A DNA stretch of 44,164 nucleotides, from the IMG/VR virus record IMGVR_UViG_3300033151_000248, positions 1 through 44,164 of that record; one strand, 5' to 3'. This document shows, piece after piece, positions 1 through 44,164 of the stretch. Position 1 is the first letter of the stretch, and each line of letters starts with the position of its first letter. Source of the DNA: a virus. The position numbers and the translations under genes were made by a program. The notes beneath the pieces are model-generated. The model searched no databases and had not been told where the DNA came from. It saw only the letters and a list, made by a program, of their open reading frames with translations.

Positions 1-1
1 T

Positions 2-2380
2 GCTGAAGAAATTGATGCTGCGGGCGTTCGTACTTTAATTAATGTAGAAGACGGAGCAGATGTTACATCTACTAATGAAACTACTCATGCTGATGTAGTT
101 CAAGATGGTGACTTTGGGTCTAACGGATATATGAAAAGAACTGGTGCTGGCGCCTATGGTGTCCAGTCTAGTCCTATTCCAGTTACAGAAACCGACGCTA
201 AATGTACGGATGCTACAGCAGACAATACAGCTGCGAATGAGACATCTCATACTACTGTAATGAATACTGATGATGTTGGTGAGATAAATGGTCTCGCTAA
301 TAAAGGTACTCCAGTCGCGGCTGATGAGCTAATTATTGAGGATAGCGCAGCATCATGGGGAAAGAAAAAGATTAGCTGGTCGCAATTACCAGGAGGAGCG
401 TCTGGAACTAATGTCCAAGTGGACACAGGCGGTAATCTTACTGATGCCGACTTCCAAGACGGTGGTGACATCAACTTTTCAGAAGCGGCAGGAGTTGTTA
501 CAGCTGCCATTAAAGCTGATACTGTTACTTATGATAAGATGCAGGATACGACTGACACGAATCTCTTTCTTGGACGTGACACTGCAGGTGGTGGTACTGT
601 AGAAGAAATAGCTAAAACAGAAGCTTTAGCAATCCTTAACGTGGAAGATGGTGCGGATGTAACATCAACAAACGAGACAACTCATGCTGATGTAGTTCAA
701 GACGGTGATTTCTCTTCAGCAGGGTATTGCAAAACAGATGGTGCAGGCGCATACTCTGTTCAATCTAGTCCTATTCCTGTTACCGAAACCGATGCCAAGT
801 GCACTGATGCACTAGCGGACCAGACTTCAGCCAATGAAACGTCTCATGCTACTGTTGTAACTGCTACGGCTGTTATAGGTGATAACCGTATCATCCGCGG
901 AGACGGAGGCATTCGGCTAGTACAGGCAGCTCTCCCAGAAATCAATGATGCCGGTACACTCGTCATGTCGAGTGGCGTTGGTATTCAAGCTGCATTTGGT
1001 CTTGATGAGAGTACGTATCCACGTTATTTCGCGAATCTTCGTAAGAATTTTACCGGCGCTTTAGTTAGTGACTACGCGGCAGTATATGTTCTAGCAAAAG
1101 ACATAAGTACTACGGTCGGCGGCGGCCATACAATGTACGGTAAGCAGCTTATAGCTGAGTGGGCGAGTGCTACTAACGGCGCTCAAGTTGATGATCTAAT
1201 CGGTGCTCAATTTATTTCAGACATTAATGTTAATGCTACTGGTACAGGTCAAACTGTCGGAAGTAACGTTTCTGGTCAGTTCACATGCAGAAATGTTAAT
1301 ACAATAGCTCGTACTATTGTTACACCAGCAGGCGGTCGTTTCTTATTTATATATACTGGTCAAAATCAAACTGTAACGGGTAATGCTGCTTCTGCATTAA
1401 TTGTAACTCCTTCAGCTCTTGGAAGTGGGACTACGCTTGCTAAGTACGGTGGCGTCTTTGTAGAAGACCAGAGAGCTATAGGTACTCTAAGTCAAGGTTT
1501 CTGGTTAGCTGCACAGTCGCTTGTATCGAGTGCGATAACAGGTAATTACTATGCAGAGGGCGGTAACTGGAATACTGGTCACTGGCAACTAGGTAACGCT
1601 CATATTTGGTTCGATGGAACTACATTATATGGTAAGATTAGTGCTCCTACGGGAGCGACTGATGGTACAGATCTTCTTGGTGGCGGAAGCGGTGAGACTA
1701 ATACTGCGTCTAACCAAGGTACAGACGGTGTAGGAGTTTATGACACTAAAGTAGTAGCAGATCTTCAGTTTCGTCATGTAGCTCCTGGCAGTACTAAGAT
1801 TACTACTACACTAAACGGTAAAGATATTGATATAGATGTAGTTGAGGCTAATCTTGTACATGATCATGACGGTGTTACTGGTGGTGGTACTGTAGATCAT
1901 GTTGATCTTGCTAATAAAGGTACCAATACTCATGGTGATATCGATAATCATATTACTGGTACAACTGAACATAGTGCTACCGGCGCTATTATGGGTACGA
2001 CTAATACCCAAACAGTAACGAATAAAGATCTGACTGCTGAGACTAATAAGCTACGATCTAGTAAGTCCTTTTCATTTGAGATCCCAGAAGATGGTGAACG
2101 CTTCCCGATCTATATGAACGAGCGAGCAATCACTATTCTAGGTGTTTCATTTTCATCCGAAGGCGGTACTAGTGTTCTCTTTAACTTAGAGTTCGGTACC
2201 ACGATTGCTTCTGGTACTGTTATCCACACGGATACTTGTGCAACTAGTACGCCTGAATGGGACGTAACTCCTAGCGGAGATAGTACTGTTCCCACTGATC
2301 AGATAATTATGCTTGAAATCACGACAGTTACGGCTACTGTTAATGTCATGCATGTCACGTTCTACTACACAGAAGACTAA
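2..2380 (+). CDS. Tail fibre protein, 5' end outside the window
   Basis: The reading frame is already open at the first base, so the true start lies upstream and the ATG at 131 is only internal. The visible 792 codons are rich in Thr, Gly, Asp and Ala and have no membrane segments. They contain motifs common in phage tail fibres: VEDGADVTSTNETTHADV, an AADELIIEDSAASWGKKKISW segment near 310-390, and TNTQTVTNKDLTAETNKL near 2000. A 73-residue unit occurs twice (41-259 and 638-856). The middle part (about 900-1640) looks like a beta-rich domain without recognisable motif, and the C-terminal 110 residues look like a compact beta domain. The likely role is host recognition in the virion. The stop overlaps the next start as TAATG. 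Fibre assignment is by composition and motif, so the receptor cannot be inferred. Confidence 0.75.
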   Translation, partial: AEEIDAAGVRTLINVEDGADVTSTNETTHADVVQDGDFGSNGYMKRTGAGAYGVQSSPIPVTETDAKCTDATADNTAANETSHTTVMNTDDVGEINGLANKGTPVAADELIIEDSAASWGKKKISWSQLPGGASGTNVQVDTGGNLTDADFQDGGDINFSEAAGVVTAAIKADTVTYDKMQDTTDTNLFLGRDTAGGGTVEEIAKTEALAILNVEDGADVTSTNETTHADVVQDGDFSSAGYCKTDGAGAYSVQSSPIPVTETDAKCTDALADQTSANETSHATVVTATAVIGDNRIIRGDGGIRLVQAALPEINDAGTLVMSSGVGIQAAFGLDESTYPRYFANLRKNFTGALVSDYAAVYVLAKDISTTVGGGHTMYGKQLIAEWASATNGAQVDDLIGAQFISDINVNATGTGQTVGSNVSGQFTCRNVNTIARTIVTPAGGRFLFIYTGQNQTVTGNAASALIVTPSALGSGTTLAKYGGVFVEDQRAIGTLSQGFWLAAQSLVSSAITGNYYAEGGNWNTGHWQLGNAHIWFDGTTLYGKISAPTGATDGTDLLGGGSGETNTASNQGTDGVGVYDTKVVADLQFRHVAPGSTKITTTLNGKDIDIDVVEANLVHDHDGVTGGGTVDHVDLANKGTNTHGDIDNHITGTTEHSATGAIMGTTNTQTVTNKDLTAETNKLRSSKSFSFEIPEDGERFPIYMNERAITILGVSFSSEGGTSVLFNLEFGTTIASGTVIHTDTCATSTPEWDVTPSGDSTVPTDQIIMLEITTVTATVNVMHVTFYYTED
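41..259 (+). repeat. Fibre repeat, copy 1
   Basis: This 219-bp unit encodes 73 residues starting NVEDGADVTSTNE and ending in NETSHTTV. It matches the unit at 638-856 at an offset of exactly 597 bases. Many third codon positions differ while the protein is nearly the same, so the duplication is old and held by selection. Confidence 0.85.
638..856 (+). repeat. Fibre repeat, copy 2
   Basis: This is the second copy of the 73-residue fibre unit, containing SSPIPVTETDAKCTDA, which is shared with copy 1. The 199-residue period includes a further fibre segment between the two copies. Confidence 0.85.
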
Positions 2381-2871
2381 TGGCACAATACGCAAGACCA
2401 GATGATGATATCAGTGGTTCGTGGGACAGCACGACTGGTGCAAACTACTTTGATCAGCTTAATGAAGTCTCTGTTAATGATTCTACTTACATCCAAGAAG
2501 ACGATGGTAGTACTTTGGTTATGGGCATGTCTGATGTTACTGATCCTGCGGTTTCTACTGGACATATCCTTCGTGTTCATTGCTATCGTTCTTCTAATAA
2601 AGCTAATACTTTTACGGTACGTTTACTTCAAGGCGCTTCAACAGAAATTTGGACAAACAGCGGAGCAACAGTAACTAGTGGTGCGCCTTCTCAAGACTAT
2701 GGTGCTACTCTCAGCGCTGGTGAGGCGGATAGCATTACAGACTACACGGATCTAAGACTCGAAGTAACAGCTACTTGTTCGAACCCAACAGATGTCTTCT
2801 GTACTTGGGCTGAGTTAGAAGTACCTAACGCGCCAGGCGGTCAAGCTCGGAGAATCATGGTGATAAGCTAA
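2380..2871 (+). CDS. Virion protein, probably tail-associated
   Basis: The product is 163 aa, rich in Thr, Ser and Asp, without signal peptide or membrane segment. The pattern of short alternating hydrophobic stretches (HILRVHCYR, TFTVRLLQG, DLRLEVTATC) suggests a beta-sandwich. It lies between the fibre and a large tail protein and is coupled to both by TAATG overlaps, so a structural role in the tail is likely. I do not recognise a named family. Confidence 0.6.
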   Translation: MAQYARPDDDISGSWDSTTGANYFDQLNEVSVNDSTYIQEDDGSTLVMGMSDVTDPAVSTGHILRVHCYRSSNKANTFTVRLLQGASTEIWTNSGATVTSGAPSQDYGATLSAGEADSITDYTDLRLEVTATCSNPTDVFCTWAELEVPNAPGGQARRIMVIS

Positions 2872-4805
2872 TGGCTCTATCTAACATGCAGATTCAGACT
2901 TATCATTTTCCTTCATTCAGAGGATTAAATCTGAAGGACGGTCCATTGACTGCTCCTCCAGAATTTTCAAGAATTGCCAACTACACTAACTTCGGTTTAT
3001 TGGGAACTATTGAGAAAGCTAAAGCTCCCTTAAAATTCAATACTGTTCAGTTAGGAACTTCCGCTGATTCAGCTGTAACAGCGATGATTGAGTATATGCA
3101 AAATGATGGTACTAAGTACTTCTTAGCATATGCTTATGACGGTAAACTTTATAAGATAAGCGTGACTGGAGTAATCACTGATATTACTCCTTCTAATGTT
3201 ACTATAGCAGCTGGTAAACTACCACACTTTTATGGTTACAATAATCTCATGTGGCTATCGGATGGTGTTAATCCTCCGGTATATGTGTATGACACCGTAA
3301 CCAGCAGTAAATGGTTTGAGATTGGGCTAGATGCTCCTACTCAAGCTCCAACTCCTGCTCTTTTAGGATCAGGTAATGTAACTGGTTACCATAAGTACAA
3401 ATATATTTATGTTTCTCCTTCTGGAGCAAAGTCAAATCCTAGTCCGGTGAGTCCTGTAATTAACGCAACTAATAGCATTGTTAGACTAACTAACATTACT
3501 GTAAATTCAAGTACTACGGATAATACAGAAGCAGGCACTGAACGGTGGATTTATAGAACCGCTGAACTTATTAGTGATACTTCAGAAGGGATTTATTTCT
3601 TTCTTCATGCGCTTGCAGATAACACCACTACTCAATGGGATGATGATGTACCTGATTCAGATTTAGCTGAACCACTTGAAGAAGATAAAGATAAGCCTCC
3701 AGCAGGTCTGTTTGGGTTTACTGAGTATAATGGAAGTGTGTATGGCTATGAGCCGTTCTCATCTATTTTATGGTATTCTAATATCAATAAACCAGAAGCT
3801 TTCGGTGAAGGTTTTAATTCTGAGCCAATTAGACCTGGTGATGGTACGATCATTACAGGTCTAGGTGCACTTAATGGTCTTAATATTTTCAAGCAAAGAT
3901 CTATTCATAATTGGATAGGTCTACCTGGTTTATTCGCAAGAAAAGCTAAGGTCAACGGTATTGGTTGTGTATCTCATCGTACTATTAAGAACGTTGAATT
4001 ACCAAGTGGTGGTGATGTACTCTTTTTCTTATCACAGTATGGTCCAAGGTTCTACGATGAGCAAGATGCTTTCTTAATTTCAAGAGAAATTGAACCTATA
4101 TTTAATGGTACTGATGATAACTATATCTTTAATCATGCTAGAGCTGAGCAAGCTGTAGCTGAGTATAGTGAAAAAGACGGACGTAAGTATTTCTTATCAG
4201 TTGCGGTAAACGGAGCTACAGAAAATAACTTACTTTTAGTTTATGATATCTATGCTCAAAGTTGGTCTACTCGTAGTCCATTTTACAGTGCTAGCTTGTC
4301 CTTAAAATCTGATTCATCTAATCAGCAGACATTAATGGGAGGTGATTCAAGAGATATTAATAACTTAAATGGTGGCTGGGTTTTCACTGTAGAGGGAGCT
4401 GATGACTACTACGGTGAAGATTATCCAGGTTCATATGCCACTGTATGGAATCATTTAGGTTATCCTAATCATCAAAAGCTTCTTAGATTCCTTGAAATAG
4501 ATTCTCAATCTGTTGGTAATTATAATTTGTCTGTTGACATCTTTCTAGATGGCTCTACAGTGCCATCGCTTACTAAGCTAGTGAGTCTCTCAGATGAGGG
4601 ATTTAACTGGGACGATCAGAGTTCTCTTTGGGATAATGCGACCTGGTCTATTGATACATTCAACTCGAAAATTATTCCTCTTCCTAGGCTTAAAGGTCGG
4701 TACATCGGCGTTGGATTTAGAACAGATACTAAGGATCGTTACTGGAAAGTACTTCAGGCAAGAATGCAGTTTACGGTTCTGCCTAACTCCGGTGATCGTA
4801 GATGA
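2871..4805 (+). CDS. Large tail protein, propeller-like (nozzle or stabilisation type)
   Basis: The product is 644 aa, soluble and rich in aromatic and beta-forming residues. Repeated units of the type VYVYDTV..KWFEIG, GTERWIYRTAE and YNGSVYGYE..SILWYSNINKPEAF resemble the blade repeats of propeller-type proteins that sit below the portal in short-tailed phages (tail tubular protein B or P22 gp10-like). The FRGLNLKDGP and FKQRSIHNWIG segments fit that type. It comes between fibre-type proteins and small virion proteins, and overlaps the next gene by 4 bases (ATGA). The tail role is well supported by context, but the exact homology is inferred from pattern only. Confidence 0.6.
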   Translation: MALSNMQIQTYHFPSFRGLNLKDGPLTAPPEFSRIANYTNFGLLGTIEKAKAPLKFNTVQLGTSADSAVTAMIEYMQNDGTKYFLAYAYDGKLYKISVTGVITDITPSNVTIAAGKLPHFYGYNNLMWLSDGVNPPVYVYDTVTSSKWFEIGLDAPTQAPTPALLGSGNVTGYHKYKYIYVSPSGAKSNPSPVSPVINATNSIVRLTNITVNSSTTDNTEAGTERWIYRTAELISDTSEGIYFFLHALADNTTTQWDDDVPDSDLAEPLEEDKDKPPAGLFGFTEYNGSVYGYEPFSSILWYSNINKPEAFGEGFNSEPIRPGDGTIITGLGALNGLNIFKQRSIHNWIGLPGLFARKAKVNGIGCVSHRTIKNVELPSGGDVLFFLSQYGPRFYDEQDAFLISREIEPIFNGTDDNYIFNHARAEQAVAEYSEKDGRKYFLSVAVNGATENNLLLVYDIYAQSWSTRSPFYSASLSLKSDSSNQQTLMGGDSRDINNLNGGWVFTVEGADDYYGEDYPGSYATVWNHLGYPNHQKLLRFLEIDSQSVGNYNLSVDIFLDGSTVPSLTKLVSLSDEGFNWDDQSSLWDNATWSIDTFNSKIIPLPRLKGRYIGVGFRTDTKDRYWKVLQARMQFTVLPNSGDRR

Positions 4806-5218
4806 GTTTTAGAAATCAAGACATACCTAATCAGAGAGATTTTGGTACTGATAGCTCTGATAGATATGTAGATGAATTTAAGAATACAGTAAAGGAAGGA
4901 AGATCTTATGAGGATCTTCAAGTACCAGATAAACTTCGTCTTAGAGAAATTATTCGCAGATTAGATGACTACGACAGATATCTTCCTATCTGGGAGGCGT
5001 TTGTAAGAACCGTGGTTACTGCAGCATTTACTAATGACGAAGGAATAAATGATGATCTCACTGTCCCGCATACGCTTGGTAGCATACCTAAAGACATAAT
5101 TGCTGGATTAGCGAGTACTCATGCGACTTTTATAAAAGGCGATAAACCTTGGACAGACGGAGTAATTTATCTAAGAGCCTCAACACCTTGTACAGTTAAG
5201 TTTTATTTGGTGGGCTAA
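4802..5218 (+). CDS. Small virion protein of unknown role
   Basis: The product is 138 aa. A charged helical N-terminal half (about 1-65, with RLREIIRRLDDYDRY) is followed by a beta-rich C-terminal half ending in TPCTVKFYLVG. The ATGA overlap with the large tail protein and the TAATG overlap with the next gene place it in the tail operon. A helical anchor plus a compact beta domain would fit an adaptor or fibre-attachment protein, but this is only inference. Confidence 0.55.
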   Translation: MSFRNQDIPNQRDFGTDSSDRYVDEFKNTVKEGRSYEDLQVPDKLRLREIIRRLDDYDRYLPIWEAFVRTVVTAAFTNDEGINDDLTVPHTLGSIPKDIIAGLASTHATFIKGDKPWTDGVIYLRASTPCTVKFYLVG

Positions 5219-5781
5219 TGGCATTAACTCTCATAAATTTTTCGGCTGGGACAGTAATTAAATCCTCTGAAATGAACAGCAATTTTTCTGCTGTCAACAC
5301 AGAACTGTTTGATATCACTAATGATAATGTAGCTAATAATGCTGCAATTGTAGATACTAAGCTAGCTCAGATTACTACCGCAGGCAAAGTCCATGGTAGT
5401 TCTATTGTAGCTTCAACTATTGAGCACGCTAAAGGACAGTTCGTTTGGACTATTCCGGGCGTGCTAGTAGGTTCTTATGATTTTCCTTTTCCGTACAGAG
5501 CATCAGCTACACTTGTACCAACTGATGTTTTCTTAGAAATAGATACAGCTCCGGTAGGCGCTGATCTGATTGTGGATATCAAGAAAAATGGTACTACGTT
5601 CTTCTCAACTAAGCCTGAAATTGGTGATGGTCTTTTAACTGGTGGCTCAGGAGCAGTGTTCAACATAACTACTATCACAGGGGCTGATAAAATTACAGCT
5701 CATGTGGATCAAGTAGGTAGTTCAACTCCTGGTTCTGACATTGTTATTTCTCTTAGAGTGGATCAAGCGGTACCTCAATAA
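5218..5781 (+). CDS. Virion protein, fibre-like N-terminus
   Basis: The product is 187 aa. Its first 50 residues (FSAGTVIKSSEMNSNFSAVNTEL) match a segment often seen at the start of phage tail-fibre or appendage proteins. It is followed by a beta-rich domain with VPTDVFLEIDTAPVGADL. No membrane segment or catalytic motif is visible. Overlap with both neighbours indicates co-translation within the tail operon. Confidence 0.6.
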   Translation: MALTLINFSAGTVIKSSEMNSNFSAVNTELFDITNDNVANNAAIVDTKLAQITTAGKVHGSSIVASTIEHAKGQFVWTIPGVLVGSYDFPFPYRASATLVPTDVFLEIDTAPVGADLIVDIKKNGTTFFSTKPEIGDGLLTGGSGAVFNITTITGADKITAHVDQVGSSTPGSDIVISLRVDQAVPQ

Positions 5782-6347
5782 TGGGCCTCCCTTTCTATTA
5801 CGGTAGTCCTGATACTTTTACTGAAAATTTAAGTGCTAATGGCTTTAGTGTTAATCCTGATCATGTTTATGATGAAGATCTTCTTGGTACTTGGGGAATA
5901 ATACAAGTACTCTATAATGGACTCCCAGTAATATTTGATGAAACATCTTACGTTGATACTCACTGGTCTGGTTCTCCCGGCACTGTGCCTAGAAGTGTTG
6001 TAGGTAATATTCGATTTACATCACATTATAATTTGATCGCTCCTACAGGTGGCATATCCAGTTGTGAGTGGAAAGTCTGGTATGACATTGGTGCAGGTGA
6101 TGTTCTCGTATACGGAGAAAGTACATTTGCAACAGATGGCAGTCCAAAAAGTGGAGTTAATGGACCTTTTACCATATTATTTGATCTTCCAGCTGGTACT
6201 GATTTAGCAAACGTACATATTAGAAACTCTGTGCGTGGGCAAATATCGACTGCTTTAGGTACACCTCTTGTAGACGTGACCATTAGGTGCAATGAATTCT
6301 GGTTAACTGAAGGTCTTTCAAATCAACCAGGTCTCCAATTCGTATGA
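5781..6347 (+). CDS. Virion protein of unknown role
   Basis: The product is 188 aa, beta-rich and aromatic, with many Gly and Pro residues. It has no recognised motif, signal peptide or membrane segment. Its stop overlaps the next start by 4 bases (ATGA). By position it belongs to the tail or appendage set. Confidence 0.55.
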   Translation: MGLPFYYGSPDTFTENLSANGFSVNPDHVYDEDLLGTWGIIQVLYNGLPVIFDETSYVDTHWSGSPGTVPRSVVGNIRFTSHYNLIAPTGGISSCEWKVWYDIGAGDVLVYGESTFATDGSPKSGVNGPFTILFDLPAGTDLANVHIRNSVRGQISTALGTPLVDVTIRCNEFWLTEGLSNQPGLQFV

Positions 6348-6706
6348 ATGACTTTGATCCAAAGGTTTGTAACGACTGTGGTAAATGCTGTCACGTGCCT
6401 TCAAATGGTAAAGCGTTCCGTACGGTTGTTTGCAAGTTCCTTGAAATATCACGTGAAGGCGGTAATAAAACAAGGTGTTCAGTGTATCATAAGAGGTTTA
6501 AAAAAGCTCCGTGGTGCATGAGCGTAGCACAGGCTTATGATGAAGGCCGGTTACCTAAAGATTGTCCGTATGTAAAAGACGATAAAGAATATAAGTATGA
6601 TGTGGAGTACATACATCCATCACTAGAATCAATTCTTATTGAAAGCCCTGCAGCACTTACGAGACAATATCCAATTAAATTCTGGTCAGGACCTATAGGA
6701 GAGTAG
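6344..6706 (+). CDS. YkgJ/YcgN-type cysteine-cluster protein
   Basis: The product is 120 aa with eight cysteines: C9, C12, C15, C16, C30, C45, C58 and C74. The opening CNDCGKCC and the later CSVYHKRF, APWCMSVAQA and KDCPY segments match the layout of the UPF0153/UPF0260 (YkgJ, YcgN) families, which are thought to bind zinc or iron-sulfur through such cysteines. Biochemical function is unknown for those families. It overlaps the virion gene upstream by 4 bases and ends 1 base before the next start, so it is made with structural proteins. Whether it enters the virion cannot be told. The family call is by cysteine pattern. Confidence 0.7.
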   Translation: MNDFDPKVCNDCGKCCHVPSNGKAFRTVVCKFLEISREGGNKTRCSVYHKRFKKAPWCMSVAQAYDEGRLPKDCPYVKDDKEYKYDVEYIHPSLESILIESPAALTRQYPIKFWSGPIGE

Positions 6707-6707
6707 C

Positions 6708-7430
6708 ATGGGATTTTGGGCAGCAGCCGCGCCAGCGTTGATTGCTGCTGGTGGTTCCATATTAGGCGGTCTCTTTAATAGAGGCGGTGGTACTGAGACA
6801 CCAGAGAATCCACCAGATTATGACTGGATCAAGCAGTATGGTCCAGAAATGTGGGGCTATCTTAAACAGCAAGGTTATGATCTTAACAATAATCCTTATG
6901 GCTTAGGCGAAGCTAAACCTGCAATGCAAGGTATCGCTCGAGGTTCTGCTGCGGCAGGTTATGGATCAGCTCAACGTAACATCAATACCGGTACGGCAGT
7001 ATCTGGTCTATCAACTGGCGGTGGCCAGTACGCTAGGCAACAAGTCACTGCTGGGAGAGAGTTCGGACAGGACCTTGATCGTTCTATGTCAGCAATTGAG
7101 GTTCAAGACTACATGGCTAAAGAGGAGCAGCGTCAGCGTGGTCTTAACTTATTGATGTCAATCTCTAATAAGAGTCCAGTGTACAGCCAAATAGCTTCTC
7201 AAAACTATTGGAATGCTCTTAATGCTTCTAATATGCAATCTCAAAACATGTACGGTATGCTTGGTCAAGCTGCTGGAGCCGGGTACGAAGCATACTTAAC
7301 ATCTCAATTCTTGCAGTCTAATCCGTATGGTGGTCAGAATCAAGACTACGGCAGACCAGGATATAACTATGATCCTTATCAAGGTCAAGGTCAAGACCCA
7401 GGTCAAGTTGGAATGGTGCCGGCGGCATAA
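6708..7430 (+). CDS. Probable small ejection (internal virion) protein
   Basis: The product is 240 aa. Its N-terminus, MGFWAAAAPALIAAGGSILGG, is hydrophobic and Gly/Ala-rich, as in phage DNA-pilot and internal virion proteins. A Gln/Asn/Gly/Tyr-rich C-terminus has PYGGQNQDYGRPGYNYDPY. The order 240, 374 and 1614 aa in three adjacent coupled genes parallels the T7 ejectosome set gp14-gp15-gp16. The role in DNA delivery through the envelope is inferred from this order and the hydrophobic head. Confidence 0.55.
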   Translation: MGFWAAAAPALIAAGGSILGGLFNRGGGTETPENPPDYDWIKQYGPEMWGYLKQQGYDLNNNPYGLGEAKPAMQGIARGSAAAGYGSAQRNINTGTAVSGLSTGGGQYARQQVTAGREFGQDLDRSMSAIEVQDYMAKEEQRQRGLNLLMSISNKSPVYSQIASQNYWNALNASNMQSQNMYGMLGQAAGAGYEAYLTSQFLQSNPYGGQNQDYGRPGYNYDPYQGQGQDPGQVGMVPAA

Positions 7431-8554
7431 TGGCAAAAGTTAAATCAACTTACGGCGCTGGTTACGGTGCAGTCAGCATTGGACTTGGTATGTCTGAGGC
7501 TTTACGCAGTCACTTTAATAAAAAGTTAGCTGTTGAACAGAATCTTGCTAAACAGCAGCTTATTAGAGATCGTACTAATCTGCAAGGTGAGCAGATGGAG
7601 CAGGACTTCGAGTTGAAGTCTAAGGATCTTGCTCGTCGTGAGGAAGCTCTTAGAGCATCTCAAGAACAGTTTAAAGCACAAATGAAAGCGCAAGAAGATC
7701 GAGATAAAGAAACTGCGCAATATCGTACAGATACACTTGAGCAAGATAAACAACAAGCTATAGACAGAAACAAAGCTGAAGAACGCCGACAGAAAGAACG
7801 GCTACAAAGACTTGACGCACAAGTAGAAGCTGATAAACGTCGGTATGACGCTGGTGTACAAAGATACGAAAGTCAAATAAAAAGAGATGCAGCTAAATCA
7901 AAACGTGCTATAGGCGAAGTTTATACCAGTGTCTACCAAAGAGCCATGAGAGATTTCAGGGCTAGTATTCCTGCTTATGTAAATCCTTCAAAAGAACAGG
8001 AAGAGGCGTGGGCAGCTGAAGCTGATAAATTCGCAAGAGAATCCGTGAAGAGAGAATTAGGTGCTCATAATGAAGCATATAGTGAAATTTCTGGTGAAAA
8101 TATTACAGGTGCAACAAAACAGTTAACAATAGATGATGTTGTTGGCGGTGTAAATGCTGAAGATCTTGATCCTGCTATTATAGATAAGAATATTGATTTC
8201 TACGGGAACATGCCAGAAGAAGATCGTATAGCTTTACTTGAAAGTATAGCATCTGATGATGGTACAAATGAATCAGTTCAAGATGCACTTCCAGGATTAA
8301 TGAATTTAGTAGAAATTTTTCCTGAACTCGGTCAGGCTATTGAGCAGCGTTCTGAAAACATCGAGCGGAAAAGAAATTCACTAGGTTCTATGGCTTCTGA
8401 AGCAGCTTTTGGCGGTCTAATGGGCACAGGCGCTAAATTAGCAGCAGGCTACTATAAAGGTCAAGGTGGAATTTTTGCAGACCGGATGAAAGAACGATAC
8501 GGTACAGAAGAGGGCGATGAGCAAACATTTGGCGCTCCAATGCTAGGACCGTAA
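7430..8554 (+). CDS. Coiled-coil virion protein, probable ejection protein
   Basis: The product is 374 aa. A Gly-rich start (STYGAGYGAVSIGLGMSEAL) is followed by a long charged coiled coil from about residue 35 to 160 (repeats of the type KSKDLARREEALRASQEQ). A more acidic helical region comes next, then a short Gly/Ala-rich segment near 325 (AAFGGLMGTGAKLAAGYY) that could contact membrane. It sits second in the three-gene set described for its neighbours and overlaps the upstream stop by one base. The function is inferred from context. Confidence 0.55.
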   Translation: MAKVKSTYGAGYGAVSIGLGMSEALRSHFNKKLAVEQNLAKQQLIRDRTNLQGEQMEQDFELKSKDLARREEALRASQEQFKAQMKAQEDRDKETAQYRTDTLEQDKQQAIDRNKAEERRQKERLQRLDAQVEADKRRYDAGVQRYESQIKRDAAKSKRAIGEVYTSVYQRAMRDFRASIPAYVNPSKEQEEAWAAEADKFARESVKRELGAHNEAYSEISGENITGATKQLTIDDVVGGVNAEDLDPAIIDKNIDFYGNMPEEDRIALLESIASDDGTNESVQDALPGLMNLVEIFPELGQAIEQRSENIERKRNSLGSMASEAAFGGLMGTGAKLAAGYYKGQGGIFADRMKERYGTEEGDEQTFGAPMLGP

Positions 8555-8555
8555 T

Positions 8556-11500
8556 ATGGCCACTAATATCTTTGAAGACATTCTAGGTAGAGAGATCCGT
8601 CGTCGACCTATTCCATTAACTGAGCAAGCTCAGCAAGGTGAAGGTGTCCCTGGAACTTACACTGAACAAGGAACATTCATACCTGGTCTTGGTGAGCTTT
8701 ATGCGCAGCAAGATGCTGGTGGAGCACCTCAAACCCCTTCTGTTGGAAGACGTCGTGAGTGGGCAGGCAGAGCTTTAGCTGAATCTACAAGAACTGAAGA
8801 GCTTTTAAGATACTTTAGTGTAAAGGTTCCGAAACTCGGTGAAGAGGAAATAACTACTGGTCCTCTTCGCTATCTTAAGTGGCCGTTGTTTGCATTAAAA
8901 CAACTGCAACGTGGACAATTTGCCGTAGTCGGTGGTCTTGAGGGTATGCTTGAAGGTGATATCCCTGAGGCTTTTAGTAACTTCTATAGAGGTCTTGTAT
9001 TCGCTGAAGAGCATGAATTTGGTGACATTCTCGAGAAATACGGTCTTACTCGAGAGGAACATCCTTATCTTAACTTTACATTTGGTCTTGCTGGTGACAT
9101 CGTTCTAGATCCTATTTCTTGGGCGACGTTCGGTACTTGGGGCACAGCTAAAGGTGCGTTAGCAGGTCTCTCTAAAGGCGCGAAAGCTGGTCTCAAGATG
9201 GACGATTTAAGACCTTGGCTATCTGAAGAAGGTACCAAGATTATGGATGAAATGTTTCGGGTTACTAAATCCGAAGCAGTCACATCTAAGTACGTTGTTG
9301 ATCAAGTATCTCAAAGTACGAAGGTCGGAAAGCGACTCATGCCTCATGGGGTTCGAGCCGCTCACTGGGTACCTCGAATTGGCGGCACCAAGATAACAGA
9401 CATGGTCGGTGTTGGTGCTAGAGGTAAGACGGCTAAAGACCTAATGCCTGGTGGAGTTATCCAGTATCTTGATGATATCGAAGGTACTAACACTATCATG
9501 GATCGAATTACGGAGTCCATGATTGCTTCTGAGCCAGTCAAATGGTTCGGTAAAGCATTTGTCCCTCACTGGGAATTACGACGTAAATATCCACTTCTTG
9601 TAGAGCTTGAGCGAACTCTTAAGTCTGGAGAACATGAGTCTGCCAGACAGATCTACGAGAAAGTTCGACAGCTTGCTAAGGTAGTTGATACTGAAGCAGA
9701 TCAAAAGCTCTTAACTGAAATTCTTGAAGACCCGTCAAAGCTTATTGGCAGAAAGTTCGTCACAGTAAAGAAGACCGTTAAAGGTGAAGCAGAAGCCTTC
9801 ATCAACATGGACTACTTTATTGATACTATGAAGATTGGTGAGCATGAAGCCGATGAGATCGTTGACTTCTTCCTTGAAACTTACAACACTCTCAAGCCTG
9901 GTTCGCTAGCAGCACCACCGCTTCGTAGAGTGCCTATTGGTGAATACAAAGTAGGAGAAGGTGCTCGAGGTACAGTGGTCGGTGGAGACAAGTTCAAAGT
10001 TCTTGAGCCACTGTTTCAAGCACTAGCAGCTGCTCATCCTAATTCTAAGGCTTATAAACTTAATTTTGGTGACTTCGTTGTCAAGATTCCTGCACCTGAT
10101 TACATGATAACTGGAGAGTTTAAAGGTCAAGTAAGAAGGTGGTCAGAGTTTAATCCTTTGCAGATGGATGTGTTTCTTAAAGACATGGCAGCTGAAATCC
10201 AGGCAGCTACTAAACTCTCTGGATCTGGTGTAGTTCCATCAACCAGTGTTGTTTGGCGCCATGCTAGGGAGATTATACCTGAGCTTAGCGGTAGCAAGTT
10301 AGGTATGCAGACTATTAAGTTTGATGATCTCTCTAAAGTAGTTCAGCACAAAGTAGGTGATCAGACTTATAATGTTACTCAAGACCATATTGCTTGGGCT
10401 ATGGCTCAAGGTGGTTGGGAAATGGGAGGTAAAAAGGGCACTCAGCTTGAATTTATCTCTTGGCTCAAAGAAAATCCTATGGCAATTGAGGATTTTCCAA
10501 TACCTATTTTAGTTAAGAAGTTCGTCAAGGGTGATACTGTAGACAAACATATAAAAGACCTTTTAGAGAAAGCTATTGTCAACTACGATAACCGAACTAA
10601 TGTTGATGAATTTTTAGACGGCATTGTCAGTGTTGCTGATAGATTTTCTAAATTAGCTTATCAGGTTTCACGCACCGGCGTAATTATGGGAGATGCTCAT
10701 ACTCAAAACTTTATGGTAGGTGCCACTGGTCCTATGCAGTGGGTTGACACTGCTTTCTGGGATGACTACATTCGAGGAGTTAGAGGATCCGGTGGAGCTG
10801 AGTATGGCTCATTTGGTGGTGCTAAGCGCATACCAACTGAAGTATTCTACGATCCTAGAATCAAGCAAGTAACTACCACTGAAGCTGCTACACGGGCAGG
10901 TGAAGGCGAATTCATTACAGCATTACCAGGTGTTGGAGGCTTTGAAAAGAAAGCACCTCCAATGACAGCGGCGAGACGTGGTAAGAAGTTCAAGCAAGTT
11001 AAAGACGTTGAAGGCAATGTTGTAGCTGATGACGCAACAATTGATGAGTTCATGAAGCACGCTAGAGGCACAGCTCTGGCAGATAATATGAGAGCAGGCA
11101 TACTTGCTGATGACGGCGTGGTTGATCGAGCTATTGATGCTCTTGATACACTGCTTAGTAATATGGAACTTCCTGATAGAATGCCTACACTGATTAAATT
11201 CCTTCAAAAGCTCAAAGACAAGAAGGTAATTCGTCAGTATGGTATAGGTAAATCAAAGCTTAAAGGTATTCCAGAGAATATTCAAGATGCTGCAGACGCT
11301 GGGTTCTTGACAACAAGACATACAACTGGTGGCTTCACATACGATCTTGCCTGGGCAAAAGACAGTAAGAAGATAGTCGAGCCAATTTCAAAGTCAATCG
11401 GGCCTAAGGTTCCGAGACGAGATTGGATTGAACAAGCTGAAGTTATAGCTGAACGACATCCTGAGATCCTTAACGCTAGCCCAGAGCGAATGAATAAGAT

Positions 11501-13400
11501 TCTTGCGGGTTATGAGATGGCGACCGAGTGGCGAAATGAGATTGTTCGTAAGCTAGAACAGCGTGGTCTCGTAGATGTAGACAAGATCAATAAGATAAAG
11601 ATAAAGTACGGGATTGATTACCTGCCACGATACAGGAAGTCAAAGTCTGTCTATGCTTTCATGGATAGTCTTAAGAAGTCTATTAAGAATAGAAAAACTC
11701 AAGGCATAGACGTACGTAAACATGAGCTAGCTATCCGTGAGTTAAATGAAGAACTTGGTACAGAGCTCTATGAAGATAACATCATAAACATTCTAGCTAA
11801 ATACGATATGGATGCTTCTTTATTTACGGAAGCAGACGAGCTTGTTACAGAAGCTGTAAAGATCTGGGGAAAGCCTGCCAAGATGGTTGGTAAGTTTGTT
11901 AATAAGTTTGATGATCAAGGCAAGATCTTAGACCCTGTAATAGAGTATATGCCGGAGGCTGAAGACGGCTTTGCTCTTGTTAAGAACTATAAAGGTCTTG
12001 AGAACATTCAGATGCCTGAAGAGGTAGTGAAATCAATTAGTAAGTTTACTCGTACTTTCAATGACCCTACTTCTGGAAAATTCTGGCAGAGTTATGATAA
12101 GATTCTTGGTGTTTGGAAAGGCTATGCTACCTTCGTGAATCCTGGATTCCATGGTAGAAACTTCTTCTCTAATCTATTTCAGCTCTATCTCAAAGACGGA
12201 CCTGATGCACTTAATCCTAAGTTGCATAAAGCTGCTGTCAATATTATGCGTGGGAAAGAAGGCAAATTTGTTCTTGACGATGGTACTGAGGTAGCTAATG
12301 AGATTGTCATGGACAAGATGCGTAGGCATGGAGTCTATGGTACAGGTTGGTTCGGTCAGGATATCAAAGAAGCTGGTGACGTAGGAGCGATTGCTAGAGC
12401 AAAACATCCTGGACATCTGCTTAACCCAGCAGATCCTCAGAATATTGCATTTAGAGCTGGTCGCTATGTTGGTGGTTGGGTTGAGAATGAAGCACGTGTC
12501 GTAGGCTTCTTAAGCGATTTCAAGCGTACTGGTAATGAAGTCTGGTCAGCAGAGAATACTAAGAAGTTTCTCTTTGATTACGATGAGCTTACTGACTTCG
12601 AGCGCAAGGTCATGAAGCGGATCTTCCCATTCTATACGTGGATGAGGAAGAACATTGCGCTACAGGCTGAGCAAATAGTTAAACAGCCTGCTAAGTATGC
12701 AAACATTGAGCGAGTAAAGAGTAACCTGGAAGCTCAAGCGCCCACAGTCGATGAGCGCTGGATACCTAAGTACTTCCCAGAGCTCTATGCAGTTCGCACT
12801 CCACTAAAGACAAAGAAAGGAAGTCCTCTCTATCTTAATCCTAACCTCCCATTCCAAGATCTCCAGCGGATCTTTGATCCTCAAGACTGGCTCAGTTCGC
12901 TAGGCCCCTGGAAGGCTTTGTTTGAGCTAGCATCCAATAAAAACTTCTTTACTATGAATGAGATTCAGAAGTATGAGGGCGAGGTCGTAGAAGCAGAGTG
13001 GTTGTCAAGACTGCCTACACCTTTGCTCAATAAGGTTGGTCCAATGATTGGAGCAACTAAGGTCTTCGATAAGGAAACTACTCGTTGGTACTGGGGAATT
13101 AATCCTAAAGCTAAGTATGCTATTGAGCAGGCTATTCCAACGTTTAGAAACATAGGTAAGTACTTTCCACGTAAAGAATCCGAAGTACCTCACTATCGTC
13201 AGGAGAAACGTCCTTACGACATTATGTCAGCTTATTTTGGTGTTAAACTTATTCCTTATAACATACCTGAACAAGTTGAAAGGAAAATCTTTAAGCGTCG
13301 TGACGTGCTAAGAGACATCAAACGGACTGCTCAGCGTCGAGGTGTAGTGCCCTCGTACTACTTACCTGAAGGCGGAACTGAGCCTCCGAAGGGACACTAA
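8556..13400 (+). CDS. Giant internal virion (ejection) protein with kinase-like segment
   Basis: The product is 1614 aa. Hydrophobic, Gly/Ala-rich stretches near residues 107-135 and 172-212 (FTFGLAGDIVLDPISWATFG) and the C-terminal blocks GYATFVNPGFHGRNFFSNLF (about 1190-1210) and IFPFYTWMRKN (1356-1366) are typical of very large phage ejection proteins. Residues about 460-740 carry kinase-fold signatures: a Gly-rich VGEGARGTVV (466-475), Lys510 in VVKIP, Glu547 in a helix, MGDAHTQN with Asp713 and Asn718, and Asp731 in WVDTAF. The Asp-Asn-Asp spacing (+5, +13) equals that of PKA D166, N171 and D184. A virion kinase or phosphotransferase delivered with the DNA is therefore possible. Lys to Glu is 37 residues instead of about 20, so the N-lobe would carry an insertion. 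I see no lysozyme motif. Confidence 0.75.
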   Translation: MATNIFEDILGREIRRRPIPLTEQAQQGEGVPGTYTEQGTFIPGLGELYAQQDAGGAPQTPSVGRRREWAGRALAESTRTEELLRYFSVKVPKLGEEEITTGPLRYLKWPLFALKQLQRGQFAVVGGLEGMLEGDIPEAFSNFYRGLVFAEEHEFGDILEKYGLTREEHPYLNFTFGLAGDIVLDPISWATFGTWGTAKGALAGLSKGAKAGLKMDDLRPWLSEEGTKIMDEMFRVTKSEAVTSKYVVDQVSQSTKVGKRLMPHGVRAAHWVPRIGGTKITDMVGVGARGKTAKDLMPGGVIQYLDDIEGTNTIMDRITESMIASEPVKWFGKAFVPHWELRRKYPLLVELERTLKSGEHESARQIYEKVRQLAKVVDTEADQKLLTEILEDPSKLIGRKFVTVKKTVKGEAEAFINMDYFIDTMKIGEHEADEIVDFFLETYNTLKPGSLAAPPLRRVPIGEYKVGEGARGTVVGGDKFKVLEPLFQALAAAHPNSKAYKLNFGDFVVKIPAPDYMITGEFKGQVRRWSEFNPLQMDVFLKDMAAEIQAATKLSGSGVVPSTSVVWRHAREIIPELSGSKLGMQTIKFDDLSKVVQHKVGDQTYNVTQDHIAWAMAQGGWEMGGKKGTQLEFISWLKENPMAIEDFPIPILVKKFVKGDTVDKHIKDLLEKAIVNYDNRTNVDEFLDGIVSVADRFSKLAYQVSRTGVIMGDAHTQNFMVGATGPMQWVDTAFWDDYIRGVRGSGGAEYGSFGGAKRIPTEVFYDPRIKQVTTTEAATRAGEGEFITALPGVGGFEKKAPPMTAARRGKKFKQVKDVEGNVVADDATIDEFMKHARGTALADNMRAGILADDGVVDRAIDALDTLLSNMELPDRMPTLIKFLQKLKDKKVIRQYGIGKSKLKGIPENIQDAADAGFLTTRHTTGGFTYDLAWAKDSKKIVEPISKSIGPKVPRRDWIEQAEVIAERHPEILNASPERMNKILAGYEMATEWRNEIVRKLEQRGLVDVDKINKIKIKYGIDYLPRYRKSKSVYAFMDSLKKSIKNRKTQGIDVRKHELAIRELNEELGTELYEDNIINILAKYDMDASLFTEADELVTEAVKIWGKPAKMVGKFVNKFDDQGKILDPVIEYMPEAEDGFALVKNYKGLENIQMPEEVVKSISKFTRTFNDPTSGKFWQSYDKILGVWKGYATFVNPGFHGRNFFSNLFQLYLKDGPDALNPKLHKAAVNIMRGKEGKFVLDDGTEVANEIVMDKMRRHGVYGTGWFGQDIKEAGDVGAIARAKHPGHLLNPADPQNIAFRAGRYVGGWVENEARVVGFLSDFKRTGNEVWSAENTKKFLFDYDELTDFERKVMKRIFPFYTWMRKNIALQAEQIVKQPAKYANIERVKSNLEAQAPTVDERWIPKYFPELYAVRTPLKTKKGSPLYLNPNLPFQDLQRIFDPQDWLSSLGPWKALFELASNKNFFTMNEIQKYEGEVVEAEWLSRLPTPLLNKVGPMIGATKVFDKETTRWYWGINPKAKYAIEQAIPTFRNIGKYFPRKESEVPHYRQEKRPYDIMSAYFGVKLIPYNIPEQVERKIFKRRDVLRDIKRTAQRRGVVPSYYLPEGGTEPPKGH

Positions 13401-13789
13401 TGTCTAATTTAGTTCTCTCATCAAGATTCGCTAAAGAGTATCTTTCACTGAGCCCTATACTTTATGAAATAATTTATGAAACCCTAGACATTTGGCCTGC
13501 GCCTACATTCGTTGTGACTTGTATACATAGAAACACAGAAGAGAATAAGCGCGTTGGCGCTAAGTCAATGATACATGTAGTGGGACCACCGTATAGAGCA
13601 CTTGATGGGAGAATCACCAATATAGGTGACCGATATCAAGAGTTAGCAGAAGAGGTTGCTGATCGTATCAACCGTTACTTTATTTATGACGGAAGTAGAC
13701 CAGAGAAGAGGGTCGCACTCGCTTATCCGCATGGTAATGGACCTCATATCCATTATCAAGTGCATCCAAGTACTAAAAGAAGTGATTGA
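13400..13789 (+). CDS. M15-like peptidase, endolysin candidate
   Basis: The product is 129 aa without signal peptide. The pattern Ser-x-x-His59 followed by Arg and Asp69 (SMIHVVGPPYRALD), then GPHIHYQV with His116 and His118, resembles the zinc ligands and layout of M15 (D-Ala-D-Ala carboxypeptidase or L-Ala-D-Glu endopeptidase) proteins, where His, Asp and His hold zinc. It lies at the head of the lysis cassette, followed by membrane proteins and a 3-TM holin, so hydrolysis of peptidoglycan crosslinks is the likely role. H59 to D69 spacing is longer than in classical M15 enzymes, hence moderate confidence. Confidence 0.55.
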   Translation: MSNLVLSSRFAKEYLSLSPILYEIIYETLDIWPAPTFVVTCIHRNTEENKRVGAKSMIHVVGPPYRALDGRITNIGDRYQELAEEVADRINRYFIYDGSRPEKRVALAYPHGNGPHIHYQVHPSTKRSD

Positions 13790-14169
13790 TGACCACATCG
13801 GAAGTAGCTCTGCTTGGTTCTGTCACCGGTCTAACAATGGGCATTGTAATAGGACTATTCCAAGTCGTCGTTAGGATGCTGGATAGGAAAAATGGAAAAA
13901 CGCCCGCGGCCTGTTTGCTACCAGATACAGATCGTAATGCCATTTATGCTATTAAACACCTTGTCGAGGATCTGATGAACGCGGCAGGAGACTTTAAATC
14001 GAGTCATAAAGACTTGCAAAAAATGTTCTATGAGATAGTACGACATCTTGACAAATTAGCTGTAAGTATAGAGAACCAGACTAAAAAGCAAACAGAAACT
14101 TTAGAGGCACTCAATACTCACTTCACTGACTTTAGATGTCTTCAAAAGGATATCAATGCTACTAAGTAG
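13789..14169 (+). CDS. Single-TM coiled-coil protein in lysis cassette
   Basis: The product is 126 aa, starting at the ATG that overlaps the upstream stop (TGATG). One hydrophobic segment spans about residues 6-30 (ALLGSVTGLTMGIVIGLFQV). It is followed by a charged linker and a helical, coiled-coil-like tail (about 55-115). It may be an antiholin or inner-membrane spanin-type protein. The topology fits, but no family is recognised. Confidence 0.5.
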   Translation: MTTSEVALLGSVTGLTMGIVIGLFQVVVRMLDRKNGKTPAACLLPDTDRNAIYAIKHLVEDLMNAAGDFKSSHKDLQKMFYEIVRHLDKLAVSIENQTKKQTETLEALNTHFTDFRCLQKDINATK

Positions 14170-14473
14170 TATTCTACTCTTAGCTGGATGCTGGTGCTGG
14201 GATTCAGTTGTGATACCGCCAGAAGATCCGCCCATTGATGGCTACAACCTTCGCTGGTCTGAGGCGCCTACCACCTGGTGCGCCGATGATTATCTAGCAG
14301 TCATCACTAATCAGATTGATGCATGTAATGAATCTGGTCCTGAGTCTTTTTGTACTCTAACGGACATACCTGATCCGCCCATAGACACAGTTACTTTTGT
14401 AATGATTACCGCTTGGAGAGGCACTCAAGAGAGTGAACTCGAAGAAGGGAGGACAATAGAAGCATGTCCATAA
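14156..14473 (+). CDS. Small lipoprotein, outer spanin candidate
   Basis: The product is 105 aa. The N-terminus MLLSSILLLAGC is a very short signal with a lipobox (LLAGC, Cys12), so the mature protein would be lipid-anchored. The mature part is Pro-rich (VVIPPEDPPIDGY), contains five further Cys and no other membrane segment. An AAGGA-like ribosome site lies 6 bases upstream, and the gene overlaps both neighbours. In Gram-negative phages a small lipoprotein in the lysis cassette is usually the outer-membrane spanin. That role is inferred. Confidence 0.5.
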   Translation: MLLSSILLLAGCWCWDSVVIPPEDPPIDGYNLRWSEAPTTWCADDYLAVITNQIDACNESGPESFCTLTDIPDPPIDTVTFVMITAWRGTQESELEEGRTIEACP

Positions 14474-14874
14474 TCAGTACTATCTTGTCAGGAGGCGTAG
14501 GTGAGTTGATCAAGGGCATTGGCTCTGTGGTCGACAACCTCCATACCTCTAAAGAAGAGAAGAACGCAGCTAAACTAGCCCTTGAGGAACTCGCGCGTAA
14601 GAGTGAGCGCATCTTGGTAGCCGAACTTCAACAGGGGGACGCGTATACTAAACGTGCACGTCCCACTATTGTATACACCGGTCTCGCAATCGCGGTATTC
14701 AATGCGGTAGTCCCATTGTTCGGCGTGAGTGAGACCGTGAATGCGCCAGTAGAGTTTTGGTATGGTTGGGCTGCTGTAGTTAGCATTTACAGCATAGGAC
14801 GTACCAGAGAGAAGTCCGGTGCGCGAGATAAAGTGACCACGAGTATTACAGGTCGGACATCTATACTGGATTAG
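14464..14874 (+). CDS. 3-TM (GTA-type) holin
   Basis: The product is 136 aa. After an amphipathic N-terminus and charged helix (to about 50) comes AYTKRARPTIVYTGLAIAVF, the signature region of the family of three-TM holins first described in gene transfer agents. Hydrophobic segments lie at about 66-84 and 92-112, plus a weaker one near the N-terminus. It would form the inner-membrane lesion that times lysis. GGAGG lies about 10 bases upstream of the start, and the gene overlaps the lipoprotein by 10 bases. Confidence 0.75.
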   Translation: MSIISTILSGGVGELIKGIGSVVDNLHTSKEEKNAAKLALEELARKSERILVAELQQGDAYTKRARPTIVYTGLAIAVFNAVVPLFGVSETVNAPVEFWYGWAAVVSIYSIGRTREKSGARDKVTTSITGRTSILD

Positions 14875-14884
14875 GAGCTTTGAT

Positions 14885-15049
14885 ATGGATTGGCTATCGC
14901 TAGTGATCGGTCTGGTCTTCATGGTAGGTCTAACCGCCTTGTTCTTTTGGTATCGAAATAGGAAGAAGAAAGTCACTCCAGCCTACACTGCAGCAGAAAA
15001 GAAAGCCGCTCTCCAAAGAGCAAAAGACACTAGACAACAGCCTAAATAA
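14885..15049 (+). CDS. 54-aa single-TM protein
   Basis: The ATG is preceded by AGGAG at good spacing. One membrane segment, LSLVIGLVFMVGLTALFFWY, starts at residue 4 and is followed by a basic cytoplasmic tail (RNRKKK) and an Ala/Lys/Gln-rich end. It closes the lysis operon and probably assists lysis (inner-membrane spanin or holin partner). No family is recognised. Confidence 0.6.
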   Translation: MDWLSLVIGLVFMVGLTALFFWYRNRKKKVTPAYTAAEKKAALQRAKDTRQQPK

Positions 15050-15143
15050 CGCGAATTTCGAATCGTAACGTGATTGCCAAATGATTTACAGCGCATCTGA
15101 TTTTAATCTCAGTCACGACTTTATATTCCGGAATAGTATCGTA

Positions 15144-15509
15144 TTACAATGATTGCAGGTATTCTACGAATGAAATCAGGTCCTTAGCGCATGGTCCGTA
15201 GCATCCAAAGCTATCTACGTCATAGACCTGATCATCCCAGACCATAACGTATGCCTCTCCTTTAGCCATAGCATGCATACGGAGATGAGCAACTTGGTGA
15301 GGTGTGAGGTCCTTAAGACTTCGCACCTTCACCTCTATAGCTATGCTTCTTCTTTCTACAGTGCCTATGATATCAAACGGCCTACGACTGACAACAGCGA
15401 TAGTCCCACATTTTGGGCACCTAGTAGGATCAGGGATCTTGTACCAATATGAATGAGGTATAGTATTTAATTTCTTAAGGATCTTATTCGTTAGGTCCTT
15501 TTCTTTCAT
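15144..15509 (-). CDS. PD-(D/E)XK nuclease, resolvase-like
   Basis: The product is 121 aa. RRPFDIIG gives Asp46, AIEVKVR gives Glu59-x-Lys61, and HQVAHL gives Gln72: the order of a PD-(D/E)XK active site as in Hjc/RecU or VRR-NUC nucleases. CPKCG (C31, C34) adds a partial zinc site. The likely role is cleavage of branched replication or recombination DNA before packaging. It is the last gene of the long minus-strand replication operon. The catalytic motif is clear, but substrate choice is not. Confidence 0.75.
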   Translation of the reverse strand: MKEKDLTNKILKKLNTIPHSYWYKIPDPTRCPKCGTIAVVSRRPFDIIGTVERRSIAIEVKVRSLKDLTPHQVAHLRMHAMAKGEAYVMVWDDQVYDVDSFGCYGPCAKDLISFVEYLQSL

Positions 15510-15660
15510 TGATAGTAAACTCCATCCACGTCTTTATCTGGATTATATCAGCTTCTTGTCGATCGTCATGCATAGTCAGTCGTCCCATCCAGAACGACAA
15601 CATAGCTATGATTACTCCTGCCAGAATTTTGAGTAACTTTCCGTTACTCTGCGCCGACAC
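15484..15660 (-). CDS. 58-aa putative membrane protein
   Basis: A frame from a GTG at 15660 (or an ATG at 15603 with AGGAG 11 bases upstream) encodes an N-terminal membrane segment KLLKILAGVIIAMLSFWMGRL-like in character, then a polar tail. It overlaps the gene before it and the nuclease start after it, which is the packing seen throughout this operon. Start choice is uncertain and the gene is short, hence low confidence. Confidence 0.4.
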   Translation of the reverse strand: MSAQSNGKLLKILAGVIIAMLSFWMGRLTMHDDRQEADIIQIKTWMEFTINERKGPNE

Positions 15661-15853
15661 CCTTTAGTCCTTTCTTCAGTATATCCTTAGCCATGCCGCA
15701 ATCGCCCTCTTCAATGTGGTAGATTGCTGCTTCGCTAGACTTGATAAGGATGCTCTCGTTAATGGTCCGACTGTCTGCTGCTAGCACAACCATCAGACTT
15801 ACAACCATGAGAATGCCTACGCCTATCCAGACCAAGTTTCGAGCTCGCCCCAT
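15644..15853 (-). CDS. 69-aa single-TM protein
   Basis: I start at the ATG at 15853 because GGGGA lies just upstream; an in-frame GTG at 15898 would only add polymerase-overlapping residues. Residues about 7-27 (VWIGVGILMVVSLMVVLAA) form one membrane segment, preceded by basic residues. The rest is a short helical domain with one Cys. It overlaps the polymerase 3' end by 31 bases. Function unknown. Confidence 0.55.
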   Translation of the reverse strand: MGRARNLVWIGVGILMVVSLMVVLAADSRTINESILIKSSEAAIYHIEEGDCGMAKDILKKGLKGVGAE

Positions 15854-17754
15854 GACGGTCCCCTTTCTACGTCTGCTACGATCGGTGTTCTGCACCACGA
15901 GAAATCCTGCATCTCTGCTACGATCATTGGTATCAGATGTTCATCGCTCTTATGTAATAGGAAGTCAACCTCATCGTGTACTGCTAGCATGATATGTGAG
16001 AGACTACCTGGTGGTAAGACGTCATTGTCTACTCGAATCATGGCATCCTTTAGCATATCAGCTGTGAGTCCTTGAATGAGATAGTTAACGCCAACGTAAG
16101 CTTTCGAGGCGGGGACCCTTTTGTGTCGCCCGTAATAGTTAAATATGTAGCCTCGTTTTCGTACCGTATTTTGTACTTGATCGATGAAGGTTTTAATTCC
16201 TTTGTAGATTTCAAAGTATCTATAATAGAAAGCTCTAACTTCTGCGAGATCGAAATAATGTCCATAGTCTCTCAGTGTAGATCTGACTCGTTTATAACCG
16301 GCTCCGTAGACGACAGCGAAATTAGTTTCTTTAGCAGCGTCTCGATATTGCTTCGCTTGAGTATCACCGTGTTTATACGAGTCAAGGAGTTCACTGTACT
16401 TGAAATCAAAAAGCTGTGCAGCAGTATCAGTGTGGATATCTCGTCCTTCCAAAAAGGCCCGGTGCATATGTTCATCTTGAGCGAAGTGGTCGAGTAATCT
16501 AAGTTCGAACTGACTTTGGTCGACCTTAAGCACTGAATAATCGTCTGGCGCTTTGAAACATTTTCTAATACCAAACGCCATCCGTAGAGCTTTGTTAGCA
16601 AAATCTGGAGCGCGAGTATATCTCGGCAATCGAGTAGGGATACCCTGCATATTCGGTTCTGAGGCGGACGCTCGTCCTGTTCTCGCACCAATCTGATTGT
16701 AGGAGCAGAAGATACGGCCATTATGCTCCCACTTGGTGAGACCTCCACTAAAAGTGGCGACATTATGCATGAGATTTCTGTAAGCCGCAAGGCATTCACC
16801 GAGTTCATTGTTCAACCCCATAAGTTGAGACTTACCCCATGAGGGCTTGTTCGTTCTCTTAGAGTACTCCAGTGGCTTAAACCCTAAGTTATTCATAAGG
16901 ATCGCGAGCTGAGTATCAGAGTTAAGGTTCTCAATAGGTCGGACAGTCTCGTCCATTTCAAAGATGAGATCCCAGATATGTTCTTCGAGTTTCTTTCCTG
17001 CCATAAACACCGGATCAACCAGATCTATGCACATCTTCTTATCAAATGGGAAGCCTTGTCTCTCCATCTTAGCGACAAGAAGGGTGAAGGCCATTTCATG
17101 CTTGTAGATGGACTCTCTAGTACCATCCTCCTCGACAGACTCCATCTTACAAGTGAGTAGAGTCTCTGCTCTAGTGAACCTACGCCACAATGCTAGTGTC
17201 AAGCAAGCATCCTCAGCACCGTATGGGCCTAGCATGTCCACAGGTATCTGCCCGTAGTTCTCTAATTTGTTTGACTTAAAGTATGCAGCTACTTCAGCTC
17301 CACGTTTTCCAGCTTCTCTATCAATGTACTGAGATGCAATGTACTTAAGCTGATGATTCCTTTCATTCTCATTACGTAGAAAAGTTAGAATCATAGCGTC
17401 TTCTACATTACGTAGCTCAATATCATGATTAAGCAACATGTTCATGTCAAATTTAATGTTCCAAAAGATCTTCTTTAATTTGGGGTCACCATACACTTCA
17501 TCACGAAGAAGCTGCTCGGTAATGTCCACTTCAGCAATGTTGCCCTCGGTATGCCGTACTGGAACGTAGAATCCATAATAAGTCCCTTCGACATAAGCAG
17601 CGAAACAATGAGATACAACTTTGGAGTTATACCACTTGAGTCCAGTGGTCTCAGTATCTGCACCGATTTCTCCATCAGCGGCCGTGCCTAATGTCTCGAT
17701 CATCTGTTTCAAGTCGTCGTGAGTCTTTACTATCTTTAAATTTCGCACGGACAT
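15823..17754 (-). CDS. polA: Family A DNA polymerase with 3'-5' exonuclease
   Basis: The product is 643 aa, the size of T7-like phage polymerases without a 5' nuclease. Exonuclease motifs are visible: D33-T-E35, KFD with Asp103, and Y178-G-A-E-D182. Polymerase motifs are also visible: motif A VDQSQFELR (Asp412), motif B R471-x3-K475-x3-F479-x3-Y483-G, and motif C HDE at 593-595. All catalytic residues are present and position 479 is Phe, so ordinary dNTP use is expected. It starts 80 bases inside the ThyA-like gene, with AGGGG upstream of the ATG. It is the replicative enzyme of the phage. Confidence 0.95.
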   Translation of the reverse strand: MSVRNLKIVKTHDDLKQMIETLGTAADGEIGADTETTGLKWYNSKVVSHCFAAYVEGTYYGFYVPVRHTEGNIAEVDITEQLLRDEVYGDPKLKKIFWNIKFDMNMLLNHDIELRNVEDAMILTFLRNENERNHQLKYIASQYIDREAGKRGAEVAAYFKSNKLENYGQIPVDMLGPYGAEDACLTLALWRRFTRAETLLTCKMESVEEDGTRESIYKHEMAFTLLVAKMERQGFPFDKKMCIDLVDPVFMAGKKLEEHIWDLIFEMDETVRPIENLNSDTQLAILMNNLGFKPLEYSKRTNKPSWGKSQLMGLNNELGECLAAYRNLMHNVATFSGGLTKWEHNGRIFCSYNQIGARTGRASASEPNMQGIPTRLPRYTRAPDFANKALRMAFGIRKCFKAPDDYSVLKVDQSQFELRLLDHFAQDEHMHRAFLEGRDIHTDTAAQLFDFKYSELLDSYKHGDTQAKQYRDAAKETNFAVVYGAGYKRVRSTLRDYGHYFDLAEVRAFYYRYFEIYKGIKTFIDQVQNTVRKRGYIFNYYGRHKRVPASKAYVGVNYLIQGLTADMLKDAMIRVDNDVLPPGSLSHIMLAVHDEVDFLLHKSDEHLIPMIVAEMQDFSWCRTPIVADVERGPSWGELETWSG

Positions 17755-18649
17755 TCTTTGCTTCCCCTCTTAGTGACGCATAAGGTTCTGGAAACTCTGA
17801 AGGAACTTGAGTTTCATCGACTCTTTTTAAAGACCAGTATGCCGTTAATAAATGCTTATGTATGTACGAAAATTGAGAATCTGGTACAAGGTTTTGTGGT
17901 AACTTGTGTCTCAATCTTAGAGCTTCTTCGTATTCAATAAGATACTCGAGATCCCCAAGATGCATTGATGGTAATCTCACAGGTTCGCCTGGATATTTGA
18001 TAGCATTTTCAATGTCTGCTAGATCTCTAGCGTAGGCATGCATGGAACCAACAATGTGGTTGTAGACACCAGGTCTGAACCCAGATAGTACGGCCATGTA
18101 CTTCTGTATCGTGGTGAAAGTGAAGATATCATAGGGGAAGCCTAACCATGCATCGTTACTTCTCATGTAGACGCTTAAATTAAGGGCGAAGTCTCGTACC
18201 ATAAAATGTAACATGATCGTACAAGGGATATCTTTAGACGGTTTTGGGGACGGTTGCCATATAGTAATAACAGCTTGACGTGTGTCTCTGTCACGCTTAA
18301 GCAGATTAAGCACATAGGTGATTTGAGTTCCAATTGGAGGACCGTACGCTCCTGCGAGTGTAGTACCATCATCTGAATACTTGGCCATCTGTTTGTTGTA
18401 TGGTAATAGAGGCTCGACCAAGCTAGAACCTGACCAGATCCACAGGACTTCAGCGAGACTAAAGGCATAGTTGAGTTTCCTGTATGGATTGGTTACAAGA
18501 TTATAGTCAGTATCAAGTAGAGTTAGGCATACTGGTGTGCCAATCTCCATGCACGTTGTTTGTCTTGGGCTAGTCATCGCGCCTTGTTTCACATGACCTA
18601 ACAAGCGTTGATATAGATACTCAGATGAGTTGCCTTCTATAGTGAGCAT
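17675..18649 (-). CDS. Thymidylate-synthase family enzyme, probably dCMP hydroxymethylase or methylase
   Basis: The product is 324 aa. It lines up with E. coli thymidylate synthase at a constant offset of three: Cys143 (C146, nucleophile, in IPCT), Arg163-Ser164 (R166-S167), Asp166 (D169), His204 (H207) and Tyr206 (Y209). At the position of Asn177, which selects dUMP, this protein has Asp174 (GFPYDIF). T4 dCMP hydroxymethylase also has Asp here, and the N-to-D change is known to turn TS towards dCMP. The MRSNDAWLGF segment also resembles T4 MRSNDVVFGF. It probably acts on dCMP with methylene-THF, giving hydroxymethyl- or methyl-dCMP. It is flanked by a dNMP kinase and the polymerase. Plain dTMP synthesis is less likely. 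Confidence 0.8.
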   Translation of the reverse strand: MLTIEGNSSEYLYQRLLGHVKQGAMTSPRQTTCMEIGTPVCLTLLDTDYNLVTNPYRKLNYAFSLAEVLWIWSGSSLVEPLLPYNKQMAKYSDDGTTLAGAYGPPIGTQITYVLNLLKRDRDTRQAVITIWQPSPKPSKDIPCTIMLHFMVRDFALNLSVYMRSNDAWLGFPYDIFTFTTIQKYMAVLSGFRPGVYNHIVGSMHAYARDLADIENAIKYPGEPVRLPSMHLGDLEYLIEYEEALRLRHKLPQNLVPDSQFSYIHKHLLTAYWSLKRVDETQVPSEFPEPYASLRGEAKNVRAKFKDSKDSRRLETDDRDIRHGR

Positions 18650-19527
18650 GCTTGTTTCAGTACCTCCGCATAGTTGACGTTAGACTGGAAACGTTGAGCG
18701 TGAGCGGGATGATTTACTTTGACTGCGATGTTTCTGTATCCGAGCTGTTTGATTCTCTCGTAGGCGACGGTTCCGAGGCAAATGATTTTCTTTGGATGCA
18801 GTCGTTTGACCAAAGATGCTGGTATAACTGAAGAGTCACTTGAAACGGCGTTGGTGTACGTGCAATACCGCTGGTTGACGCCAGCATTGTCGAGGGATCT
18901 ATGGAGATACTCTCCACTACTTGACCAGAAGGGGACTTGATGCTCAGCTCTAACGTTGAACCTTTCTCCAACAAACAAGAACCTAGGCCTACTTGAGCCG
19001 ATAAACTCCCAAGATAAGGATTCATCCTGTCTACGTCTCTCCCAAGCTTCTCCATTGATAGCCTCCTCAATTTTCGCTACGTGTGTGGTGTTTAAGAGTC
19101 CGTTGCATGAAATTGCATTTGTAAAGTTGTACTCAAAGACATTATCATACTCTTCGATAAGTTGGTCAACTTCACTATGTGATACGTAGGAGTCTGGCTC
19201 TTTCTCAAGTCGTCTATGAATTTCCTCTCTTTCAGGGCGCAGGTAAATGACCAGATGGGGAACTGTGAGTAACTGGAGAAGGAGTATTCTATAGGCCAGA
19301 TAATCCATATACCTGGTTCGTCTTTTAACAATACTATACGGAAGTTCTCCGAAGAGGAATCGGTCCAAGATGATCGGAGAGCTAATGTCTCTAAGAGTCT
19401 TTGAGTATTCAAAGGTGGGGTCCCCTTTGGGAATCCCGAACTTTCTGATTTCGAGTCCATACTTCTCCGATAGTTTGTTAGCGAGCGTTGTCTTTCCTGC
19501 TTTGTCTACACCTTCAAGGATAATCAT
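18637..19527 (-). CDS. dNMP kinase fused to uracil-DNA-glycosylase-like domain
   Basis: The product is 296 aa. I start at the ATG at 19527 (ATGA overlap with the upstream stop, GAGG 5 bases before) rather than 24 bases upstream. Residues 1-165 are a thymidylate-kinase-type P-loop domain: EGVDKAGKTTL with Lys12, DRF near 70, and a lid region with RPEREEIHRRL. Residues about 175-296 start RPRFLFVGE and end with VNHPAHAQRF, the frame of motifs of uracil-DNA-glycosylase family 4/5 proteins (GE...P.W and HP). The kinase would phosphorylate the product of the neighbouring ThyA-like enzyme. The second domain may bind or check bases, and whether it cuts is unknown. Confidence 0.7.
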   Translation of the reverse strand: MIILEGVDKAGKTTLANKLSEKYGLEIRKFGIPKGDPTFEYSKTLRDISSPIILDRFLFGELPYSIVKRRTRYMDYLAYRILLLQLLTVPHLVIYLRPEREEIHRRLEKEPDSYVSHSEVDQLIEEYDNVFEYNFTNAISCNGLLNTTHVAKIEEAINGEAWERRRQDESLSWEFIGSSRPRFLFVGERFNVRAEHQVPFWSSSGEYLHRSLDNAGVNQRYCTYTNAVSSDSSVIPASLVKRLHPKKIICLGTVAYERIKQLGYRNIAVKVNHPAHAQRFQSNVNYAEVLKQACSL

Positions 19528-20240
19528 TTGGTCCTCAACTTCCAGATGCAATTCCTTGAATGTTCCGGATGATTCGGTGCTAGGAGAACCGAGAGTATGT
19601 TTGTGTCGTAATATTTCTTAAGACTCTCAAAAACTTCCCTCTCTCCTTGAGAAAGAGCAGGTAAAATATCCCTCTGAGAAGCGAACGTACCATGAACCTC
19701 CTCAATGGTGAAATTTTTTCGTAGTTCTTCTCGCAACTCCACATATTCCCACTCATAGATATGATTCGCTGCTTTGGACCCATTGTAACAGGGAGTGGAT
19801 AAGAATATAGTACTAGATGAAGGGAGGAGCGAAAGATTTTCAAGGAGTTTGAGTCCATCTTCTTTCTCCATATGTTCAATAACTTCAAGACATGTTATAA
19901 TGTTAAAAGATTCAGGATATTCTTTTTCAAAATCAAGCCAATGATCTGAATTAGTAACATCAAATACAGGGAAAAGCTCGCATTTAAAGTTAAATTCTGG
20001 TTCTTCAAAATCACTTCGTATGTCAAGACCAACATAAAGATCTGGTTTAAACTTATTTGTGTACAACATCCAAGCAAGAGGATAGTTGATTCCACAACCT
20101 ACGTCGAGGATCCTCATTCCCATCTTAGCGTGTCGTAATATATGTGTCCATCTAAGACAATGCGCTAGATAGTCTCTGTGCACTATGCCTCGATCCTCGG
20201 CCTTATCGATATAGAGCTGAGTCTTGTTGTATTTACCCAC
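19524..20240 (-). CDS. Class I SAM-dependent methyltransferase
   Basis: The product is 238 aa from a GTG start. ILDVGCGINYPL (about 40) is motif I of Rossmann-type methyltransferases. GLDIRSD marks the acidic end of strand 2 and NIITCLEVIEHM marks motif III/IV. STPCYNG after strand 5 lacks the NPPY of N6-adenine enzymes and the Pro-Cys loop of C5-cytosine enzymes, so it is not an ordinary DNA methylase. Placed between a dUTPase/dCTPase and the nucleotide genes, it may modify a nucleotide or base. Substrate unknown. Confidence 0.75.
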   Translation of the reverse strand: MGKYNKTQLYIDKAEDRGIVHRDYLAHCLRWTHILRHAKMGMRILDVGCGINYPLAWMLYTNKFKPDLYVGLDIRSDFEEPEFNFKCELFPVFDVTNSDHWLDFEKEYPESFNIITCLEVIEHMEKEDGLKLLENLSLLPSSSTIFLSTPCYNGSKAANHIYEWEYVELREELRKNFTIEEVHGTFASQRDILPALSQGEREVFESLKKYYDTNILSVLLAPNHPEHSRNCIWKLRTK

Positions 20241-20691
20241 TGTACCCTCGTTTCTGACGGTCTTGGTTTTCCCTCATCTTACTAACGTAGTAACGATACA
20301 CATCTTCTGGTTTCATGCCAAGATAAATCATGGCTTCCAGTACAAAATGAAGAATATCAATGAACTCTAGCCGAATCTCGTCGAGGTCGATGGGATCCTT
20401 ATACTTCTTCCAAGACTTCCAATGAGTCCACTCTCTTATCTCTTCACATTCACTAGATATACAAGCTAAGAATTCTTGCAATGTTCTTGTGACGTCTCGA
20501 TGGCTTGGGCTAGTCGTCTTCGTAAATTTGTCTGAGAGCTTTATATAGAGCGGGATTTTTAAGGAGATCATGAACGACTTCTGCTGCTCCATGACATCTC
20601 TCAGCATGCAGTCGTACTTCATTATCTCGTCGTCGTCCCAAAAACAGTGTTCTGGTAATAGGATTGACTTTATCATCTTTTGTGAACTCAA
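20233..20691 (-). CDS. All-alpha dUTPase/dCTPase (MazG-like)
   Basis: The product is 152 aa. A TTG start at 20691 is chosen because AGAGG lies 7 bases upstream and it overlaps the helicase stop (TTGA). E81-x-x-E84 and E109-x-x-D112 in LEFIDILHF form the metal-binding ExxE...ExxD set of the dUTPase-2/MazG superfamily. The C-terminal end has NQDRQKRGY, as in dimeric dUTPases. It would hydrolyse dUTP, dCTP or both to the monophosphate; T4 gp56, a member of the same superfamily, does both. With the dCMP-type ThyA homologue this would empty dCTP and supply dCMP. Specificity is inferred. Confidence 0.8.
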   Translation of the reverse strand: MSSQKMIKSILLPEHCFWDDDEIMKYDCMLRDVMEQQKSFMISLKIPLYIKLSDKFTKTTSPSHRDVTRTLQEFLACISSECEEIREWTHWKSWKKYKDPIDLDEIRLEFIDILHFVLEAMIYLGMKPEDVYRYYVSKMRENQDRQKRGYSG

Positions 20692-21992
20692 AATTCAACC
20701 TCTTTCTTTTTTCCAAGACTTTCTTTTCCAGAGTCGATACGCTTGAGTAGTCGAATAAAAGGAATGGTTTTCCTGTACCACGTATGCTCTGGACGGAGAC
20801 ACTTTTTCCTGACCAGGAAACTGACCATTGCACGTCCGCCATCCCGATCAAGTCCAGTAAGGTCTTCAATTGTGTTGTACCTGATAACATCGTAGGAGAG
20901 GATACCGTCGACGAATTCTCTTCCATATTCTGTTAGCCTCTTCTTTACTTTCTCAGGATCAGGGAGAGTTTCGGTGGCAAAGAGTTTCTTGGAGTAGAGA
21001 TCGTATCCCATTCCGGGATCTGTGTAGAGTCTATTAAGTACACCAACAACATAGGCAACATGGTCAGGAAGAACCACAACATCGTTACCATCAGAAGTGC
21101 TAAACAAACGAGTCGCAAGAGCGACTGAAAGTCGGGCGAGCTTCTCTGGTTGTTCTTCGAGTTTGACGAGTGGGATTGAGTCATGATACTTACGCGCTAG
21201 TCCCTTAGACTGGAGTATGATCTCCTGTTCGCACTCTCTCGAGATATTAACATGTTCAGGTTTCCGTGACCAAGCCCACATAATAAGTCCGTGACATGCG
21301 TCTGAGTTATATCGATGCTCCACCCTTTTTCTGTCAGTATCAAAAATGACGTCTTCAGACACGTCCCCAGAGCGCACCACACAACCGAGATCAAATCGAG
21401 CAATGTCCGCTTGTCGTCCAATAAGTTCAGGAATTGTAAGGACGCCGTAATCGTAGGCATTAATAGTCCTTGTCCTTCCAGCTTGGTCCACTCGAGGGTT
21501 AGATATCCATATCGCTCTAGTTCTACTTCTAGTTTGTTCAGTCTGAATTTTTGTAATTCGGGCGATACCTTCAGACCTGATGGTGGCGAATTCAGGGAGA
21601 ACTTTAATCGGTAAGTTGGATGCTTCGTCAATGACGACAAGTCTTCCATCGTTTCTCGGAAACTTACCCCAAACGATTGACCATTGTCTGGAGATTTGTT
21701 GCATTCCACCAATGAGTCCAGCCAAAGACGTGTTTTCTCCTGCACCCATTTCCCCGGCTCTGTAGTGCCGAAGGAGTCGCTCAGCAGTTTTAGTTTTCCC
21801 ACAGCGTGTGTCTCCTATAGCTATACACTCTACCCAGCCTCGTGAAAGCATGGTACCCATAAATTCAAACTGTAGTACCGAATGCCATACAAGGTCATAA
21901 GTTATCATTAACTCACGACGTTGGTAAATCTTTGTAACGTTGTTTTCAAGGTCATTGTATATGTCGTCAAGCTTTTTCTGTATCTTGTCCAT
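20688..21992 (-). CDS. MCM-like AAA+ replicative helicase
   Basis: The product is 434 aa. Walker A is GDTRCGKTK (60-68, Lys66), Walker B is LVVIDEAS (Asp122-Glu123), and sensor 1 is WISNPR (Asn165). The stretch between them (GLIGGMQQ, then EGIARITKIQTEQTRSRTRA) has the order of MCM-type ATPases, where this region forms the pre-sensor hairpin. The C-terminal 100 residues look like winged-helix modules. The MCM N-terminal domain is missing here but a matching OB/zinc domain ends the upstream primase, with a 26-base overlap between the two genes. It should be the replicative helicase, used in place of a DnaB/T7 gp4 type. Confidence 0.75.
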   Translation of the reverse strand: MDKIQKKLDDIYNDLENNVTKIYQRRELMITYDLVWHSVLQFEFMGTMLSRGWVECIAIGDTRCGKTKTAERLLRHYRAGEMGAGENTSLAGLIGGMQQISRQWSIVWGKFPRNDGRLVVIDEASNLPIKVLPEFATIRSEGIARITKIQTEQTRSRTRAIWISNPRVDQAGRTRTINAYDYGVLTIPELIGRQADIARFDLGCVVRSGDVSEDVIFDTDRKRVEHRYNSDACHGLIMWAWSRKPEHVNISRECEQEIILQSKGLARKYHDSIPLVKLEEQPEKLARLSVALATRLFSTSDGNDVVVLPDHVAYVVGVLNRLYTDPGMGYDLYSKKLFATETLPDPEKVKKRLTEYGREFVDGILSYDVIRYNTIEDLTGLDRDGGRAMVSFLVRKKCLRPEHTWYRKTIPFIRLLKRIDSGKESLGKKKEVEF

Positions 21993-23469
21993 TAACTGAG
22001 AACACCTTTAGTTGTTTTATAGTTTCCTCAGTGACCTCGAATCTAGACACATTATCTGCTAGTGACTCGGCTTTGTCAATTAAGTAGGTGACCTGCTGAG
22101 TTTTAGGGTGTGGAATGGTGAGCCCAGTTAGTTCATAGCAACTGTTAGGCTCGAGACCATGGCCAATGTAGTAGATTTGCCTAAGTACATACAATGAGTC
22201 GTCGTCTGAGAAGTCTAAGTCAGGGATTACTTTAGCTTCCTCGATGTTCTGAGCTTCATCAACTTCGTAATCCACAATTTGACATTTCGACGGTACCCCG
22301 CACACTTTCTTGAGTACTTTAATGTGATTGTCTGTTGTGGTCTCAACAAGTTGTAACGTCTCAACTGAGCTTCCGTTGAACTCTACCCAACGATCTCCGC
22401 CCTCCAGTTCTAGTGCACAACCAGTACACATTTTAAGTTTAGGTAACGGACATGTGAGTTGAACTTTCTTTGGGACGATGTAAGGCGACAGAGTCTTGCC
22501 TGAAACCATCACCTTCATCTTTATTCTTTTTTTGTAGTACTGTTCTTGGGAGGATTCCGAGAGGGAAACCTCATAAGTTTCCATGTCGCTTGGTTGAAGA
22601 GAGTTTCCAGATACCACCAAACCTGCAGTCTCGTTAACCAACGCTTCGATATCTTTTCTGGTCCCACCTTCAACGAGAAAGTCAGTGAGATCCTTCCCTT
22701 CTCGCAGTACGGATTTGAAGCTGATGATTTTAACACACTTGCTTTGTTTTCCCAAAGATTGAGCAGCTTTATCAGCTCCTCGCACTCCTGCCTCGTCAAT
22801 GTCATAGAGTAAATAGACGCTTTTGCCTCTGAATACGGACGCCCATGCAGGATTAAAGTGCCCAGCTCCTGCCGTGCTTGATATAGTGGGTAATCCGAGG
22901 CTATAGCCCGCAATTGCGTCTGGTTCGCCTTCACAGATGAAAATTTCATCGGCGCATAGGTTTCTTGGGAGGAAAAGTCGAGCTTTACCGTAACCTTTGA
23001 GGTTGATGACTTTAGGCTCGTCTTTAGCCGCCTTGGGTTTATAAGCTCTAACATTTACAAGATCTCCAAAGACATTAAAGACTGGGATAGTGATTCTACC
23101 ACCATCCCAGCCAATTAGAAGTTCTTCTATTACCTTTGGACTCCATTTACGCTCCTCATAAAGGAACGTCATAAGTCGGTCATAATTCATGAGCTTGTCA
23201 TGGAACCGAACATAGTCAAATTTGGGTGGTTTGAAATCCTTCAGGTGGTCTAACTCCCATCGCACTAGCGCAGCTGGCGCGTCGTGGAGTTTTGCTAGTA
23301 GTTCCTCGGGTTTTCCCTTCTCCTGACAGGCATGACAGAAGAAGACTTTCTTTTTGAAGTTTATCGACAATGACGGTTTGTCATCGTCATGATAAGGACA
23401 GACCGTGAGGTACTCCTCAGGTCCAGTTTCTTGCAGTTCGAGGAACCGCTCCAGGAGTCCCTTGACCAC
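21967..23469 (-). CDS. DnaG-type primase with MCM-like OB/zinc domain
   Basis: The product is 500 aa from a GTG that overlaps the upstream stop (TAGTG). The zinc finger is C24, H27, C45 and C48 (CPYH...CHAC). The TOPRIM domain has Glu180 in FICEGEPDA and Asp223-x-Asp225 in YLLYDIDEAG. Residues about 300-470 carry C340, C348, C351, C390 and C396, then QNIEEAKVIP and GLEPNSCYELTGLTIP, which match the zinc and OB-fold layout of the N-terminal domain of MCM helicases. It makes RNA primers and probably docks the helicase encoded next. The helicase frame is +1 relative to this gene, so the pair looks like a split primase-MCM fusion. Confidence 0.85.
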   Translation of the reverse strand: MVKGLLERFLELQETGPEEYLTVCPYHDDDKPSLSINFKKKVFFCHACQEKGKPEELLAKLHDAPAALVRWELDHLKDFKPPKFDYVRFHDKLMNYDRLMTFLYEERKWSPKVIEELLIGWDGGRITIPVFNVFGDLVNVRAYKPKAAKDEPKVINLKGYGKARLFLPRNLCADEIFICEGEPDAIAGYSLGLPTISSTAGAGHFNPAWASVFRGKSVYLLYDIDEAGVRGADKAAQSLGKQSKCVKIISFKSVLREGKDLTDFLVEGGTRKDIEALVNETAGLVVSGNSLQPSDMETYEVSLSESSQEQYYKKRIKMKVMVSGKTLSPYIVPKKVQLTCPLPKLKMCTGCALELEGGDRWVEFNGSSVETLQLVETTTDNHIKVLKKVCGVPSKCQIVDYEVDEAQNIEEAKVIPDLDFSDDDSLYVLRQIYYIGHGLEPNSCYELTGLTIPHPKTQQVTYLIDKAESLADNVSRFEVTEETIKQLKVFSVNGQDTEKA

Positions 23470-24272
23470 TAGAACTCAGTCTTACCTGGCGGAACATACT
23501 CAGGTTCGCGGTTGTTTGACAGTCCACTCTCTTGATAAGGCTTGACATCAGTATCTGCGAACATCGTGGACCTGAGCATCTCTTTCCACTGTCTCTGCCA
23601 CTCTTGAATCTGAGCGAGAGCTCCCTTGTCATTGATGTAACCCTTAACATCGAACACCGCCTTGGGATACTTGATCCCTTGCTTATTGGTGTCGGTCACT
23701 AGGGTCACCTTGGTCATGACAGACCAGAACGGACGCTTGTCTTTACGTAGTCTTATCAGGTAATCATCAAAATTGCGGATTCCTGTGGGGGGAACAGTGA
23801 GGAGATAGGGAATTTCTGGACTTCCCTCAAGAAGGAGTACAATTCTCTTGACGTCGCGACACGCTTTGCCAGGAAGCTTATTTCCATCAGGTCCCGTCGC
23901 CGTGCCGAACCGGTTATGCTGACACTCAGCGCACTGCTGAGCTTGAGGATCGGGATACCCAGTTGCTGGCTTAAGACCGTCATGGCTCGCGCAATCTGGC
24001 ACAACTGAAACACCTCCTCCTCCGAATGCTTCGTGCCAGTATGCTTTTGCAGGACTTTGATAAAGGATGATACCGCGGAGTTCTTCTTCATCTCTGTCTT
24101 CGTCATTGATAACCTCGAGAGTAAAGATCTTACCCCCACCCGTAGGCATCTGAACCTTAGGTAATCTGGGAGTAACGCCTTGAATGTTTTCTTTAGACGC
24201 TTCAGCCATGTCGTCTACAAGCTCCGCAGGGAGCTGCTTACTTTCTTCGTATTTAATCAGGTCTTCGCTCAT
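23469..24272 (-). CDS. Putative ssDNA-binding protein with zinc knuckle
   Basis: The product is 267 aa. An N-terminal acidic part is followed by a beta-rich core with CASHDGLKP, then CAECQHNRFG and GKACRD, which together could hold a zinc ion. Later segments FWSVMTKVTLV and KYPKAVFDVKG suggest an OB-like sheet. Proteins of this layout occur next to primase and helicase genes in many phages and are usually taken as ssDNA-binding or replication accessory proteins. An ATGA overlap with the upstream gene and a 1-base overlap with the primase support a replication role. Confidence 0.5.
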   Translation of the reverse strand: MSEDLIKYEESKQLPAELVDDMAEASKENIQGVTPRLPKVQMPTGGGKIFTLEVINDEDRDEEELRGIILYQSPAKAYWHEAFGGGGVSVVPDCASHDGLKPATGYPDPQAQQCAECQHNRFGTATGPDGNKLPGKACRDVKRIVLLLEGSPEIPYLLTVPPTGIRNFDDYLIRLRKDKRPFWSVMTKVTLVTDTNKQGIKYPKAVFDVKGYINDKGALAQIQEWQRQWKEMLRSTMFADTDVKPYQESGLSNNREPEYVPPGKTEF

Positions 24273-24724
24273 GGAATGGTCCCCGTTGCCCTACGCATTT
24301 TAATAGTCTTCTCTTCCCATTGTGTCAGCAAGTCTACAGGAGTTTCGTTGAGCTCCTCGTCTCTGTATAATTTGTTGAGTGTCTGGAAGTGTACCTCTCG
24401 CTTGATTGCGTCACCATGACCAATCTCTTCAAGATAGTCAAACATCTTGTCCTTCATACCAGGAGCGATACCGCACTTCTTCTTAAGATCAGGTGCAAAT
24501 GAACCGTCTTCAGTTTTGATACCCTCGAGACTACTAGCAACCAGGGCATCGTAGAGTTTTTCGGCTAGATACTTCTTCTTACGCTTAGCGTTAGAGAGTT
24601 TCTTGTTGATCATCTCACACTCATCGTAGACATCTCTATACATAGAAGACAGATACGACGCAGTAGCGTCTTCCTCTATGTTAAAGTCAATGTCTTCGGC
24701 GTGATCATCTACTTCTGGATACAT
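24269..24724 (-). CDS. Phage replication-module protein of unknown function
   Basis: The product is 151 aa. I start at the ATG at 24724 (AAGGA about 9 bases upstream), since the longer frame runs into the upstream gene. It is helical and charged. A coiled-coil segment (about 30-60) is followed by a domain with APGMKDKMFDYLEEIGHGD and VHFQTLNKL, a pattern I have seen in uncharacterised phage proteins beside ssDNA-binding genes. No catalytic motif. Confidence 0.6.
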   Translation of the reverse strand: MYPEVDDHAEDIDFNIEEDATASYLSSMYRDVYDECEMINKKLSNAKRKKKYLAEKLYDALVASSLEGIKTEDGSFAPDLKKKCGIAPGMKDKMFDYLEEIGHGDAIKREVHFQTLNKLYRDEELNETPVDLLTQWEEKTIKMRRATGTIP

Positions 24725-24728
24725 TTTC

Positions 24729-24917
24729 TTAACTTCCTTCAGGGGTAGGATCACCCGTCTCATCAACTATTACTTCTCCTTCTTCTCTACGGTCCACTGA
24801 AATATGTACAATGTGCTCAGGGTTAAGATACATTGCTTCATTGAAAGCAGTACGTGTATCAACTGCTTCAATAACCGATGCTATACTAACGTAGTACTTA
24901 CCTTTTTCTTTGGCCAT
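24729..24917 (-). CDS. 62-aa hypothetical protein
   Basis: The product starts MAKEKGKYYVSIASVIEAVD and is acidic towards the C-terminus. Its stop lies 5 bases before the next gene and its start 2 bases after the SNF2 stop, with GGAGG-like bases inside the helicase 3' end. No motif is recognised. Confidence 0.55.
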   Translation of the reverse strand: MAKEKGKYYVSIASVIEAVDTRTAFNEAMYLNPEHIVHISVDRREEGEVIVDETGDPTPEGS

Positions 24918-24918
24918 T

Positions 24919-26634
24919 TTATTCCTCCGTGATGAATAGGCCTTTTAAGAACCCCTCAAGAACTGTAACATCTTTAAGAAGAAACTTTGAGATTCCCTCC
25001 TTTCTTCGTAATGCGTGGTGTACACTTTCCTCGACGGTGTTCTTGATACCGAGTAGAATGTATGTACTTCGGTCCCCTCCTCGGTTAATTCCGTGGATTC
25101 TATCTTGAGACTGAAGCCACTCTTCATTGGACCAACTCCTCGAGTAATAGATCGCCGTATCGCACCGCAAATCAATCCCATGCATAAATGCAGATGACTG
25201 TAAAATTATACAGCGTTGCCTGTCGTTTTCCGAATACGATCCATTGAACCAGTTTACCATATCACTGCGTTCAATTACAGGCGTTCTGCCCATGCCATAA
25301 CGCACGTCGGCCTTTGGAAACTCTTTTGAAATCAATGCATGTAGTCTTCTAATAGAATGGCGAAAATACGCCCAGATGATAACTTTATTCGAGGATTGAA
25401 AATGGTCAGCCAAAAAATCCAGGAGCTCTGCGTCCTTAGGCGAAGCATGGTTGCTAGCAGATCCGTCAGGATTATACAGAAACCCATCACAGTACTGCAA
25501 GCAACGATTAATTCGAGATATGGCAAGGGTGTTGTCGATGATTTGCCCACCCAACTCAAGTATAGTGGCCTCGACGAGATCTTTATAACCTTTCCGAAAA
25601 TCATCAGTTTGAGCCACATCGAGTTTTTGGAATACTTTGGGTGGAAGGTCCAAGCAGTCTCTTTTGAGTGCTCTAAACGAAAATCGCTCGATCTTATTTT
25701 GTAACTCAGCAGTATTTTTGTAGCCAAGCACCTCGTAGCCACCAAATCCTCCAAATACCATGTATCTCTTCTTAAAGCCATACTCGTTGGCTCCGAAGAT
25801 ATTAGGATTCAAGAACCGAAATTGTCCGTAAGCATCGAGAGGGGAATTAACCAACGGCGTTCCAGTGAGTATAAGTTTGTACTTAATCTTTGAGCTGATA
25901 TGCACGCATGCTTTATAGCGTTTTGTTCTAGTGCTCTTAATAGCAGTTGACTCGTCAAGGACGATTGCATCCCATTCAATGGCGGCCAGCGGTCCAAGGA
26001 AAGAGTGGACATATTCAAAGTTAATGATACATATAGTCCCTGAATCTTGGCGCTCTGAATAACGGCTGGCGGTTCGTAGTGCTTGCGTCCTTTCACTTCG
26101 TGTCCCCTTAAGAATGAAGGGTCGATAGTCTGAGTGCTTACGTATCTCGTCTGCCCACTTGTAACAGTTTGAATTCCGGCAAACCATCAGAGTCAAGCTG
26201 CAACCCTTAAGGTCCAGCCAGTCGAGAGCCATCTTACTCTTGCCGGTTCCTTGTTCGCTGAGATTCGCGCAGGCTTTGAAGTTGCTAGCCCAAGCCAGCC
26301 ACTGCGCTTGATGACCAAGGCATTTGGTCTTGGTAAGATCTACGTGTGAGTTACTGGGTAAGTCGAACTTGTGATCTGCTAAGTAGGTGAGTTGACAGCT
26401 TGTATTCCATACTGTTGAGTCAACTTCAACGTCTGGCATCTGCCAGAATTTACCTATTACTTCCGGTGCTGATTCAACAGGATAGACCCAAGCCGGATTC
26501 TTTCGGTCGTATTTCCGTGTAGATATGGACTTACATGCTGCAAGATACATTCCAAAGTGACTACTCCCCAGTACTACTCTGATCTGGTCTCGATACAGTT
26601 GTATCGTTGTCTTCGGAGGAAGATCCGATTGCAT
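24919..26634 (-). CDS. SNF2-like superfamily 2 helicase
   Basis: The product is 571 aa. Motif I is EQGTGKS (Lys132), motif II is DEST (227-230), motif III is LTGTP (256-260), and the C-terminal motifs include FMHGIDL and QSQDRIHGINR. The order and the size fit phage SNF2/UvsW-like helicases that remodel branched DNA or open replication origins. The N-terminal 100 residues form an accessory domain with a short HARP-like feel (YRDQIRVVLG), which is uncertain. The start lies 74 bases inside the upstream regulator gene. Confidence 0.85.
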   Translation of the reverse strand: MQSDLPPKTTIQLYRDQIRVVLGSSHFGMYLAACKSISTRKYDRKNPAWVYPVESAPEVIGKFWQMPDVEVDSTVWNTSCQLTYLADHKFDLPSNSHVDLTKTKCLGHQAQWLAWASNFKACANLSEQGTGKSKMALDWLDLKGCSLTLMVCRNSNCYKWADEIRKHSDYRPFILKGTRSERTQALRTASRYSERQDSGTICIINFEYVHSFLGPLAAIEWDAIVLDESTAIKSTRTKRYKACVHISSKIKYKLILTGTPLVNSPLDAYGQFRFLNPNIFGANEYGFKKRYMVFGGFGGYEVLGYKNTAELQNKIERFSFRALKRDCLDLPPKVFQKLDVAQTDDFRKGYKDLVEATILELGGQIIDNTLAISRINRCLQYCDGFLYNPDGSASNHASPKDAELLDFLADHFQSSNKVIIWAYFRHSIRRLHALISKEFPKADVRYGMGRTPVIERSDMVNWFNGSYSENDRQRCIILQSSAFMHGIDLRCDTAIYYSRSWSNEEWLQSQDRIHGINRGGDRSTYILLGIKNTVEESVHHALRRKEGISKFLLKDVTVLEGFLKGLFITEE

Positions 26635-26863
26635 AACCCTTGTACTCCTCTTTCAACAGGTCAGTGATCGTGAGCTTCAGCACATTACATATGGCTGAAA
26701 TCGCTTCGTCACTACCTCCACCGTTGAGGATGTTTCCGATATGCGCGGGAGTGAATTCGGTCTTTCGTGCTAGGGCGCTGTTATTGATGCCTAACTCAAC
26801 CATCCGTAGTTTGAAGATGCTGAGGTAGTCATCTTTTAACATATCTTTCAATAGCGAAGTCAT
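26561..26863 (-). CDS. XRE-type helix-turn-helix regulator
   Basis: The product is 100 aa. Residues about 18-68 contain LGINNSALARKTEFTPAHIGNILNGG, the helix-turn-helix of Cro/C1-type regulators, and are followed by an acidic Ser/Asp-rich tail. It is the first gene after the promoter at 26891-26919 and heads the whole replication operon, so it may control that promoter by feedback. Its tail region overlaps the helicase gene by 74 bases in another frame. There is no sign of a lysogeny module, so it is probably a lytic-timing regulator. Confidence 0.75.
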   Translation of the reverse strand: MTSLLKDMLKDDYLSIFKLRMVELGINNSALARKTEFTPAHIGNILNGGGSDEAISAICNVLKLTITDLLKEEYKGYAIGSSSEDNDTTVSRPDQSSTGE

Positions 26864-26890
26864 GGCGTGAAATCTCCGTTCGATAAATAC

Positions 26891-26919
26891 ATTATATCAC
26901 AAGCGATTAATACTGTAAA
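26891..26919 (-). promoter_or_regulatory. Sigma-70 promoter of replication operon
   Basis: On the minus strand TTTACA (26919-26914), 17 bases, then TGATATAAT with the -10 at 26896-26891. The -10 is perfect and extended (TGn). It lies 28 bases upstream of the regulator start and is the only good promoter before the replication genes. Confidence 0.85.
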
Positions 26920-26938
26920 CAATAAAATTACAATACAG

Positions 26939-27655
26939 TCAATTAAGGTTCTGCACTTTTACAACGATTTTAACTACACCCGCTGTAACAAAGACAGGCA
27001 CAGGAATCTCTCGATCTTTCCAGAATCCGAAGACTAACTTATCACCACTTGAGATGATAGGCATATCTCCTGAGTAGAAGATCGTTCCGTCCTCTTGAAG
27101 ATTTCCTATGAAGTGAAGTCGTTCACTCGGTGGAGAGGCATCGAGTCCTTGCTCTAACGTCACCTTCCACATATCAGGTGTTTCGTATCTTACTCTGTAC
27201 TGACCCATCTCTGTGAAGATGAAGTAGTCAGTCTCTGGAAGTATGGGATACATCTTAGCTTTGTCATATCCCAACTTGGCATCTATTTCACCAAGCTTTT
27301 GCCTTGCGTCTTTATCGATCTGCATTAGAATGTTCATCGATCTTCTAGCACACATAATGTGAGTTTCGTAAACGTCTCTCATCTTTTGAAGGTCTTCGTC
27401 AGAATCACCTTCAACAACGTAGTCATCTGTCATGCAGGTCATAAAGAACGCAGCCCAGTCTCGGTCTTTGAAAGTCGTATTCTTCCAATCTGTACCTTTA
27501 TAGTCAAATAATGGCCAAGCGATAATACCCATGAACATTGGGATATCGTTCTCCGAGCAAAATTCAGAGACTTGCTGATAGATCTCTTCTTCTTTCTTTT
27601 CAATCTCTTCTTTTAGCTCGCTTGGAAGTTCAACGGGACCCTCAATCCGCTTCAT
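26939..27655 (-). CDS. 238-aa hypothetical early protein
   Basis: The protein is acidic. A helical N-terminus has many Glu-Lys pairs (EEIEKKEEEIYQQVSEF). The middle has DWAAFFMTCMTDD and a helix with MCARRSMNILMQID, and the C-terminal part is beta-rich (DKLVFGFWKDREIPVPVFV). No motif is recognised. It follows a strong terminator hairpin that lies just before its start, so its level should be lower than that of the gene upstream. Confidence 0.65.
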   Translation of the reverse strand: MKRIEGPVELPSELKEEIEKKEEEIYQQVSEFCSENDIPMFMGIIAWPLFDYKGTDWKNTTFKDRDWAAFFMTCMTDDYVVEGDSDEDLQKMRDVYETHIMCARRSMNILMQIDKDARQKLGEIDAKLGYDKAKMYPILPETDYFIFTEMGQYRVRYETPDMWKVTLEQGLDASPPSERLHFIGNLQEDGTIFYSGDMPIISSGDKLVFGFWKDREIPVPVFVTAGVVKIVVKVQNLN

Positions 27656-27670
27656 TGGAAGTCTCCAAAT

Positions 27671-27707
27671 AAAAAAGTGGGAGGAGCAACCCGACGAAGC
27701 TCCTCCC
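27671..27707 (-). terminator. Intrinsic terminator between two early genes
   Basis: On the minus strand GGGAGGAGC (27707-27699) pairs perfectly with GCTCCTCCC (27687-27679) around an 11-base loop, followed by AC and a run of six T (27676-27671). The next gene starts only 16 bases further on. Confidence 0.85.
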
Positions 27708-27724
27708 TCCAGGGAAAGGATGTT

Positions 27725-28294
27725 CTATTCAGCGGACGCTTCTTTGACGGTTTCGTCAGCGATCGGCTGGATGATCTCCTGCTTGTTCTTGAGCTCAGAA
27801 AACCATGCGCTGGTAGCGGCTCCAATTGAAGGGAATTTGGTAGAGATACCGAACGTTTCCGTCTCGGCATTGTACTGCATAGCGGTCTTAACCGCAATTT
27901 GGAACGCTTCGTAGTTGAATTGTGCCTCGTCCTTGAGAAGGATAACGAGTTTGCACTTGGTCGAACCTTCGCGCCCAGCACTCTGACCGTCAGCGAGGAC
28001 GATCTTGAAGTTGCCCTTGGTGGACATTCGCTTCCGCCCGGCTTTCTTCGGCTTCTCTCCGTCCTCTTTCTTGTCCTCAGTCTTGGCTTCGTCGATCCCT
28101 GCTTCCTTGAGGACCGCACTCTTGACCAGTTTCGCGCACTTACGCTTCAGCCAACCTTCGTTGACGTCTTCCGGAGCATACTCTTCACCGTGCTCCGTCG
28201 CTAGCGCGATCAACTCAGACAACTCCATCGCTTTGATGGCGTCGACTGAGGATTTGAGTTTGTCTGTTACTTCTTGCGGCAGTTCTTGAGACAT
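27725..28294 (-). CDS. 189-aa basic-linker early protein
   Basis: I choose the ATG at 28294 because AGGAG lies 7 bases upstream. The frame stays open upstream to an ATG at 28471 that overlaps the previous stop (TGATG), which would give 248 aa. The protein has an acidic helical N-terminus (to about 75), a Lys/Glu-rich linker (DKKEDGEKPKKAGRKR), then a compact domain with NFKIVLADGQSAGREG and KCKLVILLKDEAQFNYEAF. It may bind nucleic acid through the linker. Function unknown. Confidence 0.65.
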   Translation of the reverse strand: MSQELPQEVTDKLKSSVDAIKAMELSELIALATEHGEEYAPEDVNEGWLKRKCAKLVKSAVLKEAGIDEAKTEDKKEDGEKPKKAGRKRMSTKGNFKIVLADGQSAGREGSTKCKLVILLKDEAQFNYEAFQIAVKTAMQYNAETETFGISTKFPSIGAATSAWFSELKNKQEIIQPIADETVKEASAE

Positions 28295-28470
28295 GAGACT
28301 TCTCCTCAACACTTCGAAATAGAATGGGTGTTCGTAGTTGCGAAGGGCATCGCGTGTCTTCACCTCCTCTCGCCCTGGTAATATTTGTCCATCTTTTGGA
28401 TGTAGAGGTACTCCATGCTTGATCCTCTCGACTCCCTCATGAGTCCAAACATGGAGCACCAAGCAGTTCA
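28295..28470 (-). other. Possible N-terminal extension of the 189-aa gene
   Basis: This stretch is open in the frame of the 189-aa gene from the coupled ATG at 28471. It also holds a strong AGGAGGTGA near 28375 that serves no clear gene; the nearest ATG after it opens only a 14-codon frame. Either the 248-aa form is real, or tiny peptides are made here. Confidence 0.4.
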
Positions 28471-28632
28471 TCAGTCTTCCAACTCTTGACCGAGGGCTTT
28501 GGCCGACTCTTTCGCCAGCCACTCATACGCCGGCTTGTCATTGCTGATCAGATTCTTGAGTTCGTCCATCTTGACAGGACGCTCCTCAGTTCCGAAGAAC
28601 TCCTTGATTGCTTTGACCTTTTTAATCGCCAT
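28471..28632 (-). CDS. 53-aa early protein
   Basis: The gene starts MAIKKVKAIKEFFGTEERP with AGGAGG 9 bases upstream and ends in TGATG, overlapping the next possible start. The protein is a short mixed-charge helical peptide of a kind typical of early phage genes. It is the first gene behind the promoter at 28665-28694. Confidence 0.7.
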   Translation of the reverse strand: MAIKKVKAIKEFFGTEERPVKMDELKNLISNDKPAYEWLAKESAKALGQELED

Positions 28633-28664
28633 CGTTCTTTCCTCCTTTGTTCGTGTTCATTATT

Positions 28665-28694
28665 ATTATATCACACGTGGGAGAAAATGTGCAA
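28665..28694 (-). promoter_or_regulatory. Early promoter with GTGATATAAT
   Basis: On the minus strand TTGCAC (28694-28689), 18 bases, then TATAAT (28670-28665) with TGA directly before it. The same 10 bases occur at three other sites on this strand. Confidence 0.75.
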
Positions 28695-28695
28695 T

Positions 28696-28938
28696 CTACA
28701 GACGCCGTAAGTCGGCTTCACAGAACATGACCGATCCTGATCGGTACACTAGGTCGCGTAACTCTATGTTGTCAGGATCGTGCATAAGGTCTTCAAATTC
28801 CTCAATGGTATCAGCAAGAGATAGGAGAGCAGCGGGACACTTAGGATGCGCGTCAATCATCCTCTCCAGAGACCCGTGGAGTGCGCCCACTGCCCTCGCT
28901 ATGCTGACATTAAGTCGTTTTGCTGGAGTCCGTGCCAA
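28696..28938 (-). CDS. 80-aa hypothetical early protein
   Basis: The TTG start at 28938 has GGAG 9 bases upstream and overlaps the previous gene by 29 bases. The protein is helical, with a basic N-terminus (ARTPAKRLNVSIARAV) and an acidic middle (IEEFEDLMHDPDNIEL). No motif. Confidence 0.6.
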   Translation of the reverse strand: MARTPAKRLNVSIARAVGALHGSLERMIDAHPKCPAALLSLADTIEEFEDLMHDPDNIELRDLVYRSGSVMFCEADLRRL

Positions 28939-29197
28939 CGACCTGATCTCCGACTGTGAACTTTTGGTTTACTTCGTCAAGCTGACGATGGAGGAAGGCA
29001 ACCGTCTTGTTCATCTTGCGAACCTTAACGTGGCCGCATTCGAACATCTTGTTGATCTGAATGAGAAACTCTTGCTTCTTCTCGTCCGTATCGTCACCGA
29101 ACTTGTCCTCGGTGATGGACTTGAGAACGAGCTCCTTCAACTTCCCTGTGTAACCAAGGAACTCGGTTTCCCATTGCTGCATCTTCAGAGATGGCAT
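28910..29197 (-). CDS. 95-aa hypothetical early protein
   Basis: AGGAGG lies 6 bases before the ATG. The protein is helical and charged (SITEDKFGDDTDEKKQEFL), with one FECGHVKVRK segment and a C-terminal KFTVGDQVVG strand. It is the first gene after the promoter at 29230-29258. Confidence 0.65.
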   Translation of the reverse strand: MPSLKMQQWETEFLGYTGKLKELVLKSITEDKFGDDTDEKKQEFLIQINKMFECGHVKVRKMNKTVAFLHRQLDEVNQKFTVGDQVVGTDSSKTT

Positions 29198-29229
29198 TAC
29201 AGTCCTCCTTGTTTCTGAATTATACGTAC

Positions 29230-29258
29230 ATTATATCACGAATGGAATCGAAAGTAAA
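29230..29258 (-). promoter_or_regulatory. Early promoter with GTGATATAAT
   Basis: On the minus strand TTTACT (29258-29253), 17 bases, then TGATATAAT with the -10 at 29235-29230. A TTGACTG lies 16 bases upstream of the -35, at the same distance as at the replication promoter. Confidence 0.85.
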
Positions 29259-29290
29259 CACTAGTTCAACCAAGCAGTCAACTTTTTTAC

Positions 29291-29554
29291 TTAAATATTA
29301 TAGTCTTTCATGATCCTAGCGGCAATTGAATTGAGTGCCGCTTTCTTCTCGAGTTCAGACGACCTCATCTTGGTGAAGAACTCGAAGTCCTCCTCCGTGA
29401 AGCCGTATTGTCTGAGGATCGGATCATTCAGCAGGTCTGCTAGGATCCCATCGACCTCATTGCCTACGCCATGGTTCATCCCAGTGCACCAGCACTTACA
29501 GACGGTCCCCTTGGCCATCCAGCAAGAAACGTCACAGTATCCCTTCTTAGCCAT
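29291..29554 (-). CDS. 87-aa cysteine-rich early protein
   Basis: I start at 29554 where AGGAGG lies 5 bases upstream; a start 30 bases earlier lacks a site. The first 25 residues contain CDVSCWMAKGTVCKCWC, five Cys that could hold zinc, followed by a helical acidic part (ILADLLNDPILRQYGFTEED). Small zinc proteins of this size often act on host factors, but nothing specific can be said. Confidence 0.6.
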   Translation of the reverse strand: MAKKGYCDVSCWMAKGTVCKCWCTGMNHGVGNEVDGILADLLNDPILRQYGFTEEDFEFFTKMRSSELEKKAALNSIAARIMKDYNI

Positions 29555-29771
29555 ATGGTCCTCCTTCTGGTATGATAACACCATTATCCTTTAACCAGTC
29601 TAAAAGATTGTCGAGTACGCTGTGCTCTAGGACGATGTTGCTATGTTCCTCGCACCCGTTCCAGAGATAGAGTTCAACGTCGCCCATATGAGGACGAAAG
29701 CGGATGTACACCGAGTCACCGAGGTACGTCGTTTTTGTTGCTCTCTGTTCTTCTTCGCTTAGTTTCACCAT
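29547..29771 (-). CDS. 74-aa hypothetical early protein
   Basis: AAGGAG lies 5 bases before the ATG, which overlaps the previous stop. The protein is acidic with beta strands (DSVYIRFRPHMGDVELYLW) and a final helix. No motif. Confidence 0.6.
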   Translation of the reverse strand: MVKLSEEEQRATKTTYLGDSVYIRFRPHMGDVELYLWNGCEEHSNIVLEHSVLDNLLDWLKDNGVIIPEGGPYG

Positions 29772-29956
29772 CCTAACTCCTTGCTAGCGCGGACCCAGGC
29801 ATCCGGATACTGCTCACGCTTCCTGTTCATCACTGTAAGGTGATATACACCTCGCTCGCCATGAAACCAAGTTGAACCGGCGGGCTCGAACCTGTTCTTG
29901 CGGAGCAGTTCTTTGAGAGTTGCTTTGTCGATCCAGTCCTTTTCTTCTTTAGTCAT
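29765..29956 (-). CDS. 63-aa hypothetical early protein
   Basis: GAGGAG lies 4 bases before the ATG, overlapping the preceding gene. Sequence shows a charged helix (DWIDKATLKELLRKNRF) followed by a strand pair (GSTWFHGERGVYHLTVM). No motif is recognised. Confidence 0.6.
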   Translation of the reverse strand: MTKEEKDWIDKATLKELLRKNRFEPAGSTWFHGERGVYHLTVMNRKREQYPDAWVRASKELGW

Positions 29957-30104
29957 TGAACTCCTCTTCCTTCATGCGCTTGCGCTCGAAGTCGGCTTGG
30001 TCTAGACGATTGTCGGCGTGTTGACCTTGACAGTTGTAACAACATTCCTTGATGTCGAAGTTCACTGCACCTTGGCACCTGGGACAGTACGGTTCCTTAG
30101 TCAC
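29949..30104 (-). CDS. 51-aa zinc-ribbon protein
   Basis: A GTG start has AGGAG 7 bases upstream and overlaps the previous stop (GTGACTAA). Residues PYCPRCQGAVNFDIKECCYNC give two CxxC-like pairs, a typical zinc ribbon, followed by an acidic-basic helix. Too short for most gene callers but well supported by site and overlaps. Confidence 0.65.
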   Translation of the reverse strand: MTKEPYCPRCQGAVNFDIKECCYNCQGQHADNRLDQADFERKRMKEEEFND

Positions 30105-30228
30105 TATCAATCTCCTCTTTTAACCATCTCCAAACCTTCGCTAAGAAGAAGAAGAGTCCTCCTCCAAAGAAGAAGACGATGAAGATGGGGATCGCGAAGT
30201 CATATAGGAAAGATAGGGCTGGGAACAT
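30097..30228 (-). CDS. 43-aa single-TM protein
   Basis: The protein starts MFPALSFLYDFAIPIFIVFF and forms one long membrane segment followed by a basic-acidic tail (AKVWRWLKEEIDSD). It overlaps the zinc-ribbon start by 8 bases, which supports it, while its first 88 bases are also used in another frame by the upstream gene. Its start site is weak (GAGGG). Confidence 0.5.
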   Translation of the reverse strand: MFPALSFLYDFAIPIFIVFFFGGGLFFFLAKVWRWLKEEIDSD

Positions 30229-30500
30229 AGGACCCTCGCTATAGATTTTTTGACTCTTTCAACATTATGACAGAGCCAGTTGTTAGCAGCGTCTGAAAGA
30301 TCGTCATTCTCCTCTTCCGTTAGTTGAAGGCCTTCAAAATGATCGAGCACCTCAGGGATACAGGCATCCCAGATGGCCTCAGAGTCATCAAGGAGCGCTA
30401 GCAAATGCTTCCTTAAAGATATGCGGGTAGCGATCTGCATGTTGTGCGATCGCCTGACGGTGTTGATTGTCGCTCTCGCTTTGTTGAGCTCGGTGGTCAC
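30141..30500 (-). CDS. 119-aa early protein with Ser-rich tail
   Basis: The GTG start overlaps the previous stop as GTGA. Residues 1-95 are helical and acidic (VLDHFEGLQLTEEENDDLSD). The tail is a run of Ser and Glu, exactly where the same DNA encodes a Phe-rich membrane segment in another frame. The C-terminus may be of little importance. Confidence 0.55.
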   Translation of the reverse strand: MTTELNKARATINTVRRSHNMQIATRISLRKHLLALLDDSEAIWDACIPEVLDHFEGLQLTEEENDDLSDAANNWLCHNVERVKKSIARVLCSQPYLSYMTSRSPSSSSSSLEEDSSSS

Positions 30501-30742
30501 GAGGGATCACGCTGTTTTCCGTACTTACTTGACCAGAGTAGGTCGATTTGACGACAGTAAGGCGAGGAGAGGAACTCAATGATCTTCTCAAAGACACTCT
30601 CACCGTAGATGATCTTCCACATGACCTCGCGATTGTGGGTGTTGGTGTACTCGAAGACAAAGTCAACTTGCGGATCACCTGGGTAGATGCCCTCGTTGTT
30701 AACAATGGTCTTGATGGTCTCTCTACTTGTTATTGTGCTCAC
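30497..30742 (-). CDS. 81-aa hypothetical early protein
   Basis: I start at the GTG at 30742, which overlaps the upstream stop (GTGA) and has GGAGA 4-5 bases before it; an ATG 42 bases upstream lacks a site. The protein starts VSTITSRETIKTIVNNEGI and is of mixed charge with one Cys. It ends in GTGA with the next gene, the same coupling. Confidence 0.6.
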   Translation of the reverse strand: MSTITSRETIKTIVNNEGIYPGDPQVDFVFEYTNTHNREVMWKIIYGESVFEKIIEFLSSPYCRQIDLLWSSKYGKQRDPS

Positions 30743-30939
30743 AATTTCTCCAATCCCGACAGCACCCTCAGTGCTCTCGCCCATGCTTCATAGAACTCTC
30801 TACTGTTTACAATAACATCGTTGCCGTCTGGAGTTTCGATTAAGATGCCAGTAACATTCTTGTCAGCATCACATGTCTGAACCATGAACGTAACTAGGTT
30901 TGCTAGTGCGCCTCGTAGTTTCTCAGTCTCCGTGCTCAT
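30739..30939 (-). CDS. 66-aa hypothetical early protein
   Basis: The ATG at 30939 has AGGAG 7 bases upstream and is preferred over one 33 bases earlier. The sequence shows a helix (EKLRGALANLVTFMVQTC), a beta hairpin (GILIETPDGNDVIVN) and a final helix. No motif. Confidence 0.6.
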   Translation of the reverse strand: MSTETEKLRGALANLVTFMVQTCDADKNVTGILIETPDGNDVIVNSREFYEAWARALRVLSGLEKL

Positions 30940-31114
30940 GCCGGTACTCCTCCTCACTAAGGGAGGAAGCATACGTTTGCTTCTCCGTTACTGGCTCGAC
31001 TTGGCCTTGGATAGTGAGGGTGTGCTTATGCTCATCAGCGTGCTCACTAGCACCGCGTGAGTAGTCGGTCTTGAAACCGCACCCACATACGAACTTGACG
31101 TTCATTCTTGCCAT
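30923..31114 (-). CDS. 63-aa C2H2-like zinc protein
   Basis: The N-terminal part has FVCGCGFKTDY followed by EHADEHKH: C10-x-C12 and three His about 12-20 residues later, a possible small zinc finger. A polar tail follows. GAGG lies 8 bases before the ATG. Function unknown, perhaps nucleic-acid or protein binding. Confidence 0.6.
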   Translation of the reverse strand: MARMNVKFVCGCGFKTDYSRGASEHADEHKHTLTIQGQVEPVTEKQTYASSLSEEEYRHEHGD

Positions 31115-31117
31115 GTC

Positions 31118-31384
31118 TTAGACCTCACTTTCTCGTTTAAGGTTGTCCGGGTCAATACCAATGTCGTATGCCATGTCTTCTAATTCTTTAAGTGAGAGAG
31201 ACTGGAGACCCACACCGAAACCGTCGATGATGCCTCCAATGACGTAGTCCCGGTCTTGGAAGTTAACGTCGTACTCAATTTCAGCGATGGTGTAGATGAT
31301 GAAGCACTTCTTGCAGAGATGTCCCTCTTGCAAGGGCCAGTTATCAAAGACCCCCTTGTCAGTGTCGCATCGAAGACACTTCAT
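31118..31384 (-). CDS. 88-aa zinc-ribbon early protein
   Basis: CLRC (C3, C6) and CKKC (C24, C27) form a two-knuckle zinc ribbon at the N-terminus. An acidic helical C-terminal domain follows (SLKELEDMAYDIGIDPDNL). AGGAG lies 6 bases before the start. Confidence 0.65.
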   Translation of the reverse strand: MKCLRCDTDKGVFDNWPLQEGHLCKKCFIIYTIAEIEYDVNFQDRDYVIGGIIDGFGVGLQSLSLKELEDMAYDIGIDPDNLKRESEV

Positions 31385-31387
31385 TTG

Positions 31388-31819
31388 CTACTCCTCGCCA
31401 TACGCTTTGTCGAGGTGTTGTCTGAGGTACTCCCAGTTGAAATCCATGTAAGAGACGCGAGTTTGCTCTTGCAAGAACTCATGAACTTGAGCATTAGGTT
31501 GGACTGCGCCTCTAGTTGCGAGGTCGTTGTAGAATGTGAGAAGCGCCGAGGCCTCTGTACGTGCGTCGCGGGTCTTACGACCAGCCCACTCATTCTGTCT
31601 GGCATTTGCTGTTTTGTTAAGGTAGATTGCGAACTTCCTAGCGTCCGCCTGGGTGAGTGAGCCTCCCCACCCCCACTTCTTTCCCTTCCGAGGCTTGCGG
31701 TACTTGATGGTTATCCTGTATTCTGAATTGCACTTCCTCATTCTCTGGTTGGCCTTCTTAACCAACCAACGCACGCCCCGGAAGTTGGGCATGTCGTTCA
31801 CGAGGTGGCGGTGCGCCAT
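31388..31819 (-). CDS. 143-aa basic early protein
   Basis: AGGAGG lies 7 bases before the ATG. The protein is strongly basic in its first 70 residues (KYRKPRKGKKWGWGGSL), then helical with many Ala and Arg, and ends in a Tyr/Trp-rich segment. It probably binds nucleic acid. No family is recognised. Confidence 0.65.
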   Translation of the reverse strand: MAHRHLVNDMPNFRGVRWLVKKANQRMRKCNSEYRITIKYRKPRKGKKWGWGGSLTQADARKFAIYLNKTANARQNEWAGRKTRDARTEASALLTFYNDLATRGAVQPNAQVHEFLQEQTRVSYMDFNWEYLRQHLDKAYGEE

Positions 31820-31831
31820 GGCGTTGCCTCC

Positions 31832-31984
31832 TTATTTGTCAAGATGCTTGAGGTCCGTCTTGACTATTCTCTCTATAACTTCATCGATGCTTTTGTTGTT
31901 GAGATTTGCCAGAATTTTGATCCTGTTAAGAGCTTCATTGGAAAGCTCTAGTTTGACCTTAGTCTTCTTTTTCTTCCAGAACAT
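31832..31984 (-). CDS. 50-aa ribbon-helix-helix regulator
   Basis: AGGAG lies 5 bases before the ATG. The layout is a basic start (MFWKKKKTK), a strand VKLELS, helix 1 NEALNRIKILANLNN and helix 2 SIDEVIERIVKTDLK, as in Arc/CopG-type ribbon-helix-helix dimers. It is a good candidate for a DNA-binding regulator of the early promoters about 550 bases upstream. Confidence 0.7.
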   Translation of the reverse strand: MFWKKKKTKVKLELSNEALNRIKILANLNNKSIDEVIERIVKTDLKHLDK

Positions 31985-31993
31985 CAAGTCTCC

Positions 31994-32269
31994 TTATTCT
32001 GGTTTGTCTTCACTCTTAAACATCTTGTCTATAAATGCGTGATCCTCCCGACACTCTTTAATAGCATCGATTTCAAGTTTGAAGGTCTGGTCTGTGTTAA
32101 TGGGTTCGAGGGTAATGATCAGAGCACTAGCGCCTTCATTGTCAATTTCATGGACGACGCCAGTCATGAAGTCCGCCCCGGCATGATCATCTTCAGTATC
32201 ACAGACAATTTCTACTTCACATGTTTCCGGGACGCCTCCGACGTACATTGGGTACACGTAGATCTTCAT
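31994..32269 (-). CDS. 91-aa acidic early protein
   Basis: The ATG overlaps the upstream stop (ATGA). The protein is acidic and beta-rich (MKIYVYPMYVGGVPETCEVE, ALIITLEPINTD) with a helical acidic end. An acidic mimic type of protein is possible, but nothing specific supports it. Confidence 0.6.
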   Translation of the reverse strand: MKIYVYPMYVGGVPETCEVEIVCDTEDDHAGADFMTGVVHEIDNEGASALIITLEPINTDQTFKLEIDAIKECREDHAFIDKMFKSEDKPE

Positions 32270-32481
32270 GACTTGCTACACCATCCTTTTGACTCAGCTA
32301 TGTAGTCATTGTAGATGTTCATTTCATTCATGCAGTCCTCGATGAGGTCGAGGTGATGGTTGGATTTGGTGCGTCCTAGGAACGCCTTGGCCATGTATTC
32401 AACAAGATCAGAGAGATACTGCTCCTGCCGACATCGCAAGATGCCATCTTCATCTAATATACTTTGTAATGTTCTCGCCAC
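32266..32481 (-). CDS. 71-aa first early gene of the block
   Basis: The GTG at 32481 is chosen since AGGAGG lies 8 bases upstream; a GTG 9 bases earlier overlaps this site. The protein is helical with several Cys and His (RCRQEQYLSDLVEYMAKAFL). It is the first gene behind the leftward promoter at 32535-32563. Confidence 0.6.
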   Translation of the reverse strand: MARTLQSILDEDGILRCRQEQYLSDLVEYMAKAFLGRTKSNHHLDLIEDCMNEMNIYNDYIAESKGWCSKS

Positions 32482-32534
32482 TACTATCACCTCCTTTAGG
32501 CTTGTTCATGGTTATTATTTGTCTCATTAATAAT

Positions 32535-32563
32535 ATTATATCACAAGTAAAATCAAAAGTGAA
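32535..32563 (-). promoter_or_regulatory. Leftward early promoter
   Basis: On the minus strand TTCACT (32563-32558), 17 bases, TGATATAAT with the -10 at 32540-32535. Its -35 and -10 are exact mirror positions of the rightward promoter about the centre 32736. Confidence 0.8.
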
Positions 32564-32606
32564 ATCTCGTTTGACCTTTTAATAGCTTATTTAAATAAGT
32601 TAAAAT

Positions 32607-32865
32607 CATTATTTGAAGTTAACAGAGGCGTAGTATAATAAAATCGAAATTGGAGATTGATTTGAATTTTTTAATCTTTGACCTAATCTAAGAAGACCTA
32701 GCCCCAGAAAGAGAGTATATATATATAAGAGATGATTTGCTCGCGCCTCTATACTCCTCTACGCTAGGGTAGCCTAGGGCTTAGATTGGAATAATGTTTA
32801 AAAAATCCAAATACACTTTGCGATTCGGATTATTTATACCACATCTCTGTTAACCTCAAATAATG
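32607..32865. repeat. Large imperfect palindrome in early/late control region
   Basis: This is the core of the gene-free stretch 32482-32943. A 21-bp arm at 32607-32627 is the reverse complement of 32845-32865 with one mismatch (core CTCTGTTAAC). Inner pairs 32660-32676 with 32796-32812 (15 of 17) and 32685-32692 with 32780-32787 (8 of 8) lie at exact mirror positions about 32736. The central 100 bases are only loosely symmetric and include a TA repeat near 32717-32727. No gene is visible here. It may be a regulator array, an origin or a packaging site. Confidence 0.85.
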
Positions 32866-32908
32866 AAGTAAACTGTGATTTTATTTGTTACAATAGTCGC
32901 TACTAATG

Positions 32909-32937
32909 TGTACAAAGATAAAAAAGCGTGATAGAAT
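32909..32937 (+). promoter_or_regulatory. Rightward late promoter
   Basis: TGTACA (32909-32914), 17 bases, then TGATAGAAT with the -10 at 32932-32937. Transcription would start near 32944, which is the first base of the next ATG, so the message may be leaderless. Confidence 0.65.
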
Positions 32938-32943
32938 ACTTAC

Positions 32944-33555
32944 ATGACTGAGTTAATTAAGACTGCATCTAAGATCGGGTTTCCTGCGAAACCAGACGAA
33001 CCGTTGGCGCTAGAACAGCGTCGTGAGATGGTTCGTAAGGCACGGAGTGCTAAACTCTATGAGCCGTTGGGAGAGCACGTAAACTCGTCTAATGTTGAGC
33101 GTTTAGAACCGTTACTTAATATCTTATCTGATACTAGCGCCCAAACACGGCGCAGAGTTCACAAAATGATTGAGATTTTACTCGAGCCTGGGGCGTACGT
33201 CCTGAGCTTCCGTGATCTATGTACTAAGATGGATGTCACATACAACAATTGGTGGCGAACCGTAGCTCAATACCCTGCAATATGGCGATTCGTGAATGCT
33301 ATAGTAATCGGTACAACCGACCTTGAGTTTGAGGGCAGAGTGCATGGTGCAGTGGCTCAACGGGCTATAGACGGTGGACACCAAGACTCACGCCTCTACT
33401 TAGAGCTGACGAAGAAACTCTCCCGTACAGGTTCGAAGGGCGGAGGCGGTAATACTATCATCTTCATTCAAGACACCATGAGTAGAGCAGAATATAGCCC
33501 CAAGGGCTCAGGCCCTAGTACTTTGGACCTGGAGATCGTGGATGCAGAGCCTTGA
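32944..33555 (+). CDS. Possible terminase small subunit
   Basis: The product is 203 aa. The central part (about 75-125) contains LSFRDLCTKMDVTYNNWWRTVAQYP, a helix-turn-helix-like segment as in small terminases that recognise the packaging site, preceded by a basic helix (QRREMVRKARSAK). The C-terminal part is Gly-rich (SKGGGGNTIIFIQ) and acidic at the end. It is the first rightward gene, about 900 bases before the large terminase, with an unrelated minus-strand gene between. No Shine-Dalgarno lies before the ATG. Call by position and domain layout. Confidence 0.5.
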   Translation: MTELIKTASKIGFPAKPDEPLALEQRREMVRKARSAKLYEPLGEHVNSSNVERLEPLLNILSDTSAQTRRRVHKMIEILLEPGAYVLSFRDLCTKMDVTYNNWWRTVAQYPAIWRFVNAIVIGTTDLEFEGRVHGAVAQRAIDGGHQDSRLYLELTKKLSRTGSKGGGGNTIIFIQDTMSRAEYSPKGSGPSTLDLEIVDAEP

Positions 33556-33581
33556 TGGCCTGAAAGGCTACGGATGCGTCG

Positions 33582-33614
33582 AAAAAAAGGGCGAGTGCCG
33601 TGTGGCACCCGCCC
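33582..33614 (-). terminator. Intrinsic terminator, minus strand
   Basis: GGGCGGGTGCC (33614-33604, minus strand) pairs with GGCACTCGCCC (33599-33589) in an 11-bp stem with one G-U and a 4-base loop, followed by seven T (33588-33582). It ends the 90-aa gene that reads towards the small terminase. Confidence 0.9.
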
Positions 33615-33622
33615 GCGATCAG

Positions 33623-33895
33623 TTACTCACTGATCGGTTGGAAGACCGTGTACTTGGAGTAGAACTCGTTCCACCAAGCTTTCGCCATGGTCTCGTCGGC
33701 CATGACACTCTCGACCTCGCCCCCGTGCTTGAGCTCGATGGCGGCGGTGATGAACTCAGCCTTGGTGAAGCTCTCTTGCTCCAGTGCCCAGCCGAACAGT
33801 GCACGCTTGCTCGTGCCGCGGCGGTAGGGGTTGACAGGATTGTCAATCTCCACACCGTCCACGCGAACGATCGCTTTTACCTTAAAGTTCTTCAT
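33623..33895 (-). CDS. 90-aa hypothetical protein, own transcription unit
   Basis: I start at 33895 since AGGAG lies 6 bases upstream; an ATG at 33973 has no site. The protein starts MKNFKVKAIVRVDGVEIDNP and is followed by NPYRRGTSKRALFGWALEQ and an acidic-aromatic end (AWWNEFYSKY). It lies alone between two rightward genes, with its own promoter and a strong terminator, like a moron gene. GC content is higher than in the flanking intergenic DNA. Confidence 0.7.
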   Translation of the reverse strand: MKNFKVKAIVRVDGVEIDNPVNPYRRGTSKRALFGWALEQESFTKAEFITAAIELKHGGEVESVMADETMAKAWWNEFYSKYTVFQPISE

Positions 33896-33973
33896 CTCCG
33901 TCTCCTTTACAATTGCTCTTCGGAACGATATGTCCCTTTGAGCTAATTTATTTAATGTTATTATAGGTTTCAT

Positions 33974-34366
33974 TATTTAGTTATTTATGTTACAATTAAT
34001 TTAATATTTAGTTATTTAAATATCATATAATTATTTTCATTCTCCTTATTAATTATAAATACATTATAACATATTTCATAACTTTTGTACACATAAATAA
34101 CACAATATATAAATATTTGTTCTTATAATAACTCAATCATAAGTATGTACTATTATATATAATGTAACAATTATAACATAGTTATTATAATAATGTATGC
34201 AATAAATACAATACCTATACAAAAGGTATAAGAATTTGAGCCCCGGGGTTAATTCTTTAATACTATTAGAGCAAATAGAGCTTTGCCGGCTACGCACGCA
34301 GTGAACGCGTCCAAATTTTTTAGGAAAGAGTACTTCTTCTGCTGTAAATAGAATATAGGCCAAAGT
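33974..34366. other. AT-rich gene-free stretch before the terminase
   Basis: About 390 bases of very AT-rich DNA hold a leftward promoter (34063-34091), repeats of ATTTAGTTATTTA near 33971-34018 and many TATAAT-like words. They also hold a short GC island with GAGCCCCGGGGTT (34238-34250), then ACGCACGCAGTGAACGCGT and a T run near 34317. No gene is supported; the leftward frame at 34133-34363 is biased and lacks a site. An origin or a packaging signal could lie here. Confidence 0.5.
34063..34091 (-). promoter_or_regulatory. Promoter of the 90-aa gene
   Basis: On the minus strand TGTACA (34091-34086), 17 bases, then TATAAT (34068-34063). It uses the same -35 word as the rightward late promoter. 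The leader to the 33895 start is about 160 bases. Confidence 0.7.
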
Positions 34367-34486
34367 ATGAAGAACCCTGACAGAGACGAAGTCATAGGAG
34401 CCATGGTAATTTGGGGACTGTTCATCACTTGTATGATATTAGCTCTTATTCTGTTTCTTCCAGTATTAAGATCATGTAATGTCTAA
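34367..34486 (+). CDS. 39-aa single-TM protein
   Basis: The ATG opens MKNPDRDEVIGAMVIWGLFI, one membrane segment follows to about residue 34, and the end is basic with Cys. The stop overlaps the terminase start by 8 bases, which supports translation coupling. The ribosome site is weak. Function unknown. Confidence 0.5.
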   Translation: MKNPDRDEVIGAMVIWGLFITCMILALILFLPVLRSCNV

Positions 34487-35885
34487 AACCATAGAATTTC
34501 GCCTCTCCAATTATTACATCCCTCTACCAAAACAGAGGTTGTTTCATGAGTCACCGGCTAAATACAAATGCTACATGGGCGGATTCGGGAGCGGTAAGAC
34601 TTTCGCTCTCTGTTGGGAAGCTCTCTTACTATCTCTTGAATATCCCGGAAACTACGGACTGGTTGGTCGTTACACCTACCCAGAACTCCGCGATACTACT
34701 ATGTTCGAGTTCTTCAATGTCTGTCCGGACTTCCTCATCAAGGAGTATAAGAAGACAGAGAACAAGGTCGTGCTCTACAATGACTCAACCATATTATTTA
34801 GACACCTAGAAGAGCCCGACAAACTCAAGTCTCTGAACCTCGGGTTCTTCGGCATTGATGAAATGACTGAGATTCCGGAAGATGTCTTCCTCATGCTTCA
34901 GTCTAGGTTACGCAAAAAAGAGGTACCGCGGCGCGTTGGGTTCGGCAGTACAAACCCGGAAGGTAAGGACTGGGTCTGGAATATGTTCTGCAGAACACAG
35001 CGCGAAAATCCCAAGTATCTCATGGTCCAGGCACCGACTACCGAAAACCCACATCTTCCAGAGGACTACGTCGATGACCTCATCGAAGGAAAACCAGAGT
35101 ACTGGGTCAACCGGTACATTAAAGGTGATCCAAGTGCATTCTCGGGGCAGATTCTTACTATGTGGGACGAACGAGAGCATGTCATCGAGCCTTTTGATAT
35201 ACCGGAGGACTGGAACCGGCTTGCAATTCTGGACCACGGGACGAATAATCCTACCTGTAATCTTTGGATGGCCATCAGCCCTGAAGGCTTCAAAGTCATC
35301 TATAAAGAGCATTACGAGTCTGGAAAAACCGTAGACTACCACGCTGAGAAAATCATCCTCAAGACTGGGTCCGATAATGTCCCAATGTGGCTAGCAGACC
35401 CGGCGATCTTTAATAAGACCCTTCAGTCTCCTACCAGAGGATTGTATTCCATTGCTGACTTATATGCTGAATACGGCTTGCACTACGGTCCAGCGGATAA
35501 CGACCGTCAAGCGGGCATCCAAATGATGCTGGAGAACTTTAAAGTATACGACAAGCTTGTGAACCCGTTCACTCAAAAGCAGGGTTCACCGAAAATATTC
35601 ATCTTCAAAAGTTGCGAATGGTGCATTTATGAACTCCCACAATGGCGGTGGAAAGAGCAAAGAATCCGTGGACGCTACCGCAACAAACCAGAAGAGCCTG
35701 AGAAGGCTAATGACCACACTGTTGACTGTGTCAGGTATGGACTTATGTCTCTGCCTGTGCCAGCGAAGAAGAAGCAGTTGGCAGCGGATAAACGACCCTT
35801 CCCCTCTGTACACGATAGACGTTGGGACTTCCTCGAGAAGAGGGCCAAACGACACGCCAAAGCGAACATCCTCGTTCCTTGGTAG
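34479..35885 (+). CDS. terL: Terminase large subunit
   Basis: The product is 468 aa. Walker A is GGFGSGKT (34-41), Walker B is LGFFGIDEMTE (Asp127-Glu128), and the coupling region has STNPEGKDW. The RNase H-like nuclease has Asp252 in LAILDHGT and Asp412/Asp416 in NDHTVDCVRYG. It drives DNA into the procapsid through the portal and cuts concatemers. It follows a small TM gene by overlap and is followed by a basic protein and an RNA-like element before the portal. Confidence 0.95.
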   Translation: MSKTIEFRLSNYYIPLPKQRLFHESPAKYKCYMGGFGSGKTFALCWEALLLSLEYPGNYGLVGRYTYPELRDTTMFEFFNVCPDFLIKEYKKTENKVVLYNDSTILFRHLEEPDKLKSLNLGFFGIDEMTEIPEDVFLMLQSRLRKKEVPRRVGFGSTNPEGKDWVWNMFCRTQRENPKYLMVQAPTTENPHLPEDYVDDLIEGKPEYWVNRYIKGDPSAFSGQILTMWDEREHVIEPFDIPEDWNRLAILDHGTNNPTCNLWMAISPEGFKVIYKEHYESGKTVDYHAEKIILKTGSDNVPMWLADPAIFNKTLQSPTRGLYSIADLYAEYGLHYGPADNDRQAGIQMMLENFKVYDKLVNPFTQKQGSPKIFIFKSCEWCIYELPQWRWKEQRIRGRYRNKPEEPEKANDHTVDCVRYGLMSLPVPAKKKQLAADKRPFPSVHDRRWDFLEKRAKRHAKANILVPW

Positions 35886-35893
35886 GAGAAGGT

Positions 35894-36076
35894 ATGAAGA
35901 TCAAGACTGATGTAGGAGGTAAGGGCTACGGCAAACAAGGTAAGAAGCCGCAGCACGAGCTTCCGAAAGGCGAAACGCCTACGTCACCCGCCAAAGCACC
36001 GCACGGTGATAGAGGTGCTCCAGTAGGACAAGCCGGCGGGTACGAGAATACTCACGGTAGCGGCGGTTCTAGATAA
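35894..36076 (+). CDS. 60-aa basic low-complexity protein
   Basis: I start at the ATG at 35894 with AGGAG 5 bases upstream. The protein starts MKIKTDVGGKGYGKQGKKPQ and is rich in Gly, Lys, Pro and His throughout, without hydrophobic core, so probably disordered. It may contact DNA or the terminase during packaging. No family known. Confidence 0.6.
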   Translation: MKIKTDVGGKGYGKQGKKPQHELPKGETPTSPAKAPHGDRGAPVGQAGGYENTHGSGGSR

Positions 36077-36080
36077 CTAT

Positions 36081-36185
36081 GTGGGAGGTCGCCACAAATA
36101 GGTGGTCGTACTACGAGTACCCCTCAACCCACTTGTAGGCTCCGTGAGCCCTAGACCAGCTAGTGGATGACCTCCCACCATTTTT
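36081..36185 (+). ncRNA. Multibranched structured RNA candidate (or complex terminator)
   Basis: GTGGGAGGTC (36081-36090) pairs perfectly with GACCTCCCAC (36169-36178), enclosing 78 bases that fold into three arms. CCAC pairs with GTGG (36092-36095, 36102-36105). GTACT pairs with AGTAC (36108-36112, 36116-36120). CCACT pairs with AGTGG (36129-36133, 36162-36166), itself enclosing GGCTC with GAGCC (36138-36142, 36146-36150). Five T follow at 36181-36185. No gene fits here. It lies between the terminase genes and the portal gene. Confidence 0.65.
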
Positions 36186-36193
36186 GAGGAATC

Positions 36194-36502
36194 ATGTTTA
36201 TCACAAAAGATCACTTGGATACATTATTGAAATTACAGGCAGAAATGATTGTACGGTCTATTAATAATGATATACAATCGATACATAAAACGGTTGATAA
36301 TTTATTTGGTGAAATTCGTGAGCTAAAAGCAATTCTTCAAATGGCAATGGGCATTAGTAATGCCAGTCCTTACCCACCTCAGCCAAATCCTCCTAACCAC
36401 TTAGAAAAATTACGAACTATCCAAGCCGCCATGGACGCTCAGGTAGGTTCGGTGACTGAAGGGACTGTCGACTTACCTAGGGAGCTAAAGGAACGTGGCT
36501 AG
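36194..36502 (+). CDS. 102-aa coiled-coil virion or assembly protein
   Basis: GAGG lies 6 bases before the ATG. Residues 1-50 form a helix or coiled coil (HKTVDNLFGEIRELKAILQM), followed by a Pro-rich hinge (YPPQPNPPNH) and a second helix. It overlaps the portal start by 8 bases. It may be a head-tail or assembly factor. No family is recognised. Confidence 0.6.
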   Translation: MFITKDHLDTLLKLQAEMIVRSINNDIQSIHKTVDNLFGEIRELKAILQMAMGISNASPYPPQPNPPNHLEKLRTIQAAMDAQVGSVTEGTVDLPRELKERG

Positions 36503-38648
36503 ATTAACAGTTAACACGAGAGACGACGTCTTCTCTGAAGTTCAACTGATATTCCGCCGCTGGCGGATGTTCAAGTTACCATTTGAGGGCAACATGTTCC
36601 TCAATATGGCATTCTATTACGGCTTTCAATGGACAATATATAACCTACTGACTGCTGAACTGCAAGAAGTAGATAATCCCGCCGGGCTTATTCGCATTAC
36701 CTCCAACCAAATCCAGCCTCGAATGCGTAATCTACACGCTAAAATGACTAAGTCTAGACCTCAGGTCGACGCAATTCCAGACAACTGGTCAGAAAAATCT
36801 GTTCGGGCGGCTAGCCTAAGCAGAAAGTTGATGGAACAGTGGAAAGTGGACCATGATGAGGATCAACTAGACTCAGAAACTGTAGACTGGACATTAATTT
36901 GCGGCAATAGTTGGAGAAAGGTGGGTTTTGACCCAACTGAAGGTGAGCAACGATCAATTGACATGGAGAAATTCCAGGAATACGCTGGATTAGATCCGGA
37001 AACTGGATTAGCTCAGCAGAGTGAGTACTTTGCACCAAATGAAGATCAAACTCAGGTAGATTTCAATGTAGGCGAGATATTTGACGAAGTAGTACCGCCA
37101 TTTGAGCTCTACTTTCCAGAGTATGCCAGCACTATGGCGAATACTCAGGAGCTGCTTCAGGTAAAACTGATGCCTCTCCAAGAGGTTCGTGACAAATGGG
37201 GACTGAGAAAGACCAAGGATGTCGCACCGACTAAAGACATACATCTGGGGAATTATTTCCAGACACGTCTCCTCGGTATGGCGAATCCCGAAGTTGGGAC
37301 CGCGACGGGTATTTCTCAGGCTCTGCTTAGAGGTGAGGACATTGTCTACGTTAAGGAACATTGGATCAAACCATCTAAACGGTATCCGAAAGGTCAACTA
37401 CGAATTGTCGCGGGTGAAGATGCTAGAGGCACTCTCTATGCTGAGAGTAATCCTTATTATGATGCTTGGCAACCGGACGGCATTCTTAAAGAGCAAGGGT
37501 ACATTCCTTTCATCAAATTCGCGGCAATCAACGCCCCAGGGAGAATCTGGGACATTTCGCCGGTAGAAGCAATGCGGCCACTTCAGGCCGAGTATAATAA
37601 GTGCATCTCTGAAATCGTGCAGAACCGGATAACTGTAGGTCGAAATAAAATCATTGCTCCGAAGACAGCTAACATTGATGAGGAGGAAGTAGCCAACATC
37701 CATGGTCAATTCCTTCAGTTCTCAGGAATTATCCCACCACAAATCTTTCCAGCACAACCGTTACCCATTCAGACCGAACGCGAGATTGAGAGAAATTCCA
37801 AAGATCTCGATACCATCTCGGGGTCTCATGAAGTCTCTCGAGCACAAGTACCTTCGGGCGTTAAATCAGGAATTGCTATTAACTATCTCCTCGAACAAGA
37901 CGATACCACTCTTGGTCCGATTATCGCCAATTATGAACGAGCACAGACAAAACTAAAGCGTGCTAAGTTAGGTCTGGCGAAGTACTACTACCTAGAGGAT
38001 CGTCTAATCAAAGACGCGAATACTGATGACCCCATGGAGGTCTTGTCTTTTAAAGGTTCTGATCTTACTACTAATCTTAGGCTTGTACCTGGTTCTGCGC
38101 TGCCACAAAGTAGAGCAGCACTCCAAGCCATCTACATGGATTTATACGAGCGTGGAGCTATCATAGACGAAGCTACTGGAATGCCAGACCCCAAGAAACT
38201 TATGCGCATGCTTAAAGATACTATGCCTGTTGAGTCATTCTTCGAAGCAGAAAATTTGGATGAGTCTAGAGCGACTCGAGAAAATCTTATGTTGTCACGT
38301 GGCCAGTTTATGGAGCCTAAGCACTGGGAAGACCATAAGGTTCATGTTGAGGCTCACAACCGATTTAGGAAGTCTGAGACTTTCTATAAACTCGTAGAGC
38401 AAGATCAACAGATCTCTCAAATGTTTGATTACCATATAACGTTTCATATCCAATTCTTAGCACCGCCTACTGATTCAGGCTTTGAATCTGCGCTTGGTGG
38501 TATGCCAGGACCAGGTTCAGGGTCAGGCCAGTCTGGACAACCATCACGGATTAGTCCAGGTATGATGGGATCAGGTTCAGGTGGGGCACTAAATAATCCA
38601 CCGAGTAATAGAGGTCAGACGTTCGGTGGTTCGATGGGAGGCAGGTAA
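36495..38648 (+). CDS. Portal protein
   Basis: The product is 717 aa, typical of podovirus portals. The N-terminal part (GNMFLNMAFYYGFQW, then ITSNQIQPRMRNLHAKMTKS RP) has the wing and clip layout of these proteins; the middle has APGRIWDISPVEAMRPLQAEY, and a long helical stem region follows (about 440-560). The C-terminal 60 residues are Gly/Ser/Pro-rich and probably disordered. It forms the dodecameric ring through which the terminase packs DNA. It is followed at once (TAATG) by a small protein, scaffold and capsid. Confidence 0.85.
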   Translation: MARLTVNTRDDVFSEVQLIFRRWRMFKLPFEGNMFLNMAFYYGFQWTIYNLLTAELQEVDNPAGLIRITSNQIQPRMRNLHAKMTKSRPQVDAIPDNWSEKSVRAASLSRKLMEQWKVDHDEDQLDSETVDWTLICGNSWRKVGFDPTEGEQRSIDMEKFQEYAGLDPETGLAQQSEYFAPNEDQTQVDFNVGEIFDEVVPPFELYFPEYASTMANTQELLQVKLMPLQEVRDKWGLRKTKDVAPTKDIHLGNYFQTRLLGMANPEVGTATGISQALLRGEDIVYVKEHWIKPSKRYPKGQLRIVAGEDARGTLYAESNPYYDAWQPDGILKEQGYIPFIKFAAINAPGRIWDISPVEAMRPLQAEYNKCISEIVQNRITVGRNKIIAPKTANIDEEEVANIHGQFLQFSGIIPPQIFPAQPLPIQTEREIERNSKDLDTISGSHEVSRAQVPSGVKSGIAINYLLEQDDTTLGPIIANYERAQTKLKRAKLGLAKYYYLEDRLIKDANTDDPMEVLSFKGSDLTTNLRLVPGSALPQSRAALQAIYMDLYERGAIIDEATGMPDPKKLMRMLKDTMPVESFFEAENLDESRATRENLMLSRGQFMEPKHWEDHKVHVEAHNRFRKSETFYKLVEQDQQISQMFDYHITFHIQFLAPPTDSGFESALGGMPGPGSGSGQSGQPSRISPGMMGSGSGGALNNPPSNRGQTFGGSMGGR

Positions 38649-38998
38649 TGGCCGATATTCTGGTACATAATACTACTGATGAAGATGTCAATTTTTGGTG
38701 GGGAAATGATCTCTATGTATTCCCTGCTGGTTCTGTAATTCCATGTCCTAGAAAGGTCGCACTCGACTGTTTCAAGCATAAAGATTATAAGATGTTGGAA
38801 GCTGTAGATCCTGCTAAAAAAGAAGGTAAAAAAGAGAAAAAGGTACCTACTGTTCAGCCATGGGATACAGAGGACTGGGATCCTATGACAGCACCTCTTG
38901 GTGAGATTCAGCAGTACTTTACTGTGCATAACCTAATCTGGAACGATGATGATGACGAAGCAAGGGATATTGTTTACGAGCACCTAATTTCTAAATAG
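38648..38998 (+). CDS. 116-aa hypothetical head-module protein
   Basis: The protein begins MADILVHNTTDEDVNFWWG, with a short beta domain, then a Lys-rich linker (KKEGKKEKKVP) and an acidic C-terminus (WNDDDDEARDIVYEHL). It lies between portal and scaffold. It could be a head assembly or connector protein. Confidence 0.6.
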   Translation: MADILVHNTTDEDVNFWWGNDLYVFPAGSVIPCPRKVALDCFKHKDYKMLEAVDPAKKEGKKEKKVPTVQPWDTEDWDPMTAPLGEIQQYFTVHNLIWNDDDDEARDIVYEHLISK

Positions 38999-39007
38999 GA
39001 GTAGAGA

Positions 39008-39889
39008 ATGGCCCTGCAGCTAAATTTAGATGGGAAAACCATTGGTCAGCTCGATGAGAGCGGTAAATTACAAGATACCGATGGTAAACCCGTAGTTGCC
39101 CCTCAAAAACCCGCTGTTGATGAACCGGAAAAGTTAACAGTTCCCCTTAATCCGTTTGAGAGGCAGATACAGCAAGATGTAAAACCAGATGATAATGATC
39201 CTGATCCTGATAAACCGAAAGGTGACAATGACGGTGATCCCTTTGAGGGAATACCAGCTCCTCTAAAATCTTTCGTTGTAGACCAGACCAATACGCTTGT
39301 AGCGACACAGAAACAAAATAAGCTCTTACAGGATTCTTTAAATCAACTTTCTGCTACTATTAGACAGTCTAATCAAACTCCAGCTCAAGTTGAAGAAATA
39401 ATCAAGGACTCTATTCCGGACGGTCTTGACAAGGAAAAAGATCCTTTTGGTCTAGCCCAGACCATTAAGGGGATGGTAAAAGCACTTAACACAATGAATA
39501 CCAAAGTCAATCGGCTAGATCAGAACGCTGGTTACCAAGCTGGCGTTGCATTAATGGAAGCTGAGAAAAGTAAGCATGCAATTTTTAAAGATAAGAAGCT
39601 TTCTTCTCTCGCGGACAAAGTATTGCAATCTGAATTAAGTACTTCTAGCGACCCGATGGCTCTTATTGTTCAACGCGTGGCAGACCAATTTGAGGAAGTC
39701 GGTGCTGTTGCTGAGAAGGAATATGTCAAGGAAAAGATTAAGAGAACTGAGAAAGTCCCTCAATCTGTAAGACGTAGTGATGGTGCCACCGCGGCCATCA
39801 CAGTTGACAAGCCTAAGAATGTTGCTGAAGCTAGTAAAGCCTATGCGGCTTGGCGAACAGCATCAACAAAGGCAAGACGAGGACAATAA
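39008..39889 (+). CDS. Scaffolding protein
   Basis: The product is 293 aa. An acidic, Pro/Asp-rich disordered region (about 25-85, DDNDPDPDKPKGDNDGDP) is followed by a coiled-coil region and a basic C-terminus (KAYAAWRTASTKARRGQ), the classic layout of a phage scaffold that binds capsid protein by its basic end. It stands directly before the major capsid gene with the stop adjoining the start. No protease domain is visible. Confidence 0.8.
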   Translation: MALQLNLDGKTIGQLDESGKLQDTDGKPVVAPQKPAVDEPEKLTVPLNPFERQIQQDVKPDDNDPDPDKPKGDNDGDPFEGIPAPLKSFVVDQTNTLVATQKQNKLLQDSLNQLSATIRQSNQTPAQVEEIIKDSIPDGLDKEKDPFGLAQTIKGMVKALNTMNTKVNRLDQNAGYQAGVALMEAEKSKHAIFKDKKLSSLADKVLQSELSTSSDPMALIVQRVADQFEEVGAVAEKEYVKEKIKRTEKVPQSVRRSDGATAAITVDKPKNVAEASKAYAAWRTASTKARRGQ

Positions 39890-41113
39890 ATGGCACTAGT
39901 TGGTGGTTCTGGATGGGATCAAACAACCTCTCCAGGAACCGGTGAAATTGAATTCGCTTTAAAGAACTTTTATCTTCCAGGAATGGAAGAGCAGAAAAAT
40001 AATGCTCGTGTTCTGCTAGCGGTAGTTGAACGCAACGAGAAAGATGTTTCCGGTAGTTACGCGTATGTTCCTGTGTTGCTTCAGCGCAACTGGGGCATCG
40101 GCATGCGCGCCAATCGTGCTCAGCTTCCTACGGCGGGAGCTCAGGGCGGTGAGCGTGCTCAGATCCCCATGAAGTACGCGTTTGGGCGCTTGCAGGTTAC
40201 TCTGCATGCGATGACTGCCACCAAGAACGCACAAGGTGCGTATGATACCGTAATTGACGTGGAAACTGAAGGTTTGATGGAAGATCTTCCTAAGGATATC
40301 AACCGTCAACTTTATCTCGATAATACTGGAAAGCTTGCTGAAGTTTCGGGTATCTCCACCGATGCTATTACTTTCGATAATGCTACCATGGACGCTCCTA
40401 CGAACGCTAATGAGCTGACGAAGTATTTTGAGGTCGGCCAAAACATCGACTTCTATACTGGTGCTGCGTTAGCGGTAGCCTCTATCGTAGTATCAGTTGA
40501 TGATGCCGATACTATTACCATTACTACTGGTGATGGTGCGTCTGTAACTGCTAACGACTTTGCTTATCTTGCTGGAAATAAAGACCAGGAAATCACTGGT
40601 TTGCTTTCCATGGTTTCTGCTACGGGAACGTACGAAGGTATCAATCGTGCAACGGCCGGCAATGAGCGCTGGCAATCCAACGTTATTACTGGTTCTGGTG
40701 ACGTAACTGAAGAGGATATGCAGGCGATCTATACTGCTATCCAGAAAGCTTCGGGGATGTCGCCTAACTTGGCTGTTGGTACTTACGAATGGCGTGATCG
40801 ATACGCTGCAATTCTGCAGGCTGATCGCCGGTTCGTGAATACCATTGAGTACAAAGGTGGATTCAAGGGTCCAGAGTTCCACGGTCTGGGTATTGTTCCT
40901 GATACCGAGGCTCCTCGAGGACATTGTTTCTTCTTGAACACCGATTACATGTCCATTTACCAGCAGGCCGGTCTCCAGTTCATGGACGATGACGGCGCTA
41001 TCTTGTCTCGTGTGCCCAACTATGCGGCGTACGAAGCAATTCTTTATTGGTTCTTTGAGCTGGGATCCCGTCGAACCAACGTGCATGGACGTCTTTCCGG
41101 CTATAATCAGTAA
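39890..41113 (+). CDS. Major capsid protein
   Basis: The product is 407 aa, following the scaffold as in most tailed phages. The N-terminal arm and E-loop region (about 20-110) is followed by the A-domain with HGLGIVPDTEAPRGHCFFLN and the C-terminal AYEAILYWFFELGSRRTNVHG, typical of HK97-fold proteins. Codon use differs from neighbours (many C- and G-ending codons such as CGC, ATC and CAG), as often in highly expressed genes. No maturation protease gene is seen. Confidence 0.85.
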   Translation: MALVGGSGWDQTTSPGTGEIEFALKNFYLPGMEEQKNNARVLLAVVERNEKDVSGSYAYVPVLLQRNWGIGMRANRAQLPTAGAQGGERAQIPMKYAFGRLQVTLHAMTATKNAQGAYDTVIDVETEGLMEDLPKDINRQLYLDNTGKLAEVSGISTDAITFDNATMDAPTNANELTKYFEVGQNIDFYTGAALAVASIVVSVDDADTITITTGDGASVTANDFAYLAGNKDQEITGLLSMVSATGTYEGINRATAGNERWQSNVITGSGDVTEEDMQAIYTAIQKASGMSPNLAVGTYEWRDRYAAILQADRRFVNTIEYKGGFKGPEFHGLGIVPDTEAPRGHCFFLNTDYMSIYQQAGLQFMDDDGAILSRVPNYAAYEAILYWFFELGSRRTNVHGRLSGYNQ

Positions 41114-41120
41114 TTAACTA

Positions 41121-41319
41121 TTGGACGGTCAAGATGGAAAATAAGAAACTCAACGAAGATCTGGGGCATGTCTTTTCACCGCGCTTCATTGATCCCACCT
41201 TCGTGGAAAATCTCCACGTGCTAGACCCGTGCCTTAATCCTCGATGGAACCCCAAGAAATGTCGTTGGGAAATCTGGCGAAAGTGCGCGTCAGGTTATCA
41301 GTATATCTTGACCGTCCAA
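41121..41319 (+). promoter_or_regulatory. 15-bp inverted repeat masking a start codon
   Basis: TTGGACGGTCAAGAT (41121-41135) is the perfect reverse complement of 41305-41319. The first arm contains the start of the next gene's ATG (41134) and replaces a usual ribosome site. In the mRNA the two arms could pair and hide the start. Confidence 0.6.
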
Positions 41320-41592
41320 ACTGTTAAAGGTGAGTATGCTCATCTAGATAATAGAGTATTTCAGAAGCTATTCTTGTCAGATACATCTAAGTACGCTAAT
41401 AAGTTTCAGTATATTCAAACTCTTCATTTAGAGGATGAAAAACTCGCTAAAATGAAAATCAAAGAGCAGGATGAGTTTGTTCGTGCATGCCATCGTGATT
41501 TAGCTCCAGTTTTGACTCGTAAGAGAACTGTAGTAGCAGATCCTAGAAAAGTCAAAGAACAGGAGAAAAGAGTAAATGACGCTTCGAGCTAA
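41134..41592 (+). CDS. 152-aa virion protein after the capsid gene
   Basis: The protein is basic and aromatic at its centre (NPRWNPKKCRWEIWRKCASG), then helical and charged to the end. The stop overlaps the next start by 17 bases. Position after the capsid gene suggests a head completion or connector (adaptor) protein. No family is recognised. Confidence 0.6.
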   Translation: MENKKLNEDLGHVFSPRFIDPTFVENLHVLDPCLNPRWNPKKCRWEIWRKCASGYQYILTVQTVKGEYAHLDNRVFQKLFLSDTSKYANKFQYIQTLHLEDEKLAKMKIKEQDEFVRACHRDLAPVLTRKRTVVADPRKVKEQEKRVNDASS

Positions 41593-42046
41593 GCAACTGG
41601 GATCCGACTATAAACTCGGTGAACAGATTATCAGAAAAGATGTAGTTAGTGTTACTACCACTACACAGTGTAAAGGTGTCTACATTGCTGGGTTCAAAAA
41701 GATCATTGTCACTGAGATAGGTATTCAAGCCTATTCATTGACTAGTGGCGGTACACCTGAACTTAGTGGTAGAATTAGCTATTCTAATACTTTAACTCTT
41801 GAAGCAGATGTAGTTTCTGGACCTACAACTATCTATACTAATCCTTCAGCTAACGATTTAACTGCAGCAGGCATGTCATTTACTCGTGAGAGAGGTGGCA
41901 TATTTACTATGGACCGTAATGATTACGGTGTATACGTAGCTGCTTCAAATGCTCATGTTGTGTTACTTCAAGTTCGAATCGTTCCTACAACGGTTACTGA
42001 CTGGGACGGGTATTTCTACTGCAAGTATGTAGTTGAGTATGTCTAA
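41576..42046 (+). CDS. Decoration or head-fibre-like virion protein A
   Basis: The product is 156 aa and beta-rich. It shares a clear layout with the next gene: IIVTEIGIQAYSL, then DLTAAGMSFTRERGG, then TVTDWDGYFYCKYV at the end. Such paired small beta proteins after the capsid and connector genes may decorate the head or form part of the tail tip. Confidence 0.6.
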   Translation: MTLRAKQLGSDYKLGEQIIRKDVVSVTTTTQCKGVYIAGFKKIIVTEIGIQAYSLTSGGTPELSGRISYSNTLTLEADVVSGPTTIYTNPSANDLTAAGMSFTRERGGIFTMDRNDYGVYVAASNAHVVLLQVRIVPTTVTDWDGYFYCKYVVEYV

Positions 42047-42528
42047 TGCCTCTTCTACATGATCCTAAGTCAAATGATCACTATCTTGGTGCTCAACAAC
42101 TCGAATATGACGCTTCAGGGGTTACCGCGAATGTTGCTGTAGCTATTCATCTTCCTTATAAATCAATTGTTATCCTTGAAGTAGGCTTACAAGCTCATAC
42201 TCTTGCAGGATCTACTCCTAGCGTTAGAGCTACTGTAGCGACTTTATCATCTTGGAATTGCGCTGCAGATCCGAGTGGCGCAGCACCTACAGGGCATACT
42301 CTAACTTTTAATACTGATCAGATAACTGCTGCTGGTATAGTTATAGCAAGAAATCCTAGAGGTGTAGCTTTTGTTGATCGGCTCCTAACTAAAAATCAAA
42401 CAGGACAAATAGTACCCACTGATCCTGATCTTAATATTGGTAAGCTCAGACTATTATTTTCTATAGCGAGTGGTACTGTAAGCGATTGGTCTGGTAAAAT
42501 GTGGGTTAAGTACACTACTTACATCTAA
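42046..42528 (+). CDS. Decoration or head-fibre-like virion protein B (paralogue)
   Basis: The product is 160 aa. Segments IVILEVGLQAHTL, QITAAGIVIARNPRG and TVSDWSGKMWVKYT align with those of protein A in the same order and spacing, so the two genes are a tandem duplication that has diverged. It is coupled to both neighbours by TAATG. Confidence 0.6.
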   Translation: MPLLHDPKSNDHYLGAQQLEYDASGVTANVAVAIHLPYKSIVILEVGLQAHTLAGSTPSVRATVATLSSWNCAADPSGAAPTGHTLTFNTDQITAAGIVIARNPRGVAFVDRLLTKNQTGQIVPTDPDLNIGKLRLLFSIASGTVSDWSGKMWVKYTTYI

Positions 42529-44164
42529 TGCCAAATATAACTCACGGTCCAGTTTTAGGAGCAGTAACCGATACTGAGATAAAGGTATGGGCTGCTTCTG
42601 ATATTTCTGATTATATGACCGTTGAGTACGTGGAATACGGGAATCCATTTCCTGGTACGGATGTAACCGCAACTGTAAAATTAGCTTATAATGTTAACCA
42701 AATAAAATTAACTGGTTTGACGCCTGGCACTAGATATTCTTATCGTGTTAAAACTAGTACTAGCGATATTGAAGGACCTTACGATTTTTGGACGATGCCT
42801 GAAGAAGGTGGTGAATACCACACTTATATATGCTCAGATTCACATTTTAGTCCTGCTATGTTTGATCCAGCTATAAGTCCTTCATTTGGGTACGGACTAA
42901 GTTTTATGAATAACTTTAGAGCTATGCTTGAAGGTAGAGATAGCTCTATGGCGGCGGTTCTAATAGTTTACGGCGACTTGTTTATATCAGATGCTGATAA
43001 TTACTCTAAATTCTTTTCTGAACAAATGGATATGAGAGTTAATCCTTATGCTGTAACATACACTAATTGGTTCATGGAACTATTAAAATATGTTCCTTAT
43101 TATACTACATGGGATGATCATGATGGTCTCATGAACAACTGGTGTAAATTTACTGAGACACCAGGTATTGTAAATAGAGATATAGCTAAAGATATGTTTA
43201 CTCTGATGAATCCTATGCCTGATCTTGATGAGGATAATGGCGGTGGGATCGCTCATTCTATGCGGCTTGGGAATATTTTGTACTTAATGCTAGATGAGAG
43301 ATTTGATAAGGAACCTAATCCTGGAATTCTTGCGCCATACAGTATACTATGGCCAGATTATGCCCCAGCCGCAACTCTAGGCGCTAATCAAATGGCATGG
43401 TTGAGAGGTGTTCTACATAATAATTTAGATGCTGATCTTTTAGTTATTATATCTGCTCAAACATTTGTAGATAATACAGGTGCCATGGGCGGAGGAGCTG
43501 GTGCTAGACGAGATTCAATTGGAGCTTACAGTAAAGCGGAACGAACTGAACTAATACAGTATATACTTCAATCGACTTCATTTAAAGATCTTATTATTTT
43601 TACTGGTGATGATCATCGTGTAACAATAAGAACAAGAAATTGGTTGCATTCAAAGCAAGTTGATATCAATGATTTAAGTTATGATTATACTACTGTGCCT
43701 ACATGGCAACTCGGTGAGAGTATACTCTATGACTTTAAAGCTACTGTAGGAGCACAAGGTGGTACTCTTGGTAGTAACGCATTTAACGATCCGGGTGGTA
43801 ATCTCTATGACGATCTGGATCATCATGCTTACTATCAAATAAAAGTTGAATCTCAAAGAACTATCACTCAGTTTCATGTAGATCTTGTTCAAAGAGTAGT
43901 TGAATGGGATGATGTATTAGCTGAAACTGATTACTCTACTAGAGTTCCTTGGCACAAGACGTTTTTTGAAAGAGTAGATAAAGGGGAGCCAGCTCGAGTT
44001 CAATCAATTTATGAAACCCCGTTTGCTATTATTGATGCTGATTTTGAAGATGATACTCCTTTACTCCCAGTTCAAGGTTGGGACGATAAATCAAGAGCTA
44101 TCGCTAGAGACGATTTAGGCGCTCTCTTAACAGTAGATGATATAAGTTGTTTGCTGTCATCTCA
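42528..44164 (+). CDS. PhoD-like phosphodiesterase in the virion module, 3' end outside the window
   Basis: The frame opens at the ATG overlapping the previous stop (TAATG) and stays open for 545 codons to the last base. Residues 1-95 form a Fn3-like domain (THGPVLGAVTDTEIKVW), as in PhoD enzymes. The metallophosphatase signs follow: D104-S-H106, GD with Asp150, WDDHD (195-199) and GDDH (360-363). PhoD enzymes cleave phosphodiesters such as wall teichoic acid. Its place among virion genes, before a fibre when the map is closed, suggests a tail enzyme that cuts a phosphodiester-containing surface polymer. Truncated by the window; it may continue into a fibre. Confidence 0.75.
   Translation, partial: MPNITHGPVLGAVTDTEIKVWAASDISDYMTVEYVEYGNPFPGTDVTATVKLAYNVNQIKLTGLTPGTRYSYRVKTSTSDIEGPYDFWTMPEEGGEYHTYICSDSHFSPAMFDPAISPSFGYGLSFMNNFRAMLEGRDSSMAAVLIVYGDLFISDADNYSKFFSEQMDMRVNPYAVTYTNWFMELLKYVPYYTTWDDHDGLMNNWCKFTETPGIVNRDIAKDMFTLMNPMPDLDEDNGGGIAHSMRLGNILYLMLDERFDKEPNPGILAPYSILWPDYAPAATLGANQMAWLRGVLHNNLDADLLVIISAQTFVDNTGAMGGGAGARRDSIGAYSKAERTELIQYILQSTSFKDLIIFTGDDHRVTIRTRNWLHSKQVDINDLSYDYTTVPTWQLGESILYDFKATVGAQGGTLGSNAFNDPGGNLYDDLDHHAYYQIKVESQRTITQFHVDLVQRVVEWDDVLAETDYSTRVPWHKTFFERVDKGEPARVQSIYETPFAIIDADFEDDTPLLPVQGWDDKSRAIARDDLGALLTVDDISCLLSS

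Follow-up and report, generated by a model that had tools for sequence, protein, structure and literature searches.

What does a long palindrome do, if it does anything, when it is centered exactly midway between two divergent phage promoters? The question is raised by a 44,164-base virus record (IMG/VR IMGVR_UViG_3300033151_000248), which was analyzed over its whole length and is called the window here. The middle of the window carries a leftward unit with genes for DNA polymerase A, thymidylate synthase, a primase, and a SNF2-type helicase. Its right part carries a rightward structural unit that includes a large terminase gene, assigned by family match, as well as portal-sized and capsid-sized genes, assigned from their location and from a weak resemblance to annotated capsids. 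The palindrome sits where the two units diverge, between the first gene of the leftward unit (32266-32490, minus strand; 74 aa, no family match) and the first gene of the rightward unit (32944-33555, plus strand; 203 aa, no family match). Judging from its position, the latter is probably the small terminase gene, and the gene at the same place in a syntenic relative, referred to as G001, encodes a protein that is 29% identical.

Elsewhere in the window, a 304-aa gene (18637-19551) has a thymidylate-kinase-like domain match at its start and a uracil-DNA glycosylase superfamily match at its end, and is an apparent fusion of the two parts. A further locus (L020, 13531-16154) runs approximately 2.4 kb beyond the right end of the window and then returns, with a 94% match, to window positions 1-250. 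The genome may therefore be a circularly permuted one, of which the window covers only a part; this is not certain, as the window start falls within a repeat-bearing gene.

A palindrome between two gene units

An imperfect palindrome (inverted repeat) of 277 bp occupies positions 32598-32874, with its center at 32736, the position on which both pairs of arms found by an inverted-repeat search are centered. The outer left arm (32598-32648, 51 nt, plus strand) is 78% complementary to the outer right arm (32824-32874, minus strand). The inner left arm (32660-32692, 33 nt, plus strand), with a run of six T and AATCTAAG, is 79% complementary to the inner right arm (32780-32812, minus strand). The most conserved block, CATTATTTGAAGTTAACAGAG, lies at 32607-32627 and pairs with 32845-32865 with one mismatch; its two copies are equidistant from their respective promoters, and 83 bp separate the middle of each -10 box from the center of the GTTAAC core in the corresponding outer arm. 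The center (32693-32779), which includes the run TATATATATATA at 32716-32727, has diverged. Here, gapped alignment recovered shifted inner pairs, namely CCTAG (32697-32701) with CTAGG (32774-32778) and GAGTATA (32713-32719) with TATACTC (32750-32756), and the inner part aligned alone gave p = 0.026. A gapped self-match covers all of 32598-32874, center included, at 68.5%. The preliminary description of this locus had listed mirrored pairs of 21, 17, and 8 bp, the coordinates of which we confirmed. The palindrome that it reported is real, but its extent was understated, given arms of 51 and 33 nt and the gapped inner match.

The palindrome is also unusual. About its center, 99 of 201 mirrored positions pair, compared with a window-wide mean of 50.9 (sd 6.5), and 32736 is the best palindromic center of all in the 44-kb window. 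The ungapped palindrome score was 41, whereas 60 dinucleotide shuffles averaged 11.4 (sd 1.1, maximum 15), which places it 26 standard deviations above them, while the banded gapped score was reached by none of 1000 shuffles under each of six settings. When other A/T-rich intergenic stretches, chosen automatically as control regions, were subjected to banded alignment, no comparable symmetry was found. Nor did anything score as high in approximately 805 kb of fetched phage loci, a redundant set from which this virus was left out; the nearest reached 57 bits versus 71 here. The preliminary description had allowed that mirror pairs of this quality might be expected in shuffled sequence. With that test run, the palindrome lies far beyond shuffled expectation, and chance is excluded. 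An assembly artifact in the form of a foldback chimera was likewise ruled out, because the arms match only at 78-79% and three assemblies agree.

Divergent promoters in mirror register

Each side of the palindrome is flanked by a candidate sigma-70-type promoter that faces outward. The leftward promoter (32535-32563, minus strand) consists of TTCACT (-35, 32558-32563) and TATAAT (-10, 32535-32540) and has a 10/12 match, while the rightward promoter (32909-32937, plus strand) consists of TGTACA (-35, 32909-32914) and TAGAAT (-10, 32932-32937) and has a 9/12 match. Both have the features of sigma-70 extended -10 promoters (hexamers 16-18 nt apart, TG before the -10 box), with a 17-nt spacer in each case and extended -10 sequences TTGTGATATAAT and GCGTGATAGAAT, respectively. 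Furthermore, both are within one mismatch of an extended -10 family, CGTGATATAAT, with sites at 26891, 28665, 29230, 32535, and 32927 in the window and at 15973, 17209, 17940, and 19452 in the early unit of G001. The recurrence of this family in the two phages provides independent support that the two sites are promoters. As sequence, the divergent pair is credible, and we infer that it is active.

Several smaller features of these sites were observed. The CGTGATATAAT family often occurs with TTTAC at -35 and marks internal promoters of the leftward units in both phages. The spacer and -35 region of the leftward promoter (32540-32566) form a 12-bp tandem repeat of 2.2 copies. An 11-bp -35 element, ATGTGTACAAA, has only two exact occurrences in the 44 kb, at 32906-32916 and 34084-34094; one belongs to the rightward promoter (32909) and the other to a promoter-like site that faces left (34063-34091).

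The two -10 boxes are 403 bp apart, and the center of the palindrome coincides exactly with the midpoint of the promoter pair. The -10 and -35 boxes are at the positions first described for them, in exact mirror placement about 32736. The stretches from each -10 box to its arm are no more similar than expected by chance (p = 0.58), so what supports the outer symmetry is the position of the promoters together with their consensus.

Comparison with relatives

Relatives were collected through scans with the small and large terminase, capsid, ATPase, and helicase, and only G001 (L009:6426-6903; IMG/VR 3300010392_000130; terminase 65% identical) keeps the whole divergent region. It has the same gene order and the same divergent promoter pair, with TAGAAT rightward and TATAAT leftward in both phages. 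The -10 to -10 distance is 413 bp versus 403 bp in the window, and the gap between the divergent genes is 478 bp versus 453 bp. In the divergent region of G001, there is no clear palindrome and there are no arms similar to those of the window, and direct similarity between the two regions was not above that of shuffles. The best inverted match in G001 (27-nt arms) is centered approximately 5 bp from its promoter midpoint, with p = 0.009 in a test that was limited, post hoc, to this location. When the two halves of the G001 region were aligned with banding, p ranged from 0.001 to 0.09, depending on scoring and null model. The comparison with related phages that the preliminary description had suggested therefore has a single informative member, which lacks similar arms and appears to have weak symmetry at most. 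Because the divergent pair occurs in G001 with little change in spacing but with no clear palindrome, duplication is probably not what produced the promoters, and the pair is probably older than the clear palindrome. The nearly constant -10 spacing also argues that the whole spacer does something.

No relatives were found when GTDB was scanned with the large terminase, and distant blastn of the region against cultured phages gave no match. In IMG/VR, the exact 18-base arm pattern was confined to two assemblies of this virus that are nearly identical, and a longer arm pattern was found in no GTDB genome; these were exact patterns, which diverged copies would escape. Besides the window, only two assemblies have the region, and both represent the same virus (at least 99.9%). 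Of the seven differences that set them apart from the window, three lie within the 277-bp palindrome, including one within its best conserved block; this is not suggestive of strong constraint. The palindrome may be a hot spot of mutation, or its hairpin may have been hard to sequence or assemble. The Paenibacillus phages SV21 and API480 (terminase 33%) were set aside as not comparable: their divergent region is shorter, and the inverted match that they do have consists of A/T-rich sequence that covers the promoters with a different spacing.

Possible roles of the palindrome

The reading that we favor, with a probability of approximately 40%, is that of a bidirectional control region acting at the DNA level, in which mirrored sites serve one phage regulator of both units. 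The preliminary description had proposed a divergent control region between the leftward unit and the rightward packaging gene, and this is supported, with strong mirror symmetry, credible promoters, and a large excess over shuffles. The DNA between the promoters holds the same blocks in mirrored order. Two host-type sigma-70 promoters would fire outward, the left one into the early unit and the right one into the terminase unit. A dimeric or multimeric phage DNA-binding protein would bind both halves of the palindrome, equidistant from both promoters, and would tune the two jointly, possibly through a bridge between the arms. With a promoter facing outward on each side, the palindrome lies upstream of both starts, and the element is therefore expected to act as DNA and not as RNA.

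The leftward unit encodes two proteins that plausibly bind DNA, and each is a candidate for the regulator. The first is a ribbon-helix-helix-like protein of 51 aa (31832-31987, minus strand; third gene of the unit), with sub-threshold Pfam matches to CopG_antitoxin, DUF6364, and DUF7557 and weak fold matches led by Arc and CdbA, with CopG among them and none below E = 1. The second is a Cro/CI-type helix-turn-helix protein of 100 aa (26561-26863, minus strand), with an HTH_26 match above the cut-off and a 50% identical counterpart in G001. The arm sequence did not recur at any other promoter checked, and the arms were ruled out as a general operator. The earlier suggestion of a shared activator or repressor site consequently fares less well, with the arms absent from the other promoters checked and no regulator tied to them. 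A stronger version of the control-region reading, which we consider decidedly improbable, would have every site of a 400-bp element doubled, one per direction, with one protein complex balancing the early and packaging promoters and G001 carrying a diverged version.

The closest functional parallel is the early/late region of phage phi29. In its central control region, which contains promoters A2c, A2b, and A3 and is served by proteins p4 and p6, p4 binds imperfect inverted repeats between the early and late promoters. This single phage protein is both a repressor of early transcription and an activator of late transcription, and it also folds the DNA into a hairpin (PMC3100819). The likeness lies in early and late promoters that share one region with imperfect inverted repeats and A-tracts; for the window, the early/late layout is assigned by gene direction and content, and the timing of expression is inferred from it. 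However, phi29 has four separate p4 sites over approximately 120 bp that overlap the early -35 boxes, with consensus CTTTTT-N15-AAAATG (PMC3100819), whereas the phage studied here has one 277-bp palindrome centered between the promoters and overlapping neither. The p4 motif is absent from 32480-32960 at up to 3 mismatches. The leftward genes adjoining the region gave no PHROG or Pfam match above threshold, and no p4 relative was recognized among them. Phages are known to have divergent control regions that contain inverted sites, but it is unusual for such a region to include a 277-bp palindrome aligned exactly with both promoters. Should the palindrome have a function, it would amount to a natural bidirectional switch of compact form; should it be neutral, it would document the way in which inverted duplications originate and are retained between the promoters of phages.

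Neutral decay is a serious rival to the control-region reading, although we think it somewhat unlikely. Here, an inverted duplication would have arisen locally, through template switching in replication for instance, between pre-existing divergent promoters and would now be drifting. The promoters would be in mirror register by coincidence, and divergence at the center would relieve the instability of long palindromes. Such an event would account for a self-match that extends through the center, for the absence of above-chance similarity in the stretches that separate each arm from its -10 box, for a promoter pair without a clear palindrome in G001, and for the differences among assemblies that fall in the palindrome. 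The preliminary description had instead imagined a duplication in which only functional sites were kept. This finds little support, as the matches are only marginally clustered into blocks (p = 0.056), which is also in keeping with drift, and the promoters likely predate the palindrome. However, the palindrome would then have come into exact register with the promoters by coincidence, with a probability of approximately 1-2% by a rough after-the-fact estimate that was not computed. The spacer is no longer than that of G001, so nothing was simply added, and G001 has some weak symmetry of its own near its promoter midpoint.

It is less likely still that the region is a palindromic replication origin placed between divergent units, with a TA-rich melting element near the center and mirrored initiator sites. 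The oriL and oriS elements of herpes simplex virus, which would be the model, have a palindromic structure. They are located between divergent genes (PMC10541914), and the resemblance would lie in a symmetric element with an A/T-rich middle in such a location. The phage palindrome is far less perfect, has its A/T run off center and no known initiator boxes, and belongs to an unrelated virus. In favor of an origin, TATATATATATA lies near the center, 14 bp off it, and the region has the potential for a long stable hairpin in single-stranded DNA (z = -6.2 and -8.7). The cumulative GC skew also turns near 33-36 kb in both the window and G001, but this turn falls where the genes change direction; transcription direction explains it equally well, and it adds no independent evidence. 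No DnaA box in the palindrome is better than one mismatch (one such match, at 32795), family matching recognized no initiator protein among the window genes, and the lack of a clear palindrome in G001 also speaks against an origin.

An RNA element seems very improbable. Weak inward promoters in the arms would give rise to hairpin RNAs or long structured leaders, and a candidate, TTTGAA-16-TATAAT, is found at 32612-32639 together with its mirror. The plus-strand version has a 9/12 match, but the mirrored minus-strand hexamer is weaker (TATAAA), and A/T-rich DNA often yields promoter matches of this kind. As RNA, each strand folds much better than shuffled sequence (z = -7.9 and -9.8), but this is a property of any palindrome. 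A strand-specific excess of wobble pairs was absent (5 G-T-type versus 5 A-C-type; 4 versus 5 in the arms), and Rfam gave no match for the region. Least probable of all is a mobile element, either a hairpin-type miniature element or an IS remnant with terminal inverted repeats: arms of approximately 50 nt do flank a 175-nt interior, but there is a single copy in the window, exact arm patterns (which would miss diverged copies) are limited in IMG/VR to the same virus and have no match in GTDB genomes, no target-site duplication is visible by eye, and the spacer is not longer than that of G001.

Two other repeat structures were observed among the fetched loci. In an otherwise different phage, a 241-bp imperfect palindrome rich in CACGACG (L062, 5082-5322; also in L061) is non-coding, lies near the terminase genes, and may be an iteron-type origin. 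In another locus (L012, 665-875), two copies of ATTATATCACGAA-TTGTA lie upstream of a homologue of the window gene at 33623-33973; TGTAA units approximately 11 bp apart are followed there by inverted TTACA units, and the arrangement looks like a phased protein-binding array.
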